IMG/VR virus record: IMGVR_UViG_3300037069_002825
Location: 1 to 64,000 of that record
DNA from: a virus
Reading direction: 5' to 3' (one strand)
DNA length: 64,000 nucleotides
The notes beneath the pieces were generated by a model, which worked only from the letters and a program-made list of their open reading frames with translations, searched no databases and was not told the origin of the DNA. Shown piece after piece: positions 1-64,000 of the stretch (the stretch's first letter is position 1; each line of letters begins with the position of its first letter). The position numbers and the translations under genes are program-made.

Positions 1-1
1 A

Positions 2-244
2 GGCCACGGCAATGTCGCGGCGGCGAAGGCGCTGATAAAGCGGCGTGCAAAGGCGCTCGGCAAGGCGAACATGCTCCCCGAGGATTGGGCGTCCGTCGAC
101 GAAATGCTGCACCTACCGCCGCAGGCCGTCAAGCAGATGGAAGCGATCCTGAACATGATCGTTCGCGCGGACCAGGAAGTGGACCGGGCTCAGCCCGCGC
201 TCGCGGCGCTGCTCGGCAGGCCGAACCCGGACCAAAATCACTGA
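2..244 (+). CDS. C-terminal end of an upstream structural gene (5' truncated)
   Basis: An open frame runs from the window edge to a TGA and encodes about 80 residues without an internal stop. The visible part is basic at its N-terminal side (a KRRAKALG stretch) and then helical, ending in PNPDQNH. It lies 33 bases before the protease/scaffold-like gene, so it probably belongs to the head module. The portal or a head protein is possible from position, but nothing visible identifies the family. Confidence 0.6.
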   Translation, partial: GHGNVAAAKALIKRRAKALGKANMLPEDWASVDEMLHLPPQAVKQMEAILNMIVRADQEVDRAQPALAALLGRPNPDQNH

Positions 245-261
245 GGCTGGCCGGGGCCGGA

Positions 262-270
262 CGTATATTA
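262..270 (+). promoter_or_regulatory. CGTATATTA motif, copy 1 (possible promoter or operator)
   Basis: This 9-base AT-rich motif sits 7 bases before the ATG of the protease/scaffold gene. It is the core of an imperfect palindrome (ACGTA-TAT-TACGT with GCCG/CGGC flanks). The same nine bases recur at 851, 7259 and 63082 on the same strand. Seven of its nine bases are A or T, which is rare here, so repetition suggests a function such as a phage promoter element. No good -35 box is visible. Confidence 0.35.
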
Positions 271-277
271 CGTCGGC

Positions 278-1615
278 ATGGGAACAACCATGCTGGCTAA
301 GCCCCACGTCTTCGAGCGGGGCGACAAGGTCTACCTCACCACGCCACTGACGCTGGTCAGGCCCTCGGAGTCTGAGATCGCGGAGTACGCATTCGCCTCG
401 GCGGTGAAGACCAAGGCGCCGAACCAAAACATCGGTTGGGTCCAGGGCCGCTACGTCGAGGCTGGACGCGCGAACCTCAACAACGCGATGTGGCTAAGCA
501 GGGAGCTGGCGGTCAAGGCCCTGACCCCGATGCTCATGCCCGTGACGGTGATGCATGATCCCCGGACGGCGGTTGGCACTATCGCGGACTGCAAGCTCGT
601 GACCGGCGGCGCGGAGACGGCCGGCACGGCATCGGCGCGCATCGAAACCATCCTCGCCGTGTGGGCTCACCGCTTCCCGGAGGTGTGGGACGAGGTCACG
701 CACAACATCGAGAACGCGGAAATGATGCAGAGCATGGAGTGTTACGCGCCCTGGTACTGCTGCTCGGAGTGCGACCAACAGTACGTCAAGCTCGCGAAAG
801 GTGCCGAGCAGGCGTCATGGTGTGACCACCTGAGAAACCAAACAGGCGCGCGTATATTAGGCGATGTCTGCTTCACAGGTACCGGATTGATATTCGGATC
901 ACGCGGAGCGAAGGGTGCTTACACCGAGGCTCACCTCGAACCCTTCGAGAACGAGATCGCTGAATATCACGACCGGGCTCACGTTGACGGTAGCTATCGA
1001 CCTTCCGAGAGGAGCACGCCACACATGGGACTCGTACAGATTGAGGAGAGTGAGCTGGCAACGCTCCGCGCCGAGCGTAACGAGGCCCGTACGAAGGCCG
1101 ACGAGCTAGCCGAGAAAGTCCGTGATCTCACCTCCAAGGTCGAGACTGCCGAGACCGCCCAGAAAGCCGCCGAGGAGAAAGCGGCAACGCTGGAGACCGA
1201 GAAGAAAGGCTTGGAGGAGAAGGCGCAGCGCGCCACCCTCAAGGACAAACGCCTCGGCGCCCTAGGCGACGGCTTTATGGCCAAGCTCGGTGACTTCACC
1301 CGCGAGCGCCTGAGTGAGGCGGCCGGCACTCAGTCCGACGAGGAGTGGGAGGCCACCCTCAAGGAGAAGGAGGAGATGGCCGACGTCAAGCGTGACGCCA
1401 AGAAGGAGGGCGGCACCGAGACGGCCAAAGGGACCGACGCCCCTTCGCCTTCCTTCGGCTCCGAGGAGGTGGCGTCCTTCATGCGCACCGGCGCCACGCT
1501 GCCGGCGACAGCGTCGGTGGGCGCCGACGGCACCAGCGCGGTGTCCAAGCTCGCTCGCGCGTTCAAACCGCCGGTCCCAGCTGCTGCCACATCCACCTCA
1601 CAGGGCGACAAGTAA
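278..1615 (+). CDS. Putative capsid maturation protease fused to a scaffold-like region
   Basis: The 445-residue protein has two parts. Residues about 1-240 hold a compact region with PVTVMHD...VGTI, which resembles the His-Asp core of phage head maturation proteases, and a Cys-rich patch (WYCCSEC). Residues about 255-360 are a charged Glu/Lys/Ala coiled coil typical of scaffolds, followed by a low-complexity tail. Its place directly before decoration and capsid genes fits a protease-scaffold fusion. A second ATG 12 bases downstream (290) is an alternative start. The fold call is from motif and order, not from a full alignment. Confidence 0.6.
   Translation: MGTTMLAKPHVFERGDKVYLTTPLTLVRPSESEIAEYAFASAVKTKAPNQNIGWVQGRYVEAGRANLNNAMWLSRELAVKALTPMLMPVTVMHDPRTAVGTIADCKLVTGGAETAGTASARIETILAVWAHRFPEVWDEVTHNIENAEMMQSMECYAPWYCCSECDQQYVKLAKGAEQASWCDHLRNQTGARILGDVCFTGTGLIFGSRGAKGAYTEAHLEPFENEIAEYHDRAHVDGSYRPSERSTPHMGLVQIEESELATLRAERNEARTKADELAEKVRDLTSKVETAETAQKAAEEKAATLETEKKGLEEKAQRATLKDKRLGALGDGFMAKLGDFTRERLSEAAGTQSDEEWEATLKEKEEMADVKRDAKKEGGTETAKGTDAPSPSFGSEEVASFMRTGATLPATASVGADGTSAVSKLARAFKPPVPAAATSTSQGDK
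851..859 (+). promoter_or_regulatory. CGTATATTA motif, copy 2 (inside a gene)
   Basis: An exact copy of the motif seen at 262, here within the coding part of the protease/scaffold gene. An internal position could mark a promoter for a separate scaffold product or could be chance. Confidence 0.2.
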
Positions 1616-1663
1616 CCCGAGTCGGCCGACCGAACCTGAGTCACTGAAAGGAGCCCTCACCAA

Positions 1664-2362
1664 ATGTCGCCCATAGCACTGACCCAGCAGGGTGCATACC
1701 CCCTCCTCGGGGTAGGCAAGCTCGTCAACGTCGGCGTCGCCTTCCCGGGTGAGGTCTGGTCGAACAAGCGCGCTTCGGGGATCATCATCCCCGGCTCCCT
1801 GATTCGCGAGTCCTCGGCTGCCGCCGAAGAAGAATTCATCGACCCGGCGACGGGTGAAACCGTCAAACGGGTCGCCGAAGCCGGCGAGGGCTCCTGGGTT
1901 CCGGTGAAAACCGGCGACACGATCGCCGTCGAAGGCGCGGGTATCCGGCGCGAGACCCTCGGGGTCGCCATGCGCCAGATCATGGTCCCCGACGTCAACC
2001 CCGGGTCGCAGTACAACCCGCAGCTCGGTCCCAACGAGATCATGAACCTGCCGATCGCCTCAGGGGACTGGCTGCGCTGCTACATGAGCGGCGTGCTGAA
2101 CATGACGCTCGTCGTGCCCGACGCGAGCTACAAAGAGGGCGATGTCATCGGCTGGGCACCGAAGGGCGAACGGCCCGTGGGCAAGGCGGAAGGCTCCGGC
2201 GCATGGGCCAAGATCGCCACCACCAAAGAAAACAAAATCCTGAAAGAAGAAGCACCGTGCATCGCGCACACCGACCTCTTTGTCGTCCACAAGGCGCCTG
2301 TGTTCTACGGAAGTGCCGGCGAGTGCGTGCTCACTCTCCGCTACCTCCGTACGAACGTCTAA
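1664..2362 (+). CDS. Putative head decoration protein
   Basis: This 232-residue protein starts at ATG 1664 after a GAAAGGAG-type ribosome site. It is beta-rich, with alternating Gly and hydrophobic residues and no membrane segment. It lies between the protease/scaffold gene and the major capsid gene, where lambda-type phages place their decoration protein. A repeated charged segment (residues about 45-70) may be an exposed loop. The role is inferred from position and composition; a minor capsid protein is the alternative. Confidence 0.5.
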   Translation: MSPIALTQQGAYPLLGVGKLVNVGVAFPGEVWSNKRASGIIIPGSLIRESSAAAEEEFIDPATGETVKRVAEAGEGSWVPVKTGDTIAVEGAGIRRETLGVAMRQIMVPDVNPGSQYNPQLGPNEIMNLPIASGDWLRCYMSGVLNMTLVVPDASYKEGDVIGWAPKGERPVGKAEGSGAWAKIATTKENKILKEEAPCIAHTDLFVVHKAPVFYGSAGECVLTLRYLRTNV

Positions 2363-2405
2363 TCCCCGGCACCACTGACCATTCCGAAGGGAGCTGAACC
2401 ACAAC

Positions 2406-3344
2406 ATGAATGAGCTGGTAGCCAGGGCCATGGAGGAGGTTGCCGCAGAGCAGGACCTCGATCGTCGGCAGGCGCTCATGCGGGACAGCAACCCCGTGCT
2501 GGGTCACCACTTCATCCGTCACCCGCAGGAGATGGAAGAGATCGCCTTCGCGCTCTTCGACATCGCTTGGCGTGACGCGATGGCCGAAGACATCGTGCCG
2601 AAAATCATCGAAACGAAGACGGTGGGCTTCGGTGAGCCCGACTTCGTCGATGAGGATCTGCGCGGGTTGCAGGCACAGTGGCAGGGCGCCGGTGGTCAGA
2701 TCATCTCGGGCGAGCTGCGCTATCAGCGCACGCTCATGCCGCGCGAGGAGATGGCCACGGCGATCGACCTTCACCGCAACGACATCCTGACCGACTTCTG
2801 GGACACCTTCCAGAAGCTCCAGGACCAGGCGCGGGAGAAGGTGTCCCAGCTCCCCGTCACCCGGCTCATCGAACTGGTCCAGGCGGGCATCACGTCCGGC
2901 GCGACCTTCTCGACAGCGCCCGCCTCGACGGTCACCGCCGAGAACCTGGACCCGGTCATCGACTTCGTGGCGCAGCGCTCGAAAGGTCAGGTCACCCTGA
3001 TCGGCGCCCGCAACGCGGTCCGCATTCTCTCGAACGTTGGTGTGCAGTTCGGCTACAACGTCGCGGAGAAAATCTTCAACGCGGGCCAGGTCGGCCTCTA
3101 CAAGGGCTACCCGATCGTCGAGGTGCAGAACTTCGAGAACTTCGCGGGCAACCTCGTGCTGCCGGTGAACGAGATCTGGGTGGTCGGGCAGAACGCCGGC
3201 CGTCTCACGTACTTCGGCAATCAGGCCAAGGTGCAGCAGCTTCCCCGTCCGGGCTTCTACGTCCGGTGGGAGTCCGCGCAGGACTCGGGCATGCTGCTCT
3301 ATGGAGTCGGACGCGGTCGCATCGGCCGCATCGTCTTCACCTGA
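2406..3344 (+). CDS. Major capsid protein (HK97 fold)
   Basis: The 312-residue protein has the layout of a phage coat protein: a helical N-terminal arm, a long central helix (residues about 120-165), and a C-terminal region with KGYPIVEVQNF, VLPVNEIWVVG and LTYFGNQ, motifs seen in the A-domain and P-domain of lambda-E-like and HK97-like coats. It forms the icosahedral shell. A hairpin follows the stop, as expected for a highly expressed gene. The ribosome site is GAAGGGAG before ATG 2406. Confidence 0.85.
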   Translation: MNELVARAMEEVAAEQDLDRRQALMRDSNPVLGHHFIRHPQEMEEIAFALFDIAWRDAMAEDIVPKIIETKTVGFGEPDFVDEDLRGLQAQWQGAGGQIISGELRYQRTLMPREEMATAIDLHRNDILTDFWDTFQKLQDQAREKVSQLPVTRLIELVQAGITSGATFSTAPASTVTAENLDPVIDFVAQRSKGQVTLIGARNAVRILSNVGVQFGYNVAEKIFNAGQVGLYKGYPIVEVQNFENFAGNLVLPVNEIWVVGQNAGRLTYFGNQAKVQQLPRPGFYVRWESAQDSGMLLYGVGRGRIGRIVFT

Positions 3345-3370
3345 GCCGACCCAGTTACACATAACGAAGT

Positions 3371-3399
3371 GCCCGGGCGTCTCCTAGGGGCGTCCGGGC
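3371..3399 (+). terminator. Hairpin after the major capsid gene
   Basis: A 9-bp stem (3371-3379 with 3391-3399, one G-U pair) encloses an 11-base loop. There is no clear T-run, so it may be a partial terminator or an RNA-stabilising stem that sets the capsid mRNA level. Confidence 0.5.
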
Positions 3400-3438
3400 C
3401 GAAGTCTTCAAGAGCCACGAGAGGAGCACACGAGAATC

Positions 3439-4398
3439 ATGGGAGACGTAGACACAGGCTCAGCAGTACCGGCGGTGCAGAAGCGCCCCTTCAAGAACAA
3501 CACACTGGGCTGGTTGGGGGTCGTCATCCTCGACCACGCGGGCAAGCCTACGGGCGTGAGCATCGAACCGCAGGGGACCATCTGGCTGTCCGAGGCTGAG
3601 GTGCTGCTCACGGCGCGCGCGCCGCGCCAGCCCAAGGACAACCCCTTCGAGGAGCAGGTCTTTCTCGTGTCCGATGGCCTGGGGGGCCAGGTGCGCCAGA
3701 AGATGCGCCCGCTTGTCCCCATCGAAGACGCCCGTTGGGTGCCCCAGATGGATCGCTACACCCCACCCATCCCCGGCGACGCTCCCAAGGCGGTCTCCAC
3801 TGCCGCTGCCGCCGTGGCCGCCACCTCACCTGAGCCATCGCATGCCTCAGGCTCCGGCGACCCCGTGGCCGAGGCGTCGGCCAAGATCCTGGCGCCCCAG
3901 CACGATCAGATGATCCCGGCCACACAGCCCCAGCCAGCCGTGCCGGCGCTGTCGGAGGACCAGATCCCCGGCTCGTCACCCGCAGGCCCACAGGGCACTC
4001 CACAGCCTCCCAACACGCCGCCCGGCGGCCAGGGCGTTCCGCCCGGGGGTGAGGTCACCCCCGACGGCGAGAACGCGACGAGCTGGACTGAGCCTCCCAA
4101 CGGTCAGCTGCGCGCGACGGGTACGCTCGCCGGTGAGAATCCGCCGGACGAGCCCGACGTGCAGGGACGAACGACTGTCCCGAGCGAGAGCGCCGGAACG
4201 GCCGAGAACGCGGGATCTCCCTCTGAACAATCGACAGTTGTCGCGTCGACAGGCGAGGAGACCGCCTCCCAGCAGCCGATCGTGGCCGAGGGGGAGGAGA
4301 CCGGCGCCGCTGTCCCGCCGTCGGGCGAGCCGGTCGAGGGCGAGTTCGCCTCGCACGAGGAGGTCGGCGACCCGGGGGCTGCTCAGCAGTCGCAGTAG
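3439..4398 (+). CDS. Unrecognised structural protein with a long Pro/Gly/Glu-rich tail
   Basis: The 319-residue protein starts at ATG 3439 after GAGAGGAGC. Residues 1-105 look like a folded beta domain (WLGVVILDHAGKP, GTIWLSEAEV). Residues about 110-319 are disordered, rich in Pro, Ala, Glu, Gly and Ser. Its position between coat protein and connectors suggests a virion or assembly role, for example a head fibre or capsid-linked protein. I do not recognise the family. The tail composition resembles that of the replication-region gene at 33274. Confidence 0.6.
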   Translation: MGDVDTGSAVPAVQKRPFKNNTLGWLGVVILDHAGKPTGVSIEPQGTIWLSEAEVLLTARAPRQPKDNPFEEQVFLVSDGLGGQVRQKMRPLVPIEDARWVPQMDRYTPPIPGDAPKAVSTAAAAVAATSPEPSHASGSGDPVAEASAKILAPQHDQMIPATQPQPAVPALSEDQIPGSSPAGPQGTPQPPNTPPGGQGVPPGGEVTPDGENATSWTEPPNGQLRATGTLAGENPPDEPDVQGRTTVPSESAGTAENAGSPSEQSTVVASTGEETASQQPIVAEGEETGAAVPPSGEPVEGEFASHEEVGDPGAAQQSQ

Positions 4399-4439
4399 CT
4401 CTCCCATGTGGCCCGCGCTAACCGATCGTCGGAGTTGAC

Positions 4440-5351
4440 ATGGAAGGTGTGACCACCGGCTCCGAGGCGCTGATCCCGGCGCTGCTCAAGAACGATAAAG
4501 GGGAACCCGCCGACGTCATCGGCGAACTGACCCTGCTCGTTGTCCAGCCCGACGGGACGGAGAAAACCTTCGACCTAGCCGAAGTCACCCACCTCGGCAC
4601 AGGTGAATACAACAAGGCCATCGTCTTCAAAGAATCGGGTCTGTGGCGTTACCGCTGGATCGACGGTGAAGTCGTCGCTGACGAGGGTACGATCGAGGTC
4701 GAATCGGCCTTCGACGAAGCGCTCGCGCCAGACCTCACGGACCTGCGAGTTCTTGTGCCCCAGGCGCGGCGGGCGTGCGAGGGGCCTTACGGCGCTCCCG
4801 CCGGCCGTCCGCCGCTCTCGGAATCGGTCATCTACGGCATGGTGGCTGACGCCTGTGCCGAGGTGATCCTTTTCAGCGGGACACTCTTCGGGCACGAACT
4901 GCTGGTCAAGCAACGCGATCCGGCGCGCGGCTTTCCGACCGAGTGGAAGACGGCGCAGACATTGAATCAGTGGGAGGGAACGATCATCATCTGCCAGGTC
5001 GCGCTCGACTACTTCTTCCACCTCTTCCGCGATCTCAAGACGAGCGAAACGCTCAAGAATGAGGGCACCGAGTGGACGTGGGCACTGTCGGCGAACGTGC
5101 TGCGCAACTATCTGGAATCGCTCAAAGAGGCGCGCGACAAGGCCCTCGAAGGTCTCCGCGCCCACAACCCCGTGCTCGACACCTACGCCTCGAACATCCG
5201 CATCCGCGACCAAGCGACGGTCGGCATTCTGGAGTGGTGGGACACGGTCAGCCCCGGCCTCAGCGGAAGCGTCGGTGTGCCGAGCGGCCAGGAGGCCGGC
5301 GTCATCCCCTGGACACCCGGTTGGACGGGGCCGGGCTGGTCGCCGGAATGA
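4440..5351 (+). CDS. Putative head-tail connector protein with an Ig-like N-terminal region
   Basis: The 303-residue protein has an N-terminal beta sandwich-like part (residues about 10-90, with VQPDGTEKTFDL and GLWRYRWIDG) of the kind found in phage surface-exposed proteins. It is followed by a helical part (about 95-270) with many Trp and Arg residues, like connector adaptors. It is followed by a TGA/ATG overlap with the next gene. The connector role rests on position after the coat gene. The two-domain build is unusual for a simple adaptor. Confidence 0.5.
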   Translation: MEGVTTGSEALIPALLKNDKGEPADVIGELTLLVVQPDGTEKTFDLAEVTHLGTGEYNKAIVFKESGLWRYRWIDGEVVADEGTIEVESAFDEALAPDLTDLRVLVPQARRACEGPYGAPAGRPPLSESVIYGMVADACAEVILFSGTLFGHELLVKQRDPARGFPTEWKTAQTLNQWEGTIIICQVALDYFFHLFRDLKTSETLKNEGTEWTWALSANVLRNYLESLKEARDKALEGLRAHNPVLDTYASNIRIRDQATVGILEWWDTVSPGLSGSVGVPSGQEAGVIPWTPGWTGPGWSPE

Positions 5352-5599
5352 TCGGCATGCAGCGAGACATTCAGCTCATGCGCGTTCGGGTGATCGTCGA
5401 CCACCGTACGCGGGGAGAAGCGGCCGTAGCGATCGAGACCGACGGCGAGACCATCACCGAGCAGCGTCTGCATGCCGCCGAGGGCCTCGGCCTTGAGGGT
5501 GTGGCGCCCGGCCGAATCCAGCTACGTATCTGCGATCCACTGGACGCGATCGCCTACTCCGCCGCCCTCGGCAATGTTCAGTTTGGTGCGGACGAATGA
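5348..5599 (+). CDS. Small head-tail junction protein candidate
   Basis: An 83-residue protein starts at ATG 5348, overlapping the previous stop (ATGA), and ends overlapping the next start. It is beta-rich (VRVIVDHRTRGEAAVAIE) and has no membrane segment. Such tight coupling with connector-type neighbours suggests a neck component. No family is recognised. Confidence 0.5.
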   Translation: MIGMQRDIQLMRVRVIVDHRTRGEAAVAIETDGETITEQRLHAAEGLGLEGVAPGRIQLRICDPLDAIAYSAALGNVQFGADE

Positions 5600-6048
5600 C
5601 CGCGAGCATGACACCGGCCGCTCCGAACATCGCCGGCTTCATCGAAGCGGCCGTACGCCTGCGACGGGAAGCCGGGACGGATGTGGCGTTCAAGGTCCCG
5701 GTCACTGACATCTGGCCGGAAGGCACCAAGGTCAACCCCGACACGGGCCAACCCTTCGATCCCACGATCAAACCGACCAGCGACCCCTTCACCGTAATCA
5801 CCAAGCGCGCGCTCATCATCGCCAAGCAGGGCTCACCGCTGCGACCACAGTCCGACACCTACTGGGAGCAGGCGGGGATGCTCACTGGCATGGACATCAT
5901 CCTCGACGTGGGCGCCGAGGACTTCGCCGAGATCGAAGACGCCAGCGAGATGACCGTCAACACGCTGAACTATAAGATCGAGGAGGCCAAGCCGTTCGCG
6001 GTCGACGGTACGATCTATCGCTGGCTCGTGTATGGGCGTGAGCGCTGA
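5596..6048 (+). CDS. Putative head-closure / neck protein
   Basis: The 150-residue protein overlaps its neighbours by ATGA at 5596 and a one-base overlap at 6048. It has an alternating beta pattern (FKVPVTDIWPEG, DPFTVITKRALII) and an acidic C-terminal half. Size and place between an adaptor and a tail-completion-like gene match the head-closure proteins of lambda and SPP1-type phages. Assignment is by gene order. Confidence 0.5.
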   Translation: MTASMTPAAPNIAGFIEAAVRLRREAGTDVAFKVPVTDIWPEGTKVNPDTGQPFDPTIKPTSDPFTVITKRALIIAKQGSPLRPQSDTYWEQAGMLTGMDIILDVGAEDFAEIEDASEMTVNTLNYKIEEAKPFAVDGTIYRWLVYGRER

Positions 6049-6542
6049 TGGCGGTTCTGCGCGAGGATCTCATGGAGTATTCAGTGCTGCGCGCGGTGAA
6101 GGTAGCGCTCCCGGAATACGGCTACATCCTCACGCCCGAACCAAACGCCAACCTCGAAGTGCTGCCCGCGTTCCCCACCCCCGAGGAGCGTGCACGGGAG
6201 CTGACGATCACCACGCTGGCCTTCGGGTTCAACATCGACGACGGCGGCAGGGAAGCCGAGCTGGGCTCGACGCTCACCGAGTACAAACACACACTGATGG
6301 CGTGGGTCTTTGGCATGGAGAACTCACTCGCGCGTCAGGTCGCCAACTCGATCAAGCACATCCTGCGCCACGCTGACGATGGCATACCACTCCTGGACTT
6401 CAACCAGGAAGGCGAGCCCCAGATCGACACACTCCGCGTAGAGAAAGTGCAGGTCGCCCACCAGGGGAATAGCTCCAACCGGCCGTGGGATCAGTACCTG
6501 TGGTCGGCCTCAGCCGTTATCACGGACACGTTTTATGAGTGA
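6048..6542 (+). CDS. Putative tail terminator / tail-completion protein
   Basis: This 164-residue protein begins within the previous stop (TGATGG). The sequence reads as an alpha/beta protein with the pattern ILRHADDGIPLLDF and an aromatic C-terminus (WDQYLWSASAVITDTFYE), common in proteins capping the tail tube. Position just before the tail tube group supports this. The specific family is not confirmed. Confidence 0.5.
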   Translation: MAVLREDLMEYSVLRAVKVALPEYGYILTPEPNANLEVLPAFPTPEERARELTITTLAFGFNIDDGGREAELGSTLTEYKHTLMAWVFGMENSLARQVANSIKHILRHADDGIPLLDFNQEGEPQIDTLRVEKVQVAHQGNSSNRPWDQYLWSASAVITDTFYE

Positions 6543-7225
6543 TGCCGGACGCCTTCGCCTACTACCTCTATGCTCGGGACCTACCGGAGCTGGTGGCGGC
6601 CACCGCAGCCGCCCAGGCTAAGCTGCGGGTTGATGGCCACGCGGCTCTGGCCGACCGCGTCGTGAAGGCCTACGCCGAGCTTGAGCGCGACCTGGAGTAT
6701 CTCGCCGCCTCGGTATCGGGGGCAGGTACCGTCAAGCTGGTAGAGACCGAGCGGGCGACTAAGGTCCGCCCCGACACCCTGGGCGCCGGCGGCCCGAGAC
6801 TGGAGGACTCGCTCGTATGCGACCCGATCCCGGAGTTCCCCGGCTCGGTCGGCGTGGCCAACGAGGCGGTCCTCGACGCGCACGTGCCGTGGTGGGAGAC
6901 CAACGAGATCGGCAGTAGCGCTCGCGTCGGTGGCCACATCTTCGGCACGTTCTACGAGTCCGGTGGCGGCGGTGGCTCACCACCCGGTGGCAACTTCCGC
7001 GAACACGCCCTGTTCCGCGCTGAGGTGGGCGGAAGCGCCGGCCCCGGCGTCATCCACAGGCCGATCCCGGAGAGGCGATTTATAGAGCAGTCCATTCCCG
7101 ACATCAGGGCAGCCTGGAAGTCGGGGTTCGCCGCGATCAAGGCGAAGTACAACGCTCAGCTGGACTCGGTCTTCGCCTCTCTGGCGGCGGAGGAAGTCAC
7201 GCGAGGGCTGGAGTCGGCACGGTGA
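6539..7225 (+). CDS. Putative neck or minor tail protein with a central Gly-rich linker
   Basis: This 228-residue protein starts ATGATG at 6539 and overlaps the previous gene. N-terminal residues about 10-60 are helical and Ala-rich. A Gly-rich linker near residue 140 leads to a segment with IHRPIPERRFIEQSIPDIRAA followed by a helix, resembling HK97 gp10-like neck proteins, which end in a helix after a conserved RxF/RPF patch. The linker splitting the fold is unusual. Confidence 0.5.
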   Translation: MMPDAFAYYLYARDLPELVAATAAAQAKLRVDGHAALADRVVKAYAELERDLEYLAASVSGAGTVKLVETERATKVRPDTLGAGGPRLEDSLVCDPIPEFPGSVGVANEAVLDAHVPWWETNEIGSSARVGGHIFGTFYESGGGGGSPPGGNFREHALFRAEVGGSAGPGVIHRPIPERRFIEQSIPDIRAAWKSGFAAIKAKYNAQLDSVFASLAAEEVTRGLESAR

Positions 7226-7536
7226 GCGCGGCAGCGTCCAGCGACGCGCACGCCGGAACGTATATTAGAGGCGACGGTCGTAGTGGCGCCGACAAGGCGG
7301 CGATCCTGCACAAGCGTCGCAAGCGGGCAATGACAGCTCTGCTTACGGAGTTCGAGCGGGAAATCGAACCACTGATCGCGGCCGGTCACCAAGAGGCGAT
7401 CGATAACTTCAAGGGAGTCTGCCGAGCCAAGATCAACGGCATCACATTCGAGGCGGTAGGTCTGCTGAGGGGTGGAACCGTCAACGATGTAGCCGTACAG
7501 CTCGCCGAACAACACGAGTTTCCCCAGGAGGACTGA
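7222..7536 (+). CDS. Small conserved-position neck protein
   Basis: A 104-residue protein reads from GTG 7222, which overlaps the previous stop (GTGA). A later ATG at 7330 is possible. The C-terminal half is helical (LTEFEREIEPLIAAGHQEA). Its first codons contain the CGTATATTA motif at 7259, which would place a promoter inside the gene if the motif is one. No family is recognised. Confidence 0.5.
   Translation: MSAAASSDAHAGTYIRGDGRSGADKAAILHKRRKRAMTALLTEFEREIEPLIAAGHQEAIDNFKGVCRAKINGITFEAVGLLRGGTVNDVAVQLAEQHEFPQED
7259..7267 (+). promoter_or_regulatory. CGTATATTA motif, copy 3
   Basis: Third exact copy of the motif, 281 bases before the tail-tube start. It could drive extra expression of the tail-tube gene. 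No -35 box is convincing. Confidence 0.25.
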
Positions 7537-7542
7537 GCCATT
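7526..7542 (+). promoter_or_regulatory. Ribosome site AGGAGG with an AUU start codon
   Basis: A perfect AGGAGG (7526-7531) is followed by 8 bases and then ATT at 7540. No ATG, GTG or TTG occurs in this frame before GTG 7642, yet the frame codes for convincing protein from 7540. AUU is a known rare initiator (for example in infC). Confidence 0.6.
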
Positions 7543-8808
7543 TCCATTCCAGCAGGAAGCATCATCACCGTAGCGGGCCTCAACGTCGTCGATCGCCTCC
7601 AGGACGCCGGACTCCAGGACCCCAAAGTCCCCACGGAGACGGTGCGTGAGACGGGCAACAACCTCGTGGTCGGCAAGGTCCTCACCGAGGCTGACTTCAA
7701 CTTCCAGATGACGAGCTGGGACACCAACTGCGACATGATGGCGCTGCTGGAAGGCAAAACCGGCGACATCGCCGCGAGTCACGGCCCGGCACACTCCGAC
7801 GCCGCCAAAACGCGCTACCGCTGGGAGAACGCCAGCTACGTGAACATCGCCTCGCCGTGGAAGGTCAACACAGGCACGCAGGGCGGCAACATCGGCTCGG
7901 GCGTGCTCATCCCGTCCTACTTCCCCTCGGCACTGAACTACAAGTTCGGCGTCAAAAGCATGGCAGAGCAGGTGGTGACCCTTCGCGGGGGCGCCTACTT
8001 CATGAACTACGGCGGCTACCCGATCGAGGAAATCGCCAAAGGCACGGGCGAAGCTGTCAGCTTCGAAACCAAAGAGACCGCAGCTGTGCTCAGGGTCGGC
8101 GGCCACGGCTCGACCGAATATCAGCACATATTTGGCGTGTTGGTGAACGGCGAAATCCAGCTGAACAACGTGGACTATGTTGAGGAAGGCGGCGCCAAAC
8201 CGGGCGAAGCCGCCACTAAGGTGAAAATCAAATTCGCCAAAGCGCCTCCCGCCGAAGCGGTCGTCCGGTTCATGTACTTCTCGACCGAAGCGCACGCTCT
8301 CAACCAGACCGTGCATGAGTCGACCATCACGAGCCCGGCGGCGGTCCGTGGACGTGACATCGAAATCTTCGTCGGCAAAATCGGGGAAGGCGCCGTGAAG
8401 ATCCACGGCATCCAGGACATCAGCCTGGAAGCTACCTGCACCGGAGAAATCCTGCGCGAGATGGGGACCTACGACCCGATCGGTTACGCGGTGACAGGCA
8501 CCGACACGAACGGCCAGATCAGCATGCAGCCCCAGAACCAGGAAGCGTTCTACAAAGCCATCAGCGAGATGACGGGGCTGGAACTGACCGACGTGATCGG
8601 CTACATCAACCAGTACCCGATCCCCCTCACGATGGTGATAAACAACCCCTCGTCACGCGGGAGCGTCTTGAAGTCGATCTACGTCGAAGACGCCATCTTC
8701 CAGCCCCCGGGGTCGACCGTGAAGGTCAACACCGTCAGCACCTTCCCCATTCGCTGGGAGTCCCTAGAGGGCACCTTTAGCGAGTTCAAGGAATCGCTCC
8801 CGGCCTAG
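7540..8808 (+). CDS. Major tail tube protein
   Basis: Read from AUU 7540 the protein has 422 residues. The N-terminal part (IRETGN-type segment VRETGNNLVVG, then FNFQMTSWD) matches the pattern of phage major tail proteins, which form the stacked hexameric tube. A GTG start at 7642 would remove 34 residues that look like real protein, so the AUU start is preferred. Residues about 190-245 contain an inserted beta domain, probably surface exposed. It precedes the chaperone and tape-measure genes in standard tail order. The unusual start may limit expression or reflect a base error. Confidence 0.7.
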   Translation: MSIPAGSIITVAGLNVVDRLQDAGLQDPKVPTETVRETGNNLVVGKVLTEADFNFQMTSWDTNCDMMALLEGKTGDIAASHGPAHSDAAKTRYRWENASYVNIASPWKVNTGTQGGNIGSGVLIPSYFPSALNYKFGVKSMAEQVVTLRGGAYFMNYGGYPIEEIAKGTGEAVSFETKETAAVLRVGGHGSTEYQHIFGVLVNGEIQLNNVDYVEEGGAKPGEAATKVKIKFAKAPPAEAVVRFMYFSTEAHALNQTVHESTITSPAAVRGRDIEIFVGKIGEGAVKIHGIQDISLEATCTGEILREMGTYDPIGYAVTGTDTNGQISMQPQNQEAFYKAISEMTGLELTDVIGYINQYPIPLTMVINNPSSRGSVLKSIYVEDAIFQPPGSTVKVNTVSTFPIRWESLEGTFSEFKESLPA

Positions 8809-8811
8809 GCC

Positions 8812-9273
8812 ATGGCTCCCGAGGAGGTCATAGTCCAGGGCGAGGAGGAGGCCGGCGCGACCGACGGCAAAGTCACGGTCAAAGCCAACACCAACACCCT
8901 CGTCCTTGCCGCCAACACCGCTCGCACCGGCGGCTACATCACCAACGGGAGCGCGCACGACGCGTGGCTGTCGCTGGGCACGGGTGCGGCGGTCGTGGGC
9001 GCTGGCTACTACCTCAAGAAGGAAGGCGGCACCTTCGACCTCGCCGGCTTCACCGGGGAAGTCCGGGCCAACGCGGGCGAAGAAATCAGCCTCGCTGTCA
9101 CCGAGATCGACGCCTCCAGGGAAACCACCCTCACCCGCGATGAAGCCTTCACGCCCGGCTCGAATGGCTGGGCCGGCGAGGGGCTCCTTCCGCCGGGATG
9201 GAAGGCCACGCCGGGCATGAACGGCGTAGGTGACGGCGGCTACGGCGAGGACGTTCACAGCCCCGAGGAGTAG
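8812..9273 (+). CDS. Tail-associated beta protein (decoration-type)
   Basis: The 153-residue protein starts 3 bases after the tail-tube stop. Its core (GGYITNGSAHDAWLSLG, then VRANAGEEISLAV) is a compact beta fold of a type often found attached to phage coats and tails. It is followed by a Gly/Pro-rich tail (residues about 115-153). It may be a tail-tube decoration expressed with the tube. No exact family is claimed. Confidence 0.5.
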   Translation: MAPEEVIVQGEEEAGATDGKVTVKANTNTLVLAANTARTGGYITNGSAHDAWLSLGTGAAVVGAGYYLKKEGGTFDLAGFTGEVRANAGEEISLAVTEIDASRETTLTRDEAFTPGSNGWAGEGLLPPGWKATPGMNGVGDGGYGEDVHSPEE

Positions 9274-9336
9274 CGCCACGGAGCGACAGTCGTTGGACCA
9301 ACAGGCAACCGGGACACGTCCCGAGGAGGAGCACCA

Positions 9337-10218
9337 ATGGAGACAGCATCGTTGCCGGAGACCACCGACGGTCTTCTGCCCACGCAGCCCGAGCCGCCCG
9401 AGACCGCCGCTGCGGCGACGCGCTCAAACAGCAAGCTCTTTGAGTGGAGTGGGTTCGTACACGTCGGCGACGGCGCGAACGAGTGCCCACAGCGCGAGGA
9501 GGGCGTTTGCGACGACCCCGACCACTTCCATGCCTGGGTGTGCCTGCCCAACCCGCTCCAGATCAGGGACATCGGCGACAAGGCGCGGGCGGCCAAGGCT
9601 CGCAAGATCCGCGCACTGAAAGACTCGGGCGACGGCGAGCGCGAGGAGAGTGACAGCTACATCACCCTTGAGGCGTCCATCGAAGAAGCGATCGAGACCG
9701 AACTGCCCATGGTCATCGGTGAGATCGTCGAGGAGCGCGCGGCCAAGGCGCTGGGGACGGTCTATCAGCAGCTCAAGGAAGAGGAGCGCTTCGAGGGCTA
9801 CGACCAGGACATCGAGGAGCTACGCCGTCAGGAGATCCTCCCGGAGGATCAGCGCGACGCCGACTACCCGCAGCTTGTCCTAACCGCTGATCGGTTCGAG
9901 GAGGCACTGAATCAGCGCCTGGAGGAGTTCCGCAAAGACGGCCGCCAATCGCTGGAGGGACTGAGCGCCGAAGAGATCGCGGCGCTGCTGCGCGCCAAGC
10001 GCATCCAGGAGATCGCGGGCGAGACCTTCCTCAATGCCTACTACACGTGGCAGATCTTCGTCGGCACGCGCAAGGTCTACCAGCACAACGCGCGAGTCTT
10101 CACGAACATCGGTGAATACAAGATGGCGGCGCCGGAGATCATCGATGCGCTGCGTGACAAAATCGCCGAACTGGAGAATCGTACAACGGGCCGGGACGGT
10201 GGTTCGGGAAACTCGTAA
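9337..10218 (+). CDS. Tail assembly chaperone, short form (gpG-like)
   Basis: The 293-residue acidic, helical protein starts at ATG 9337 behind GAGGAGGAG. It sits directly upstream of the tape-measure gene, the fixed place of the lambda G/GT chaperone, which coats the tape measure during tail assembly. A GGGAAAC slippery site ends 3 bases before its TAA, allowing a longer product. The N-terminal part contains ECPQREEGVC and HFHAWVC, a possible metal site that ordinary gpG proteins lack. Confidence 0.75.
   Translation: METASLPETTDGLLPTQPEPPETAAAATRSNSKLFEWSGFVHVGDGANECPQREEGVCDDPDHFHAWVCLPNPLQIRDIGDKARAAKARKIRALKDSGDGEREESDSYITLEASIEEAIETELPMVIGEIVEERAAKALGTVYQQLKEEERFEGYDQDIEELRRQEILPEDQRDADYPQLVLTADRFEEALNQRLEEFRKDGRQSLEGLSAEEIAALLRAKRIQEIAGETFLNAYYTWQIFVGTRKVYQHNARVFTNIGEYKMAAPEIIDALRDKIAELENRTTGRDGGSGNS
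10206..10212 (+). other. -1 ribosomal frameshift site GGGAAAC
   Basis: In the upstream frame the ribosome reads G-GGA-AAC-TCG-TAA. The heptamer fits the X-XXY-YYZ rule exactly and differs from the lambda G/GT site (GGGAAAG) only in its last base. Slipping back one base gives GGG-AAA-CTC and enters an open frame of 108 further codons. Confidence 0.85.
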
Positions 10219-10538
10219 CGGACGATGCGTGGCTCGGCGCCGTTCGTGTTGCTCGCGACGCCGGGGACATATCGTCCCTGTTCCCCTCCGGCTTCGATCG
10301 GCTGCTGGACCTGCCGTACACGATCTTCCAAGCGATCCAACGCGGGCTCTACTACGTCTCGTTCGACGAACTGCCCAAGGCGGAGCGACCACCGCGCTAC
10401 ATCTGGGAGGACAGCGACCGCATGGCCGAGCACTGGGAGCAGGTCGAGCGGATGCGCGAGGAACACAAGGAGGGTCGCCCCGACCTGAGCGGCATGCCGC
10501 AGAACGATCTGGTGAAGAACCTGTTGGTGAAAGGCTGA
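10206..10538 (+). CDS. Frameshift extension of the tail assembly chaperone (gpT part)
   Basis: This frame has no start codon of its own near the slip site. It encodes a well-formed segment (AWLGAVRVARDAGDISSLF, then a charged helix with WEDSDRMAEHWEQ) ending 3 bases before the tape-measure GTG. With the upstream gene it yields a fusion of about 400 residues. In lambda the T part recruits the tail-tube subunit to the tape measure. Position, slip site and codon quality all agree. Confidence 0.8.
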   Translation, partial: GKLVTDDAWLGAVRVARDAGDISSLFPSGFDRLLDLPYTIFQAIQRGLYYVSFDELPKAERPPRYIWEDSDRMAEHWEQVERMREEHKEGRPDLSGMPQNDLVKNLLVKG

Positions 10539-10541
10539 GTT

Positions 10542-13500
10542 GTGGCGATAAACTACGGTGAGTCCAGTGAAGGCTTCTCCGACTCCCTAGCGAAGCTGCG
10601 CGCCCAGGCAGCGGCGAAAGACACGCTGATCGCCAAGGAGACCGAGCGCGCCAAGGCCGAAGAGACCTCGACCCGAGCGGCCAACGAGAACACGGTCGCG
10701 CGCACGCGCACCGCCTCGGCGGCCAACGCACTCGTCGACACCATTGGCCGCTCGATCGAGATCGTCAACGCCGAGTCCGAGGCCGTCAGGGCGAACACGA
10801 CCGCGTGGCTGGCCAACGCCACAGCGCGCGGGAGTGCCATCGCTGCATCGCGCGGCGGATCGGCTGGCGGCGTAGCGTTGCCGCCGGGGCTAGCCGCCAA
10901 AGGCACACCTCTCGCATCAACGAGTGTCCTACCGAAAGGCTCCCCCAGTGGAGCGGCAGCAGCTGGAGCGAGCGCGGCGGCCGGCGCCGATCTGTCGGCC
11001 GTAGCCGAGCGCAACGCCGCGTCACTGGAGACGCTCGGCGCGCGACAGGCCGAGGTCAACGACCTGCTCAACCGCTCAGCAGCTGCCTACGCCGCCAGCT
11101 CAAACACGCTCCAGCAGCATGGCGCCCTCACCACCGAGTTCATCCAGGGCCTCGCTCGTGGCGAGGTTACGATCAAGGAGTTCGAGACGCAGATGGTCTC
11201 GACGATCGGCAAGTTTGGTGGATGGGCGGTGGCCGGCGGTCTGGTCTACGGTGCCTTCGACGCGGTGAAGGGGATTGGCGCGGGGATCTCCGCCACCCAG
11301 TCCGGCGTCGAGCAGCTCAAGCGGTCGCTCGGTGAAGGGGTGGATGAAAACAAGGCCGCCGCCGGCTTCCGACGCGTCGCACAGGAAGTGAACGTCTCGA
11401 TCCGCGAAGTCGCCGACGCTCAGTTCTACGCGGCACGCGCGTTTCAGAATCAGGACGAATCCCTGGCGGTGGCTAGCATCGCGCTCAAGGCCTACAAGCT
11501 CGACAACGTCGACACCCAGGAAGCGATCAAGACGTTCGGTGCGCTCAACGTCGCCTTCGGGCTCAACGCCTCGGGCGTGGGCGAAGTCTTCAACATCCTC
11601 GATGTCGGCCAGCTCAAATTCAACGCTCGGCTCAACCAGACGCTGCCGCAGATGGGACGTGCTGCCGCCTCCTTCCACAACGCCGGCGGTTCGGCAAAGG
11701 AACTGGCCGATCAGCTGATCGAGCTGAACCGTGCGACGGGTGGCGGGGGAGGCACGGGTGGTGGTAACCCGGCGACCGCCCTAATCAGAGAGCCCGCGAA
11801 CCTGACGAAGCCCGCGACCGAACAGGTGTTGCGTCAATACGGCTTCGACCCTCGCTTTGCCCAAAACAATGTGGGCGCGTTCAACCGGCAGGTGCAAGAG
11901 CGCGCGGCGCTAAAGCCCGGTGAGAAAGGCGCGCTTACTGACACCGATCTGCGTAACCTGGCCACGGCCGTGGGCGGCGGCTCGGCCCTCGGCCTGCGCT
12001 ATCTGCTCCCCCTGTTCGAGGCCGGGCGCACCGGGCTGGCCACGGCTGTCCCGGAGGCAACATCCAAAGCCAGCGGCTCCGCGCAGGAGGACCTCAACCA
12101 CAAGCTCGCGCAGTTCGACGAAGAGATCCACCGTCTCGGCGTTGACTTCGAAGTCGTCGGGTCGAAGCTCGCCAGCGCCGGCTTCGGCAAGGGGCTCAGC
12201 GACGTCGTCAACGTGCTCGGGCTCGTGCTGGAAGGGGCATCGCTCGTCGTCGAACCGCTGGTGCTGGTCGGCGAAACGCTGAACAATCTGCCGGGGCCGT
12301 TGCGGCTCCTGGTGGAGGGCCTCCTCGCGGTGAAGGGCGCAACGGCCATCTCGCGCTCGGGTCCGGGTGTGACGGCAACAGCCATCGGTGAGCAGGCTGG
12401 GCTCTCCTTCCTCGGCGGCAACTCCAAGGACCTGCTAGCGGTCCAGGCCACTCAGCGCGAATACATCGGCCGACTCCAGCAGTTGCGCGGGAGCGCGGCC
12501 AGCGCCTCTCTCAACGCCGGCCTGCGGGCGCAGACGGCTGGCAGCGCCCTCGCGGCCTTCCAGGCGCAAGCGCCCGCCGCAGGCGCGAGCGATGCCGAGC
12601 AGCTCGCCTACCAGCAGGAGCTGGCCAACCTCAACGCGAGGTTCATCACGACCAAAGATCTCCAGGTGGCGGCCAGCGAGAAGCTGCTCGCGATCGAAGC
12701 CGAACTGACCGCCAAGACGCAGCTGCTCAACACGCTGACCGACCGCAAGATCGCCGTCGAGGACCGCTTGGCGGCAGCCAGCGAGGCGGGCGTCTACTCG
12801 GCCCAGCGTGGCTTTCCGAACACGCTGCCCCTGGTTGCACCCAACCAGGCCGCCGCAGAGGCGGAGGCGGCCCGTGTGGGGGGCGCAGGGACCACAACAG
12901 CTGCCGCTGCGGCGGCGAGCGGCGCTGCGGCCACCGGAAGCGCAGCTCGGGACGTCTCGACGGCCTCGGCGGTCATCTCCGAGGAGAGCGTGGCCGCCGC
13001 CGGCTCGCTCTCGATCGTCGGCTCCGCACTGACGGGCGCGGGCTCCAAGATCGCGGCCCTTCCCGGTGGCCTGATATCCACCGCCAGCAGGCTGGGGAGC
13101 TTCATCGGCGGTCTCGGCGTGCTCGGGCAGGCGCTCCTCGCGTTCGTCGCCCTCGAAGGGATCGAGAAGTTCAGCGGGGAGAGCGAACGGTTTGCGCAGG
13201 GTTCCAACGCCATCGCGGCCCTCGAATCCCAGCCGACCACCGAAGCGGACCTCATCAGCAAAGTCCAGCAGGCCCGCAAGAACACGTTCAAGCCACAGTA
13301 CGCCAGCCAGACTCTCGGCGCGTCACTGATCGCCACGGCCGAGCACCCTGTGCGGGAAGCCGGGTCATTCGTCCATGACCTGAAAGCGGGCTTCGGGCTG
13401 CTGGGTGAAACTAGCAGTGAACAGTACGAAAAGGCACAGGCGCAGATAGCCAAACGTGAAACCCAGCGCAAGGCCGGCGCCTTCAAGAACCTCGGGACGA

Positions 13501-15377
13501 GTAATACACTCGGGTCAAGCGAAGTCGAAAACTACGTAGCGAGTTACGAATCCTACCTGACGGGCCTTCTCGAAGGTGGCAAAAACGCTGAAAAAGCCGG
13601 AACGGCGCTGGCCAAACAGAACAAACTCCTCACGGATCAGATCAAGCTGTTCGGCACTAAGGGGGGCCAGGGGCAGCAGCCGCTCCAGGAGCTGGGCCTA
13701 AGCGTAGGCCTCCAGGGTGCGAGGGCTACTGTCACTCAGAACCCCGTCGGGCTCGACGAGTACGCGCGCTTTGCCGACGAAGGACTCACGGCCATCACAA
13801 CGCTGGTCGCCGAAGAAGTCAAGCGCGGTGAGAAGACCGCGACGACCGCGACGGCACGCCAGGCGCTGATTGCTCACGCCAGGAGCACACTGAGCGGCTA
13901 CTACGCAAACGCTTACGGCAAGGCCACGGCGAATGTCAACGAAGAACTTGGCGACAAGCGCTCCGAACTGACGGACGTCACTCACCAGCTGAGCAAAGCG
14001 CAGCCTGGGAGTGGGCAGGCGAAAACGATTGAGGCGAACAAGAGCCGGATTGAAAGTGAAATCAAAGCTCGCGAAGCCGCCCTCAAGAGCCTAGCCGCTG
14101 CCTCTACTACGGCTGCCGAAAAGATCGAGGATCAGCTCCAGACCTCCCTGTCGGAAGTGTTCGCCAAGGAATCGGCGGAAATCAAATCCAAGACCAAACT
14201 TGGCGAATCGCAGCTGGGTGGCGCATCGCGAGCGAAGGAAGCGGTCGGCCTCACAGGGTTGGAAGAGGAGCTGGCGGCGGCACGCAAGCTAAAGGGACCG
14301 GAAGGTGAAGACAAGGTCCGGGAACTGGAAGCCGAAGTCAACAACGCTCGCAATAAGAAAACCACGGCCGGCCTGGACACGGTCAAGCGGCGTGCTGAAA
14401 AAGCGAAGGCCGAAGCGGGGCCGGGACAGACCGAACAAGCGCGCTCAGACCTCACCGCCGCCGAAACCGAAGCGGCGTACATCGACGCTCACGCGAAAGC
14501 CTTCGGCCCGGAAGAAGTGGAAAAAGCACAGACGGCTATCCTCAAAGCTAAGCGGGCGCTCGCGGAAGCCATCCGCACGGAAGCAAGTCAGCTGGGCAAA
14601 TTGCGCACGCAGATCGCGGAAGCCGAAGACGTCGGCAACAACCTCGCGCAGGCCTCCGACGCCGAAGCCGGCGCGATCGAAGCTGCCGCCCGGGCAGTGC
14701 TCCCGGCTGAAAAGCTCCAGGCCCAGCTCGACTTGATAAACGCGCAGAACAAGTCGCACAAAGCGCTCCAGGAACGAGTGAAAGCCGAAGGCGACCTACG
14801 AGCGTCGGAAACCACCAACCCCGTGCTCCAGGGCCAGATCGCTGTGCAGACGGCGCGGAAGGAGGTCGGGCTGGCGAAGGGGCCGGACGAAAGGATCACG
14901 GCCCAGACCGACCTGAACAAGGCACGCCAACAGGCGTCCCAGACACTGGTCACAACGCGCGAGGCCGAAATTCACTTCCACGAAGAAATGCGCGAAATCT
15001 CCAAGCAGCAGGCGATCCAACAGTACGAGGAACTACTCAAGGTCCAGCACCTATCCACTCAGACGCGGGATGACCTGCGTAGCAAAATCCGCTCGCTCCA
15101 GCTGGCGGCCAACAACAATCAGGTCTACGACCTCGCGCCCGGCTCGATCAAACTCCCAACAGCCTATGACGTGCGTCGTGCCGTGACCAACGCCACGCTG
15201 AGCGCCAATCCGGGGCACACTCTGGCTGTCGGCGGAACACAGGTCACGCAGAACAACACGATCAGCATCAACGTAAAGAACGCCAAAGACGCGGCCAGGG
15301 TCGGCTCGGAGATCGAACGAGTCACCGGCGCCTCGCTGCGCACGCGCGTTCGCAAGGCCGGACTGAGGGGAACCTGA
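10542..15377 (+). CDS. Tail tape measure protein
   Basis: The 1611-residue protein starts at GTG 10542. It is the longest gene in the window and sits in the standard place. It has a helical Ala-rich N-terminus, hydrophobic membrane-like segments near residues 565-600 and 845-880, and a long Glu/Lys/Ala coiled coil from about 1080 to 1530. These are the hallmarks of a tape measure, which sets tail length and helps DNA pass the membrane. By the lambda-type ratio of length per residue the tail would be long, roughly 200 nm or more. No muralytic domain is apparent. Confidence 0.9.
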   Translation: MAINYGESSEGFSDSLAKLRAQAAAKDTLIAKETERAKAEETSTRAANENTVARTRTASAANALVDTIGRSIEIVNAESEAVRANTTAWLANATARGSAIAASRGGSAGGVALPPGLAAKGTPLASTSVLPKGSPSGAAAAGASAAAGADLSAVAERNAASLETLGARQAEVNDLLNRSAAAYAASSNTLQQHGALTTEFIQGLARGEVTIKEFETQMVSTIGKFGGWAVAGGLVYGAFDAVKGIGAGISATQSGVEQLKRSLGEGVDENKAAAGFRRVAQEVNVSIREVADAQFYAARAFQNQDESLAVASIALKAYKLDNVDTQEAIKTFGALNVAFGLNASGVGEVFNILDVGQLKFNARLNQTLPQMGRAAASFHNAGGSAKELADQLIELNRATGGGGGTGGGNPATALIREPANLTKPATEQVLRQYGFDPRFAQNNVGAFNRQVQERAALKPGEKGALTDTDLRNLATAVGGGSALGLRYLLPLFEAGRTGLATAVPEATSKASGSAQEDLNHKLAQFDEEIHRLGVDFEVVGSKLASAGFGKGLSDVVNVLGLVLEGASLVVEPLVLVGETLNNLPGPLRLLVEGLLAVKGATAISRSGPGVTATAIGEQAGLSFLGGNSKDLLAVQATQREYIGRLQQLRGSAASASLNAGLRAQTAGSALAAFQAQAPAAGASDAEQLAYQQELANLNARFITTKDLQVAASEKLLAIEAELTAKTQLLNTLTDRKIAVEDRLAAASEAGVYSAQRGFPNTLPLVAPNQAAAEAEAARVGGAGTTTAAAAAASGAAATGSAARDVSTASAVISEESVAAAGSLSIVGSALTGAGSKIAALPGGLISTASRLGSFIGGLGVLGQALLAFVALEGIEKFSGESERFAQGSNAIAALESQPTTEADLISKVQQARKNTFKPQYASQTLGASLIATAEHPVREAGSFVHDLKAGFGLLGETSSEQYEKAQAQIAKRETQRKAGAFKNLGTSNTLGSSEVENYVASYESYLTGLLEGGKNAEKAGTALAKQNKLLTDQIKLFGTKGGQGQQPLQELGLSVGLQGARATVTQNPVGLDEYARFADEGLTAITTLVAEEVKRGEKTATTATARQALIAHARSTLSGYYANAYGKATANVNEELGDKRSELTDVTHQLSKAQPGSGQAKTIEANKSRIESEIKAREAALKSLAAASTTAAEKIEDQLQTSLSEVFAKESAEIKSKTKLGESQLGGASRAKEAVGLTGLEEELAAARKLKGPEGEDKVRELEAEVNNARNKKTTAGLDTVKRRAEKAKAEAGPGQTEQARSDLTAAETEAAYIDAHAKAFGPEEVEKAQTAILKAKRALAEAIRTEASQLGKLRTQIAEAEDVGNNLAQASDAEAGAIEAAARAVLPAEKLQAQLDLINAQNKSHKALQERVKAEGDLRASETTNPVLQGQIAVQTARKEVGLAKGPDERITAQTDLNKARQQASQTLVTTREAEIHFHEEMREISKQQAIQQYEELLKVQHLSTQTRDDLRSKIRSLQLAANNNQVYDLAPGSIKLPTAYDVRRAVTNATLSANPGHTLAVGGTQVTQNNTISINVKNAKDAARVGSEIERVTGASLRTRVRKAGLRGT

Positions 15378-15856
15378 TGCCAGCGATAACACTCGGTGGC
15401 CATGTCTACGCACTCGAAGCGAACCGCAACTACTTCATCGACCCGAGTACCCTGGAAGTCTACAAATGGCACCTAAATCACCGACCCGATGGTGACAAGG
15501 GAACCGAGAAGAAACGGAACATCGAAGCGACGGCCAACTCCGGCAATGTGGGACTCATCCGGCAACAGTCCGACGACGAACCGCTGAGTCTCAAACGGGA
15601 AGGCGACATTCTCCACAGCGATCAGGAGATCGCGATGTGGCAGTGGTTCCAGCGCTGCAAGTCGCGCACCATCTACTTCGTCGAATTCAACGGTGACGCC
15701 TACGAGGTGCAGATCACCGACCTAAAGGTCGAACGACTGGGTGTTGTGGCGGTCACCGCCGCCGGGGGCAAACGCTACTACGCCAAGTACGACCTGGAGA
15801 TGACCGTCTACGCGATGCTGGCAGGGGTCCTCGCCGAAGCGGGCATCACACCGTGA
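15377..15856 (+). CDS. Putative distal tail / tail-tip protein
   Basis: This 159-residue protein overlaps the tape-measure stop (TGATG) and the next gene by four bases. It is beta-rich (YFVEFNGDAYEVQITDLKVE) and follows the tape measure directly, where the distal tail protein lies. It likely joins the tube to the tip complex. Confidence 0.55.
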   Translation: MPAITLGGHVYALEANRNYFIDPSTLEVYKWHLNHRPDGDKGTEKKRNIEATANSGNVGLIRQQSDDEPLSLKREGDILHSDQEIAMWQWFQRCKSRTIYFVEFNGDAYEVQITDLKVERLGVVAVTAAGGKRYYAKYDLEMTVYAMLAGVLAEAGITP

Positions 15857-17895
15857 GCGTCTCCCCCGAACTGTATGCTCGCTGGCGATCCAAAGAGCAC
15901 GTCGGACCAGCCAAGCCGTCACTGCGCGTGACGGTGACAAGGGGCCTCATGGACAAGACCTACCGACCCTTCGAATTTATTGGCGGTGGCAGCGAGCGGT
16001 TTATGACGATCGTGAATGGTGAAAACGACGAACCGTGGCAGGGGTTCTGGCGTGCGACCGGCGAGCCCATCGAACTGCCGAATGTGCTGTCGGTGGTGTG
16101 GGACCAAGCTATGAAGGAGAAGGGCGCGCGGTCGGCCACCATTGAGATAGAGAACATCGTCTTCAAGGCCATAGCGGGGCCGGGCGGCGTCTTCCATCAG
16201 GTGAGTCGTGGCTATCTCTCTCCGACGCTTGGCGCCAGACTGCTGACGCGCCTTGCGCAGATCGACGAGGCCCAGAACGAATGGTACGAGATCCTCAACA
16301 ACGGTTATAAGATCGATGTCTACGAGGGCTACGGCGACCAGACGACGCGGACGTACAGCGGGCTGATAGACACCACCCAGCTTGAGACGCACCCCGATCG
16401 CATCACCATCAACTCGCGTTCGTTTTGGATGGTGTTCACCGACCAGCGGGTTATGGGCAGCAACAAGGCTCCGGAAATCATCTCCCCCCTGATCGTTGCG
16501 GACAGGGAGTCCACACTGGGAATCAAGCCTGTCGGCTCGACACCTGTCGCTTCGAGCACTGCGGCCGGTCGGAGCGTCCACGATATCGTGGCCAAAGACA
16601 ACAGCAAAAGCTGGCTCTCTAAGGGGCGCTCGGACGGAACTGGGACCGAGTGGGTGGAGATAGACCTGCCCCCCGGGTACTACGAGAACTTCTACCTTCG
16701 GCTGCCGTTCGCCGGCCAATCAATCCATGTCGGAGTCTTCGCGGGGGCGGGCAGCGACTGGAACGGCACGCTCGTGGGCGTAGACGAGTGGGTGGACGCG
16801 GGCAAAGGCAGCTTTGGCGGCGTACCCTTCACAAACTACTGGGGCGCAAGCAATGCCACGGGGGAGAAGCGGTCGCTGGGCGCACCCTTCCAGGCGGCAA
16901 AAGGGAGCAAACTGCGGGTCACGTTCTCCAAGCTGCCCTATCGCCCGGAATCGCACGACTACCGCGCCGGCTGCACACGGCTCGCAGCCTTCCTCTTTGG
17001 CACCGATTCGAAGCACCCACTCAACGGGCACGCCGGGGTGAACGCTAATCACTGGGTACTGATCGACGACCTTGCGGATATTGCCAAGCTGGTCTTCATG
17101 TGGGGCGGCTACCACGAGTGGGAGGTCGAGGATGTGGGTCTCTCCCTCTACTTCCCCATGTCATGGCAGCAGGACAAGTTCCTGATCGACATGATCGACG
17201 ACGCCCTCGCGCAATGCAACTGGGTGTGTTACGAGAAGAGTCCCTCGGCCAGCTCGGAAAGCCTGGGTGTCCCAGTGTTCGAGCACAATCGCGCCATGGA
17301 TAAGCCGGCCTCCAAAGGCATGCTCCAGATCACGGACGACGACATGATCGAGACGATCAACCCCACCTTCGATCTCTCGAACCTACCTTACGTCATCCGT
17401 GCGCGAGGTGCGGTCGACACTAAGAACGGCAACGAGTACGGTGAAGAACTGATCCGCCGCTATATGGCCACCTACTTCCCACCGTGGTCGGGCGCCGGGC
17501 CGCACATCACCGAGGCGGGCCGCGTGGCTGGCATAAGGCGTCACGACCTTTCGGTGAACGAAAAGCTCTTCTCTGACACGGAGTGCGAGTTTTACGCGCT
17601 GCTCATCGCCGAGCAATACGCGCTCGAAGCCTATAAAGCTCAGCTCCAGATCGCAGGCTACCCGGGAATCGAGATGAATCAGCAGGTATCGATCGTGAGT
17701 GACACGACGGGCATCAACTCGCGACTGCTGGTCGACAGCATTCACTCCGAGCACACCACTGGCCCCAAGGGCTCATGGAAGATGACGGTCGCCGGTTCGC
17801 TTCTCGACAACATCGACATGCAGCAGATTCGTGCCGACCTGTTCGAACGGGAAGCCGAAGTGCAGGCAGAGAAACGACTCAAGGAGCCCGTGTGA
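15853..17895 (+). CDS. Tail hub / tail-associated protein with an inserted beta domain
   Basis: The 680-residue protein starts at GTG 15853, overlapping the previous gene. N-terminal (about 20-190) and C-terminal (about 380-660) parts look like the split hub domains of phage tail-tip proteins, with TINSRSFWMVFTDQR and a late segment VSIVSDTTGINSRLLVDSI. Between them (about 215-375) lies a beta sandwich-like insertion with WVEIDLPPGYYENFYLRLP, similar in style to carbohydrate-binding modules. The hub probably anchors the receptor-binding proteins encoded next. Confidence 0.6.
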   Translation: MSVSPELYARWRSKEHVGPAKPSLRVTVTRGLMDKTYRPFEFIGGGSERFMTIVNGENDEPWQGFWRATGEPIELPNVLSVVWDQAMKEKGARSATIEIENIVFKAIAGPGGVFHQVSRGYLSPTLGARLLTRLAQIDEAQNEWYEILNNGYKIDVYEGYGDQTTRTYSGLIDTTQLETHPDRITINSRSFWMVFTDQRVMGSNKAPEIISPLIVADRESTLGIKPVGSTPVASSTAAGRSVHDIVAKDNSKSWLSKGRSDGTGTEWVEIDLPPGYYENFYLRLPFAGQSIHVGVFAGAGSDWNGTLVGVDEWVDAGKGSFGGVPFTNYWGASNATGEKRSLGAPFQAAKGSKLRVTFSKLPYRPESHDYRAGCTRLAAFLFGTDSKHPLNGHAGVNANHWVLIDDLADIAKLVFMWGGYHEWEVEDVGLSLYFPMSWQQDKFLIDMIDDALAQCNWVCYEKSPSASSESLGVPVFEHNRAMDKPASKGMLQITDDDMIETINPTFDLSNLPYVIRARGAVDTKNGNEYGEELIRRYMATYFPPWSGAGPHITEAGRVAGIRRHDLSVNEKLFSDTECEFYALLIAEQYALEAYKAQLQIAGYPGIEMNQQVSIVSDTTGINSRLLVDSIHSEHTTGPKGSWKMTVAGSLLDNIDMQQIRADLFEREAEVQAEKRLKEPV

Positions 17896-18374
17896 TGAGC
17901 GACGAGGGGCGCCCCGTCGGGCAGCTTGAGCGCGGTCTCGTCGGGCTCACGATCGATATACACCGCGAGAAGGACCAGCGCACCCGCAAGCTGGACGAGG
18001 TCGCGGGACACGAGATCGAGCAGCAGATCCGGGCGCCAATCAGCGGAACGGCGGGGACCGACTGGACCTTCATCGATCGCGGGTACGGCTTCCTTTATCC
18101 GTTCGTATGGCGCCCGATGCAGCGTGGCGCGCCGTTCAAGACGCCGCACTTTTCCTACGGGATAGAGCACGTGACCGGCTCGGACGAACTTGTGTTGGTC
18201 CAAGCGGCTATTGTGAAGTGGAATATCAACACGTCGAGCCTCGTTGTGGGCGCTCGGGTGAGGTTCAGCGCACAGGCACCGAACGCATCGTTGGTCCCGG
18301 CGTCGTTTAGTGCTGTCGTTCATCTGACCTTCCAGGGCTGGGCCGGCGAGACTGAGGAAGGGGAAGTGGTCTAA
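17895..18374 (+). CDS. Small receptor-binding-type beta protein
   Basis: A 159-residue protein starts at ATG 17895 within the previous stop (TGATG). The C-terminal half (SYGIEHVTGSDELVLVQA to VVHLTFQGWAG) is a beta sandwich-like pattern, similar to small lectin-like tail modules. It sits between hub and large fibre, so it likely joins or decorates the tip. The lectin comparison is only a resemblance. Confidence 0.5.
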   Translation: MSDEGRPVGQLERGLVGLTIDIHREKDQRTRKLDEVAGHEIEQQIRAPISGTAGTDWTFIDRGYGFLYPFVWRPMQRGAPFKTPHFSYGIEHVTGSDELVLVQAAIVKWNINTSSLVVGARVRFSAQAPNASLVPASFSAVVHLTFQGWAGETEEGEVV

Positions 18375-21300
18375 ATGCCCGAAGCGTCCTACACGTCGTT
18401 CGCGGGGCTGCTGCGGCTACCGCCAGGCTCTCCGCTCAGCTCTGATGGGTTCGCGTTCCAGTGGATCGATCCGCTCACAATCGACAGGTTGCTCAAAATC
18501 GGCGCAGTCACGCACCATCACGACGGGGTGGCCGCCATGGGCAACCCGGTGGCGCTCCCGACAGTCAACGTCAAAGGCGCAGGTGGCTCGATCGCGGCGA
18601 ACACCACGGTCGGCGTGACCTATACGATCGTCGACGATGAGGGCGGCGAGAGCCTTCCCGCCCCTCCACAGTCGGTCACCACGTCCGGCGGCGTCCCGGA
18701 CCCACAGGAGGCACCAGCGGCGGCCGTCAGCTACGCGGCGGGCAATCTGTTGGCCTACACCTACACCTACGGCCTCACGATCACAGACGGCGCGGGTGGC
18801 GAGACGGCCCTTAGTCCACTGGTCACCGTCACGGTCGAACCCGGCTTCCTGCACGCGGAGGTCACACTGACCAAACTCGCTGAAATACTCGCCGAAGTCG
18901 GAGGAGGAGAATGGCGGCTGTGGCGCATGCAGGAAGGTGGCGAATGGAACCTGATCGGCAATGGGACGGCCGCTGAATTCAAAGACGACGGCACGCACAC
19001 GCCCGATTGCACCGTCACCCCACCGACCACCTCGACGACGCATGGCACGAGCGCACTGGAAGTGATAGTGCCCAACCCAGCTGAACCCCGGGCCACTTTC
19101 ATCAGGCTCTACGCCACAACCGACGGCTCTTTCGGACCATCCTCCTACATCGCCGAATACCCCATCAGTGAAGCCGGCAAAGCAATCGAACTAACGGCGC
19201 TTGCGCTGCTAAATGGTGCCCCTCCCGCCGTCAGTAGGTCGGTAGCTCACGCGGCCAAGATTGACCCAGACACGGACCTGATCGCCTTCCCCTGGAAGCG
19301 GCCCGTGGGCAAAGCGAGCGAACTCCCAACCGAACACAATGAAAACGGGGACGTGCGGGAGAGCCTCGACGATCACAAGCTCCACTCCTGGGACGCCGAA
19401 TCGAAAACCTGGGTGACCATCACCAGCGAAGGTGGTGGCAGCCTGGAGATAGAGAACCCTGCGGGCGAAGGGATGCCCGGCGAGCCCAAGCTCCAGTTCA
19501 CGGGCGCTGGGGTTGCCTCGGTGGCCGACGACCCTACGCACAACCGTACCGTGGTCACCGTCAACGCGGGCACGATCATCAGCTACAAAGGCGTGTGGGC
19601 CGGGGGCACCACCTATCACGCGGGTGATGTCGTCACGCGCCTCGGCAGCTCCTACTTCGGAATCTCCGAAAGCAAAGGCGACGATCCGTCCACCGACGAA
19701 GGGGTCCACTGGGGACTGCTCGCGGCCGCAGGCGCAAAAGGTGAAGGCGGCGGAGGCGGGGGACTGACATGGCGCGGCGCCTGGGCGAACGCCACGACTT
19801 ACGCGGTGAACGACGTGGTCTCCGAAGGTGGCAGCTCCTATGTGAGCGTCGTCGCCGAAAACGTCGGTCACAAACCCGCAGGGGACGAAACCCACTGGGC
19901 CGTCGTCGCGGAGGCCGGCGCGGGACTCACCCCAAGGGGTGCATGGTCGGAAGCGACGACTTACAACGTCGCCGATCTCGTGGAGTACGAAGGCTCGGCC
20001 TACGTCAGCCGCACCGGCGCCAATCTCAACCACAACCCCGAAACGGACCCCACCCACTGGACGCTCTACATCGAGCGAGGCCTTGAAGGGCCGAAAGGGC
20101 TCAAAGGTGAAATTGGACCGCCCGGATCGCCGGGCATGCGCTGGCGAGGCGTGTGGGGCGCGGGGACCACCTATGCCGAAGATGATGTGGTGCAGCGCGA
20201 AGGCAGCTCCTACCTCAGCGTGGCCGTCGGCAACAAAGGACACGACCCCGCAACGGATGGCGAAGTTCACTGGCAGCTCGTGGCCGTGAAGGGGGCGGCG
20301 GGTGCCGCAGGCGCCCCCGGCGCCGAAGGCCCGGGGATTAGGTGGCGTGGAGTATGGAAATCTGGAACAGCCTATGCAGTGCATGATGCCGTCCAGCGGG
20401 GCGGTTCGTCCTACATCACGCAGGTTGGCAGCACGGGAGAAGATCCGCTGATCCCGAACATGATCGCCAACGGCAGCGCCGAGTCCGGGAGCATGACGGG
20501 GATCTCCGGGGTCAACGCCGCGACAGTCGCCCGGAGCAAAGAACAGGCTCACGATGGGGTCTGGTCGTTCAAGGTGGTTACGGCAGCCGGTGCTGATTCT
20601 GGGGTGCTGTTCGCCGGGCCTACCATCACCTCGGGCGAGACATGCCGAGCCGAAGCCGCTATTTACGGGGAAGCGGGCGACAAATACCGCATCGCCTTCA
20701 TGAACGGTGCGACACCCGAGATCGTCTACGAAGGCGAACTCGCCGAAGCCGGCTGGAATATCGTCACCGTAGCCGGAACGGCGACGACCACGATCGACCA
20801 CTTGCGCATCGATAACGGTGCAACGGGCGGGGCGCACAACTGGTACGTGGACAGCGTTGGCGCCTTCGCCGACAACTGGGAACTGCTCGCGGCCCGAGGT
20901 GGGAGCGCCTACGCTGTGACCGAAGCGGCCGAAGCCGGACGCATCATCGAGGACACGTGGTCGCTATCCGAAGCTATAGCGGTGGGCGCGAGGCCCGGGT
21001 TCTCAGTGCGCCTCGGCTCCAGTGACATTTCCCAGCATGTGATTGGAGTACGAACCCACCTCGCCGAAGGCGAAGTTACCGTGACGTTCCTCAAGAACGG
21101 GGAAGCGATACCCGGCCTCACCGGAATCGTCATCAAAGCGGGCGCAACCGAGTTCGATCTGACCGCGAAAAGCAAAGCCGAAGAAGAAGGTGGCGCGCAT
21201 CCGCCGCTCGCCGTCGCTACGCACGACTATCTATCGATGGAAGTGACTGCGGCTACGGGCAGCCCGGCCCAGCTGTCGATGACGATCTTCCGTGAAGCGA

Positions 21301-22007
21301 GGACCGATGGACCGCTCCAGGGTCCGGAAGGCAAACCGGGACCGGAAGGCAAAGAAGGTAAAGAAGGTAAAGCGGGCGAAGGTGGTGGCGGCGGCGGCGC
21401 CCCCACCCCTGTCCTCGACGAACCGTTTACCGAAAACCACCTCGCCTCATACACGTTCCTGGAAGAAACCAAAGAAGAAGGACTGACGGTTAGTGCCGGC
21501 GTACTGCATTGCGGGGACACTAATCCGCATGTGTTTGCCGATACGGGCGTGAACATCACCGACTTCAAGGGGGTCGTGAAGCTCATACCGGCGGGGGTGC
21601 AGCCGGTTATCACCCTGGGCAAGGAGGTCAGCAGTGGCAATATGATCTACGCCCAGATCAGCGCCAGCAAACTCTGGATATTCAAGGAGATCGCTGGTGT
21701 CGCCTCCTCACTGATAAACGAAGCGTTCCCGAAAACCGAAGGACAGTCCTACTGGCTCGTCGTACGCATGGTGGGAAACCTTTTCACCGCCGAGATCTGG
21801 ACGGAGGACCCACGGTACGCCATGCCCGAGGCGAGGCAGATCGTTATTACCTACATGCTGACGGGCGAAGACGCCACGGACCTTGGTGTCGGCGTCTCCG
21901 GGCATCCCGTGATGTCACTGGCTAGCGGGAGCCTCGCCGCGACGGAAACGGTTGTCGATGACTGGGTAGTCACCGACCTCGAACTCGGGTCGAGAGGCGC
22001 GTTCTAG
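18375..22007 (+). CDS. Large tail fibre with five chitin-binding-like modules and collagen-like linkers
   Basis: The 1210-residue protein starts with ATG directly after the previous TAA. Residues about 60-300 look like fibronectin-like beta modules. From about 398 to 700 come five repeats of the pattern W-x-G-x-Y-x-x-x-D-V-V-x-x-x-G-S-S-Y followed by HW, starting near 398, 461, 516, 586 and 654. They resemble family 5/12 carbohydrate-binding modules. Gly-X-Y collagen-like segments lie between and after them (for example GPEGKPGPEGKEG near 980). It is very likely the main adsorption fibre recognising a polysaccharide. Confidence 0.75.
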   Translation: MPEASYTSFAGLLRLPPGSPLSSDGFAFQWIDPLTIDRLLKIGAVTHHHDGVAAMGNPVALPTVNVKGAGGSIAANTTVGVTYTIVDDEGGESLPAPPQSVTTSGGVPDPQEAPAAAVSYAAGNLLAYTYTYGLTITDGAGGETALSPLVTVTVEPGFLHAEVTLTKLAEILAEVGGGEWRLWRMQEGGEWNLIGNGTAAEFKDDGTHTPDCTVTPPTTSTTHGTSALEVIVPNPAEPRATFIRLYATTDGSFGPSSYIAEYPISEAGKAIELTALALLNGAPPAVSRSVAHAAKIDPDTDLIAFPWKRPVGKASELPTEHNENGDVRESLDDHKLHSWDAESKTWVTITSEGGGSLEIENPAGEGMPGEPKLQFTGAGVASVADDPTHNRTVVTVNAGTIISYKGVWAGGTTYHAGDVVTRLGSSYFGISESKGDDPSTDEGVHWGLLAAAGAKGEGGGGGGLTWRGAWANATTYAVNDVVSEGGSSYVSVVAENVGHKPAGDETHWAVVAEAGAGLTPRGAWSEATTYNVADLVEYEGSAYVSRTGANLNHNPETDPTHWTLYIERGLEGPKGLKGEIGPPGSPGMRWRGVWGAGTTYAEDDVVQREGSSYLSVAVGNKGHDPATDGEVHWQLVAVKGAAGAAGAPGAEGPGIRWRGVWKSGTAYAVHDAVQRGGSSYITQVGSTGEDPLIPNMIANGSAESGSMTGISGVNAATVARSKEQAHDGVWSFKVVTAAGADSGVLFAGPTITSGETCRAEAAIYGEAGDKYRIAFMNGATPEIVYEGELAEAGWNIVTVAGTATTTIDHLRIDNGATGGAHNWYVDSVGAFADNWELLAARGGSAYAVTEAAEAGRIIEDTWSLSEAIAVGARPGFSVRLGSSDISQHVIGVRTHLAEGEVTVTFLKNGEAIPGLTGIVIKAGATEFDLTAKSKAEEEGGAHPPLAVATHDYLSMEVTAATGSPAQLSMTIFREARTDGPLQGPEGKPGPEGKEGKEGKAGEGGGGGGAPTPVLDEPFTENHLASYTFLEETKEEGLTVSAGVLHCGDTNPHVFADTGVNITDFKGVVKLIPAGVQPVITLGKEVSSGNMIYAQISASKLWIFKEIAGVASSLINEAFPKTEGQSYWLVVRMVGNLFTAEIWTEDPRYAMPEARQIVITYMLTGEDATDLGVGVSGHPVMSLASGSLAATETVVDDWVVTDLELGSRGAF

Positions 22008-22011
22008 CATC

Positions 22012-22659
22012 ATGAAACCATTCAAGTCGTTGCTCGGCGTCCAGTTCTCGGCGCTCGGTGCCAATCCCTACGAACCGTTCTACGCGGGACAGATTTGGAC
22101 ATTGAGTTCTAACGCCAGCGAAAAAGGCGGCACAGTCTTTGAAGCGGGCAACGTGGAAGTTGTGGAGCTGTACACGGAAAGCGGGACTGCGACGAGCATC
22201 TGGTTCGGCATCTACGATTACGATCTCTTCAAAACGGGCGAAACGAGCGAATATCTCCCCAACAACCCACTGATCAGCGCACACCACATAGGAGCAGTGC
22301 CGGTCAACGGCGTGATCCGCGTCGCACTGCCATTGACCGTTGCGTCGGGCGATCATCGAACCCTGGCGGTGCTCCCGCTCGGGGGCGACGTGAAACCCGC
22401 TCTCGCCACTGGGGGGGGCGGGCTTGACAACGTCCTGTGGCAGAACGAAACCCAGCGGCCGCCCTATACGGGCTGGGACACGCGGAAAGAAACGAGGCCG
22501 GGGGTCACGCCGTTCGAAGAACTGATCAAAGATCTACACGGGCCCAATGAAGGCGGTCTACCGTCGAACATCTCCGGGCCGTCGGGGGGGGAACGTACAG
22601 CCGCGTTCGCCATCAGGGCAGGGCATGACCTCGGTAGTGAGCTGGCGATGATGCTCTGA
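22012..22659 (+). CDS. Tail-tip protein, family not recognised
   Basis: The 215-residue protein starts 4 bases after the fibre stop and is beta-rich, with YAGQIWTLSS and SIWFGIYDYDLF and a Gly-rich loop near residue 132. It is followed by a one-base overlap with the propeller gene. It probably belongs to the adsorption complex. Confidence 0.5.
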   Translation: MKPFKSLLGVQFSALGANPYEPFYAGQIWTLSSNASEKGGTVFEAGNVEVVELYTESGTATSIWFGIYDYDLFKTGETSEYLPNNPLISAHHIGAVPVNGVIRVALPLTVASGDHRTLAVLPLGGDVKPALATGGGGLDNVLWQNETQRPPYTGWDTRKETRPGVTPFEELIKDLHGPNEGGLPSNISGPSGGERTAAFAIRAGHDLGSELAMML

Positions 22660-23552
22660 TGCCGCTGCCCGGCTTTGAAGCGCCGCTGATCAAAGAACCC
22701 GACGTTGAACTCGTGCGTGGGATCGCGGTCGACGGCACCTATATCTACTGGGCCAACAACGAAAGCCTAGCTGAAGGTACATCGAGCATCGGCCGCTCCA
22801 AGCTCGACGGGTCGGAAGTCATCCCCCACTTCATCGTCGTGGCGACCAAAGACCCCAGTGACGACCACCCCGTTACCGTGGCCGTCAACGCCACGCATGT
22901 CTACTGGACGACGGAACCTAACGGTCGGGTAGGTCGGGCAAGACTGGACGGGTCCGAAGTGGAACACGAATTGCACAAAATGAAAGGCGAAAGCCTGGGG
23001 CTGGCTCTCAGCGCGACACACGTCCACTGGAGCTGGGTATATGGGTTCGAAGGGAAGAACGGGATCGGCCGAGCTAATCTCGACGGCTCGTCTGCGGAAG
23101 AAGCGTTCCTGCTGCTCACCGAAGAAGTGAAGCGTTACGGCAAACTGGCATGTGACGGCACCTACCTGTACTTCACCTATGGCAACTTTGCCCCCAACAT
23201 CGGCCGCTGCAAGCTCGACGGCAGCGAAATCATCACCAACTTCGTCCCCATTCCTATCACCGGCGGCGAAGTCGCCCTAGCGGTCGCAGACGGCAAACTA
23301 TGGTGGCGGGCGCCAAGCGAATCCGAAGGCTACGTCATCTTCACCGCCGGGCTCGACGGCAAAGTACCCAAAGAACTGTACGCGACGGGGAGCGGTGAAC
23401 AGATCGCGGTCACCGTCAGCCAGCGTGTCTACGTGTCGCATCGAGGCACACCCGTGGGTGGCTACATAGCCCGCAACGAGGTCAGCAAACCGTCCGCCAC
23501 AACAGGGGCCATCGTGGCGGCGAGGGGCACGATCGGCGCCATACATGGGTAG
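22659..23552 (+). CDS. YWTD-type beta-propeller tail protein
   Basis: The 297-residue protein contains repeats of about 45 residues with the signatures YIYWAN, HVYWTT, HVHWSW, YLYFTYG and KLWWRA, each followed by IGRSKLDGSEV-like turns. This is the pattern of six-bladed YWTD propellers (LDL-receptor repeats, DUF5050-like). In phages such a domain would be a rigid binding platform. It sits in the adsorption gene set and overlaps the previous gene by one base. Its ligand is unknown. Confidence 0.65.
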   Translation: MPLPGFEAPLIKEPDVELVRGIAVDGTYIYWANNESLAEGTSSIGRSKLDGSEVIPHFIVVATKDPSDDHPVTVAVNATHVYWTTEPNGRVGRARLDGSEVEHELHKMKGESLGLALSATHVHWSWVYGFEGKNGIGRANLDGSSAEEAFLLLTEEVKRYGKLACDGTYLYFTYGNFAPNIGRCKLDGSEIITNFVPIPITGGEVALAVADGKLWWRAPSESEGYVIFTAGLDGKVPKELYATGSGEQIAVTVSQRVYVSHRGTPVGGYIARNEVSKPSATTGAIVAARGTIGAIHG

Positions 23553-23664
23553 CCCACGCATCACCACAGGGCCGCCGACTCCGGGCATAGTGCAGCCACG
23601 GCTGTGGATAGTGGGCGTGACGGGGTCGCCCGTAAGTATTTCACTTCAACTAGGAGACGAAATT

Positions 23665-24777
23665 ATGAAACTTCTTGACAACCTCGACCTTCAAAAGCAC
23701 GAACTACTCAACGCGGTAATCGAGAAGCTATCTGCACCGCCCGAAGGCGTGGAAGGTCTCGTCTACTTTGACACCACCAAACACGAATTCGGCTGTTACA
23801 ACGGCACCGCCTGGGTTTATAGCGCGACCCTCGCGGAAGCCACCGAAACCACCCTGGGAGGAGTCAAGCTAGCGGGAGATCTCAAAGGCGGCACGGGAGC
23901 AGCGCCGCATGTCACCAACCTGCATCTCGAAGGTGATACGGCGATCAACCACAAGCTCACGTCCGTCACGGACCCCACGAATCCCCAGGACGCCGCCACG
24001 CTGAAATTCGTGCTTGGCAAGGTCAACGGGCTCTCGTGGAAGCAGCACGTCCAGCTCGCTACCTTCGGCGCCCTCCCCGCCTACACACATTCGGGCACGG
24101 GTGAAACCGGCACCCTAGAAGCCAACGCAAACGGTGCCCTGACCGTTGACGGCGTAGCCGTGACCGTAGGCATGAGGATCTTCGTCACACAGGCCGTGGA
24201 AGAAAAGCACAACGGCATCTACGAAGTCACACAAGCTGGAGGCGCCGGGGAAAAGTACAAGCTCGTCCGATCCTCCGACGCCGACACGGGCGCGCTTCTC
24301 GAAAACGCAGCGGCCTTCGTGCAGGAGGGGACGGAATACGCGACGCAGGAGTTCGTGGTGTCTGACACGGGCGCGATCAACATCGACGTGACGGCCGTGA
24401 AAGTCATCGACTACTCAAGCGGCACGAGTGTCGTAGGCGATGGCACATACACCACCCGCACGGGCAACACGATCGCGCTCAAACCGAACACAGCTGTGCC
24501 CGCCGTGCCTGCCGAAGGGGCGGTCAGCGCGGTTGGCTCCGGAGCCGTGCGTGTCAAGCGCTTCGCCATCACAGGAAACGCCGCCAAGACAGAATTCGAA
24601 GCGGAACACAAACTCGGGACCAAGCTACTCCTTGTGCAATGTCAGGAAAACGCAGCGGGTGAACCTACGGCTCCTGTGGAAATCGATTGGGAACCCGTCA
24701 GCACGGAAATCATCAAGATCAAGTTCGTAACAGCGCCCGCCAAAGGCACCAGCTACTTTGTAACGGTCATGGGTTGA
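23665..24777 (+). CDS. Tail fibre / spike protein
   Basis: ATG 23665 is preferred because TAGGAG lies 9 bases before it and the protein then begins with the fibre-type opening LDNLDLQKHELLNAVI. An in-frame ATG at 23545 would add 40 residues and overlap the previous gene. The 370-residue product carries GLVYFDTTKHEFGCYNGTAWV, a motif of phage fibres, then a repetitive beta body and a C-terminal beta domain (residues about 290-370). It likely forms a trimeric fibre shaft or tip. Confidence 0.65.
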   Translation: MKLLDNLDLQKHELLNAVIEKLSAPPEGVEGLVYFDTTKHEFGCYNGTAWVYSATLAEATETTLGGVKLAGDLKGGTGAAPHVTNLHLEGDTAINHKLTSVTDPTNPQDAATLKFVLGKVNGLSWKQHVQLATFGALPAYTHSGTGETGTLEANANGALTVDGVAVTVGMRIFVTQAVEEKHNGIYEVTQAGGAGEKYKLVRSSDADTGALLENAAAFVQEGTEYATQEFVVSDTGAINIDVTAVKVIDYSSGTSVVGDGTYTTRTGNTIALKPNTAVPAVPAEGAVSAVGSGAVRVKRFAITGNAAKTEFEAEHKLGTKLLLVQCQENAAGEPTAPVEIDWEPVSTEIIKIKFVTAPAKGTSYFVTVMG

Positions 24778-24781
24778 TCCT

Positions 24782-25687
24782 ATGAGCGCTATAAAGCCCT
24801 TTATTGAGACAGTACAGCTAAACAACGGTTTGATTATTCCGGCCTCAGCTGCTGCCGGACGAGTGCTCATGTCCGATGCCTCAGGCAATGCGACATGGGA
24901 GCCGGATGATATAGGAGTTATCAAGACAAGCGCAAGTGCTTTTACGTTGCCAGAAAACTATGAATTTTGTAACGGGAGAACGTACGAACGCACAGGCGAA
25001 TTCGCCGTCTTGTATGAAATACTTTCTCACTCTTCCTTCAAAGTAAGTCTAACTAAAGGCTCCAAGATTCTCACTCTCAGCACTGCGTTTTCTAACTCAG
25101 GGTTCGGTATAGGGTGGCCCGTAGAGCTAGCTGGTGCGATCCCTGCGGGTACGAAAATAGCTAAACTTGTAGGTACCAAAGAAATCGAATTGACAGCTGC
25201 TGCATCCGCAACTGTAACATCAGGTGAAAACCTTGCCGCTATATTTTTCCCGTGGGGAAACGGGAACGGAACAACTACATTCAACATACCTAATATACCT
25301 GCCGGTACGGCTCTTGTGAACGGAGGCACCACTGCATTTCCGGTAGCTGTGGCAGGGGGAGCAGCTACGGTAACTCTGGCCGTAACTCACTTGCCTTCCC
25401 ACGCACATGGAGGCAAAACTGGTACTGGGACCACGGGGACAGAAAGCGCGACCCACATACATAACCCTCCTGGGGGCAGTGAAGGTTCCGTTTTTCTTAC
25501 AGGTGGAGCAACCAACTCGAACATAGGGCTGGGATCATCTTTCGCTACGGCCGCACATACAGGGGCAAATACAACAACGCACACTCATGCTGTTCCGGCG
25601 CTGACAGTTAGTGCCGAAGGCGGCGGAGAAGCGCATAGCAATATGCCTCCCTACGTAGGCACCAGTTTCATCATCAAGGTCAGCTAG
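24782..25687 (+). CDS. Tail collar-domain fibre protein (AT-rich import)
   Basis: The 301-residue protein ends with the collar-domain features LPSHAHG, THIHNPPGG, HTHAVPA and MPPYVGTSFIIKVS, and FNIPNIPAG lies upstream. Collar domains form host-contact tips. The gene is far richer in A and T than all neighbours (for example many AAA, TTT, ATA codons), which points to recent transfer. No strong ribosome site is seen before ATG 24782. Confidence 0.75.
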   Translation: MSAIKPFIETVQLNNGLIIPASAAAGRVLMSDASGNATWEPDDIGVIKTSASAFTLPENYEFCNGRTYERTGEFAVLYEILSHSSFKVSLTKGSKILTLSTAFSNSGFGIGWPVELAGAIPAGTKIAKLVGTKEIELTAAASATVTSGENLAAIFFPWGNGNGTTTFNIPNIPAGTALVNGGTTAFPVAVAGGAATVTLAVTHLPSHAHGGKTGTGTTGTESATHIHNPPGGSEGSVFLTGGATNSNIGLGSSFATAAHTGANTTTHTHAVPALTVSAEGGGEAHSNMPPYVGTSFIIKVS

Positions 25688-25794
25688 AGGGCTGCTCGCA
25701 ATTTGCGGGATTTACCGACGACGGGCGACCGGCCATGGTTGTAGTATCGCTCTACACAGCCACCGAGACGCAGAGAGCCCAGGAGGACCACCGC

Positions 25795-26751
25795 ATGCCC
25801 GAAGTCGCAGAGCCGCTCAAGACGCAACGCGAAGGTAGCCGCTGGCGCTACGCGCGTCCCACCCCCCAGGAAGTGAGCGAGTGGTTCAAGACCCAACCGC
25901 TCGACGAGGGGATGAGGCACGAGGAGTATGAGAGCGGCGTCGTGATAATCCCCGCAAGCGAGAAGGTCAAAAAGCAGCGGTCCGACGGCAGGGGCACCGA
26001 AGACGTCTACGAGATGACCTTTACCCCCTATATGCGCGTCGATATGCGCGTGCTCTACTTCCGCCGACTGGCCGAGCGGCGTCGCCTAAAGCCGGTGATC
26101 GAGCCGGTCCCCGCCGTGCGCATCGACGACACCAAGTCGGCCTACTTCAACGGCAACCTCGGTGAGGGTCTCTGGTGGCACGTCGTGAGGGGCTCCGATG
26201 GGGCTGCGGTGCGCTACCTGGCCGCCACCTGGCGGGTGGCCCTCTACGAGCCCCACAAGCTCGCCAACGACGAGGGTGCCGAGATCGAAGGTGTGGCCAC
26301 TAAGCAGGTCGCAGGCGGCGCCGACATCAACGGGATCATGAAGGCCGAGACGGGCGCGATCGGTCGCGCGCTCGCAGCTGCCGGCATCCTGGTGCTGGGG
26401 ACGGGGCTCGCCTCGGCCGAGGACATGCAGGATCTCGCTAGCGCTGGGCCGGCTGGCGGCGTTGAGCCGCTCGACACGGGGCGTTCCCCGGCCGTTGCCA
26501 CCGACCCGGAGGAGGAGCGCAAACAGCTCATCGGCCGGCCCGCCGAGCTGGAGGCGACGATGAGAGCCCGGGCGCCCGAGAGCTGGACGTCGTTCGCCGC
26601 CTGGTGGGACGAGCGTAAGCGGGCCGAGGGCTGGGCCAATATCACCTCGGTGCCCACCGACGCGCTGCGGGGGATCATCGTGAAGATGGAACGCGAGCTG
26701 GACGCGGCACTCCACGCGCAGGCGAACCTCCCCACAGCGGGCGCGTCATGA
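25795..26751 (+). CDS. Putative single-strand annealing / ERF-like recombination protein
   Basis: ATG 25795 is chosen because AGGAGG (25781-25786) lies 8 bases upstream; an ATG at 25735 lacks one. The 318-residue protein has the motif MKAETGAIGRALAAAGI near residues 182-198, a signature (AET-x-AIGRAL) shared by phage annealing proteins of the ERF/Rad52-like type. The basic C-terminal half may bind DNA. It opens the recombination operon before RusA and a RecB-like nuclease, as expected for an annealing protein. A small palindrome (TGTAG...CTACA at 25740-25756) upstream may be an operator. Confidence 0.55.
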   Translation: MPEVAEPLKTQREGSRWRYARPTPQEVSEWFKTQPLDEGMRHEEYESGVVIIPASEKVKKQRSDGRGTEDVYEMTFTPYMRVDMRVLYFRRLAERRRLKPVIEPVPAVRIDDTKSAYFNGNLGEGLWWHVVRGSDGAAVRYLAATWRVALYEPHKLANDEGAEIEGVATKQVAGGADINGIMKAETGAIGRALAAAGILVLGTGLASAEDMQDLASAGPAGGVEPLDTGRSPAVATDPEEERKQLIGRPAELEATMRARAPESWTSFAAWWDERKRAEGWANITSVPTDALRGIIVKMERELDAALHAQANLPTAGAS

Positions 26752-26939
26752 GGGCCACGCGCGCCAAAGAGCTGAAAGACCGCGTCGTGATCGAGGGCGG
26801 CGGACGGCCCGAGTATCGGCGCCGGAAGAAGCTCTACATGGAGGTAAGACGCAGCAAGGGTGTAACGCCCGTGGTCAAACGAGAACGCCAACGCCGCGCC
26901 CTCCGGGCGAAGCCCCCGACAACCGAGAGCATCTTCTGA
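26748..26939 (+). CDS. Small basic protein
   Basis: A 63-residue very basic protein (KKLYMEVRRSKG) overlaps both neighbours. It may bind nucleic acid; no family is recognised. Confidence 0.5.
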   Translation: MRATRAKELKDRVVIEGGGRPEYRRRKKLYMEVRRSKGVTPVVKRERQRRALRAKPPTTESIF

Positions 26940-27274
26940 TGCCGGCCGAGGTCGAGAGTGGCGAGCCCGTCATCAAACTTGGTGAGCAGCTGAGGGAGCT
27001 GCGGGAGGAGTGGGGTGACGGCTTCGACGAGGACATTGCTCAGCCGATCGCCAAGTGGATCAAGAAAGTCCGCGAGCAGCTCGCCGGCCAGACGGCCGAT
27101 CACGAATGCGATATCGATAGGCTTGAGGAACAGGTCGAGGACCTTGATCGCGAGCTGGAGGAGTCGCGGATTAGGGCCACGCAGGTTGAGCGCGTGCTGG
27201 AGGATCTCGCGGACATCGGTCGCGGAGTACGCACCGTCGAGGAGGTATTGGAGAAGTGGGGGCCCGTCCCGTGA
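26939..27274 (+). CDS. Coiled-coil protein
   Basis: The 111-residue acidic protein is helical, with a heptad-like coiled coil at residues about 55-95 (IDRLEEQVEDLDRELEESR). It is translationally coupled at both ends within the recombination operon. Its role is unknown; it may scaffold the neighbouring enzymes. Confidence 0.55.
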   Translation: MPAEVESGEPVIKLGEQLRELREEWGDGFDEDIAQPIAKWIKKVREQLAGQTADHECDIDRLEEQVEDLDRELEESRIRATQVERVLEDLADIGRGVRTVEEVLEKWGPVP

Positions 27275-27681
27275 TCAAGACGTTCGTGCTCACCTACGAC
27301 GAGGCACCTAAGTCGCTCAACGCGGGCGGCGCGGGTTCGCGCAGTCACTGGAGCAAGGGTTACGCCGAGAAGCGTCGCTGGGAAGGGATCTGGGCGCTGC
27401 TCCTGATCGAGGGCAAGGTTCCGCGCGGGATGACGCACTGCTCGGTCGAGGGACTGATCGAGTTCGTGCGCGCCCAGAGACGTGACGTGGAGAACTACCG
27501 CCCTGCCCTGGTGAAGGCCTTTGCCGACGCGCTCGTGCACGGAGGCTGGCTCCCCGACGACGAGGAGCGGTTCTTCGTAATGGCCGGTCTGACCCTTCGG
27601 GCCGGGATGGAGTCCGGCAACCCATTCGTGCAGGGTCGCACCACGCTCACACTTCAGGCGACCTATCCGGATGCCGACTGA
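27271..27681 (+). CDS. rusA: RusA-type Holliday junction resolvase
   Basis: GTG 27271 overlaps the previous stop (GTGA) and gives the natural RusA opening (VIKTFVLTYDEAPKSLN). A GTG at 27256 is in frame but less likely. The 136-residue protein has the acidic core DVENYRPALVKAFADAL followed by LPDDEERF, matching the D-x-x-N...K...D...DD pattern of RusA, which cuts four-way junctions with metal ions. It should act on phage recombination intermediates. The RuvB homologue at 39413 makes this an interesting pair. Confidence 0.8.
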   Translation: MIKTFVLTYDEAPKSLNAGGAGSRSHWSKGYAEKRRWEGIWALLLIEGKVPRGMTHCSVEGLIEFVRAQRRDVENYRPALVKAFADALVHGGWLPDDEERFFVMAGLTLRAGMESGNPFVQGRTTLTLQATYPDAD

Positions 27682-28339
27682 GGCGCCAACGATCCGCACC
27701 TTCGCGGAGTACATGGCCGAGCGACGCTGGGTGGACATGCGCGTCGTCACCGTAGGCCGGGTAGACCGCGTGCGCATAGAGGGCCTCGACATCAGGCTGC
27801 ACCAAGACCACGTGCACGTGCGGCAGAAGTTCCTGGAGAGTGAGACGGTGCGCTCCGCCGATCATGTGTTCGATTGTGAAGACGTGCGGTGGGTCAGGCC
27901 CACCAAACTGATGCTCGACCAGGTGCGCCCGTTGAGCCAGCCGCGCCCGGTGCCCGGCGGCGAGTCGGTCGACGATAAACAGGCGCAGGAGATAGTGGAC
28001 GCAATCGTCTCGGTGGTCTCGTTCACAAGTGGCGAGGCTGTCAGCGCGATCCGTGCGGGCGCCAACCGCGCGGGTCTGGACGAGCGTCAGGTTGCCATGT
28101 GGTGCGCCTTCGAGATGACCGACCTCTCGCTGGAAGTGATCTGCAAGCGTGAATTCGGATACCTCTCGACAATGCCCCTGGCTACGGTCCTCTCCTACAT
28201 AGAAGACTTCTATCGGGGTGACCGATTTAGCAAGCGCTTCGTGGAAAGGGTCAGGGCCGCCGCCACGGGTGCCAGTCTCGCGCTGGGGTACGTGCCTCGA
28301 CGCTCCGCTCTTGTCCCGGACTGGAAACGGGTGCTCTGA
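27671..28339 (+). CDS. Protein with a DnaA domain IV-like DNA-binding region
   Basis: The 222-residue protein overlaps rusA by 11 bases. Residues about 117-178 resemble the C-terminal DNA-binding domain of DnaA: ERQVAMW, then TDLSLEVI and a following REFG, in the order RQ-x-AMY...T-x-x-SL-x-x-IG-x-x-FG. There is no ATPase domain. It could bind a phage origin or act as a regulator. The N-terminal half is beta-rich and not recognised. Confidence 0.55.
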   Translation: MPTEAPTIRTFAEYMAERRWVDMRVVTVGRVDRVRIEGLDIRLHQDHVHVRQKFLESETVRSADHVFDCEDVRWVRPTKLMLDQVRPLSQPRPVPGGESVDDKQAQEIVDAIVSVVSFTSGEAVSAIRAGANRAGLDERQVAMWCAFEMTDLSLEVICKREFGYLSTMPLATVLSYIEDFYRGDRFSKRFVERVRAAATGASLALGYVPRRSALVPDWKRVL

Positions 28340-29541
28340 TGGACCTCACCATCTTCGGCAACGCCGTGGGGATCTCCGACATCAACGACTGGCGCGAATG
28401 CCCCGCTCGGATGGCGGACGGCATGCGCCGGCACACCGAGGGTGAGCTGCCCGGTCACACCAACTGGACCAACGCCTACGGCTCGGCGATCCACGAGGCA
28501 ATCTCGGTCGTCGAGAAAGAGTTGGTGTCCAACGAAGAGGCCATCGACCGCGTGTGGATCACCTACGGACCCTACCTCGACCCCGAGGATCTCGCGCTGT
28601 TGCGGGAGGACCTAGACAAATACCGTCGCGACACGCCGCTTGGCTTCCGGCTGGTGGCGGCCGAGGTGGACTGCCGCGTGCCGCTGGCCGTGATAGACGG
28701 CACGCAGTATTACTTTCGCTTCAAGCTCGACGCGCTATATCAGTCGCTCGCCAACCCGTCACTCTTCTTTCACCGCGACTACAAGTCCTCCAAGTGGCCG
28801 AAAAGCGAGGAAGAAGTCCACAAAGATCCCCAGATGTCGGCGTACAACTGGGCGATTTTCGAGCTGTACCCCGAGTGCCAACGGCTGGTGCAGTCCTATG
28901 AGCAGCTGCGCCACGGCAACATCATCACCTCTCGCAACGACACGCAACGCGCCGAGACCAAGGACTGGCTGATCAGGAACGTGAAGGCGCTGCTCGCTGA
29001 CGAGGAGATGAAGCCAAAGATCAACGACTTCTGTCGCTATTGCCCGAAAGTCATGGTGTGTCACGAGACGGAGCGCGCGACCACCTACTGGCGTGGCACG
29101 CTGGCGGTGCTCGCGCCGATGAGCAAGGAGGGCCGGCGCATCAAGGTCGACTTGGGCGACGACCAGGAAGAGGTCGAGCGGCTGATAACTGACGTGCTGC
29201 CCCGCGCCATCACCGCGCGCAAGCACCTCGAATACTTCGAGAAGACACTAAAGGGCGTGCTCGACGAGATGCCAAGCGGTGAAAGGTCTCGGCTTGGCTG
29301 GCGCACCAAGGATCGCAAGTCGAAAACCTTCAACCCCGATGGACTGAAACGCATCCACGAGGCGACGGGCGATCTCTTCTACGACCTGATAAGTCTCAGC
29401 CGTAAAGCCGTCGACACCTTCATCGGGAAGCCGGAAAAGGGCAAGCCGCTCACCCCGCAGCTGACAGTGATCCGCGAACAGGAGCTGGAGATCGTGGGCT
29501 CATCCCTTGAGGTGCCCGAGCGGGCGCCGGACGAGGACTGA
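28339..29541 (+). CDS. RecB/Cas4-like PD-(D/E)XK nuclease
   Basis: The 400-residue protein shows the family order: N-terminal SxINDWRECPARM-type entry, FRFKLDALY, HRDYKSSKWP (the D-x(n)-DYK core), then QMSAYNWAIFELYP (the conserved QLxxY motif) and a C-terminal Cys cluster (CRYCP...CHE) like the iron-sulphur Cas4/AddB cluster. Such proteins process DNA ends for recombination. It follows the annealing protein and RusA in one operon. Confidence 0.75.
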   Translation: MDLTIFGNAVGISDINDWRECPARMADGMRRHTEGELPGHTNWTNAYGSAIHEAISVVEKELVSNEEAIDRVWITYGPYLDPEDLALLREDLDKYRRDTPLGFRLVAAEVDCRVPLAVIDGTQYYFRFKLDALYQSLANPSLFFHRDYKSSKWPKSEEEVHKDPQMSAYNWAIFELYPECQRLVQSYEQLRHGNIITSRNDTQRAETKDWLIRNVKALLADEEMKPKINDFCRYCPKVMVCHETERATTYWRGTLAVLAPMSKEGRRIKVDLGDDQEEVERLITDVLPRAITARKHLEYFEKTLKGVLDEMPSGERSRLGWRTKDRKSKTFNPDGLKRIHEATGDLFYDLISLSRKAVDTFIGKPEKGKPLTPQLTVIREQELEIVGSSLEVPERAPDED

Positions 29542-29568
29542 GCTTTTCGCCGCACGTGGGGCGAAGCT
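29541..29568. terminator. Hairpin between convergent genes
   Basis: A 6-bp stem TTCGCC/GGCGAA (29546-29551 with 29560-29565), extended by AGCT/AGCT pairs with a bulge, overlaps the nuclease stop. It lies between rightward and leftward genes and may end transcription. Confidence 0.4.
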
Positions 29569-29668
29569 GGTGCTCTCAACCCGACACGGGTCCGCCCGTC
29601 AGATGGGAAGTATCCCGGAAGTACGCGCCGGTCGCGGAAACCGGACTCAAGTGAAAGCCACACGTTGG

Positions 29669-29878
29669 TCATGGCCTCACCGCCGATTTGTGCCGCTCGA
29701 TCACGTGCTGCACGACGACCCGCGTGTAACCGCTGTGCTTCTTTGCCTCGGCTCGCATGGCCTCCAGGGCCTCGTCGTGAGTGGCAGCCGTGCGTAGGAG
29801 ACCCCACCGTGTAACCAAATTCGGGCGCCATTCGATTCGGTAGGGAGCCAGGCGGTCAATCTCCTCCAGCGAAGCCAT
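29669..29878 (-). CDS. Small protein, function unknown
   Basis: The 69-residue protein starts at ATG 29878, overlapping the upstream gene by 23 bases. It ends in a basic helix-like run (RVVVQHVIERHKSAVRP). No family is recognised. Confidence 0.5.
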   Translation of the reverse strand: MASLEEIDRLAPYRIEWRPNLVTRWGLLRTAATHDEALEAMRAEAKKHSGYTRVVVQHVIERHKSAVRP

Positions 29879-30182
29879 CCTCCCTCACCTCCCCGCCATG
29901 TAGACGGAGTTCGCGCTCTAGCTCGGCGACGATCAGCGCCGCCGCCTTCACCAGGCTGCGTCGTCGCGTCGAGAGTTTGAAGTCGCCAAGGTCCCAGGGC
30001 CAGTAGCGCTCCGCGAGGGGAGCGGGGTCGAGGTACGCGATCGCCGCGAACGCAAGCTCACCAAATAGGTGGTTGTCGTCATGCTCGGGCGTCCAGCCCT
30101 TTGCGATCTGCTGGGCGCGCTCGGCGCGGACCAGGTCGAGCGCGGTCCCCTCGGTCGCGTGGCCCATCCGCTCGGCGCCCAT
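29856..30182 (-). CDS. Phage protein of the RAEQ...GWTPEHDD family
   Basis: ATG 30182 overlaps the upstream stop (ATGA) and gives a 108-residue product. The sequence RAERAQQIAKGWTPEHDDNH, YWPWDLGDFK and a final KAAALIVAELER is a recurring set of motifs in small phage proteins of unknown function. A longer upstream start is possible but would overlap more. Confidence 0.6.
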   Translation of the reverse strand: MGAERMGHATEGTALDLVRAERAQQIAKGWTPEHDDNHLFGELAFAAIAYLDPAPLAERYWPWDLGDFKLSTRRRSLVKAAALIVAELERELRLHGGEVREDGFAGGD

Positions 30183-30655
30183 CACACCCTCTCCGCCGCG
30201 CCCAGCACCTGCCGGGCAAGAGTCATGGGCGTTGGCTCGCCCTCCTCCAGCTCGCTCTCGGCCCACCCGAGCTGCGTGAGCGAGTCCTCGATCGCCTCGG
30301 CGCCCGCGTGCACCCGCTTCTCGAAGGTCGGTTCGTCGACCTCGTACTGAAACGGCATCGGGGTGGTGAGCCGGTAGGTGAAGTCTGGATCGAGTGCGTC
30401 CAGGAACACCCGGCCGAGGTCCTCCTCCAGCGCGATCTGGGTTCTGCGGCCCCTAGCGAAGCGCACCCCAATCGAGTCGATCCCCCGCTCTTCGACGATG
30501 GCCGCGAAGGGAAGGGGGCGCCTGTTGGAGTGCTCGGGCGGCCGGATCGCCAGCACCCACGCCTCTCCGGGCATCGGGCCGGCGGCCGGGCGGGGCTCGA
30601 CCGCGACGGGCTGGACTAGATCCTGGGTGGTGTCCTTCGGTTGGAGCTGCGGCAT
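30182..30655 (-). CDS. Small leftward protein, function unknown
   Basis: ATG 30655 has a good GGGGAG site 6 bases upstream. The protein of 157 residues is acidic with a beta-helical mix (VFLDALDPDFTYRL). It heads a three-gene leftward cluster that diverges from the loader-like gene at 30762. The intervening 106 bases should hold promoters for both directions. Confidence 0.6.
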   Translation of the reverse strand: MPQLQPKDTTQDLVQPVAVEPRPAAGPMPGEAWVLAIRPPEHSNRRPLPFAAIVEERGIDSIGVRFARGRRTQIALEEDLGRVFLDALDPDFTYRLTTPMPFQYEVDEPTFEKRVHAGAEAIEDSLTQLGWAESELEEGEPTPMTLARQVLGAAERV

Positions 30656-30761
30656 CGTTCTCCCCTTCGGTCGCTTGGTCGAGACGCATCCTAACCCGGA
30701 CGTTGCGAGCTTGCCCACGCCGACCCCGCAAACTCCGACAGCCGGGCGGAAGATCGAGCCG

Positions 30762-31706
30762 ATGCGCCGTGTACGGTCAGAGCAAGTGCCCGTCACACTC
30801 CCCTTCTACGCCGTGCTGAGCCGCGCTGAGGTGCGAAAGCTCCCGTGCCCCAAGTGCAACGCCGATATCGGCGGCAACTGTCTCGCCGACGATGGGTCGG
30901 AGAGCGAGAGGAACCACACGGCACGTACCCAACTGGCGATTGAGCGCTCGCTCATCACGATCGACGATCACGGAAATCTCCTAAATAGCGGAGGAAATAT
31001 CGTCGCGTCAGTGGCGGGGGCCTTGACAAGCCGAGGAGTGACGATAGTGTGGGACTACGGGGATTCTTCGTCTGAACTGCCAACTGCGTCAGAGCGCAAT
31101 CCCCCAGAGCGAAGCGAATCCCCTCCCTCCCCTCGTAGTAGACGATCAGGGACAACACCGCGCGCACGTGTATGGGACCACTACGACCGTGTGATCCTGA
31201 AATCGAGGGGAATGGACCGTCGGCTCGAAGTAAAGCGCGCCAAAGTCATTGACAAAGCGCTGGAGGTGCGAACAATCCAGCAGTGCTGCCGCGCTATCGA
31301 TGGGCTCAATGTGTCAGCGCACCACAACGGTGTGAATGACAGGCGCAAAAAGTACCTCGACATCCGGTACGCCCTCGCCGGGATCGGCAAGGAAGGTGAT
31401 GACGAACGAATCGACAAAATGGCGGAGAAAGCGCCGAGGCAGGACACGAGCACAGCCCAGGTCAGCGCCGGCTTCGTGACGGTCACCGAGTTCGTGGACA
31501 GCGTTCCGTCGGTCGTGGGCGAAAACGTCTGGACCCACGTGAAGAATGTTGAGCGCATGAGGAGAACGCCCGAGCATCTAACGCTACTATCCATTGGACA
31601 GCAGTCCGAACGAGAGCTGCGGGATCGCTTTCGCGTGGAGGTCCTACTAACCGACGCGGATGGCAGGGCTTACCCCCGGCCGATGCTGAGACGCCTGGAG
31701 GCATGA
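30762..31706 (+). CDS. Putative helicase loader / replication protein with a zinc finger
   Basis: ATG 30762 opens a 314-residue protein. Residues about 28-52 form a small zinc finger (CPKCNADIGGNC...H), a type common in actinobacterial phages. Residues about 155-215 contain VEVKRAKVIDKAL-like helices and CRAIDGLNVSAHHNG followed by KKYLDIRYAL, typical of phage replication initiators or DnaB loaders of the DnaD kind. It lies three genes ahead of the helicase gene. A disordered linker (about 85-130) joins the parts. Confidence 0.6.
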   Translation: MRRVRSEQVPVTLPFYAVLSRAEVRKLPCPKCNADIGGNCLADDGSESERNHTARTQLAIERSLITIDDHGNLLNSGGNIVASVAGALTSRGVTIVWDYGDSSSELPTASERNPPERSESPPSPRSRRSGTTPRARVWDHYDRVILKSRGMDRRLEVKRAKVIDKALEVRTIQQCCRAIDGLNVSAHHNGVNDRRKKYLDIRYALAGIGKEGDDERIDKMAEKAPRQDTSTAQVSAGFVTVTEFVDSVPSVVGENVWTHVKNVERMRRTPEHLTLLSIGQQSERELRDRFRVEVLLTDADGRAYPRPMLRRLEA

Positions 31707-31891
31707 TGGACCCCGTCGTGATCGCCGTCGTGCGCTCGGCCGGTAGGCTCACCGAAGGCGAGCTACGCTATCAGCTCCAGAAGCGCGGGCATCCCATGTG
31801 CGACAGCGCCGAGCTGCTCGGCGAGCTGGTCGATCTTGAACGCTGGGGTCTCGTCAAGACCGAGCTGCTGATCACGGCGGCGAGAGCATGA
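31703..31891 (+). CDS. Small winged-helix-like protein
   Basis: The 62-residue protein overlaps both neighbours by ATGA. It reads as a compact helix-turn-helix (RLTEGELRYQLQKRG, LLGELVDLERWGLV). It may assist replication control between the loader and helicase genes. Confidence 0.55.
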   Translation: MMDPVVIAVVRSAGRLTEGELRYQLQKRGHPMCDSAELLGELVDLERWGLVKTELLITAARA

Positions 31892-33261
31892 CGGTCCCGC
31901 CCGCAAGCGCGGCGGCCGAGTGGCAGGTCGTGGCGCACATGATCGACAAGCCGATGACGATCCCGGAGGTCGTCGGCATCCAGCTTGAGAGCCGGGACTT
32001 CGCCTCCACCGACGCGGCCTTGCTCTACGCGACCGCGACGGAGCTGTACTACTCAGACCTGCGGGTTGACCCAGTGATCGTCGGCGAGCGCCTTAGACCG
32101 TCGCTCTCGAAGCTCTGGAACGTCGCTGAGGGTCGGGTCTACGAGGAGCTGACGGGCCGAATCGCCCGAGCCGGCTATGCGGAGAACGTCCTAGAGCACG
32201 CGCACATCGTGAAGCGGCTCTCGGTCAGTCGCCAGCTCCTGAAGATAGCCATCCAGGCTCAGGGTGAGATCGCCGACGGGCGACTGACTCCACAGGAGAT
32301 CGGCGACAGGATGTCGGCCGAGGCGCTGAAAGTCACGAGCGAAACGATCAGGCGCTCGGAGCTGCTCACCTGGATGGAGGTCGGCACCGAGTACGCCAAG
32401 CACCTGCGTCGGCAGCGCATCGCCCGCGAGCAGGGGATCGAGCTGGCCGTCTACACGGGCCTGCCCTTCATCGACGACTGGACCATGGGGATAGCGCCCG
32501 GGGAGCTGATGTTCCTCGCCGGAGACCCAGGTGTCGGCAAGACAGCCATTGCATGGAGCGCCCTCAAGGGGTTCGCCGATCGCCAGCTAATGAAGCTCCG
32601 CGATCAGCAAATGGCGACCCTGGTGCTCTCGCTTGAGATGAGCCTGATCGCCTCGACGGCGCGGCAGGTGCAGGCCCTCACGAAAATCGACGGCATGCGC
32701 CTACGCTCCGGCGATATCTCAGATCGCGAGTGGAAACACATCCTGCGCGACTGGAAGGATCACGAGAACCTGCCGATCTTCTTCAACTTCGCATCGTCGT
32801 TCCGTCTGTCCCAGATGAGAGCATTGATTGTGGAGGCGATCCGCAAGTACAACGTGGGGTTCGTCGTCATCGACCACTTCAGGCAGATCGATGCTGACCA
32901 GAAATTCGCAAATTCCAATGACGCCGACGAGGCCAAGGTGCGTTTCCTCAAGGAGGAGATTGCAAAGGATCTCAACGTCGCGGTACTGTGCCTGGCGCAC
33001 ACGATCAAGGTCGGCCGAGGCGAGGGTGACCGCCGCCCGAAACTCTCGGACCTACGGGGCAGTGGCCAGATCAGTGCGCATGCAGACTTCGTCGCGTTCA
33101 TGTACCGACCGGCAAAGCATGCCGGACCGGAGGAGATGTCCATGGGCGCGATGGATGAGACGGACGCCGAGCTGGTCTGGAGCAAGAATCGACACGGCAC
33201 AGACGGCATAGCGCCGTTTTACTTCGAACCGACAACGATGACCGCCCGAGCGCGGTACTGA
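31888..33261 (+). CDS. dnaB: DnaB-type replicative helicase
   Basis: The 457-residue protein has an N-terminal helical domain (residues about 5-150) and a RecA-like motor. Walker A is GDPGVGKT (212-219), Walker B lies in FVVIDHFRQID (near 326-336), and SDLRGSGQISAHADFV is the DnaB motif 4/5 region. It unwinds the fork for phage DNA synthesis. The N-terminal domain is shorter and less clear than in E. coli DnaB. No intein is seen. Confidence 0.85.
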   Translation: MTVPPASAAAEWQVVAHMIDKPMTIPEVVGIQLESRDFASTDAALLYATATELYYSDLRVDPVIVGERLRPSLSKLWNVAEGRVYEELTGRIARAGYAENVLEHAHIVKRLSVSRQLLKIAIQAQGEIADGRLTPQEIGDRMSAEALKVTSETIRRSELLTWMEVGTEYAKHLRRQRIAREQGIELAVYTGLPFIDDWTMGIAPGELMFLAGDPGVGKTAIAWSALKGFADRQLMKLRDQQMATLVLSLEMSLIASTARQVQALTKIDGMRLRSGDISDREWKHILRDWKDHENLPIFFNFASSFRLSQMRALIVEAIRKYNVGFVVIDHFRQIDADQKFANSNDADEAKVRFLKEEIAKDLNVAVLCLAHTIKVGRGEGDRRPKLSDLRGSGQISAHADFVAFMYRPAKHAGPEEMSMGAMDETDAELVWSKNRHGTDGIAPFYFEPTTMTARARY

Positions 33262-33273
33262 GAGGAGCAGCAA

Positions 33274-34245
33274 ATGATGGACGGAGACGGCAGTGGATTC
33301 AGTCAGGGCCTCGACGATGATCCCTTCGAGGGCTCGGAGTTCGACGACGAGCTGATGGGCGGCGGCGAGTCGGAGGGCGCGACCACCATCTCGCAGGCGG
33401 CTCAGGCCGCAGTGACGCACCCCGCGCCGGCCGAGGCGGCGCAGCCCATCGCACAGGCCGGGGTCGCCCAGGAGCCGGAGCTGCCCGTCGTGAACAGGGA
33501 GGGCGAGCCCGTCGACCCTCCGATTGCCCCTACGACTGGGGCATCGACTGTCCAGCCTGTCGCGACATCGCCAGCGGCGACTCCCGAGCCGGCTTCGGCC
33601 CCCGCCGATCAGACGGCGCCTTCGAGTTCCGAGTCCCCCGTTCTGAGTGGACCTGGTGAGCCCGGTGAGCTGCGCCGGGAGCCCGAGGAGGTCACGCCGG
33701 AGCGCGCAGCCGAGGAGCTGTCGGTAAACGCGGCGGTCGCCGAGGCACTGGTCGCCGACCCGTCGGAGCCGCAGGAGACGGAGAAGGCCGCCCGTGGTGG
33801 GGCGATGCTGGGATCGCCGGGCGAGCCGGAGCCGGACCCTACGCAGCCTTTCGAGCCGCCGAGCGCATCAGAGCCGACGCAAGACGTGCTTGAGCCCCTA
33901 GAGCCCGAGGACGCAGCGCCGCCGGAGCAGGTGGCCACCAAAGACGGGCGAGTGACGCACAGGCGCTATGTGGTCCTGACCCCAGACAGGGGCGGCGTTT
34001 TTAGGCGCGTCTACTGGTACGAGAAGAATGGCGAGCTGTGCACGCGGGGCACACCGGGAGCGAAGCGCCAGAGCCTCGCGCTTGCGCGAGACGCGGACGG
34101 CGCCCGAGCCATCGCCTACCGAGCGTTGGGCAACGAGGGCCCAGTCGATCTCGTTGCGGTCTCGGAGTCCAACTTCCAGGTTGTGACAGTCGAGCCCGAC
34201 GAACCGAAACCTGCCAAGCGCAAGCTGAAAATGACCCGGCGGTAG
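33274..34245 (+). CDS. Acidic low-complexity protein with a folded C-terminal domain
   Basis: The 323-residue protein follows the helicase by 12 bases, after GAGAGGAGC. Residues about 1-225 are disordered and rich in Pro, Ala, Glu and Ser. Residues about 228-323 look folded (RRYVVLTPDRGGVFRRVYWYE) and end in a basic tail. A role with the replication proteins is likely from position; the family is unknown. Confidence 0.55.
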   Translation: MMDGDGSGFSQGLDDDPFEGSEFDDELMGGGESEGATTISQAAQAAVTHPAPAEAAQPIAQAGVAQEPELPVVNREGEPVDPPIAPTTGASTVQPVATSPAATPEPASAPADQTAPSSSESPVLSGPGEPGELRREPEEVTPERAAEELSVNAAVAEALVADPSEPQETEKAARGGAMLGSPGEPEPDPTQPFEPPSASEPTQDVLEPLEPEDAAPPEQVATKDGRVTHRRYVVLTPDRGGVFRRVYWYEKNGELCTRGTPGAKRQSLALARDADGARAIAYRALGNEGPVDLVAVSESNFQVVTVEPDEPKPAKRKLKMTRR

Positions 34246-34257
34246 GAGAAGAGTCCG

Positions 34258-34614
34258 ATGGCAGAGCAGGTGAAAGCCAACGAGAAGGAGATGCAACTCA
34301 AGATCACGGGTTGCTCTCCCGTCTATTCGGGGAAAAATACACGCGGCGACGACTATACGATCTTCGAGATATTTGCGGAGAAGCCAGACGGCACGCCGAT
34401 AACCGAAAAGCTCAGGGCTTTCACCGCTCTGCCGGTCGGACAGTTCATGGACGTGACAGTAAAAGCCTTCAACAGCGAGGAGCACGGACGCTCCTTCACC
34501 GTCTTCCCAAAGGACAAGAAAGCCAGTGCCACCCAGGCCGTGAACGAGCTGACCGAGATGGTCACCGACCTCATGCGCCGGGTGGGAGAGTTGGAGAGGC
34601 GCGGTGGTGTCTAG
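34258..34614 (+). CDS. Single-stranded DNA-binding-like protein
   Basis: The 118-residue protein has an OB-fold-like beta pattern (MQLKITGCSPVYSGKN, DDYTIFEIFAEK, FMDVTVKAF) and a C-terminal helix instead of the usual acidic SSB tail. It sits between the helicase and a sigma-like gene. The fold call is by pattern only. Confidence 0.45.
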   Translation: MAEQVKANEKEMQLKITGCSPVYSGKNTRGDDYTIFEIFAEKPDGTPITEKLRAFTALPVGQFMDVTVKAFNSEEHGRSFTVFPKDKKASATQAVNELTEMVTDLMRRVGELERRGGV

Positions 34615-34655
34615 GCGACACCCGTCCGAGTGTCAGTGCTACAGTGTCCGCCGAG

Positions 34656-35264
34656 ATGAGTAACTCGTCGCTTAGCGCCGTCGAGCTGGAGCCCTACGAG
34701 GGCCTGATCTTCACCACGGCGCGCAGATTTGCCACGAGATGCGGGATGGAGGAAGAGGATCTCCGTCAAGAGCTACGGCTCAAGGCGGCTCAGGCGGTGG
34801 TGAAATACGACTCCTCGCGGAGCAGGCAGCCACTCGCAAACTGGGTGTTCAGCCTGATAGTGAATCGGGTGACAGATCTACGGCGCACACACATGCGCCA
34901 AAGGCTGAGCGTGGGCCACATCGAGGATTTCAGGGGTCACAGTAGCGACGGCAGTGATATGGACCTCAGCCAGTTCGAGCTGCGCTACTTTCACCTCGAT
35001 CACGACACCGTCTACGGGCGCATCGATGAGGGCGGGTTCGTAATGCCCGCGACCCTCACCGAGCGCGAGACGAACGTGTTGCGCCTGCTCCTGCTCGACT
35101 ACTCCAAGGTGGAAGCCGCGAAGATCCTCGGCCTCACCGACTGGATGGTGTACGAAGCGGTCGAACGGCTGAGAGAAAAGCTCAGCGACTGGCACCCTAC
35201 CTCACAGCCCGACAACTGTTCAGTTGTCGGGCTGCACGGCGCCGAGCTTCCCGTCGCTGCCTAG
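34656..35264 (+). CDS. Sigma-70-family-like factor
   Basis: ATG 34656 gives 202 residues. Residues about 10-85 match region 2 (EGLIFTTARRFATRCGMEEEDLRQELRL and NRVTDLRR) and residues about 130-185 match region 4 (TERETNVLRLLLLDYSKVEAAKILGLT with a following DNA-reading helix). Region 1 and region 3 are missing, as in ECF factors. It may direct host polymerase to phage promoters. A -10-like TACAGT (34640-34645) lies 10 bases before the start. Confidence 0.65.
   Translation: MSNSSLSAVELEPYEGLIFTTARRFATRCGMEEEDLRQELRLKAAQAVVKYDSSRSRQPLANWVFSLIVNRVTDLRRTHMRQRLSVGHIEDFRGHSSDGSDMDLSQFELRYFHLDHDTVYGRIDEGGFVMPATLTERETNVLRLLLLDYSKVEAAKILGLTDWMVYEAVERLREKLSDWHPTSQPDNCSVVGLHGAELPVAA
35206..35233. terminator. 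Strong bidirectional hairpin inside two converging gene ends
   Basis: A perfect 13-bp inverted repeat (35206-35218 with 35221-35233, 2-base loop) lies in the last codons of both the sigma-like gene and the leftward gene at 35220. It likely terminates both transcripts; the genes overlap by 45 bases around it. Confidence 0.65.
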
Positions 35265-35585
35265 CTCGCGGCCGTGCAAAACGCCGGCTAGGTAGGAAAC
35301 CAGCATCGCGTAGACCCAGCTCCTGACAGCGCCCTCGGCATCAGCTATCTCCTCGCGAAGGTTCAGATCGGACCTCTTGAACTGGGCCTCGACCGCGACT
35401 ATCAGCTCGTCGAAGCTCTCGCGTGTGGCGAGCATAATCGCTCCGCCTGTGGCGTTGATGTCTACTCCTAGCGCCGCACAGTTGCCCTCCAGCGCCGCGA
35501 GCGCGCTCGCGGCGTCCTCGTTGGACCACATCGGCCATCGCTGGATCTCCGCGAACAGTTCGGCGACCTGCTCCTCGGACTTCAT
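35220..35585 (-). CDS. Last gene of the leftward operon, function unknown
   Basis: The 121-residue acidic helical protein starts at ATG 35585, overlapping the integrase stop. It contains SWVYAMLVSYLAGVLHGREL. Being coupled to the integrase it could be a directionality factor, but it lacks the basic composition of Xis proteins, so this is a guess. Confidence 0.5.
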   Translation of the reverse strand: MKSEEQVAELFAEIQRWPMWSNEDAASALAALEGNCAALGVDINATGGAIMLATRESFDELIVAVEAQFKRSDLNLREEIADAEGAVRSWVYAMLVSYLAGVLHGRELGSDGKLGAVQPDN

Positions 35586-36598
35586 GCCACGAGCCCGAGA
35601 CGCTCAGCGAACGCGCCTTCCGTCTGTTCGCCAACGCGCTGGATGTCGGCCTTTGCGATGCGTGCGTAGGCAAGGGTCTGATCGATCGAGCCGTGTCCCA
35701 TCGTGATCTGGAGGTGCTCAAGCGGCATGCCGGCGCGCAGGCTCTCGGTTGCGTAGGTGTGACGGAACGGGTGCCAGTTCCAGACCTTACCGGAGAGGCT
35801 GATCCCGTTGTGCATCTGGTCGAGTGTCATTGGCGTGAGGTAGTCCGGTGGGTACAGCCGGAGCCACGGTCGGTTGTGGGTGACGCCGAGTCGCTCGCGG
35901 AACTCCAGCCATTCGGCGACGGCTAGGCGTGAATGGGCCATGTAGGGGACCTCGCGTTCCTTCGCCGTGCCCGGTCCCTGCTTGGCGGTGACGACGATCA
36001 CACCGTCGTTGTCGGGGTGAATCTGGGCCATCGTAATATGGCATATCTCGATGCAACGCAGGCCCTCCTCCAACGCGAGTGAGACCTGCGCCTCCAGCTG
36101 GTAGCGCCTCGCCCATAGCCAGATCCCCCGTTGGATCGGCGTCTTGCCCTCGTCGAAGCGCTTGAGTTTGCGAGAGCCCTTCCCGCTCAGCGGCGGTGAC
36201 GGGTAACGCTCGGCCAGCTCGCGGTAGAAGGTGCGGATCTCGCTGGGTGTGTAGGGCTTCGGCGTAGACTGCGCGGAGCTGCCCCGTGGGTTCGGTACGG
36301 CTTTCAGGCGCAGGCGCAGCTCGGCGTCGATGAGTCCCGCTCTAAAGGCCCACGTGTGAAAGGCGCGAATCATCCCGTGCTTCGTTCGTACGGTGTTGGG
36401 GTGAAGACCACGGTCAATCTCGGCACCCATCCACTCCATGACCTCGCCGGGTTGCATCTCCACCAGCGGACGGTCATTCAGCACTTCCTCGGCAAAGCTC
36501 CCCAGCAGGGCAAGCTGTTCCTTGCGCCGCTGGGGAGTCACGCTGTTGGGCGCCATGTGCTCTTGCTCAAAGCGCAGCAGCAGCTCCTTGTTCGTCAT
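35582..36598 (-). CDS. int: Tyrosine integrase
   Basis: The 338-residue protein has an N-terminal core-binding helix domain (about 1-90) and a catalytic domain with the full set: R181 (GLRCIE), K206 (TAKQG), H276 and R279 (HPFRH), H302 (GHGS) and Y311 (LAYARI). It mediates site-specific integration, which marks the phage as temperate. It is coupled to the downstream gene and lies 4 bases from the HTH regulator gene upstream. An insertion at residues about 133-160 is longer than usual. No attachment site could be identified. Confidence 0.9.
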   Translation of the reverse strand: MTNKELLLRFEQEHMAPNSVTPQRRKEQLALLGSFAEEVLNDRPLVEMQPGEVMEWMGAEIDRGLHPNTVRTKHGMIRAFHTWAFRAGLIDAELRLRLKAVPNPRGSSAQSTPKPYTPSEIRTFYRELAERYPSPPLSGKGSRKLKRFDEGKTPIQRGIWLWARRYQLEAQVSLALEEGLRCIEICHITMAQIHPDNDGVIVVTAKQGPGTAKEREVPYMAHSRLAVAEWLEFRERLGVTHNRPWLRLYPPDYLTPMTLDQMHNGISLSGKVWNWHPFRHTYATESLRAGMPLEHLQITMGHGSIDQTLAYARIAKADIQRVGEQTEGAFAERLGLVA

Positions 36599-36602
36599 GG
36601 GC

Positions 36603-37085
36603 TTAGGACGCGGTCCCGGTCCCGGGGACGGTGGTGACCTTCAGGGCGAGGCTCGCATCCTCCAGGCGCTGCCTGCGCTCGGCCAGCTCGGAGATCTCAA
36701 ACGTCAACGCTTCGACCCGACCCTCGACGTGGGCGATGCGCCCGGTGACGGTCGCCAGCTCACGTGAGACGTGATCCTCGACCGACAGGGCATCGTCCGG
36801 CCGAGCGTCGAGCAGGGTCGGTTCACCTTTGATACCCGAGCGCTTGGGGGCGTCCGCCTTCGGCCGTGAGGTGATGGCCTGCCCTGTCCGGGCGCGCGGG
36901 CTACGGCGACCGCGCCGCGATCCCAGGCCGCCGATTTTGTAGCCGGCCTCCTCTATCCGCCGTTTGTGCTGGTAGATGCCGTTCACCGAGATGCCCATGA
37001 CCTTTGCGGCCTCCTCGGCATCCTTTCCTGCGACCAGCAGGTCATGCACCCGCTGTTGCTTCGGTGTGAGCTTGGCTTTCGCCAT
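36603..37085 (-). CDS. Helix-turn-helix regulator with a C-terminal coiled coil
   Basis: The 160-residue protein has an N-terminal DNA-binding domain of the LuxR/sigma-4 type (LTPKQQRVHDLLVAGKDAEE, then VMGISVNGIYQHKRRI), a basic linker and a coiled coil (about 110-150) that could give dimers. It lies just upstream of the integrase gene, so it may control lysogeny genes or the operon. A small terminase-like HTH is a weaker alternative. Confidence 0.6.
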   Translation of the reverse strand: MAKAKLTPKQQRVHDLLVAGKDAEEAAKVMGISVNGIYQHKRRIEEAGYKIGGLGSRRGRRSPRARTGQAITSRPKADAPKRSGIKGEPTLLDARPDDALSVEDHVSRELATVTGRIAHVEGRVEALTFEISELAERRQRLEDASLALKVTTVPGTGTAS

Positions 37086-37090
37086 CCTTG

Positions 37091-37597
37091 TCAGCCTCCG
37101 TTTTGGTTTGTGTTTTGTTTGTTGGGTGTGTTGGATGGTACTACAGCTGGCTGCGCTGACTGCACCTTCGCAACGATGCCGTCAGCCTGATCCCCTACCA
37201 GCTTGTAACGCTCGATGAGCGCAGTGGCTACGTCCTGCGGTGGGTACCCCATAGCAAGCGCCGCCATGGCCTCCCCTTCCATCGCCGCCTCCCGACGTGA
37301 GGCAGCCTTCCTAAACGCACGGGCCTTGTCGGCGAGGGCGTTTCGGTAAGGAGAGAGGACATCCTTCAGCACGATCTTGCCATCGACCGAGCCTGGCGCC
37401 ATCCAGGAGCCGAATCGGTCATGCACGTAGTAGGTGACGCCCTCAGTGCTGAGCCGAGCGTGCAGGTAGCCGTCGGGGTGCATGCTGAACTTTGTGATTC
37501 GGAAGCTGTCGCAGCGTCCGACTGGCTCGATCACGTCGCGTGCCGCCTCTGCCATCAGGCGCTCGTCTTCGGCAACTCCACGCTCGTCGTCGCTCAC
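37091..37597 (-). CDS. Conserved-looking protein of unknown function
   Basis: GTG 37597 is preferred: AGGAGG lies just upstream and it overlaps the zinc-finger gene by GTGA. The 168-residue product has a beta N-terminal part (FSMHPDGYLHARLSTEGVTY) and helical remainder, with a Gln/Asn-rich end. A longer reading frame exists upstream but belongs to the other genes there. Confidence 0.6.
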   Translation of the reverse strand: MSDDERGVAEDERLMAEAARDVIEPVGRCDSFRITKFSMHPDGYLHARLSTEGVTYYVHDRFGSWMAPGSVDGKIVLKDVLSPYRNALADKARAFRKAASRREAAMEGEAMAALAMGYPPQDVATALIERYKLVGDQADGIVAKVQSAQPAVVPSNTPNKQNTNQNGG

Positions 37598-37770
37598 TGG
37601 GCCTCCTGTTCGTTGGTGGTGGTCTTGCCGCAGCCCTGGCAGGTTGGGCACGGCGCTGGGAGCGTAGGTGGTCCGACACGCCCGGCACCCCCGCACTGCG
37701 GGCAAGTCACGATCTCCACGCCGCACATGGCGCGCTCCACTAGCTCTCGGTCGGACACGTGTCCCGTCAT
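37594..37770 (-). CDS. Small DnaJ-like zinc-finger protein
   Basis: A 58-residue protein starts at ATG 37770, overlapping its upstream neighbour (ATGA). It carries CPQCGGAG...CPTCQGCG, the paired CxxCxGxG motif of DnaJ central zinc domains. Such mini-proteins often hold metal or chaperone contacts. It is easily missed because of its size. Confidence 0.65.
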   Translation of the reverse strand: MTGHVSDRELVERAMCGVEIVTCPQCGGAGRVGPPTLPAPCPTCQGCGKTTTNEQEAQ

Positions 37771-38015
37771 GAGACGATTTCACCCACCTCGCCCACGGCG
37801 TCGGCGTCGGCGTCCTCTATGTAGGGCAGGTGGACGACACCAACGCGCCCGGGCTCGTGGCCGAAGCTCATGCGGAACAGCGCCACGATCGCTTCGCGAA
37901 CCTGATGGATCGACCCCTGGCGTGGCAGTTCCGTCATGCCGACCTTCGCCTCCACCGAGTAGCCCTCGGTGTCGCAGGCCCGCGCGATGATTACGTACTT
38001 GATTGCATCGGTCAT
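37767..38015 (-). CDS. Small acidic protein
   Basis: The 82-residue protein has a beta-rich start (AIKYVIIARACDTEGYSVE) and acidic end. It is coupled to the zinc-finger gene. No family is recognised. Confidence 0.55.
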   Translation of the reverse strand: MTDAIKYVIIARACDTEGYSVEAKVGMTELPRQGSIHQVREAIVALFRMSFGHEPGRVGVVHLPYIEDADADAVGEVGEIVS

Positions 38016-38059
38016 TCGATCGGTCTCCTCGTGCTCGTGGGTGGGAACCTTGCGTAGCT

Positions 38060-38684
38060 TTATGGTTGTCGCCGGCGTGAGTCGTAGGGCTTTGTGAGGA
38101 AGGCCCAGAATGTCCGTGGGTCGCTTAGGTCATAGCCCATCGCCTCGCCGCTACGTTCCTCGGCGATCGACCGGTCGATGATCGGCCGGCCCTCAACGGC
38201 CGCGACAGCCTCGACGTAATCGGGGTGAATCTCGACGCCCCAGTAGCCCCAGTGGGTCGGGTCGAGCGACTCGAATCGACCGCCGTTGCCCGCTGCGATT
38301 TCCACGGATTCCCAGGTCGGCATTGACAGCTCCAGTAGCTCGTCGTCGGGCGTGACGGCCCAGGCGTGAGTGGTGTAGTGGCCGAAGCCGGACGAGTAGA
38401 CCCCCCTCGAAGTAGCGAAGAGCCGGGTCGATGCGCACGGCAGCGATCGCATTTTCGAAGCACCGCAGGTTCTCACCCATCAGGTGCCGGTACTTTTCGG
38501 GCAACACTCGTCCCGCGAAGAAGCGGCCGTGCTTGAGCAGAATCTCCGCCGCCCCGGCATAGACGGTGCCGGAGGCACGGGGCTCACGGAGCCACTGGGC
38601 CACCCGCCGTTCAAGCTCTCGCCTGAGGGCGATGCGGTTACGGTCGGCTGGCGTGGTGCCGGTGAGGTCGTTGAACAGGCTCAT
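38060..38684 (-). CDS. HAW-motif phage protein interrupted by a one-base frame change
   Basis: Two frames join at a run of six C on the plus strand (38401-38406). The first frame gives the N-terminal part ending CFENAIAAVRIDPALRYFEG, and the second continues VYSSGFGHYTTHAWAVTPDD. Removing one G from the coding-strand run makes a continuous 207-residue protein with the order C-x-x-NA...YxEG...HAW...YWGV known from uncharacterised phage proteins. Either a sequencing or assembly indel or a true mutation is present. The gene starts with an ATGA overlap at 38684. Confidence 0.6.
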
Positions 38685-39370
38685 CGGGTCTCCGGCCTGT
38701 AATTAGGCCCGGTGCTGATCCCGGGTCGCCAGTCGCGCTGCGAGCCCTTGCTGTCATCGAGGCCCAGCTCTTTCAGCCGGCGCCGGCGTTCCTCGTCGTT
38801 CAGCATGAGACCTTCGGGGAAGCCCACGGAGATGGCTTGACCGGCGGCCGTCACCCAGATGTGCGTCTGGTCCGCCTGGTCTACCAGTCGTGCCTCGGCC
38901 GGGAACAGCTCGAAACCCTCGCGACCCCAACCACAGATCTCGTTCTTGATCGCCTGGAGATCGCGCCAGTCATGCGCGGGCGTCTTGTCCCAGCGCTTGA
39001 TCGACAGGTGCATTGGCCCCGCGCGCCCACGGTCGCCGAGATACATAACCTTCACTTCGTATTCGTCATTTTTCCACACCTCGTCGATGGTTTCGGCGAT
39101 TACGAGTTGCTCGTGGTTTACCTCGCCGCGCTTGAGGGGTTGCCATGGGAGTCGGCCGCTCAGCACCTCGAATAGCAGTCTCAGTCGATCGCGCTCCTCG
39201 ACGATCGCGGATACCTGGTCCCACGGCACCCAGCCTTCACCGCGCGCTTGAACATTATTTACGCGCGGCCATTTGCGGCCGGTCCGTTCGCTTTCGTGTT
39301 CACCCCTGTGATCCGGCGGGAGCCAGCACACCCCGTGCTCGCCGCTTATGCCGCAACGCTCACGACTCAT
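38681..39370 (-). CDS. Phage protein of the LSIKRxD...IKNE...FPxExRLVD type
   Basis: The 229-residue protein has MHLSIKRWDKTPAHDWRDLQ, IKNEICG, FELFPAEARLVDQADQTHIWV in its central part, a motif order common in uncharacterised actinobacterial phage proteins. The N-terminal 45 residues include a Cys/His-rich patch (CGISGEHGVCWLPPDHRGEHE) that could bind zinc. No enzymatic motif is clear. Confidence 0.65.
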   Translation of the reverse strand: MSRERCGISGEHGVCWLPPDHRGEHESERTGRKWPRVNNVQARGEGWVPWDQVSAIVEERDRLRLLFEVLSGRLPWQPLKRGEVNHEQLVIAETIDEVWKNDEYEVKVMYLGDRGRAGPMHLSIKRWDKTPAHDWRDLQAIKNEICGWGREGFELFPAEARLVDQADQTHIWVTAAGQAISVGFPEGLMLNDEERRRRLKELGLDDSKGSQRDWRPGISTGPNYRPETR

Positions 39371-39412
39371 CGGTGTGCTCCTTACGGCGCCGCTGGTCGG
39401 TCGTACACCTCA

Positions 39413-40498
39413 TCACAGCCTCCTTGCTCGGGCCACGCCCGTCGGTGTTAGTTCACGGCCCTGCGGCGATACTTGGACGAGCCCCTGCTGGAGCAACCAC
39501 GGCTCCACAAAGAGCGCGACGTTCTTGGTGTCGCGCGAGAAGCCGAGCGCGGTGGCGATCGTGTTGACCGAGGCTCGATACTTCGTCTCTCCGCCGACGA
39601 CCCGTTCGGCCGAGAGTAGAAACCGCAGCATCCGCTGCATCGGCATCGTGAGCCCGTCGAGCGTGGTCGAGTTGAGGTCGACCACGACTTCCCTGGCGAT
39701 CTCCCCCCCGATCAGCCCCTCGGCCAGCGAGCTGGCGTTGCGGAGATAGCGGTTGAGCTGGCGCGGGTTGGCGCGCGACGCCCCGGCGAAGATGCGCGCG
39801 GCCACGGCCGTGAGCCCCAGACCCAGCGCAGCGGCGTTGTGGCGGGCCAGCACGGCCATGTCATCGGTCGTATAGGGGTCGAGCTGGGGTTGGAGCGGAA
39901 ATCGCCCCAGGAACGGCTCAGGAAGCAGCCCCGCGTCGGTCGTGCACCCGATGATCGTGATCGCCGGGAAGTCCACGACCCCGGTGCTGGTCACTAGCCG
40001 GCGGTCCTCCATGACCGAGAAGAACGCCTCGGGGTCGGCCGCCTGGGTGATCCCACGTCGATCGCCGCTGACCTGCATGTGGATCTCGTCCACGATCACC
40101 ACGTCGCCATCCTGGGCCACCTGGCGCAGCTGCTCGAACACATCGGTGGTCACGGGTGCACCCACCTGGAAGACTCGGCGCCCGGATTCATGGGCGATCA
40201 CCTGGCCGAGCGTCGTCTTTCCGGTCCCCGAGGCACCGACCAGCAGGATGTGATCCAGGGGCCGCCCGCTGGCGCGAGAAGCGCCCACGATGCGCCCCAG
40301 CAGCCGCTTGAGCCGCTGCTGGCCCACCATGTCGGCAAAGGTCTGGGGCCGCAGCTCGTTGGCCGAGCGCGATTCGAAGTCGAGCGGGGCGATCGTCGTG
40401 CGAGCTACCTGCTCCTCCGGCACAAGCGTCAGCCGACGGGCCATGTGCTGGGTGGCCTTGGCGCGGTCACGCTCCATCACGTCTGCGAGCGTTCTCAT
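39413..40498 (-). CDS. ruvB: RuvB-like Holliday junction branch-migration ATPase
   Basis: The 361-residue protein aligns by motif with RuvB over its whole length: LRPQTFADMVGQ, Walker A GASGTGKT (88-95), Walker B VIVDEIH (134-140), SVMEDRRL, sensor 1 GCTT (184-187), arginine finger in FLGRF (R199), YTTDDM and a C-terminal winged helix (about 260-361). RuvB rings pull DNA through RuvA-bound junctions. No RuvA or RuvC gene is visible; the phage has RusA instead. It overlaps the zinc-finger gene upstream. RuvB is rarely seen on phages. Confidence 0.85.
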   Translation of the reverse strand: MRTLADVMERDRAKATQHMARRLTLVPEEQVARTTIAPLDFESRSANELRPQTFADMVGQQRLKRLLGRIVGASRASGRPLDHILLVGASGTGKTTLGQVIAHESGRRVFQVGAPVTTDVFEQLRQVAQDGDVVIVDEIHMQVSGDRRGITQAADPEAFFSVMEDRRLVTSTGVVDFPAITIIGCTTDAGLLPEPFLGRFPLQPQLDPYTTDDMAVLARHNAAALGLGLTAVAARIFAGASRANPRQLNRYLRNASSLAEGLIGGEIAREVVVDLNSTTLDGLTMPMQRMLRFLLSAERVVGGETKYRASVNTIATALGFSRDTKNVALFVEPWLLQQGLVQVSPQGRELTPTGVARARRL

Positions 40499-40740
40499 GC
40501 CTCAACCCCGGTTCTCTTGTGGGTTCTCATGTGGTCGAGGACGGTACCCCAGTCTTGCTCGGGCTTGCCGCACTCGATGCATCGAGTGGGGTCTTCGCCC
40601 GGCGCACGTTGAGTCAGCGGTTCCCAGTGTCCGGCGGGCGCAGTCTCGATCGCGCAGCGACCGCAGAGCGACCACTTGCGTTTGTGGTGACGGAAGCCGA
40701 TCACTGGCATCCCGGCGGTGTGGGTGACAATCGACCCCAT
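40495..40740 (-). CDS. Small zinc-binding protein upstream of RuvB
   Basis: The 81-residue protein has two Cys pairs (CGRC and CIECGK) followed by HMRTH, a zinc-ribbon-like layout. It overlaps the ruvB start by ATGA, so the two are probably made together. It might replace RuvA as a DNA or partner contact; this is inference. Confidence 0.6.
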   Translation of the reverse strand: MGSIVTHTAGMPVIGFRHHKRKWSLCGRCAIETAPAGHWEPLTQRAPGEDPTRCIECGKPEQDWGTVLDHMRTHKRTGVEA

Positions 40741-40741
40741 G

Positions 40742-41386
40742 TTAGGGTTTCACCTTTCTGTACTCCGCGATGCCCCAGACGATTGCCCAGCAGCACCAAA
40801 GATAGTGGTTGTCCCACTCACGCATGTCATATTCGTATGCGTCGCGGATGGTAAGCCGGTCGTGCTCGAACCCCTCCAGTCGTTCGATGGCCGCGCGCCG
40901 GTCACATGGCTCTTCGACGTCAAGGAGCTGTTCCCTTACCGCCAGCCGTAGGTCGGCGACTACTCGCAACCCCGGGTCGCCGGGGTCGCCCTCGTCCACG
41001 CCCTCCCCGATCTCCTCGACCGCTTCCTTCAGCCATTCCTCCACGGTACGCCGATAGGCGTCAACGGTGAACACGCGGGTCGCTGCGCGGTCCGGGCGCG
41101 AGGTGATCTTCTCGGCCCAGTAGTCGGGACTGATGGTGTCCGAACCACCAAAGAAGTCGAACATATCGGGGATGCGCGAGAAGGTGTGATCCTGAACATC
41201 CCCGGCAATCGCAAGGTGCCCGGGCCAGGTGATGATGTCGAAGCCGTAAATGTAAGTGCGCGGTGCCTGGAAGCGAAGGTGTCGGTAGAGGCCCTCGTCG
41301 TGAAGGACGCGCATCTCGTGTTGCTCCGTATCGGCACGGAAACGCTCCCGTGCCACCATGTAAGGGTCACCACCGCCCATCATCAC
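40742..41386 (-). CDS. Phage protein of the TWPGHLAIxGD type
   Basis: The 214-residue protein contains YIYGFDIITWPGHLAIAGD and FSRIPDMFDFFGGSD followed by PDYWAEKI, a set of motifs shared by many phage proteins without known function. It has a long acidic helix (about 110-170). It overlaps the next upstream gene by ATGA. Confidence 0.65.
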   Translation of the reverse strand: MMMGGGDPYMVARERFRADTEQHEMRVLHDEGLYRHLRFQAPRTYIYGFDIITWPGHLAIAGDVQDHTFSRIPDMFDFFGGSDTISPDYWAEKITSRPDRAATRVFTVDAYRRTVEEWLKEAVEEIGEGVDEGDPGDPGLRVVADLRLAVREQLLDVEEPCDRRAAIERLEGFEHDRLTIRDAYEYDMREWDNHYLWCCWAIVWGIAEYRKVKP

Positions 41387-42396
41387 TCACCACCCAGTCC
41401 TTTCAGTTGCTTGCGCATCAGCTCGATAGCCTGATCGACCTCTTCGCTCTCGTCGGCCAGCGCGGCGTTGTAAGCGGCGGCCCTGCGTTGAAGTGACCTG
41501 AGCTTCGACCAGTGCACCTGGATCACGTTGCCACGGATAGCCTTGGTGCGGTCCTCGTAGGCGAGCACTTTGCGCACCTCCTCGATCGCCTGCTTGCTCT
41601 CTTCGAGCGCGCTGGCAATGTGGTGGCGACGAATCAGCTCCCGCTCACTGGCGCCATCGGCCAGTGGGACCGAATGCAGGTAGCCCCGGTGCTCGCTAAA
41701 CAGGCGGTCGAGCACTTCGGACAACGCCTCGACCTGCTCAGCGTGCCGCGCGAGCACAAAGTACACACCTCCAGCCTGACCGCGAAGGCTAGTACCTGAC
41801 AGCCCGACGATCCCACGACCCTCGTCGCTGTCCTGCTTGATGTAGTTGCGGATGATCCCACGGACCTTGCGACCCGTGACGCTCTTCGCGTACTTCTCCA
41901 CATAGTTATCGATCTCCGTCATCATCGGCAAGCACTCCGCGCGTGGCACGCCGCCGAGCACGTAGTATTTCACCTCGTCTGTTTCCTTGTTGAAGATGAC
42001 ACGCATGGCTCGGGGGTAATCGACGGCCTTCTCCTCCAAGTCACGAACAACCCGGCTGATCTGATAGACGATCTCCACCTCACCGTTCACTACGTCCACA
42101 ACGTCTGTCTGCGTGATCGTGCGATCGGGATTGGTCACGCGAGCTTCCTGGGCACGCATCGCGCGCCGGAAGATATCGGCGGCCTTCTGATCGCGCGGCA
42201 ACGGCTCGGGATCGAGGCCGGCGAGTAGCCACTCACGACGCAGCTTGCTGATCTGTACCGGCTCCTCCGGCATCGAGAACCAGCACACGTAGCCAAGCGG
42301 TTTGATCTTCGAGTCCTTGCTTACTGCCACCAGCCCGTCAAGGTTCCTCCCCGGACGGGAGGTGGTCGCGGACGACATTTTTGGTTCTCCGTTCAT
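41383..42396 (-). CDS. Companion protein of the ATPase-VWA module
   Basis: The 337-residue protein lies 17 bases downstream of the VWA gene and its stop overlaps the next start. It has a mixed beta domain (about 30-235) and a helical C-terminus with ALEESKQAIEEVRKVL and SLQRRAAAYNAALADE. The family is not recognised with certainty. Position suggests it is a client or adaptor of the RavA/VWA machine. Confidence 0.6.
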   Translation of the reverse strand: MNGEPKMSSATTSRPGRNLDGLVAVSKDSKIKPLGYVCWFSMPEEPVQISKLRREWLLAGLDPEPLPRDQKAADIFRRAMRAQEARVTNPDRTITQTDVVDVVNGEVEIVYQISRVVRDLEEKAVDYPRAMRVIFNKETDEVKYYVLGGVPRAECLPMMTEIDNYVEKYAKSVTGRKVRGIIRNYIKQDSDEGRGIVGLSGTSLRGQAGGVYFVLARHAEQVEALSEVLDRLFSEHRGYLHSVPLADGASERELIRRHHIASALEESKQAIEEVRKVLAYEDRTKAIRGNVIQVHWSKLRSLQRRAAAYNAALADESEEVDQAIELMRKQLKGLGGE

Positions 42397-42413
42397 CGAG
42401 TGTTAGTTGGAAA

Positions 42414-44102
42414 TCAGGATATGTGTGTCGCGAGCATCGTCGTGGCGTCGCTCGGGTCAGTAAGATCGAAATCGCTGACGGGCACGACGTGCTCGCAGTA
42501 TTGGTCCAGGTAGTTGAAGCTGCCACCGATGCCGATGCCCCACAACCTGACCCCCATTTCTGTGAGCTGATTGCGCAGGCGCTCATCTTCGACGCTAAAG
42601 CCGGCCTCGCCGTCGCCGACCATGACCAGATCGGCCTTGCGGAACTCCGGCGCCTCGGACATCACCTTGGCCGCAGCCTGCACGCCGATCAGCGGGATGG
42701 TGCCGCCACCGAAGAAGTGAGAGCACATCTCCACGAGCAATTCGGGATCGAGGCCCTGCTTAGCCGGGAACATCCACTGTTCCGTCGAGCCGGAGAACTC
42801 GATGAGGCCAAAGTCTCGCTTCTCGGTCCTCGCGATGTGGAGTAGGCACATGGAGATCGCTCGCGCCCACACGTTCCGCTCACCGTCCATCGAGCTGGAG
42901 CCGTCAACGATCATGAGGATCGGACCACGACCAGCGTGCTCCTCCCCGACCGTGGAGTACACCAGCAGCTCGCTGCTCACGTACCGGGACAGGAAGTCGT
43001 CCTCCAGGTCGGCGTCCGCAAACGCGGCCAGCTCGCCAGCGGTGATGCGGTTCAGGGCGTCACCGAACTTGACATCCACAATCTCGTCCTGGCCGCCAGT
43101 GACACGCTTCGAGCGGTGGAAGCGGATATCGCGGTCGAGCCGGCCAAACATCTCGGCCATGCGCTTCAGGTCGGGGTTGTTGGTCCACTGCTCGGCGATG
43201 CTCAGCGCCTGCTCGGGCGACTTGTAGTGAGGCTCACCCGCGCCGAAGCCCTGGCCAAAGCTCGGGATGCCAGCGCCAGATTCCGCCGCTTCACCCCCCG
43301 CAGCCGCCGCCTGGGCGATGGCTTCAGCCGCAGCGGCAGACATTGGAGTGGCAGATTCGGCAGCGCCGATGGCCTGCTGTTGGGCCTGCTGCTTGGCCTT
43401 CACCTGTTCGGCGATCTGTTCCTTCAATGCCTGGGGTATCGGCTGGCCGTTTTCGTGGTGGTTGCGCGCTTCCTGGCGTAGACCTTCCAGCCCCTGCATC
43501 GCGGACTGGGCCTGTTCGCGCATCTGTTCGTATTCCTGCGACTCGCGCGCCTGCACCACAAGCTCCTCGGTGAGCGTGTCCTTGAGCTTGTCGAGCACGG
43601 CCATCGTCGCCAGCGCGGACATCGCGGGGTCCTCGCGGGTGACGTTACGAGACTGTGCGTGGTCGTCCGTCGAGAAGAGCTTGGGCAGGATGCGTTTATG
43701 CAGCGAGACGCCGGGGTCGACCGGATCATCAACGAGCTTGGGCTGTTCCCGGGAGTGATAGCTGTAGAACACGTCCCGAGTGAGGTCAGCCCAGGCCTTG
43801 TACGGCTCGGCTTTTTCACGCGCAGCCTTGGCGTCACGCGCAGCCTTCTGATACTCCTGGATCTCTTGCTGCGAGGCGGTGGTGATGTCGATCATGTCCG
43901 GCTCCGGCACGTCGGGCACGATCACCGGCGCCTCTTTGACGGCCATGCGCTGGAAACGCGGGCTGTCTTCCACGTAGGTGTTGTGCTCCAGTTGGTCGAT
44001 CGAATCGTGAGCGACCACAGAGCGGTCCAGCTTCACCTTAGGCGCAGCGATGCGCTGTCCGGCGTGACCGAACAGGCGCTGTAGTCGCTCACTGATTGGC
44101 AT
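42414..44102 (-). CDS. VWA-domain protein (ViaA/CobT-like partner)
   Basis: The 562-residue protein has a helical, charged N-terminal part (about 60-330, with a Gln/Ala-rich run near 210-280) and a C-terminal von Willebrand A domain. The metal site is DGSSSM (D400, S402, S404), with GGGTIP and VMVGDGEAG as later MIDAS loops. In RavA-ViaA and CobS-CobT pairs the VWA protein binds the AAA+ ring and links it to the substrate. Two genes upstream is the RavA-like ATPase, which fits that pairing. Confidence 0.75.
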   Translation of the reverse strand: MPISERLQRLFGHAGQRIAAPKVKLDRSVVAHDSIDQLEHNTYVEDSPRFQRMAVKEAPVIVPDVPEPDMIDITTASQQEIQEYQKAARDAKAAREKAEPYKAWADLTRDVFYSYHSREQPKLVDDPVDPGVSLHKRILPKLFSTDDHAQSRNVTREDPAMSALATMAVLDKLKDTLTEELVVQARESQEYEQMREQAQSAMQGLEGLRQEARNHHENGQPIPQALKEQIAEQVKAKQQAQQQAIGAAESATPMSAAAAEAIAQAAAAGGEAAESGAGIPSFGQGFGAGEPHYKSPEQALSIAEQWTNNPDLKRMAEMFGRLDRDIRFHRSKRVTGGQDEIVDVKFGDALNRITAGELAAFADADLEDDFLSRYVSSELLVYSTVGEEHAGRGPILMIVDGSSSMDGERNVWARAISMCLLHIARTEKRDFGLIEFSGSTEQWMFPAKQGLDPELLVEMCSHFFGGGTIPLIGVQAAAKVMSEAPEFRKADLVMVGDGEAGFSVEDERLRNQLTEMGVRLWGIGIGGSFNYLDQYCEHVVPVSDFDLTDPSDATTMLATHIS

Positions 44103-44121
44103 GGTGGTCCTTCCCCCCCCT

Positions 44122-44535
44122 TTAGGAGCTGTAGGTCGCCCGCTCGTTGTCGGTGGGATAGATGACGCCCAGCTCAGGGTCGTCTACCGAGAAGGCGATA
44201 AAGTCGTCGCTTGCGGCGGCGTAACGGTTGATCGCCCGTTCGAGAAAGCTCACGCCGTAGGGCTGTGGCGCGGGCTTGGCGGGAATCGCGGTCTTCGTGA
44301 GTGGGAGCACTAGGACTGTTCCGACATTCCTCCTCTCCTCGAAGGGAATCGCGGCGCCGCCGCTTTCCAGCTCGTCGGCCATCGTCCGGAGCGCTGTGAC
44401 TGCCTTCGGGCGCAGTCGCTCGATCGCGGCCTCGCGCTTAGCCGTCCAGCCGTCACGTTCTCGTACGAGCCTATCCCGCTGCTTAGTCGCATCCGAAATC
44501 AGCTTTTTCCTGTCGATCTTGATTTTCGCGGCCAT
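44122..44535 (-). CDS. Coiled-coil protein between the VWA and MoxR genes
   Basis: The 137-residue protein starts with a basic helix (KLISDATKQRDRLVRERDGW) and continues with a beta part. It lies between the two module genes with short gaps, so it likely belongs to the same complex. No known family. Confidence 0.6.
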   Translation of the reverse strand: MAAKIKIDRKKLISDATKQRDRLVRERDGWTAKREAAIERLRPKAVTALRTMADELESGGAAIPFEERRNVGTVLVLPLTKTAIPAKPAPQPYGVSFLERAINRYAAASDDFIAFSVDDPELGVIYPTDNERATYSS

Positions 44536-44563
44536 GTTGCTCCCTTTTTGTGGTGGTGGATTG

Positions 44564-45784
44564 CTAAGCGGCCTCGCCGGTGAGGGCCGTCTCGGCCCAT
44601 TCCAGCGCGGTTGCGATCTGCGCAGCGACCCCTTCGAGCATCGTCACGTCCTGGCCCTGTTTCTTGCCGTCAGCGATGGCGGTGGCGCTGTTTTTACGCA
44701 GCTTGCGGAGGTTGCGCATCAGCTTCCAGCCGCTGTCCATCAGCTCGTCCTTCTCCTCCTCGGTGCCGGCGCCTTCGAGGTTCGACTTCAGCTCTTCCAT
44801 TTCGAGGTTGATCGGCTCGAATGCCTCACGCAGTTCCGTCGCCTTGCGAGTAAACCTGCTAGCGAACTCCAAGATCACGTTGCGCGCCGAGTCGATGTCA
44901 TCGGGTCGATCCCAGGCCATGTGCTGGCAGGGCAGCAGATCGTCAGACGCCACGGTGGTGCGTTCGTTTGACCATGCGCGCGCCTTGATGACCTTCCACA
45001 TCTGCCCGATGCGTCGCTGGCTGGGAGGATGGGAGGCCTCAAGCCATTTCGCCTGAGCATTGACCATCGTGTCGCGGATCGCGTCCGGGACCTTGACAGT
45101 GCGCACCTCCTCGCGGATGGCGTAAATCTCTTCGAGCGACAGCGGTTCGAGGCCGGTCGTGTCGATCCCTTCGCTCTGGAAGTCCAGCTGGATGTCCGTG
45201 ACCGCGCGCCGGTCTTCCGGCGAGCGCACTTCCTTCACGATCTTGGTGATCCCGATACGGTTACGGAACGCAGCGAGGTCCTCGCGGTCGGGCAACTCGT
45301 TGGAGGACATCAGGATCGCCAGGAGCTGTTTGCAGTCCTGCACCACACCACCAGTCTTTAGGATGCGGTTGGCGAGCAGATCGAGCAGCGGGTTGAGCAT
45401 CGGCGGTGAGGCCTTGAACACCTCGTCGAGGTAGGCGTAGTTTGCCTCGGGGAGGTAGCCAGCCGTGAGACGAGCGATCTTGCCTTCCTTCATCGCCATG
45501 ATGTCCCGTGGTCCCAGCACCTCGTCTGCCGATTGGTCCTTGGCGAGCAGGTGCGAGAACAGTGCGCTTTCGGTGAGACACTCGTTCACCAGAAGCTCGA
45601 TCATCCACGTCTTGCCAACGCCGGGATCGCCGAGCAGGAGCATGTCCACGCCCGAGATCGTTGCAAGGCCGAGTAGTTCGATCTCCTCACGTCTGTCGAT
45701 GTTGTGCCGGTCGAGGAACCCGTCGGCGCCAAAAATTGTCTGGTAGCGCTGAACGAGCGTCTGCTGTGCGGTTGCGGTTGCCAT
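44564..45784 (-). CDS. RavA-like MoxR-family AAA+ ATPase
   Basis: The 406-residue protein has Walker A GDPGVGKT (52-59), a segment DEVLGPRDIMAMKEGKI then LTAGYLPEANYAYLDEVFKA (Walker B near 116-124), and SSNELPD (sensor 1). The order 'EEVFGP...LTSGYLPEA...LDEIWKA...SNELPE' is that of E. coli RavA. RavA with ViaA remodels respiratory and metabolic complexes in bacteria. Here it lies in one operon with a VWA gene and two companions. The substrate in a phage is unknown. Confidence 0.8.
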   Translation of the reverse strand: MATATAQQTLVQRYQTIFGADGFLDRHNIDRREEIELLGLATISGVDMLLLGDPGVGKTWMIELLVNECLTESALFSHLLAKDQSADEVLGPRDIMAMKEGKIARLTAGYLPEANYAYLDEVFKASPPMLNPLLDLLANRILKTGGVVQDCKQLLAILMSSNELPDREDLAAFRNRIGITKIVKEVRSPEDRRAVTDIQLDFQSEGIDTTGLEPLSLEEIYAIREEVRTVKVPDAIRDTMVNAQAKWLEASHPPSQRRIGQMWKVIKARAWSNERTTVASDDLLPCQHMAWDRPDDIDSARNVILEFASRFTRKATELREAFEPINLEMEELKSNLEGAGTEEEKDELMDSGWKLMRNLRKLRKNSATAIADGKKQGQDVTMLEGVAAQIATALEWAETALTGEAA

Positions 45785-45786
45785 GT

Positions 45787-45977
45787 TTACCCCTGCTCCT
45801 GTTCGTATTTCACTTGCCGTTCCGCGATGCCGATTAGGTCATCCAGCATCTCCGCCATGCGCTGTACCGAGGCGCGGGCTTGGCGGAGGACTGCGCCGGT
45901 TCGCTGTGAAAGGTGTAGCGATCCTTCACGTCGATTGCAGGCTTGCCGTCGCGAAGCACGATCGATTGATCTGTCAT
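45787..45977 (-). CDS. Small gene with a probable frame change
   Basis: ATG 45977 has a strong AGGAGG-type site. The frame gives TDQSIVLRDGKPAIDVKDRY then loses quality, while another frame gives VQRMAEMLDDLIGIAERQVKY and stops two bases before the ATPase start. One indel near 45880-45900 would join them into a protein of about 63 residues. It may be a sequencing error or a broken gene. Confidence 0.45.
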
Positions 45978-46195
45978 GACCTTTGTACCTCCTCGTTGTC
46001 GGTCTCGATCTCTTGCCAGTGGTGGCCCGGGTTGCGCGGGTGATCGTTGCGGCCCACCCTGGCCTCCTCCACCGTGTACCACGACAGCGAGTCACTTCGA
46101 TACTCCTCCCTGATGACACCCATGATGCGCGCCATCGCAGCGGGTGAAAGCTCGCCGAGATAGATCCGGTTGAATGTGCGCTGCCCAATGCCCAT
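45974..46195 (-). CDS. Small protein, function unknown
   Basis: ATG 46195 gives 73 residues with a helical start (RTFNRIYLGELSPAAMARI) and TVEEARVGRNDHPRNPGHHW. It overlaps the next gene by ATGA. No family is recognised. Confidence 0.55.
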   Translation of the reverse strand: MGIGQRTFNRIYLGELSPAAMARIMGVIREEYRSDSLSWYTVEEARVGRNDHPRNPGHHWQEIETDNEEVQRS

Positions 46196-46247
46196 CGTTA
46201 CTCGCTTTCGTTGTGCGGCTCGTGAAGTTCCTGCGCCTCGGAGTGAT

Positions 46248-46607
46248 TTATGCGCACGATTGCACCGTCTCGCGGCCGCTAACCAAATACTTGCCGCCGG
46301 TCTTGACGTGGAAGTCGTCAAAGCCGTTGTATGGCCCAATGATCGCCTCTCGGTCGATCAGGTAAAGCTGAGCGATCCATTCGCCCCACTCATCCCACGT
46401 GGCGCCATAGCCGTGGCCGGCACCTACGGTGCCGCTGTTGCGCCGCCGCCGCCCGGGAATGGGTGCCGCGTCGAGCTGAACCTCATAGGCACGATCGCGC
46501 TTCCTCGATCCGTGGAGGGTCGATTCGACCGTGATGTCTTTCAACCCTGCGCGTTCGAGCGCAGCTGGGAAGTCGTGATAGTGCAGCTTGGCGGTGTGGA
46601 CTCTCAT
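46248..46607 (-). CDS. Small protein, function unknown
   Basis: ATG 46607 lies after GGGAG. The 119-residue protein has a basic middle (PIPGRRRRNSGTVGAG) and aromatic segment WDEWGEWIAQLYLI. It belongs to the head of the leftward operon. Confidence 0.55.
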   Translation of the reverse strand: MRVHTAKLHYHDFPAALERAGLKDITVESTLHGSRKRDRAYEVQLDAAPIPGRRRRNSGTVGAGHGYGATWDEWGEWIAQLYLIDREAIIGPYNGFDDFHVKTGGKYLVSGRETVQSCA

Positions 46608-46642
46608 GGCAACTCCCTTGTAAAGTTCGCGGGTTCGTGTAA

Positions 46643-47041
46643 CTACCAATCCATACAGCGGTGTATGTCGTCGCCCTCGCGGGCTTTGCTTATCCCCTTG
46701 ATGTCGAGTACCTTCGCCGCTTGGTCTGGCGAGAGGCGATAGAAGCCGCCCGTGCAGTTACGCTCCCAGGAGAAGAAGCACTGTGGCTTGAATCCAAGCG
46801 CCGAGACCATGCTGCGTCTGGCCCTGTGGCTGGTCGCCTTGATAAGTACCGTGGCCGGTTCGTCGGGCGTCTCGTCGACGATCCCCCACCGACCCACCGT
46901 GTTGCCGTTGGCGTCGGGCACGCCACCCTCCCAGTAGCCTTCGCGGAGCGCCTCAGCGACGCCGTAGACAGCCTGAGCTACATCCTCCAGGTCGCTCATG
47001 GCATCGTTGCCGAGCTTGATCTGGACGGTGAGGACTGACAT
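46643..47041 (-). CDS. First gene of the leftward operon
   Basis: ATG 47041 has GGAGG just upstream and no gene close ahead, so the operon promoter should lie in 47042-47229. The 132-residue protein starts SVLTVQIKLGNDAMSDLEDV and has a Cys pair (CFFSWERNC). On its strand a TATATT box lies about 60-70 bases upstream (near 47110), but no -35 box fits well. Confidence 0.6.
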   Translation of the reverse strand: MSVLTVQIKLGNDAMSDLEDVAQAVYGVAEALREGYWEGGVPDANGNTVGRWGIVDETPDEPATVLIKATSHRARRSMVSALGFKPQCFFSWERNCTGGFYRLSPDQAAKVLDIKGISKAREGDDIHRCMDW

Positions 47042-47229
47042 GGAGGGCCTCCGTAGATTCATAGGTGTTTGTGGCGATGTCCGGCGCGTTTGTGGACGGC
47101 TTCGGCCAATATACACGAACGTTCAAGGCTGGGAAAGTCGGAATGCGGGGAGCGGTGATGTACCACGGTCAACGGGGCTTGTTCGCGGCTCCGTTCGTAT
47201 AGCGACTCACCCCGAGCGGCAGCGCGGGA

Positions 47230-47251
47230 GCGAGCACCCGAAGGTGCTCGC
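47230..47251 (-). terminator. Hairpin after the gene at 47266
   Basis: A perfect 9-bp stem GCGAGCACC/GGTGCTCGC (47230-47238 with 47243-47251) closes a CGAA tetraloop. It lies just past the stop of the leftward gene at 47266 and probably ends its transcript. A UUCG loop forms on the leftward strand, which is unusually stable. Confidence 0.6.
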
Positions 47252-47265
47252 AGTGCGCGAGATGT

Positions 47266-47550
47266 TCAGGATCGAGCCGCGCGAAGCTGCTCGATCTCAG
47301 CGTCTGTGATGACCTGACCGAGGATGGCGGCGCCGACGTAGCCAAGAGGCGTGCCGGTCATCGTGGAACCATCCACGTGAATGAGGTGCGGCGCGCCAGT
47401 CTTGACGTGCACGCCGCGCGTGACGAAACAACCTTCGCCAGTGACCGCGCGAGGCGCGCCGTCGTCAATGCGAAAGGCAGGCGGGCGCCGCGCGACCGTA
47501 AGAAGCTCGGCCACGTGCGATGCGTCGGACTGCTTAGCAGCTGCGGGCAT
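47266..47550 (-). CDS. Small leftward protein, function unknown
   Basis: ATG 47550 lies after GGGAG, giving 94 residues. The middle (CFVTRGVHVKTGAPHLIHVDGS) is beta-rich and the end helical. Its upstream leader contains the nested inverted repeats at 47588-47761, so it may be controlled by RNA structure. Confidence 0.55.
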   Translation of the reverse strand: MPAAAKQSDASHVAELLTVARRPPAFRIDDGAPRAVTGEGCFVTRGVHVKTGAPHLIHVDGSTMTGTPLGYVGAAILGQVITDAEIEQLRAARS

Positions 47551-47587
47551 TGTGAATTGCTCCCGTGTTGGTTGGATGCTTACACAG

Positions 47588-47669
47588 GGGACAGTCCGAT
47601 GACCCAGCCAAACCTTACAGGCTGACACTCGATCCGTTGTAAGGTTCCGAGCGGTCAGCGGACTGTCCC
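47588..47669. promoter_or_regulatory. Nested inverted repeat with pseudoknot potential (element A)
   Basis: An outer 11-bp stem (GGGACAGTCCG 47588-47598 with 47659-47669) encloses an inner 9-bp stem (AACCTTACA 47611-47619 with 47638-47646). The inner loop carries GCTGAC (47621-47626), complementary to GTCAGC at 47654-47659, which would form a pseudoknot. Transcribed leftward it would be in the 5' leader of the gene at 47266. It could also be an operator array or origin element in DNA. Confidence 0.5.
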
Positions 47670-47697
47670 TTATGAATCACGATCCTCCTACCCCAAT

Positions 47698-47761
47698 CGG
47701 CCGGAGACTACGACGCCACCCACACTCAATCTCATCGGGGTGGACGCAAAGTCTCCGGCCG
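47698..47761. promoter_or_regulatory. Nested inverted repeat (element B)
   Basis: A perfect 12-bp outer stem (47698-47709 with 47750-47761) encloses a 6-bp stem CCACCC/GGGTGG (47716-47721 with 47738-47743). It lies between element A and the rightward promoter and has the same nested design. Confidence 0.5.
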
Positions 47762-47793
47762 AGCGGATGGAAAGTCCAACGAGCGTCCATGAT

Positions 47794-47822
47794 TTGACAG
47801 ACGGTCGAATGGTCTGTAGCTT
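47794..47822 (+). promoter_or_regulatory. Strong sigma-70-type promoter
   Basis: A perfect -35 box TTGACA (47794-47799) is followed by 17 bases and TAGCTT (47817-47822). It faces the sigma-like gene at 47871. A short palindrome CAGAC/GTCTG spans the spacer and could be a repressor site. Confidence 0.65.
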
Positions 47823-47870
47823 TCTATCCGACACTCGTCTTACGGAAAGCCAACCGAGAGGAATCGTGAA

Positions 47871-48785
47871 ATGTCCATCCTGACTCCAAAGCAGTGGCGC
47901 GAACAGCGTCAACTCCTCACCCCGACAGAGCTACTCAGCCGCTGTAAGTCGGCGGCCCGCCTAGAGATGCGCGGCCAGATGTTCTCGACAGACGACCGAC
48001 TGGAATGTGCCGCGTCGATCATGGCCGATGGTGTCGCCGAGCTGAAAGGCTCGATGCCACGAGAGGGCGATCAGCGTCACTCGCTCAACGCCTACTGTGG
48101 CCGCGCCAAAAACTACAGGCGATCCATCCAGCGCCAGCGAGACCGCGACGCGGCAGACGCCGAGCGCTGCGCCGATGAGCAGGCCTGGACACTCGATGCA
48201 CTGATGCCCGACTACGGCGTGGACGTCGAGCCTCCCAGCATGGAAACCGCCGCGAGAGCCGCCGAGCACGCCATGCAACGGCTCGACCTGGACGGCGAGA
48301 ACGTCTTCACGCTCTTCTACGGCTACTGCCGAGACCTGCCTGGGCCAGTCGTCGCAGACGAGCTGACGATCAGCGCCAACGCCTATGACGTGCGCTGTCT
48401 GCGCGCCAAGGCGGTTGTGCGGGACGCATACCCGACGGCAGTCGAGTTCCTTGCCGCACTGGTAGGCGAGCCGATCCGCGTCGATGATCCGCTCACCGGC
48501 GAGACAATGCTCCGGTTCTGCCTGGAGGATGCCAGCAGCGAGGCGCACAACCGCACTCACTGCCTGCACCAGCCGTGGCGCGAGGGAACAGATGCCGGCA
48601 GCTGGCCAACACGGCCAGAGACCGCCGATGCTGCCCGCGCCGTCTGTGAGGTGCGCCAGCGCCGCGCCGCGCCAAAGCTCGCCGTCGAGAACATCCGCAA
48701 GGCAACGCGCGGAACCTCGATCGAGCAGGTGCAGGCAGACAGCTTGCTGCGACTCAGCCGCGCGCTGGTCGCAGGGCGCCGATAG
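47871..48785 (+). CDS. Second sigma-like protein
   Basis: ATG 47871 lies after GAGAGGAA. In the 304-residue protein, residues about 20-105 resemble sigma region 2 (TDDRLECAASIMADGV and NAYCGRAKNYRRSIQRQRDRD), and residues about 130-195 resemble region 4 (NVFTLFYGYCRDLPGPVVADE with ISANAYDVRCLRAKA). A long C-terminal extension (about 205-304) is unlike ordinary ECF factors. It is flanked by nested inverted repeats. The match is weaker than for the protein at 34656. Confidence 0.5.
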   Translation: MSILTPKQWREQRQLLTPTELLSRCKSAARLEMRGQMFSTDDRLECAASIMADGVAELKGSMPREGDQRHSLNAYCGRAKNYRRSIQRQRDRDAADAERCADEQAWTLDALMPDYGVDVEPPSMETAARAAEHAMQRLDLDGENVFTLFYGYCRDLPGPVVADELTISANAYDVRCLRAKAVVRDAYPTAVEFLAALVGEPIRVDDPLTGETMLRFCLEDASSEAHNRTHCLHQPWREGTDAGSWPTRPETADAARAVCEVRQRRAAPKLAVENIRKATRGTSIEQVQADSLLRLSRALVAGRR

Positions 48786-48796
48786 GAACTTACTCA

Positions 48797-48853
48797 GTCC
48801 GCCAGCGGAAAGTACCGAGAGCCAACATGGAAGTTGGCTATCCGCTGGCGGAC
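48797..48853 (+). promoter_or_regulatory. Nested inverted repeat (element C) after the sigma-like gene
   Basis: A perfect 13-bp outer stem (48797-48809 with 48841-48853) encloses a 7-bp stem AGCCAAC/GTTGGCT (48820-48826 with 48833-48839). It starts 11 bases past the stop codon and resembles elements A and B in layout. It may terminate or attenuate transcription, or bind a protein. Confidence 0.55.
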
Positions 48854-48869
48854 ATCGCTGGCGGACATC
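48844..48869 (+). repeat. Two tandem 13-base repeats
   Basis: GCTGGCGGACATC occurs twice in direct succession, the first copy overlapping the 3' arm of element C. The second copy can pair with the 5' arm as well, giving two alternative stems, a possible switch. Confidence 0.6.
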
Positions 48870-48927
48870 GCTCATACATACGTCCAAACCACTACAGGAC
48901 CGTGGGAAAGTCGCCGATACTAGAACC

Positions 48928-49131
48928 ATGATGACATTGACACTCATAGCGGCGCTGCTCACAGCCACCTGGCTGGTGCTCAGCGCCCCACACATGCAGA
49001 CACCAGACCAGCAGGTGTGCTGGTCAACCACCACAGCAGCACGCATCGACAGCAGCACCACCATCGTCTCACGGCTCCGCTGGGCAGCACACCACCTCAG
49101 CCACCCAGGTACAGCGGAGTGCTGGTCGTGA
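48928..49131 (+). CDS. Small protein with an N-terminal membrane or signal segment
   Basis: ATG 48928 gives 67 residues. Residues 1-20 (MMTLTLIAALLTATWLVLSA) are a hydrophobic helix that could be a signal or anchor; the rest is polar. It overlaps the next gene by GTGA. Confidence 0.5.
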   Translation: MMTLTLIAALLTATWLVLSAPHMQTPDQQVCWSTTTAARIDSSTTIVSRLRWAAHHLSHPGTAECWS

Positions 49132-49304
49132 GCACCGACCTCGACGCACGCACAGCCTGGGTAAGGCAGCAGTCGCTCTCATGCGGCGGCACGTACCAGC
49201 GCTGGCAGGCAGAACAGCAGACAGCAGAGCGTCGGCGCACACGGCGCGACCGTCGCACCAACCTAGTCCGCCGACTACTCGGCCGAAGGAGCACAGACAG
49301 ATGA
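49128..49304 (+). CDS. Small basic protein
   Basis: GTG 49128 overlaps the previous stop. The 58-residue protein is very basic at its end (RRRTRRDRRTNLVRRLLGRR). It is coupled to the next gene by ATGA. Confidence 0.5.
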   Translation: MSTDLDARTAWVRQQSLSCGGTYQRWQAEQQTAERRRTRRDRRTNLVRRLLGRRSTDR

Positions 49305-49636
49305 CCACCACCACGGAGCGCCAGTCAATCGACCGTGCGAAGGTCGCCGGAGCGAAGATCGTCAACGGCACCACGGCCATCATGGCCACCATCGCATTCC
49401 TCACCGTCGCCGCCATCGCCGTCGCAGTCCTAGTCCATGCAGCTACTGACGGGGCAGCAGGGATTTTCGCCGTGATCGGAGTGATACTCCTCTCCAAACA
49501 CACCACTAAGCCCAAGGAGAGCAAGACAACCCAAAACACACGGGTAGCGACCCTGGCTCAGTGCATCGAAATCCAGCAGCAGCAGGACAGAGAATGGCGC
49601 GAGAAGCTCAACCACACCGCGCACAGCAGGAGCTAG
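49301..49636 (+). CDS. Small membrane protein with two hydrophobic helices
   Basis: ATG 49301 gives 111 residues. Residues about 20-45 and 50-66 are hydrophobic (AIMATIAFLTVAAIAVAVLV and AAGIFAVIGVILL), followed by a polar tail. It could be a holin-like or superinfection protein, but there is no lysis enzyme beside it. Confidence 0.5.
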   Translation: MTTTTERQSIDRAKVAGAKIVNGTTAIMATIAFLTVAAIAVAVLVHAATDGAAGIFAVIGVILLSKHTTKPKESKTTQNTRVATLAQCIEIQQQQDREWREKLNHTAHSRS

Positions 49637-49645
49637 AGACCGCAG

Positions 49646-49837
49646 ATGAACACTCCAGCACAGCCCCCATACGAATACAGCGCCGGTGACAAGATCGAAG
49701 ACGACGACGGTACGTGGGGCGTCGTCATGTATGCAGACCCCGAGAGGGGTGGCGTCGTCCGCTGGGACGATGGAGAAGAAACGGACTACACGTGGCATCA
49801 ACTCGGGATGCTTCCACCGCAGCGGTGCATGCCCTGA
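49646..49837 (+). CDS. Small acidic protein with a beta core
   Basis: The 63-residue protein has KIEDDDGTWGVVMYADPERG and VVRWDDGEETDY, a small SH3-like or Tudor-like pattern. It is the last gene before the large gene-free stretch. Confidence 0.5.
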   Translation: MNTPAQPPYEYSAGDKIEDDDGTWGVVMYADPERGGVVRWDDGEETDYTWHQLGMLPPQRCMP

Positions 49838-50579
49838 CACACGGAGGTTTGGGGGACGCGCACACCACATGGCATGTACTTTCACACGGAACCGTCGCAC
49901 AATCACACGGTCACGTAGGTCCGTCCAAAATTGGACGGTGGCGCCACGTGCCTCCCCCCCTTCCGCCAAGATTTGGGCCGGTTTCGACGAACGAGCAACA
50001 CCACACTCCCTCAAGCAGTGAACCCCAAAATCCACTTTCGGCCACGGTAGAAACCTGGCTTTCGCACAATCTCCCCTCGTTGCCTTGGCCCGGGGCTTTG
50101 CAGGGCTTTTTCCTCCGCCAGACGGATGGCGCCCGCACAAAGTCTGCCTTTCCCCCAGACGCGTGTCGAGGGGTGAGCCTGGGTGCAAACCACCCTGCCC
50201 GAGCATGCCGTGGTGCTGTCGTGGTGGCCTGTGTGCGGGAGATCCCGGGAAAGGGCCGCAAAATGGACAGTCGGCGAGCTTTCCAGGAAAGTTCCGAGGA
50301 TATGTGTGCATATCCAGGTGGAGGTGTGATATGTTCGTTTAGCCCGGAACACCTGCTCATCAGCCCCGCGCTGAGAGCCAGGAAACCGGGTGTCATATGT
50401 CTCGCCTTTCCAGGAGAAGCCCCCGGCGGCCCGGCATGGACTGCCGGGGGTGTGTCCTGGAGGTTGCGGTATCGCCAGTTCGCCCGACGGAGAGCCTCGG
50501 AAGGTTGGGGGATTCGACCTCCGAGGCTCTCCCCGGGAAAGGCAGGCGGCAAAAAATAATCGGTTGCGCTCACGCGCAG
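49838..50579. ncRNA. Gene-free, hairpin-rich segment (candidate large structured RNA or origin)
   Basis: About 740 bases hold no credible gene. Long frames without stops exist on both strands in several phases, but all have poor protein composition and no ribosome sites. Inverted repeats stand out: 49923-49940 (8 bp), 50279-50291 (6 bp), 50298-50315 (6 bp), 50420-50450 (8 bp) and 50490-50531 (12 bp plus 3 bp past one bulged A). GC is high with few runs. A large phage RNA of the GOLLD/ROOL kind, or a replication origin, would fit. Neither is proved. Confidence 0.4.
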
Positions 50580-50607
50580 TTGAATCTCCCAGCCCTCGGT
50601 GTAGGAT
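50580..50607 (+). promoter_or_regulatory. Sigma-70-type promoter TTGAAT-N16-TAGGAT
   Basis: The -35 box TTGAAT (50580-50585) and -10 box TAGGAT (50602-50607) are separated by 16 bases. TAGGAT is a common actinobacterial -10 sequence. It drives the gene block from 50625. Confidence 0.6.
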
Positions 50608-50624
50608 GGATCAAGGAGGATCGT

Positions 50625-50831
50625 GTGCGATACCAGGCGAGACAGCTCAAGGACGACGAGGCGAAGACTCACCCATGCCTGGTCAACTACGTCGACGTCG
50701 CAAGCAATGGCGTTCGCCGAGAAGACCCTGCAACTTGCCCGCGAGAACGAAGCCCGCGCCGGACGCCCGTGGCTGCTCTTCACCTGGTGGAAGGTCACTC
50801 GTCGGATCGACCGCCGGAGCGCGTGCGATGA
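50625..50831 (+). CDS. Uncertain small gene with frame switching
   Basis: GTG 50625 follows AGGAGG (50614-50619). In this frame the codons look good until about 50710, after which a second frame starting at ATG 50707 (AFAEKTLQLARENEARAGRP) has the better third-base GC up to about 50830. Either two overlapping small genes or an indel is present. The 68-residue product given here ends with an ATGA overlap. Confidence 0.35.
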   Translation: MRYQARQLKDDEAKTHPCLVNYVDVASNGVRREDPATCPRERSPRRTPVAALHLVEGHSSDRPPERVR

Positions 50832-50968
50832 AACGCTACCAATCGTTCAAAATCCTCCGTGCGAGGCGCCGCTATCTCGCGCAGGTGAACGCGGGACAGC
50901 CGGCGAGAGTCGAACCGCACCGTTGCCACCCGCGCCGTGACAGGCGCCGACCGGGCAAGCCGAGATGA
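50828..50968 (+). CDS. Small arginine-rich protein
   Basis: A 46-residue basic protein (KRYQSFKILRARRRYLAQ) is coupled at both ends by ATGA. It may bind nucleic acid. It is too short for certainty. Confidence 0.45.
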   Translation: MKRYQSFKILRARRRYLAQVNAGQPARVEPHRCHPRRDRRRPGKPR

Positions 50969-51453
50969 CAACCACCATCGTTCTTCAGCTGGATACCGCC
51001 GAGAGTCGCCAGCTCGCTGAGTTCAAGGCCCGAGTCAAGGACAGGCGCGCCCTCGAACTGAGCGACCAGGAGGTCGCCAAGGCGGCGCTCCTCGCGGCGC
51101 TCGCCGAAGCGCGCGTCGCCCCCGCAAACGAACGGGGCTTCTACCACCTGCTTCTGTCCTTCGCAGAACTCATGAGGGGGCGTGTGACCACGACAGCGGC
51201 AGCCGCCCCCGCGACTGCCGCGACGACGCCTGCCCCCGATCAAGAGACCGTGAAGATCTATACGTGGGTCCGGGTCGTGGGTCTTGAGCCCATCGAGGTC
51301 AAGGAGGACGCCGAGGTCGTGCTGGAACAACACCGCAGGGCGCTGAATCACGACAGTCGTTGGGTTGAGCTTCACCCGGCGGCGGGTGGCTTCCTCCTCG
51401 TGGTCGCCGAGGACATCCGGGGGATCGTCCAGCGAAACGCCGAGCGACTTTGA
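50965..51453 (+). CDS. Protein of unknown function with two segments
   Basis: The 162-residue protein has a helical start (DTAESRQLAEFKARVKDRRA), an Ala/Thr/Pro linker (about 75-95) and a beta end (KIYTWVRVVGLEPIEVKE). It is coupled to both neighbours. No family is recognised. Confidence 0.55.
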   Translation: MTTTIVLQLDTAESRQLAEFKARVKDRRALELSDQEVAKAALLAALAEARVAPANERGFYHLLLSFAELMRGRVTTTAAAAPATAATTPAPDQETVKIYTWVRVVGLEPIEVKEDAEVVLEQHRRALNHDSRWVELHPAAGGFLLVVAEDIRGIVQRNAERL

Positions 51454-51707
51454 TGGAGGGCGACGTGTGGAACAGGATTGCAATGATCGAAGCCGCTCGC
51501 GTCGATTGCCGATCCCGGGGCTGCACGTGCGGCGACCGCGCGTTGATCGTGACACTCGGGGACAGCGTCATCACCGACGCCGACGTGGCGCTCGGGATCT
51601 ATCACCTAGCCTGCTGTCCGCTTTGGGTGCCCCGCGATCTGCGAAACCTGCCGCCGGACACCCAGTGTGACTCCATCGTCAATGTTGAGCTACCGGACAT
51701 CGGCTAG
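51453..51707 (+). CDS. Small Cys-rich protein
   Basis: ATG 51453 lies within the previous stop (TGATG); a TTG at 51450 is possible. The 84-residue product has DCRSRGCTCGDR and LACCPLW, which suggests metal binding or disulphides. It ends 4 bases before the ASCH gene start. Confidence 0.5.
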   Translation: MEGDVWNRIAMIEAARVDCRSRGCTCGDRALIVTLGDSVITDADVALGIYHLACCPLWVPRDLRNLPPDTQCDSIVNVELPDIG

Positions 51708-51711
51708 GAAC

Positions 51712-52188
51712 ATGAAAGCGATCTCGCTGTGGCAACCGTGGGCCTCCCTCATCATGCTCGACGCGAAGCGCATCGAGACGCGCTCGTGGAAGCCGCCGGA
51801 GTCAGTCATCGGGCAGCGAGTGTTCATCCACGCCGCCAAACGGCTGGACCCGTGCGTGCTGGAGGAACCCTTCTCGACGGTGATCGGTGATCCCGCCAAC
51901 GCACCGATAGGTGTGCTGCTCGGCAGTGTGAAGCTAGAGGGCGCGTGGCGCATCGACCATGAGTGCGAGGCCGGGATGCTCGCGCGGGAGTACCATCGCA
52001 CGGATGATGGCCGGCGTGACCCGGCTGCTGCCGAGCGAGAGCTGGCATTCGGTGACTTCACTGTGGGAAGGTGGGCATGGGGGCTAGCCGATGTGCGCCC
52101 GTTGCAAAGGCCGCTCCCGTGGAACGGCGGCCAACGATTCTGGAATCTCGGCGAGACCCTCGAAGGGCTGCTAGCCCACCACGCGTGA
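51712..52188 (+). CDS. ASCH-domain protein
   Basis: ATG 51712 gives 158 residues. The opening KAISLWQPWASLIMLDAKRI followed by ETRSW is the conserved start of ASCH domains, and VFIHAAKRL and FWNL follow at the expected places. ASCH domains bind RNA or modified nucleosides. In phages they may act on tRNA or in modified-base metabolism. The remaining catalytic residues cannot be judged here. Confidence 0.75.
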   Translation: MKAISLWQPWASLIMLDAKRIETRSWKPPESVIGQRVFIHAAKRLDPCVLEEPFSTVIGDPANAPIGVLLGSVKLEGAWRIDHECEAGMLAREYHRTDDGRRDPAAAERELAFGDFTVGRWAWGLADVRPLQRPLPWNGGQRFWNLGETLEGLLAHHA

Positions 52189-52216
52189 TGATTATCGATC
52201 GAAGTCGAGCGGGCAC

Positions 52217-54025
52217 ATGACCCCCGGGCACCCCGTAGAGGGAGAGGCACGAGAGGCGCGCTGGGGTTCCGGCGGTCCAGGTAGGGGCGCTCTCGCTGCC
52301 CTGTTGGGTGCGCTTGAGCGTCGTCGCGCATTGTTCTGGACGGGCCGCGTGCTGATAGAGCTTGACCGCGAGTTTGACCCGGTTGAGGAGGGCACGGGTG
52401 CTGTCCAGATGGTCCTCGACGACCAAGACTTCGCGGCTTTGAAGGCGCTGGCCGTCCCGGTCGAGCGGGGAGAGGCACGAGAGGCGACGTGGCAGGACGC
52501 GATCGACTGGCTGCGACGTGAATACGCCCACGAGCGGGCCGACACGATCATGCACTACTACGCATATCGCTACGCCGACGACCTTGAGCGACACAAGCCT
52601 GCCGCCGTCCCGGTCGAGCGGGAGCACGAGGACACACCAACGTGTCTCCCGATGAGCGTACGGGAGCTACTAGCGGAGCTTTTCCTGCATGTCCAGAAGC
52701 ACGAGGTCGACGAAGTCGAGCGACGCGTTGCCGACGCGCTCGCGGGGAAGCTTCACTGGATCAGCGACGACCAGCGGGCACTCGAACTTGCGCGTTGCGT
52801 CCTCGCTGCTGCTGGTGGCGCCTCAGGGTTCCAAGGGGTCCGCCATCGTTTCGAGGCTGACTGGGTGCCGGTCGACCGGACGCACGACGATGCACGCGCG
52901 ATGGAGAAGACGCCTGGGCGGCAGGAGGACCCTTGGCATGCGGTCGGTCGTGAGATCGGTGAGGCGCACCGGGAGCGGGAGCACGAGGTCTCAGACGCCG
53001 AAGTGAAGGCGGTCGCGGCGATCCTCAGGAACGTATGGCTCAAAGAGCTAGACGGCCTGGGGGTCATCGCGGACGAAGCGGAGAACATCGCTATCGATTG
53101 CCTCCGGGCCGCTCGGCGCGCTGCTGTTCGTGGCACCTCACTCGACTCGTGGGAGTTGCCAGAAGGGTGGGAAGATCACGATCTGGAGGAGCTTGATCTC
53201 TATGCGCGCAAGCTGACCATCGATGTGGACGAGATGATCGATGCTGGAAGCTTCACCCGCGATGGGCTACGGAGGGCCATTAGCGCAGTTGTGGCGGGGC
53301 GTGACACCTCACCCGAGCGCGTGAACGTCCCTGGCTATCGGGTGCGTGGAGAGGACGGGACGCTCGGCAACACGGTAGTCGATCGCCGCAAAGGTGAGCG
53401 CCGGCAGGGTGAACGGCGCAGCGAGGCGAACAGCCCCCGGTCGGAAATGCTGCCTCAGCGTCGGGACTGGGGCAAGGGCGATCGCCGGAGCGGGAACGAC
53501 CGCCGTGACACCTCACCCGAGCAGTCGGGGGGGCCAACCGACGAGGAGCTGACGGAGCTGATCGAGCTTCCCCGTGACCTCGCTGCTGTCTTGAAGGACC
53601 CGGGCATCATCATCGCCCAGGACCAAAAGGTATTCGAGCTGATCGCAAAGTGGCAGAACGCTGCGTGTCCGACCCTCGGCGTTACCCCGACCTCACCCGA
53701 GCAGCCGGAGGAATCGCACGCGACGCAGCCTGCGGGGCTTCGTGTCGGCGGCCGGGTTTGGAGAGGCGGCCATTGGCGGTCGGCGAGCACCGAAGACGGG
53801 GGTGGCCCCGCCATTGTCAAGACTCCCGACGTAGAGCCAGATTCACACGGCGAGCATGCCCCCGCGTCCCATGATGAGGTAGAGCGGCTCGCCAAGTGGC
53901 TGCACGGCAATTGCTCCGACATAGAGAAGACCTACACATGGGCGAGATTGCCCTTCTTCTATCGCCACCGCTTTCGCTCACAGGCCCGGGCCGCTCTCGC
54001 CGCTACACAGGGAGGCCGGGACTGA
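52217..54025 (+). CDS. Long mosaic protein with repeated segments
   Basis: The 602-residue protein has internal DNA repeats (19-mers at 52240/52468 and 52451/52604) that encode EGEARE and VPVER segments. There are helical parts (about 80-330), an Arg-rich region (GERRQGERRS, GDRRSGNDRR) near 395-430, and three T/D-SPE linkers. It reads as joined fragments of small phage proteins. No domain is recognised. The start ATG 52217 lacks a clear ribosome site. Confidence 0.5.
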   Translation: MTPGHPVEGEAREARWGSGGPGRGALAALLGALERRRALFWTGRVLIELDREFDPVEEGTGAVQMVLDDQDFAALKALAVPVERGEAREATWQDAIDWLRREYAHERADTIMHYYAYRYADDLERHKPAAVPVEREHEDTPTCLPMSVRELLAELFLHVQKHEVDEVERRVADALAGKLHWISDDQRALELARCVLAAAGGASGFQGVRHRFEADWVPVDRTHDDARAMEKTPGRQEDPWHAVGREIGEAHREREHEVSDAEVKAVAAILRNVWLKELDGLGVIADEAENIAIDCLRAARRAAVRGTSLDSWELPEGWEDHDLEELDLYARKLTIDVDEMIDAGSFTRDGLRRAISAVVAGRDTSPERVNVPGYRVRGEDGTLGNTVVDRRKGERRQGERRSEANSPRSEMLPQRRDWGKGDRRSGNDRRDTSPEQSGGPTDEELTELIELPRDLAAVLKDPGIIIAQDQKVFELIAKWQNAACPTLGVTPTSPEQPEESHATQPAGLRVGGRVWRGGHWRSASTEDGGGPAIVKTPDVEPDSHGEHAPASHDEVERLAKWLHGNCSDIEKTYTWARLPFFYRHRFRSQARAALAATQGGRD

Positions 54026-54261
54026 TGGACCCAAACGGCAACATCTATCTCCTTCCGGAGGACGAGATTCCGGCCGAGGACAAGGCACGGATGGATGGCT
54101 ACCTCCGAGGCAAGGCTGAGAACGATCTGGAGGTTTCGCGCCTCTTCTTGCAGGTCGGAGTCGAGCGGGAGAGAGCCGCAATGGCTGAGGTTGCAGCACG
54201 TGAGGCATTGACCGAACGCGACGAAGCCGAGGCTACACAAGGAGACGGCGACCGTGGATGA
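54025..54261 (+). CDS. Small acidic helical protein
   Basis: The 78-residue protein starts in the previous stop (TGATG). It has a helix with VERERAAMAEVAAREALTE and ends EATQGDGDRG. Its end carries the junction repeat GCTACACAAGGAGA, which provides the next ribosome site. Confidence 0.5.
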   Translation: MDPNGNIYLLPEDEIPAEDKARMDGYLRGKAENDLEVSRLFLQVGVERERAAMAEVAAREALTERDEAEATQGDGDRG

Positions 54262-54418
54262 ATACGAGCGCATGAAGCAGGCGATCGAAGTTGGCCGTGG
54301 CGTAGGGCAATCGCCAGTGATGTCGGTAGCGAGGATGAGACCGGTTTGCAAAGACGCTGGTGTTCTCCTGCGCCGCTGGCTTGACGAGCAGGGCGCTACA
54401 CAAGGAGAGGGCGAGTGA
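54254..54418 (+). CDS. Very small protein
   Basis: GTG 54254 lies 8 bases after AAGGAGA. The 54-residue product contains MKQAIEVGRGVGQS and LLRRWLDEQ and ends in ATQGEGE, nearly the same end as its upstream neighbour. It is coupled to both neighbours. Confidence 0.5.
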   Translation: MDEYERMKQAIEVGRGVGQSPVMSVARMRPVCKDAGVLLRRWLDEQGATQGEGE

Positions 54419-54711
54419 TCGTCGGGTACCGACAGATGAATCCCCGCGAGAGGGCATCGATGCGCCGAGAGGTCCTAATCGACATCTTGCGCGAGCGGCC
54501 GCTGCTCAGTACAAGCGAGTTGAGCGCCATTCTGCTTGCGGAGACGGGTGGTCCGCCCGCGATGCTTACAGGCGCGATCTTCGCTGGCCCTTGGACGGTC
54601 TACAGCGACCTCTCGACGCTCGCAAAGCAGGGCGTCGTGCATCGCTGGAAGGCGTCCGAGCGGCGCGCCGTCTCATGGTCTGTCGCTGATTCGGGAGGAG
54701 CGGGCGAGTGA
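54415..54711 (+). CDS. Winged-helix-like protein
   Basis: GTG 54415 overlaps the previous stop and follows AAGGAGA. The 98-residue protein has a winged-helix pattern (REVLIDILRERPLLSTSEL, TVYSDLSTLAKQGVVHRWK). It may be a small regulator. Confidence 0.55.
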   Translation: MIVGYRQMNPRERASMRREVLIDILRERPLLSTSELSAILLAETGGPPAMLTGAIFAGPWTVYSDLSTLAKQGVVHRWKASERRAVSWSVADSGGAGE

Positions 54712-55118
54712 GCCTCAAGGCGATGGAGAAGGTCTGCTGGGAGGCGACCTGCGACAACTGCGGCGAGGGCGACAACTTCGAATACTACGGGAGCTTCCAC
54801 TACCCGAGCCGTGAGGCGGCGCTGGAAACCATCGTCAGTGACCTTGAGTGGGTCGAGCGCGACGGAATCCTGCTCTGCAACGGCTGCATCGAAAACGAGG
54901 ATTACCCCCCGGAGGATGTAGAGAAGGCGGTCGCGTCGCTGATTGAGAAGGTGCGCGCCGAGCGGGCCGATGGCTCACCCGAGCACTCGTCCTGCTGTGG
55001 TGTGGGCGTCCGTGTTGATAGCGGCGATGAGGGGACGAGCTGCTACGTGTGCGAGCGGTGCGGCAAGCCGTGTGATGCGCGTCGTGGCTCTCCTGAGCGG
55101 GGAGGAGAGGGCAAGTGA
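54708..55118 (+). CDS. Zinc-binding small protein with an SPE linker
   Basis: The 136-residue protein has CDNCGEGDNFEYYG and a CNGC pair (about 15-65), a RADGSPEHS linker, then a second Cys set (CCGVG, CYVCERCGKPC). Two zinc modules are joined by the repeated linker. It is coupled to both neighbours. Confidence 0.6.
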   Translation: MSLKAMEKVCWEATCDNCGEGDNFEYYGSFHYPSREAALETIVSDLEWVERDGILLCNGCIENEDYPPEDVEKAVASLIEKVRAERADGSPEHSSCCGVGVRVDSGDEGTSCYVCERCGKPCDARRGSPERGGEGK

Positions 55119-55900
55119 GCACGCAACCCGACTACGAGTATCGGCTCTCGTGGGAGTGCCCGAGCGCCGCTTGTGTCATGGCTCATCAGGGCGTGGCTTG
55201 GGAGACGCTGACGGCTGAGGAATGGGACGGCCTTCCGTGGGAGTCGAGCTACCGGATCGCGGACGGCGGTGACATCTTCACGCAGCGACACACGCTCGAA
55301 CTATGGGCCGAGCATCACCACGAGCCCGTGCGCAACGTCCGCTTCGCGCGTCGCCCCATGCCCGATCCCGACGAGGGCTGGGACGAGATCGCTGAGCGTG
55401 GGGCGACGGGAGTAACCCACTGGAAGCCAGTTGACCGTGTCATGGCGCGGGCCGATGGCTCACCCGAGCACTCCCCGCACATCACGACGGCGCATCGCGT
55501 CTATGAGGGGAGCAGCGGTGAGATCGTGGTCGATCCCCCCGTTGACGGGCCGCACGTCTTCATCAACCGGCTGCGGTACGGGAACCTCTCGGAGCCGATG
55601 AGCGGGAGGGCGCTCCGCCTGCTACCCAACCCTCCGGTACCCGAAGACGACGACCTGTGGGAAGAGACTGCGGTCGGTGCCGATGGGGACCGTCTTGTCG
55701 GCCGTGACGACGTCCTGAAGGTCGGGAACGGCGAGCGGTTCTACACATCGCCTTCGTCAATCACTGCGGGCTCACCCGAGCACTCCACGGAGGAGGCGAA
55801 GGTCTGCAAGCTTTGCAACGGGAGGGGTTACCGGAAAGTGGCGGGTGCGCCCTACAGCGAACCGTGTGGCTGCGAGCACTCCACGGAGCCCGAGCGATGA
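55115..55900 (+). CDS. Modular protein ending in a DnaJ-like zinc motif
   Basis: The 261-residue protein has an N-terminal region (SWECPSAACVMAHQGV), a RADGSPEHS linker near residue 115, a middle domain and a final AGSPEHS linker followed by CKLCNGRGYRK and CGC. The same DNA repeat encodes the linkers as in the previous gene. The role is unknown. Confidence 0.55.
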   Translation: MSTQPDYEYRLSWECPSAACVMAHQGVAWETLTAEEWDGLPWESSYRIADGGDIFTQRHTLELWAEHHHEPVRNVRFARRPMPDPDEGWDEIAERGATGVTHWKPVDRVMARADGSPEHSPHITTAHRVYEGSSGEIVVDPPVDGPHVFINRLRYGNLSEPMSGRALRLLPNPPVPEDDDLWEETAVGADGDRLVGRDDVLKVGNGERFYTSPSSITAGSPEHSTEEAKVCKLCNGRGYRKVAGAPYSEPCGCEHSTEPER

Positions 55901-56445
55901 GCGATCGGCTTCGGATCGTCCCGATGATGCGCGACGAGGCGAACGATTTCGTGAAGCGCCATCATCGCCATTCGGGCATCCGCCAGGGCTACCGCTTTGC
56001 TCTCGGCGCCGCGCTCGGTGACGAGTTGGTTGGCGTGGCGATCGTCGGTCGTCCCGTGGCGCGTGGTCTGCAGGATGGCTGGACGGCCGAGGTTCTTCGG
56101 CTATGCACGACAGGCACGCGCAACGCCTGCTCGTTTCTCTATGGCGCTTGCTGGCGCGCTGCTAGAGCGCTCGGCTATACGAAGCTCGTCACGTACACCC
56201 TCGCGAGCGAGGCAGGAGCGTCGCTTCGCGCGTCGGGCTGGCGCGTAGTCGCCGAGGTAAAGGGCCGCGAGTGGACGACCCCGAGCCGCCCACGCGACCC
56301 AAGTCACCCACAGGATCGTCTCCGCTGGGAGCTGGCCGAGCACCCCACGACTGAACCGGCTGGACGTAAAGCGGTATCTGCTGAGGATCTCGCGCAGGCG
56401 ATTGACGGAGTTGCAGCCGGCATGATAGCTTCGCAACGCGCATAG
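55897..56445 (+). CDS. GNAT-like acetyltransferase (XF1762-type)
   Basis: ATG 55897 gives 182 residues with the conserved set FVKRHHRHSGI, GVAIVGRPVAR, EVLRLCTTGTRNACS and TYTLASEAGASLRASGW. This is the pattern of a phage-common family of N-acetyltransferases named after XF1762. The acceptor is unknown. It overlaps the previous stop by ATGA. Confidence 0.7.
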   Translation: MSDRLRIVPMMRDEANDFVKRHHRHSGIRQGYRFALGAALGDELVGVAIVGRPVARGLQDGWTAEVLRLCTTGTRNACSFLYGACWRAARALGYTKLVTYTLASEAGASLRASGWRVVAEVKGREWTTPSRPRDPSHPQDRLRWELAEHPTTEPAGRKAVSAEDLAQAIDGVAAGMIASQRA

Positions 56446-56478
56446 GCCAATATCAACGCAACGAAGAAGGGGAGGTCA

Positions 56479-56778
56479 GTGGTGGATAGACCCGAAGCAG
56501 TGAAGGTGCTGAGGACTCACGCGCAACGTCACTACGGTGAGCTTCGTTACGAGAAAATCACCCTAGTGCCGCTAATCAGGGGTGCGATCCTGGCGTCGAC
56601 GGACGAAACGGACGGAACGGAGTCTGGGTATGAGGTGGTGAACACGGCGATCGAAGCCCTTCTCGCGCCGGAGGGATCGGTGGCCGAGACGGGAAGCGAG
56701 CTGTTCATAGGCCGCGATGGCACCCTGTCGAAACTGGGGTCACCCGAGGCGGCTGGCCCACTGGCCGACGCTCAATAG
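56479..56778 (+). CDS. Small protein, function unknown
   Basis: GTG 56479 follows GGGGAGG. The 99-residue protein is mixed alpha/beta with ELFIGRDGTLSKLGSPEAAG at the end, another SPE occurrence. It opens a block after a 33-base gap. Confidence 0.5.
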   Translation: MVDRPEAVKVLRTHAQRHYGELRYEKITLVPLIRGAILASTDETDGTESGYEVVNTAIEALLAPEGSVAETGSELFIGRDGTLSKLGSPEAAGPLADAQ

Positions 56779-56781
56779 CTG

Positions 56782-57159
56782 ATGACCCGCGAGATTACGG
56801 TTACGTTCGGTGACGCGGGAGAGCCCACGGTCTACGTTGGCGGCGTCCGGCACCACTCGGTGGTCGACGTGATCTACCTTGAGCATGGGGCTCTTGAGGT
56901 CGGGAAGATCACCGTGGACCTGACGAGACCCGTGCGTCCGACGGTCGAGGAGCGCATGGCGGCGGCAACGCGCCGCCGCGAGCTGGAGCAGCGCATCAGG
57001 GCATATCCGGGAATCGCGACCGAGGCGCTGTTCGTCAACCTCGACTGCCGCACCTATCCAGGCGAGCACCCCAGGGGCGAAATGCTCGTGGATCTCGCGG
57101 AGTTGCATCGAGAAGGCAAGATCAAACGCGACGACGAGCAGAAATGGACCGTGATATAG
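56782..57159 (+). CDS. Small protein with a winged-helix-like C-terminal part
   Basis: The 125-residue protein starts 3 bases after the previous stop region. It has an N-terminal beta part and a C-terminal helix-turn-helix-like part (AELHREGKIKRDDEQKWTVI). A -10-like TATAGT lies at its end, before the hydrolase gene. Confidence 0.5.
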   Translation: MTREITVTFGDAGEPTVYVGGVRHHSVVDVIYLEHGALEVGKITVDLTRPVRPTVEERMAAATRRRELEQRIRAYPGIATEALFVNLDCRTYPGEHPRGEMLVDLAELHREGKIKRDDEQKWTVI

Positions 57160-57166
57160 TCGCGCC

Positions 57167-58282
57167 ATGGCCTCGATTGCCGGCAATGTAAGCGCTCTCT
57201 CTGCCGCCACGGCGCTCAACCCCGATGGTTCAGCGGTCATCAGCCTGACGGGGTCGGACGTTGCCCAGCAGCTTCGCTTCACGTCTAGCGAGGTTGTCAA
57301 CATCAGGGCCTCTCTCACCCCGCCATCGTCGATTCCCTTCGAACCGGGGATGAACACTGGAACGGAACCTGAGGACTTCCTTTGCCTCGCCAGGGAGGGT
57401 GTCAAGTTCGTCCGCGTCGAGATCAAAGCTGTGGACATATTTACGGCGCCGCCGACCACGTTGTCTCGCGCTAGCCTGGTCGTGGCGGCCTCCACCATCA
57501 TCGAAGAGTTCGCGGCGCAGGGTATTCGGGTGCAGCTCCTCGTGGGCGCCCACGGTTCGATGGTCTCACCCGAACACATGGCCGCGCTCGGTGACATCGC
57601 CAAGCGGTTCGGTCCCCACAGTGGCTTCCGCCTTCCGATCCGGCGGATCGAGCTGATGAACGAGACGAGCATGGGCTACCAGTACAACGACGGTCACGAA
57701 TCGGCGTCGTACAAGCTGCGCGCTCGCACCTACGCCGAACGCGCCAAGGAAGGCGCGCTCGCGATGCTCCCCTACGGCGTCGGGGCCATCGTGCAGGCCG
57801 AGGACGGCGGTTCCGGTTCCAGCGTCTGGGTCGACGAAATGTTCTCCGCCGTGCCGGATCTCGCTAGTCACGCCGGCGGCTGGGTGATCCACGCCTACCC
57901 GTCGCAGGGCAAACCGGGTGTCGTCGACACCGGCGGCGCACCGAAGCTGGAGCGGATGATCGCCGACCTCGCTGCGCACGGTGATCACACTATTCCGATC
58001 GAAATCACCGAGTGGGGCTTTTGCTCCAACAACGGAGAGGTACTCAACAACGGCCAGCACTTCACCTGGGCGGAAGCGGCGGTGATGGCCAAAGAACACC
58101 TCGCAGAAATCAAGGGCATCTGCGGGCCGCGTCTGCGTTCGTTTATGGTGTATCAGGTGCGCGACCAGGCGCCGAGTGTCCCGGCCAGCGCGGACCATGA
58201 ACGCTACTTCGGTGTGCTCGGCCACGAAGGGCAGCCTAAGGGTGCCTACACCGAAGCCATCGAGCACATCCTCGCCAGCTGA
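57167..58282 (+). CDS. Clan A-type glycoside hydrolase, candidate cell-wall hydrolase
   Basis: The 371-residue protein has a (beta/alpha)8-barrel pattern. The acid/base pair is in ELMNETS (N165, E166) and the nucleophile is in IEITEWGF (E282), matching the 4/7 rule of clan A hydrolases. VKFVRVEIK and VQLLVGAHG are strand motifs. There is no signal peptide. It is followed by a one-helix membrane protein, so it could be part of lysis. A virion role against host polysaccharide is the alternative. Confidence 0.65.
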   Translation: MASIAGNVSALSAATALNPDGSAVISLTGSDVAQQLRFTSSEVVNIRASLTPPSSIPFEPGMNTGTEPEDFLCLAREGVKFVRVEIKAVDIFTAPPTTLSRASLVVAASTIIEEFAAQGIRVQLLVGAHGSMVSPEHMAALGDIAKRFGPHSGFRLPIRRIELMNETSMGYQYNDGHESASYKLRARTYAERAKEGALAMLPYGVGAIVQAEDGGSGSSVWVDEMFSAVPDLASHAGGWVIHAYPSQGKPGVVDTGGAPKLERMIADLAAHGDHTIPIEITEWGFCSNNGEVLNNGQHFTWAEAAVMAKEHLAEIKGICGPRLRSFMVYQVRDQAPSVPASADHERYFGVLGHEGQPKGAYTEAIEHILAS

Positions 58283-58349
58283 CGATTCACCCGCAGTTTG
58301 CGTGGTGATCACAGCGGGACGCGCCTCGGTTAGTGTAGGGTCATGCCAC

Positions 58350-58523
58350 ATGGACGACCCCGATGCTCCGCTGTTCGACACACCAAAGCTCGACAGGGAC
58401 GAAGGGATGTCGCTTGAGCCGACGTTCACGCCGATGTGGCTTGCGTCACTGGCGTTGGTCCTGGCCCTCGTGGCGTTCATCGTGGGGAGTCTGGCGCTGT
58501 TCATCGCCGTAGGGCCCCGCTGA
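58350..58523 (+). CDS. Small membrane protein after the hydrolase (holin candidate)
   Basis: ATG 58350 gives 57 residues with an acidic N-terminus (DDPDAPLFDTPKLDRDEG) and one hydrophobic helix (WLASLALVLALVAFIVGSLA). Short one-helix proteins next to a hydrolase are often holins. A membrane spanin or unrelated protein is possible. Confidence 0.5.
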   Translation: MDDPDAPLFDTPKLDRDEGMSLEPTFTPMWLASLALVLALVAFIVGSLALFIAVGPR

Positions 58524-59050
58524 TGCTCGCGACGCGGCCGCCCGACCTCCTTCATCGGCTCTATCCGCTCAAGCGTGAACTGAACGAATATGCCGACAAA
58601 TATGTCAATCAGGGGCCCGACGGTGAAATGGGTGCCGACTGGGTGGTCTTCGGCTCCTTCGTCTTGCTCCTCCACGGCCTGCGCGAGGGTATCGGCGATG
58701 TCGACGTGTTCGTGGCGCCCAGTCTCTGGGTCGCACTGTCCGGCACGCTGAACTGGCGCCTTCAGCTACCCAATCGTAAGGACCCTCCCCTCCTCGAACG
58801 CCTCGTCGGCGGGGTCCGCGTCCACGCTTTCTACGCTTGGACGACCAGCGAACCCGTCGTGACAGCCGAGGAGGCGCGCGAGCAAGCCGAGGTCGTCGGG
58901 GTGGGCGTCGATGCGTGGCCGTGCGTCCCCCTCTCGCTCATTCGCAGACACAAGATCGCCTCCCGGGAGTACAACCCCGGCAGTGTCGGTCACAACAAGC
59001 ACCGAGCCGACATCGCGGCAATCGACGGCTACCTCGGGGGTCAAGCGTGA
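58523..59050 (+). CDS. Nucleotidyltransferase-fold protein
   Basis: ATG 58523 overlaps the previous stop. The 175-residue protein contains VVFGSFVLLLHGLREGIGD followed by VDVFV, the GS...DxD core of the polymerase-beta-like fold, and KHRADIAAI near the end. This resembles AbiEii/MNT-type proteins, which modify tRNA or proteins. A substrate cannot be inferred. It overlaps RNase HI by four bases. Confidence 0.65.
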   Translation: MLATRPPDLLHRLYPLKRELNEYADKYVNQGPDGEMGADWVVFGSFVLLLHGLREGIGDVDVFVAPSLWVALSGTLNWRLQLPNRKDPPLLERLVGGVRVHAFYAWTTSEPVVTAEEAREQAEVVGVGVDAWPCVPLSLIRRHKIASREYNPGSVGHNKHRADIAAIDGYLGGQA

Positions 59051-59490
59051 TCGAGGTCTGGACCGACGGCGCCTGTTCGCAGAACCCGGGACCGGGCGGC
59101 TGGGCGTTTGTCATCCAGTCAGCCGAGGGGACAACGGAGGGCTCGGGCGGACACGTGTCTACCACAAACAACCGCATGGAGCTAATGGCTGCGATCCAGG
59201 GCCTCGCCGAACTTCCCGACGAGAGCGGCCCGATCGAGGTGGTGTCCGACTCGGTCTATGTCGTCGAAGGCGCGCGGGTGTGGATGCACAAGTGGAAGGC
59301 CAGGGGTTGGCGCAGGGCTGGCGGACCCCTGATCAACGTGGACCTCTGGAAGTTGCTCCACGCCCAGGTCGAGCGACTGTCACCGACCTTCCGCTGGGTA
59401 AAGGGGCACGCCGGCCACGCGCTCAACGAGCGCTGTGACGGGCTGGCGGTTGCAGCCGCCCTTCGGGCTACGAGGAAGTTCTCAACCTGA
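59047..59490 (+). CDS. rnhA: Ribonuclease HI
   Basis: GTG 59047 gives 147 residues. All catalytic residues are present: D7 (WTDGAC), E45 (NNRMELMA), D68 (VVSDSVYV), H124 or H121 (KGHAGH) and D131 (NERCDGLA). It removes RNA from RNA-DNA hybrids, for example primers. A hairpin follows the gene (59501-59529). Confidence 0.9.
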   Translation: MIEVWTDGACSQNPGPGGWAFVIQSAEGTTEGSGGHVSTTNNRMELMAAIQGLAELPDESGPIEVVSDSVYVVEGARVWMHKWKARGWRRAGGPLINVDLWKLLHAQVERLSPTFRWVKGHAGHALNERCDGLAVAAALRATRKFST

Positions 59491-59500
59491 CACTCGTCGC

Positions 59501-59529
59501 CCCGAGGTGAGCAAAAGTGGGGTCTCGGG
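59501..59529 (+). terminator. Weak hairpin after RNase HI
   Basis: A 6-bp stem CCCGAG/CTCGGG (59501-59506 with 59524-59529) lies 10 bases after the stop. There is no T-run. Confidence 0.35.
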
Positions 59530-59626
59530 AAACTCCCTTCTTCCTGCGTCTCCGCAATTAATCATAGCTCTTCGACTCGCTAGCGCTCGCCGCGCCGCCT
59601 ACGGCTGGTAAGAAAACATAATCACC

Positions 59627-59890
59627 GTGTCAAATGTCCGCAACGAGCAGGTGAAACGCGATGTGCTCGCCTACGTCAGCTGGGTTTGGAGTCTCCAGGC
59701 GCGTGAGCGCGAACGCAACGATCCGGCGATCGACTGGCAGTCCGACATGAGCTGGGACGAGATAATGGCTTGCACCGGATGGGAGGGTCGGAACCTGATC
59801 TCGGCGATGACGCTGGCGCCGGGCGACCTCACCGGCAGTTCCGAGATCAACGCGCAGCTCTACTGGCCCGACACACCGCCGCAGCGGTAG
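59627..59890 (+). CDS. Small protein, function unknown
   Basis: GTG 59627 gives 87 residues, with VSWVWSLQARERERND and WDEIMACTGWEGRNL. A CATAAT box (59617-59622) lies 4 bases before the GTG, so the transcript may be leaderless. Confidence 0.5.
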   Translation: MSNVRNEQVKRDVLAYVSWVWSLQARERERNDPAIDWQSDMSWDEIMACTGWEGRNLISAMTLAPGDLTGSSEINAQLYWPDTPPQR

Positions 59891-60075
59891 ATATGTAATG
59901 ATCCCCAAATCGGTGCGGTCGGCCACTGATGTGCACATGGGAACCCACAAGCCGACAGCGCGAGCGAACCTTCCTGCGACCCCCACGCCACGGGCACGTG
60001 CGGGAATCCCGGTAGGTCGGTGTGGCGCCGACCCCCGGGCTCTCGCGTCCACTGCCCCTCAGTGAGTGTTGGGGC

Positions 60076-60099
60076 CGGGGCGTCGAAGGTTGCGCCCCG
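60076..60099 (+). terminator. Hairpin upstream of the structured RNA
   Basis: A 7-bp stem CGGGGCG/CGCCCCG (60076-60082 with 60093-60099) has a 10-base loop. It overlaps the -35 box of the RNA promoter and may separate it from upstream transcription. Confidence 0.4.
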
Positions 60100-60118
60100 C
60101 AAAGCTTCCCGTTATGAT
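60090..60118 (+). promoter_or_regulatory. Promoter of the structured RNA
   Basis: TTGCGC (60090-60095) and TATGAT (60113-60118) are separated by 17 bases, and the RNA-like structure starts 6 bases later. This is ideal spacing for a sigma-70-type promoter. Confidence 0.55.
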
Positions 60119-60123
60119 GCGTG

Positions 60124-60286
60124 GGCGCCCCTAGCTCAGTTAGCCCAGCCGCTTGAGCTAAGCACCAACGTAGTGCTTAGCGAGGTGAAAGAGCACCCGT
60201 GGACGAAACGGGAGGTCGTCGGTGGTGACCAAGGCCTCGATTGGATCGATCTGGGCGGCGGAAACCAGGGCCAGCCGGCGGGGCGC
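60124..60286 (+). ncRNA. Structured RNA with a tRNA-like 5' half
   Basis: The sequence folds with a 7-bp closing stem (60125-60131 with 60280-60286). Inside, TA and GCTC...GAGC follow the closing stem as in a tRNA D-arm, and a perfect 9-bp hairpin GCTAAGCAC/GTGCTTAGC (60157-60165 with 60173-60181) takes the anticodon-arm place. Two further stems lie near 60196-60212 (CCCGT/ACGGG) and 60251-60268 (CTGG/CCAG). No T-arm or CCA end is seen. It ends 14 bases before the gene at 60301, so it may be a leader RNA rather than a tRNA. The fold is my own reading. Confidence 0.5.
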
Positions 60287-60300
60287 ACTCGAAGTGTTGT

Positions 60301-60678
60301 ATGATCCCACACGTGGATATTTATGACACCTACTCGGAGGTGCAGCGGCGGAAGGATAGGCCGATCTGGGAGGGCGAGGGCCCTTCCCGTGAGATGATCG
60401 AGAAGATCAGCGCGACGTTTCGCGCACAGGTGGGTCGCGAGATCGCCTCGGCCGAGCTAAAGACGACCCTGGACGGCATGGGCTGGCTGATGAGAATGGC
60501 CGCCGAGGAGGACGTCCCGCTGGAGGCTCTGATGCAGATCGCCGAAGACATCGAAAGTAAAGCGCGGGCCAACATCGCGCGGACCTCGATCGGGGTTCAC
60601 GACCAACTGTCAGTAGGCGTGGGCGCGGGCTTCTTCACTGGCCTGTGGGTCGGCATCCTATTCGAGCGGGAACGATGA
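60301..60678 (+). CDS. Small protein with a C-terminal hydrophobic helix
   Basis: ATG 60301 lies 14 bases after the structured RNA. The 125-residue protein is helical (MIEKISATFRAQVGREIASA) and ends with a short hydrophobic part (SVGVGAGFFTGLWVGILF). No family. A longer frame from 60241 exists but lies in the RNA. Confidence 0.55.
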   Translation: MIPHVDIYDTYSEVQRRKDRPIWEGEGPSREMIEKISATFRAQVGREIASAELKTTLDGMGWLMRMAAEEDVPLEALMQIAEDIESKARANIARTSIGVHDQLSVGVGAGFFTGLWVGILFERER

Positions 60679-60914
60679 CCCAGCTCCGCTACAAGCAGTA
60701 CACCCGCGACGCGCTGCTACGCGAACTGGAACGGCATGCCGACTGGGACACGACGGGCGGCTACGCGCTGGCAATCCAACATTCGCGCACTACAACCCGC
60801 AGATATCTCGACCAGCTCGTCAGGGAGGGACGCGTCGAGGTATGGAAGATAACCCATTGCGGTCGAGCCCCGGGACCGGGGTCGTCGATGCACCTCTACC
60901 GGATAAAGATATGA
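60675..60914 (+). CDS. Winged-helix-like protein
   Basis: ATG 60675 overlaps the previous stop. The 79-residue protein shows a winged-helix pattern (ALLRELERHADWDTTGGYAL, YLDQLVREGRVEVWK). It may bind DNA. Confidence 0.5.
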   Translation: MTQLRYKQYTRDALLRELERHADWDTTGGYALAIQHSRTTTRRYLDQLVREGRVEVWKITHCGRAPGPGSSMHLYRIKI

Positions 60915-61048
60915 GCTGCATCGCCCTCTGCCTGCTGGTGGCCCTCGTAGGCGTCTGGTCACCCGGCGCCTACGTCGCACGCTCTGACGACCGGGCGGCG
61001 CGTCGGATGATGCGCTGCTATCGCCGCCGCTCACGTAGACGCTGGTAG
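60911..61048 (+). CDS. Very small membrane protein
   Basis: A 45-residue protein has a hydrophobic N-terminal helix (IALCLLVALVGVW) and a strongly basic tail. It overlaps the previous gene by ATGA and converges with the leftward genes, overlapping by 18 bases. Confidence 0.45.
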   Translation: MSCIALCLLVALVGVWSPGAYVARSDDRAARRMMRCYRRRSRRRW

Positions 61049-61213
61049 CCACGCCTCACCAGCGTGAAGCTGGCGCTCCTGCGGTGTCGCCGGCAGGCAT
61101 GCGGCCTCGTTGGCCTTGCGTAGGGCATCCTCGCCACCCTCGGCCATGATCTCGACGTTCTTCACCCAGGTATCGTCGGGGTCGTACATGGCCGCCTTCC
61201 ACAGCTTCCTCAC
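61031..61213 (-). CDS. Small leftward protein
   Basis: The 60-residue protein (WVKNVEIMAEGGEDALRKAN) overlaps the upstream gene by ATGA. Its function is unknown. Confidence 0.5.
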   Translation of the reverse strand: MRKLWKAAMYDPDDTWVKNVEIMAEGGEDALRKANEAACLPATPQERQLHAGEAWLPAST

Positions 61214-61449
61214 GTGACACCCATCGCCTCGTGGGCTTCGGCCTCAACCCGGGCCTCAGCCTCGGCTTCGGCCCGCGCCTGCACTCGGTAGTGGTTGGCG
61301 AGATCCTCCACCTCGGGGTAGAGCGAGCGCAGGTGGGCCTCGTAGTCATCCACTGCCGTTTGCAGCAGGATCGTCTTGCCACAGTGTGCGCACATCTCCT
61401 CGCCGGGGAGATTGATGCGTTCGCACCGGCAGAGCTGCGTGGGCGTCAT
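61210..61449 (-). CDS. Small zinc-ribbon-like protein
   Basis: The 79-residue protein has CRCERINLPGEEMCAHCGKT, two Cys pairs, then an acidic helix rich in Ala and Glu. It diverges from the tRNA gene; the 67 bases between should hold both promoters. Confidence 0.55.
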   Translation of the reverse strand: MTPTQLCRCERINLPGEEMCAHCGKTILLQTAVDDYEAHLRSLYPEVEDLANHYRVQARAEAEAEARVEAEAHEAMGVT

Positions 61450-61516
61450 GGTCGGGCCACCCTAACACGCTGTCGTGATGTTCTGTCCGAGCTGCATGGG
61501 ACTGTCTGACTACGTT

Positions 61517-61620
61517 GCCCATGTGGCGGAATTGGTAGACGCAGCCGGTCTAAACCCGGACAAAGCTCGAAGCCTCCTGGCGGCGGCGACGAGATGTGGG
61601 TTCGACTCCCACCGTGGGCA
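61517..61620 (+). tRNA. tRNA-Leu, anticodon read as UAA, with a long variable arm
   Basis: The acceptor stem GCCCATG pairs with CGTGGGC (61613-61619). The D-arm GGCGGAATTGGTAGACGC and the T-arm GTGGG-TTCGACT-CCCAC are canonical for Leu. The anticodon stem CCGG/CCGG frames the loop TCTAAAC, giving anticodon TAA but with C instead of U at position 33 and a G-A mismatch at the base. The variable region is about 35 bases, longer than the usual 10-20 of Leu. No CCA is encoded. It would read UUA, a rare codon here. Confidence 0.7.
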
Positions 61621-61707
61621 CCTTGTAGACTCTAGGGGATGAAAAGTCCGCGAATTGCGAGAACAAGGACCATGGTCTCGCGCATCTTCACGTAGGCTTC
61701 CTAGATC

Positions 61708-62232
61708 GTGCCGTCGCCGCCAGGAAAACTCCACGTTCGCGAGCGCATAGTGCTCCAGGCGCTCGCGCACTATCGCAGCACGCCACTGACTCCGGCCCAG
61801 GTCCAGCAGCGCGCCGAACGTGACAGCAGCGTGCTGCTGATGCGGCGGGCCGTGCACACTACGCTCGGCGGCCTCGTGCAGGGTGGCTTCGCCAACGCGC
61901 TGCGCTACAGCGAGGGCTATCGATACACCATCACCGAGGACGGTCGCCGCGAGGCTTCGATGATCACCCCAGATGAGGTCGAGCCCTCCTTCGCTCGGAT
62001 GGGGCTCGATCTACTGCTCGAACGATTCCCTACTCGCGACGTGGTGTCGATCGGCGATGGCAGCCGTTCTGGCGGCGTCTGGTTGGTCGTACGCTTCGCT
62101 GATGATGCGCGCTACGTGATCTGGCGGAACACGGGGCACATCTACGAGATGGACGATGATGGCGGTGTCGGTGACGACCCGGTGATCGAGAACCCCGCCT
62201 ACCAGTGCAACGATTGTTCAACCATAAGGTAA
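61708..62232 (+). CDS. Protein with an N-terminal winged helix
   Basis: GTG 61708 gives 174 residues. Residues about 10-75 look like a winged-helix domain (ERIVLQALAHYRSTPLTPAQ, YRYTITEDGRREA); the rest is a beta-type domain (GGVWLVVRFADDARYVIW). It ends 13 bases before the next start. A regulator is likely; no exact family. Confidence 0.55.
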   Translation: MPSPPGKLHVRERIVLQALAHYRSTPLTPAQVQQRAERDSSVLLMRRAVHTTLGGLVQGGFANALRYSEGYRYTITEDGRREASMITPDEVEPSFARMGLDLLLERFPTRDVVSIGDGSRSGGVWLVVRFADDARYVIWRNTGHIYEMDDDGGVGDDPVIENPAYQCNDCSTIR

Positions 62233-62245
62233 GGTGGGTAGAGCA

Positions 62246-63016
62246 GTGGATGAGGTAATCAGGGACAACAAACCCGGAGAGCGCTGGCACAGCGAGGGCG
62301 AGAGCTTCGAGCATTACGTTGAGCGCCAGTTCGTCTCCCTTCACGAAAGGCTGGACCGAATGGCCCCAGTAGAGCAGGAAATCGCCGCAGATGTGGACAC
62401 GCTTGCACAGGTGATCCCACAGCTCGCCACGGACATCGGTGACCTTCACACGACCGTCACCGAAAAGGAAACCAAGCTCACAGAAGCAATCGCCGCCAAG
62501 ACCGAAGATGACGCCGAGAAGGCCGCGCTGGAAGCGGAACTGAAAGCGATCCAGGGCCTGAAGCCGCAACTGGACTCGATCGTGCAGCAGGCGCAGAGCG
62601 TGGTGCAGCCGACGGGGGCGGGAGCGCCCGGCGCCGGAACATCTGCCGCAGCGCCGGGGGGGACGGTAGCGCCCGGCTTCGGAACATCCACCGCAGGTGC
62701 CGCACCGACTGGCCCGGGCACCAGTGCCGGGAGCAGTGTCGCGGCGGCGGCAGCTGGACCGGCCGCAGGGGAGAAGCCCAAATACACCTACCACGGTCCC
62801 GACGTGACCAAAGTCGATTCGGTCGTCTGGATCGAGACGACGCTGGTCGACTCGGCTGGCGAAAAGGTGTGGGAATTCGCGAGCGACACACCCGGAGGCG
62901 CCCCCACGGGCGCCGAGGCCGGCGTGTGGGAGGTTGCGAGCCCCCCCTTCACCGACACCGCCGCAGTACAGGGCTCGTCGGGCCAGGAGGCAGTCGCGCC
63001 GCCCGTCGCTGGGTAA
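62246..63016 (+). CDS. Coiled-coil protein with an Ala/Gly/Pro-rich linker and beta end
   Basis: GTG 62246 follows AGGTGG; GTG 62234 is an alternative. The 256-residue protein has a coiled coil (about 25-118), a low-complexity Gly/Ala/Pro segment (about 120-175) and a beta domain with VDSVVWIETTLVDSAGE. It resembles an elongated virion or attachment protein, but it is far from the tail genes. A strong hairpin follows. Confidence 0.5.
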   Translation: MDEVIRDNKPGERWHSEGESFEHYVERQFVSLHERLDRMAPVEQEIAADVDTLAQVIPQLATDIGDLHTTVTEKETKLTEAIAAKTEDDAEKAALEAELKAIQGLKPQLDSIVQQAQSVVQPTGAGAPGAGTSAAAPGGTVAPGFGTSTAGAAPTGPGTSAGSSVAAAAAGPAAGEKPKYTYHGPDVTKVDSVVWIETTLVDSAGEKVWEFASDTPGGAPTGAEAGVWEVASPPFTDTAAVQGSSGQEAVAPPVAG

Positions 63017-63050
63017 GTAGTACAATCCCTCGCGTGGGGATGGTCGTAAC

Positions 63051-63082
63051 GACGGGGCGCCGAGTCATTCTGGCGCCCCGTC
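63051..63082 (+). terminator. Strong hairpin with an 11-bp stem
   Basis: GACGGGGCGCC (63051-63061) and GGCGCCCCGTC (63072-63082) form a perfect stem with a 10-base loop. The following bases are AT-rich (gtatatta). It probably ends the block that includes the gene at 62246. Confidence 0.7.
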
Positions 63083-63090
63083 GTATATTA
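63082..63090 (+). promoter_or_regulatory. CGTATATTA motif, copy 4
   Basis: The fourth exact copy begins at the last base of the hairpin stem. It lies upstream of the muralytic gene at 63224. As a promoter just behind a terminator it would be well placed. Confidence 0.35.
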
Positions 63091-63223
63091 TGTCCGTAAC
63101 CGTCCAACAGTAGGGCGAAGCGCACTAAGCAAAACGCTTGTGTGATCCGGCCGCGACTAACGTTGCGTGCGACCCAAGTGAAAGGTCTAGGCTATCCGCC
63201 TCCACCGCACACTCCTGGCCGTA

Positions 63224-63637
63224 ATGACGTTGATCCTCCCGTCTCACCATCACAAACCAGTCCATCACCAGCGGTGCCGCACGGAAGCCTGTCACCAGCG
63301 TACAGACGCACGGTGGGGGCGCGAACATCACTGGCATGCACCCGCACCGCCGTTTCATGTCACCGAATTCGACTACTGCGTCGCCAATCGCGAGCAGGGC
63401 GAACCCGGCTCCGTCGATCCGGCCCTCATCCACTGGGACGCCCAGCAGGGAATCTACGGAGGCGCCTACTCGATGGAAGGAAGTAAATGGGAAGACGGCG
63501 GTGGCAAGGAATACGCTGCCAATCCATGGGAAGCGAGCGCAGTCGAGCAGACGCGGGTCTTCGAGCGATTGCGCCGTCGAGAACCCGGGGCCTGGCAAGA
63601 AACTCTGCCGCTGTGCCTGGATCGCGCTGGGGCGTAG
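63224..63637 (+). CDS. Rpf/transglycosylase-like muralytic protein
   Basis: The 137-residue protein from ATG 63224 has a His-rich N-terminus (about 1-50) and then YCVANREQGEPGS, WDAQQGIYGGAYSM, AANPWEASAVEQTRV and WQETLPLC. This matches the order of resuscitation-promoting-factor-like lysozyme domains (C-x-x-x-E...Y-GG-x-x-x...A...EQ...W...C), with E in NREQG as the candidate catalytic residue. It would cut peptidoglycan glycan strands. No signal peptide is present. The start is uncertain. Confidence 0.55.
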   Translation: MTLILPSHHHKPVHHQRCRTEACHQRTDARWGREHHWHAPAPPFHVTEFDYCVANREQGEPGSVDPALIHWDAQQGIYGGAYSMEGSKWEDGGGKEYAANPWEASAVEQTRVFERLRRREPGAWQETLPLCLDRAGA

Positions 63638-63646
63638 AATTGAAGC

Positions 63647-63823
63647 GTGCGTTGGGTCTTAACTGATGGGACCTGTTGGCGAGCTGCGCGGTGGATCGCG
63701 TTCCGGCCGACGATGGCGGCACTACTAGCTCGTAAGGGCCGCCAGCGCACCCGGCCTGCGCGCGCTCCCATCCCTGCCGTGAGGTGGGAGCGCGACGCCG
63801 GGATTCAGCTACGATCCGCATAA
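63647..63823 (+). CDS. Possible very small gene
   Basis: GTG 63647 gives 58 residues (RWVLTDGTCWRAARWIAF, then a basic end). The ribosome site is weak and its second half contains a strong hairpin, so it may be non-coding. Confidence 0.25.
   Translation: MRWVLTDGTCWRAARWIAFRPTMAALLARKGRQRTRPARAPIPAVRWERDAGIQLRSA
63761..63794 (+). terminator. Hairpin before the last gene
   Basis: A perfect 10-bp stem CGCGCTCCCA/TGGGAGCGCG (63761-63770 with 63785-63794) has a 14-base loop. It likely ends the transcript of the muralytic gene. Confidence 0.6.
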
Positions 63824-63849
63824 TTCCCACGAGAAAGAGGAGCGAGAAA

Positions 63850-64000
63850 ATGTCAGGCATCCCAGCGAAGGTCGAAGAGGGCACAAACCTGGTCCTCGAC
63901 GAGGAGGAAATCGCGCTCGCCGAAGGCTGGTCGAGCAAGCCCAGCGGTTCGTCGGTGGACCGCATCGGCGAGACGGTGATCGTGAGCCTCCAGGTCCGCT
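63850..64000 (+). CDS. Start of a gene that leaves the window
   Basis: ATG 63850 lies after GAGGAG. The visible 50 residues (SGIPAKVEEGTNLVLDEEE, then VIVSLQVR) have an acidic beta start. No family can be named from the part seen. Confidence 0.55.
   Translation, partial: MSGIPAKVEEGTNLVLDEEEIALAEGWSSKPSGSSVDRIGETVIVSLQVR

Follow-up and report, generated by a model that had tools for sequence, protein, structure and literature searches.

The window (the whole stretch of DNA that was analysed, 64 kb) is the first part of a 79.8-kb virus record. It belongs to a tailed phage that encodes a capsid-like protein, a tape measure, a DnaB helicase and a clamp-loader protein, together with a sigma-70 region 2 protein and a tyrosine-type integrase. 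All deposited phages are distant from it. Relatives sought through the capsid protein comprised one long syntenic phage (G001, an IMG/VR contig of 85 kb, with matching segments at ~25-55% amino-acid identity) and otherwise short fragments; a capsid search of 396 actinobacterial genomes gave 0 matches. A further IMG/VR contig, of 13,383 bases, encodes a capsid with 100% identity across 216 residues, and the tRNA-like element described below is absent from that contig. The genes of the window considered here are:

34038-35264, + strand: protein with sigma-70 region 2 (domain match)
35582-36598, - strand: tyrosine-type integrase (Pfam Phage_integrase, E 5e-13)
36603-37085, - strand: small HTH protein, weakly matching sigma region 4 (domain match)
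42414-45784, - strand: MoxR-like ATPase adjoining a protein that weakly matches the VWA domain (homology)
55813-56445, + strand: Mom-like DNA modification protein (PHROG 1384, E 4e-38)
60301-60678, + strand: gene of 125 aa, function not assigned; its ATG start agrees with that of its homologue

Given the tyrosine-type integrase, the phage may be temperate, and it may carry sigma-like factors of its own. Homologues of both the MoxR-like ATPase and its VWA-type neighbour occur in a Moorella phage, and homologues of the ATPase also in archaeal bicaudaviruses.

A cloverleaf frame with two enlarged loops

A full cloverleaf can be drawn for positions 60125-60287: its stems have 7/4/5/5 bp, the T stem lies directly against the acceptor stem, and a discriminator A stands at the end; 20 of the 21 stem pairs are Watson-Crick and the remaining one is G-U. 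From 5' to 3', its parts and the promoter-like pair that precedes them are:

60090-60118, + strand: promoter-like pair, TTGCGC (60090-60095), 17 nt, TATGAT (60113-60118), from the sequence
60125-60131, + strand: acceptor stem 5' strand GCGCCCC, pairing 7/7 with 60280-60286 (probability 0.99-1.0)
60132-60133, + strand: TA (U8-A9), preceding the D stem
60134-60137, + strand: D stem 5' strand GCTC, pairing 4/4 with 60191-60194, thermodynamically not favoured
60138-60190, + strand: D-loop of 53 nt, made up of AGTTAGCC, an insert of ~44 nt and A; the Actinoplanes tRNA-Thr equivalent is AGTTGGCCA
60157-60181, + strand: perfect 9-bp hairpin (60157-60165/60173-60181) with a 7-nt loop, CAACGTA, within the D-loop insert
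60191-60194, + strand: D stem 3' strand GAGC, pairing with 60134-60137 and followed by A26
60196-60212, + strand: anticodon arm CCCGT-GGACGAA-ACGGG; the stem is identical to that of Actinoplanes tRNA-Thr, where the loop is CTTGTAA
60213-60217, + strand: variable loop AGGTC, the same as in tRNA-Thr
60218-60222, + strand: T stem 5' strand GTCGG, pairing 5/5 (one G-U) with 60275-60279 and followed by T54
60223-60274, + strand: T-loop of 52 nt, ~45 nt in excess, with its own hairpin in the predicted fold and edges that lack TTCRA
60275-60287, + strand: T stem 3' strand CCGGC, acceptor 3' strand GGGGCGC and discriminator A60287, assigned by pairing

The feature is real and is more tRNA-like than the initial annotation held. 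The 7-bp closing stem, the TA and GCTC/GAGC elements and the perfect 9-bp hairpin described there are all present at the positions listed. The window has five separate perfect hairpins with stems of 9 bp or longer, this hairpin among them. The same annotation reported that there was no T-arm and that the tRNA likeness lay in the 5' half. Both statements need correction: a T stem directly abuts the acceptor stem, and the most tRNA-like part is the 3' half (AGAGC A CCCGT..ACGGG AGGTC GTCGG T). The missing encoded CCA is uninformative, since CCA can be added by host enzymes. Because the D-loop exceeds the normal length by ~44 nt and the T-loop by ~45 nt, ARAGORN and Rfam RF00005 overlook the element; in the window only an element at 61517 scores (with Rfam, and with ARAGORN when introns are allowed).

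We searched the window for cloverleaf geometry and scored 15 letters at standard conserved tRNA positions. Allowing loop lengths up to 70 and 75 nt, limits that were chosen after the element was seen, the search gave one match per strand. That on the + strand is the element, which carries 13 of the 15 letters and fails at positions 32 and 33; the - strand match has 16 Watson-Crick pairs and 4/15 letters. Among 400 dinucleotide shuffles there were 283 chance cloverleaves (0.71 per shuffled strand), none with more than 11/15 letters.

A 167-nt version of the element folds better than shuffled sequences (z -2.43, with 0/200 as stable). The unconstrained fold favours another arrangement by 5.4 kcal/mol (-75.4 versus -70.0 kcal/mol). 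In the unconstrained ensemble the 9-bp hairpin is firm, as is the acceptor stem; probabilities are 0.25-0.63 for the anticodon stem and zero for both the D stem and the T stem. Thus, as modelled, the D and T stems are not favoured by folding energy alone.

The initial annotation placed a TTGCGC-N17-TATGAT promoter 6 bases before the stem. Both hexamers and the 17-nt spacer are indeed there, though the pair is weak (8/12 against consensus) and was therefore unlisted in a promoter scan with a threshold of 9/12. Across the window, combinations of TTGnnn, 16-18 nt and at least 5/6 of TATAAT number one on the + strand and two on the - strand, and the sole + strand pair is the one that ends 6 bases before the acceptor stem. 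Transcription is predicted to begin at or near G60125, the first acceptor base. On the + strand 3' of the element, no terminator-like site was present in the region scanned.

Relationship to threonine tRNA

A frame query, AGAGCACCCGT-N7-ACGGGAGGTCGTCGGT (34 nt, 27 specified bases), was run against sequences from 84,980 species of bacteria and archaea. It was found, with 27/27 specified bases matching, in 29 contigs, all from Actinoplanes/Paractinoplanes. The matched bases cover the D-3' strand, the anticodon stem, the variable loop, the T-5' strand and T54. At 28 of the 29 loci the sequence is readable as tRNA-Thr(UGU), while the remaining one (L023) is truncated by the edge of the locus and has identical anticodon and T arms; ARAGORN verified the tRNA-Thr identity at three of them. 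When the core without inserts and with the T-loop masked was compared with the 396 actinobacterial genomes, the first six matches were tRNA-Thr(UGU) genes (best E 1.2e-9). Its 11 matches in phages comprise nine annotated tRNA genes, four of them tRNA-Thr, and two unannotated sequences. A tRNA-Thr covariance model has its best match in the window at the element, but this match is weak and shifted in register (E 0.021).

Judged by its sequence, the core is clearly tRNA-derived, with tRNA-Thr as its nearest relative, which supports the initial annotation's suggestion of a tRNA mimic. This likeness is one of descent, not of function, and it does not prove that Actinoplanes is the phage host. The element shares its cloverleaf geometry and all 27 specified bases with actinobacterial tRNA-Thr(UGU), but differs in its acceptor stem, in its anticodon loop (GGACGAA, not CTTGTAA), in its D-loop and T-loop inserts and in having A rather than T as discriminator. 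At acceptor pairs 3-70 and 7-66 both sides differ from the Actinoplanes UGU set, with pairing kept in full.

These results bear on the reading of the element as a chance fold in GC-rich, possibly coding DNA. Bare cloverleaf geometries do arise about 0.7 times per strand in such sequence. A frame of 94 aa (60020-60304) also overlaps the element; its stop and the next start share an ATGA. Read in this frame, 60125-60287 is mildly coding-like (codon score 0.11). However, the conserved letters of the element exceed those of every shuffle, the match to the tRNA-Thr frame is exact over 27 bases, and the 94-aa frame was rejected as a protein-coding gene, no protein relatives having been found; over 59895-60300 there is no convincing coding signal. 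We regard a chance origin as highly improbable.

For the whole element or its inserts no second copy was found, so that it stands as a single sequence. Exact and gapped DNA patterns in IMG/VR returned nothing or chance matches inside coding DNA, and phage and plasmid sequences gave no significant BLAST match to the region. With the full element, BLAST against the 396 actinobacterial genomes gave short scattered matches, among them one tRNA-Thr (in G008), the others looking like chance. The syntenic phage has neither such an element nor any tRNA. The inserts were also considered as repeats or mobile pieces, and neither the phage nor its relative holds a further full-length copy. An attachment site is not favoured: such a site would be expected to keep the tRNA 3' end with its T-loop, and here that end is interrupted.

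Decoding, introns and the downstream gene

A functional elongator tRNA has a four-stem 7/4/5/5 cloverleaf, which can be drawn here too, and also U33 and a 7-nt T-loop of the form TTCRANN. The anticodon loop of the element reads G32 G33 A34 C35 G36 A37 A38, and its T-loop has 52 nt. No single excision from that loop gives TTCRANN; the 7-nt loops that can be obtained are GGGCCAG, TGGCCAG, TGGTCAG, TGGTGAC and TGGTGAG. Because U33 and a TTCRA T-loop are absent and no single excision restores the latter, the sequence makes decoding unlikely.

The extra pieces might nonetheless be two small introns whose removal yields a working tRNA. They are similar in size, and removal of the D-loop insert can leave AGTTAGCCA, one letter off the tRNA-Thr AGTTGGCCA, which therefore places that insert at position 20/21. 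Archaeal tRNA genes can carry introns at 20/21, 53/54, 56/57 and 59/60, T-loop included, and intron-bearing archaeal pre-tRNAs resemble the element in the positions and number of their inserts (PMC4090602). They differ from it in that no bulge-helix-bulge is visible in the minimum-energy fold of the element (the D-insert has a 2x1 internal loop there), its T-loop is unrestored by excision, and the host is apparently bacterial. After excision U33 would still be absent. Group I introns are far longer than inserts of this size (~44 and ~45 nt), and there was no Rfam intron match. No tRNA splicing endonuclease of this archaeal type is known from bacteria. An intron-containing tRNA is very unlikely.

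Another suggestion in the initial annotation was a riboswitch-like leader ending shortly before a start codon. The distance is as described: the element ends at 60287, 13 bases separate it from the ATG at 60301, and this gap holds no strong Shine-Dalgarno sequence, all of which suits a cis-acting element that regulates the gene at 60301. Against this, the sequence of the element is a tRNA frame, and Rfam gave no match at E up to 10, riboswitches and T-boxes included. The only homologue found of the 60301 gene (L002, 27% identity) belongs to the syntenic phage, and its leader is ordinary and short, with the Shine-Dalgarno sequence GGAGGAGGAG and no tRNA-like fold. A riboswitch is disfavoured because the sole homologue lacks such a leader, and we consider regulation of this kind improbable, if slightly less so than introns.

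A candidate non-decoding tRNA-like RNA

The reading we prefer, at a probability of about 0.5, is that a tRNA-Thr gene has been exapted into a structured, non-decoding tRNA-like RNA. An ancestor of the phage would have acquired a threonine-type tRNA gene, which was then remodelled. Both extra pieces lie inside loops, near 20/21 in the D-loop and after T54 in the T-loop, and all four stems are still able to pair. If the phage transcribes the element, the promoter-like pair would start the RNA at about the first acceptor base. The tRNA body might be bound by RNase P or Z, the CCA-adding enzyme, modification enzymes, a synthetase or a tRNA-cutting defence nuclease, and the RNA would compete for or occupy one of these host proteins. 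Decoding has no part in the proposed mechanism because U33 and a normal T-loop are absent.

In favour of exaptation we count the shuffle test, the tRNA-Thr frame, the kept acceptor pairing, the promoter-like pair unique on the + strand, the stable fold, the lack of a convincing coding signal and the 94-aa frame having no protein match. Counted against it are the single sequence, the zero-probability D and T stems, the absence from the syntenic phage and the codon score of 0.11.

The main rival is a pseudogene: two insertions and mutations in the loops would have destroyed the function of a phage tRNA-Thr gene, recently enough that its stems are still intact. The absence of homologues, including from the syntenic relative, the loss of anticodon-loop and T-loop consensus and the unfavoured D and T stems are consistent with decay, as is a nearby tRNA-Leu-like gene (61517-61622) that is likewise unusual. 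Yet all 21 pairs are intact while the loops are altered, and both inserts hit loops, which account for 9 + 7 of the 74 positions of the parent tRNA. Each insert folds into a hairpin, that of the D-loop with a perfect 9-bp stem, and the promoter-like pair is retained. We consider a pseudogene a serious possibility, though less probable than exaptation.

One specific form of an exapted tRNA-like RNA is a decoy: the remodelled tRNA-Thr body with its extra stem-loops would tie up a host enzyme that binds tRNAs, for instance a defence nuclease that cuts them, with no use in translation. The extra stem-loops include a second 7-nt anticodon-like loop, CAACGTA, which shares with GGACGAA an ACG at loop positions 3-5. 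We put this forward tentatively and think it rather unlikely as stated.

Bacterial Y RNAs (YrlA) carry a tRNA-like module in a longer structured non-coding RNA, in phages as well, and accompany the Ro60/Rsr protein (TROVE domain). A tRNA-like body within a longer non-coding RNA is also what we propose for the element. A Ro60/Y RNA system was rejected, with no TROVE match in the 79.8-kb record, which is possibly incomplete, and no Rfam match.

Where phage tRNAs resist tRNA-cutting defences or neutralise them, they are thought to work by staying usable in translation (PMC10264068, PMC11555353). Like the element they are phage-borne and altered in the anticodon loop, whereas the element has lost U33 and the T-loop consensus. 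As far as the description of Mukai et al. 2017 in PMC7609411 goes, irregular allo-tRNA-like genes in soil metagenomes also have altered cloverleafs, and some are apparently not used in translation, with function not established. In the same account, allo-tRNAs are defined by serine identity and by an acceptor domain of 12 bp, split 8/4 or 9/3; the element, also 12 bp in sum in the 7/5 register examined here, is Thr-like and has loop inserts. Its 7/5 split and 27/27 tRNA-Thr match argue against an allo-tRNA, judging from sequence.

Roles in defence evasion and lysogeny are under discussion as reasons why phages keep tRNA genes (PMC10264068, PMC11555353, PMC10865867), and the element bears on this question. 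If the RNA is made and stable, a phage tRNA gene would have become a non-coding tRNA mimic. Such mimics would escape standard tRNA finders because both loops are swollen, and further cases could be sought as cloverleaf frames whose D- and T-loops are long.

The tRNA-Leu-like gene at 61517-61622 scores 45.7 bits with Rfam and is missed by default ARAGORN. Its anticodon is read as TAA, C replaces U at position 33 and the variable region is long; with introns allowed, ARAGORN reports a tRNA-Ala with a 29-nt intron. The TTA codon is used twice among the 11,030 phage codons counted.
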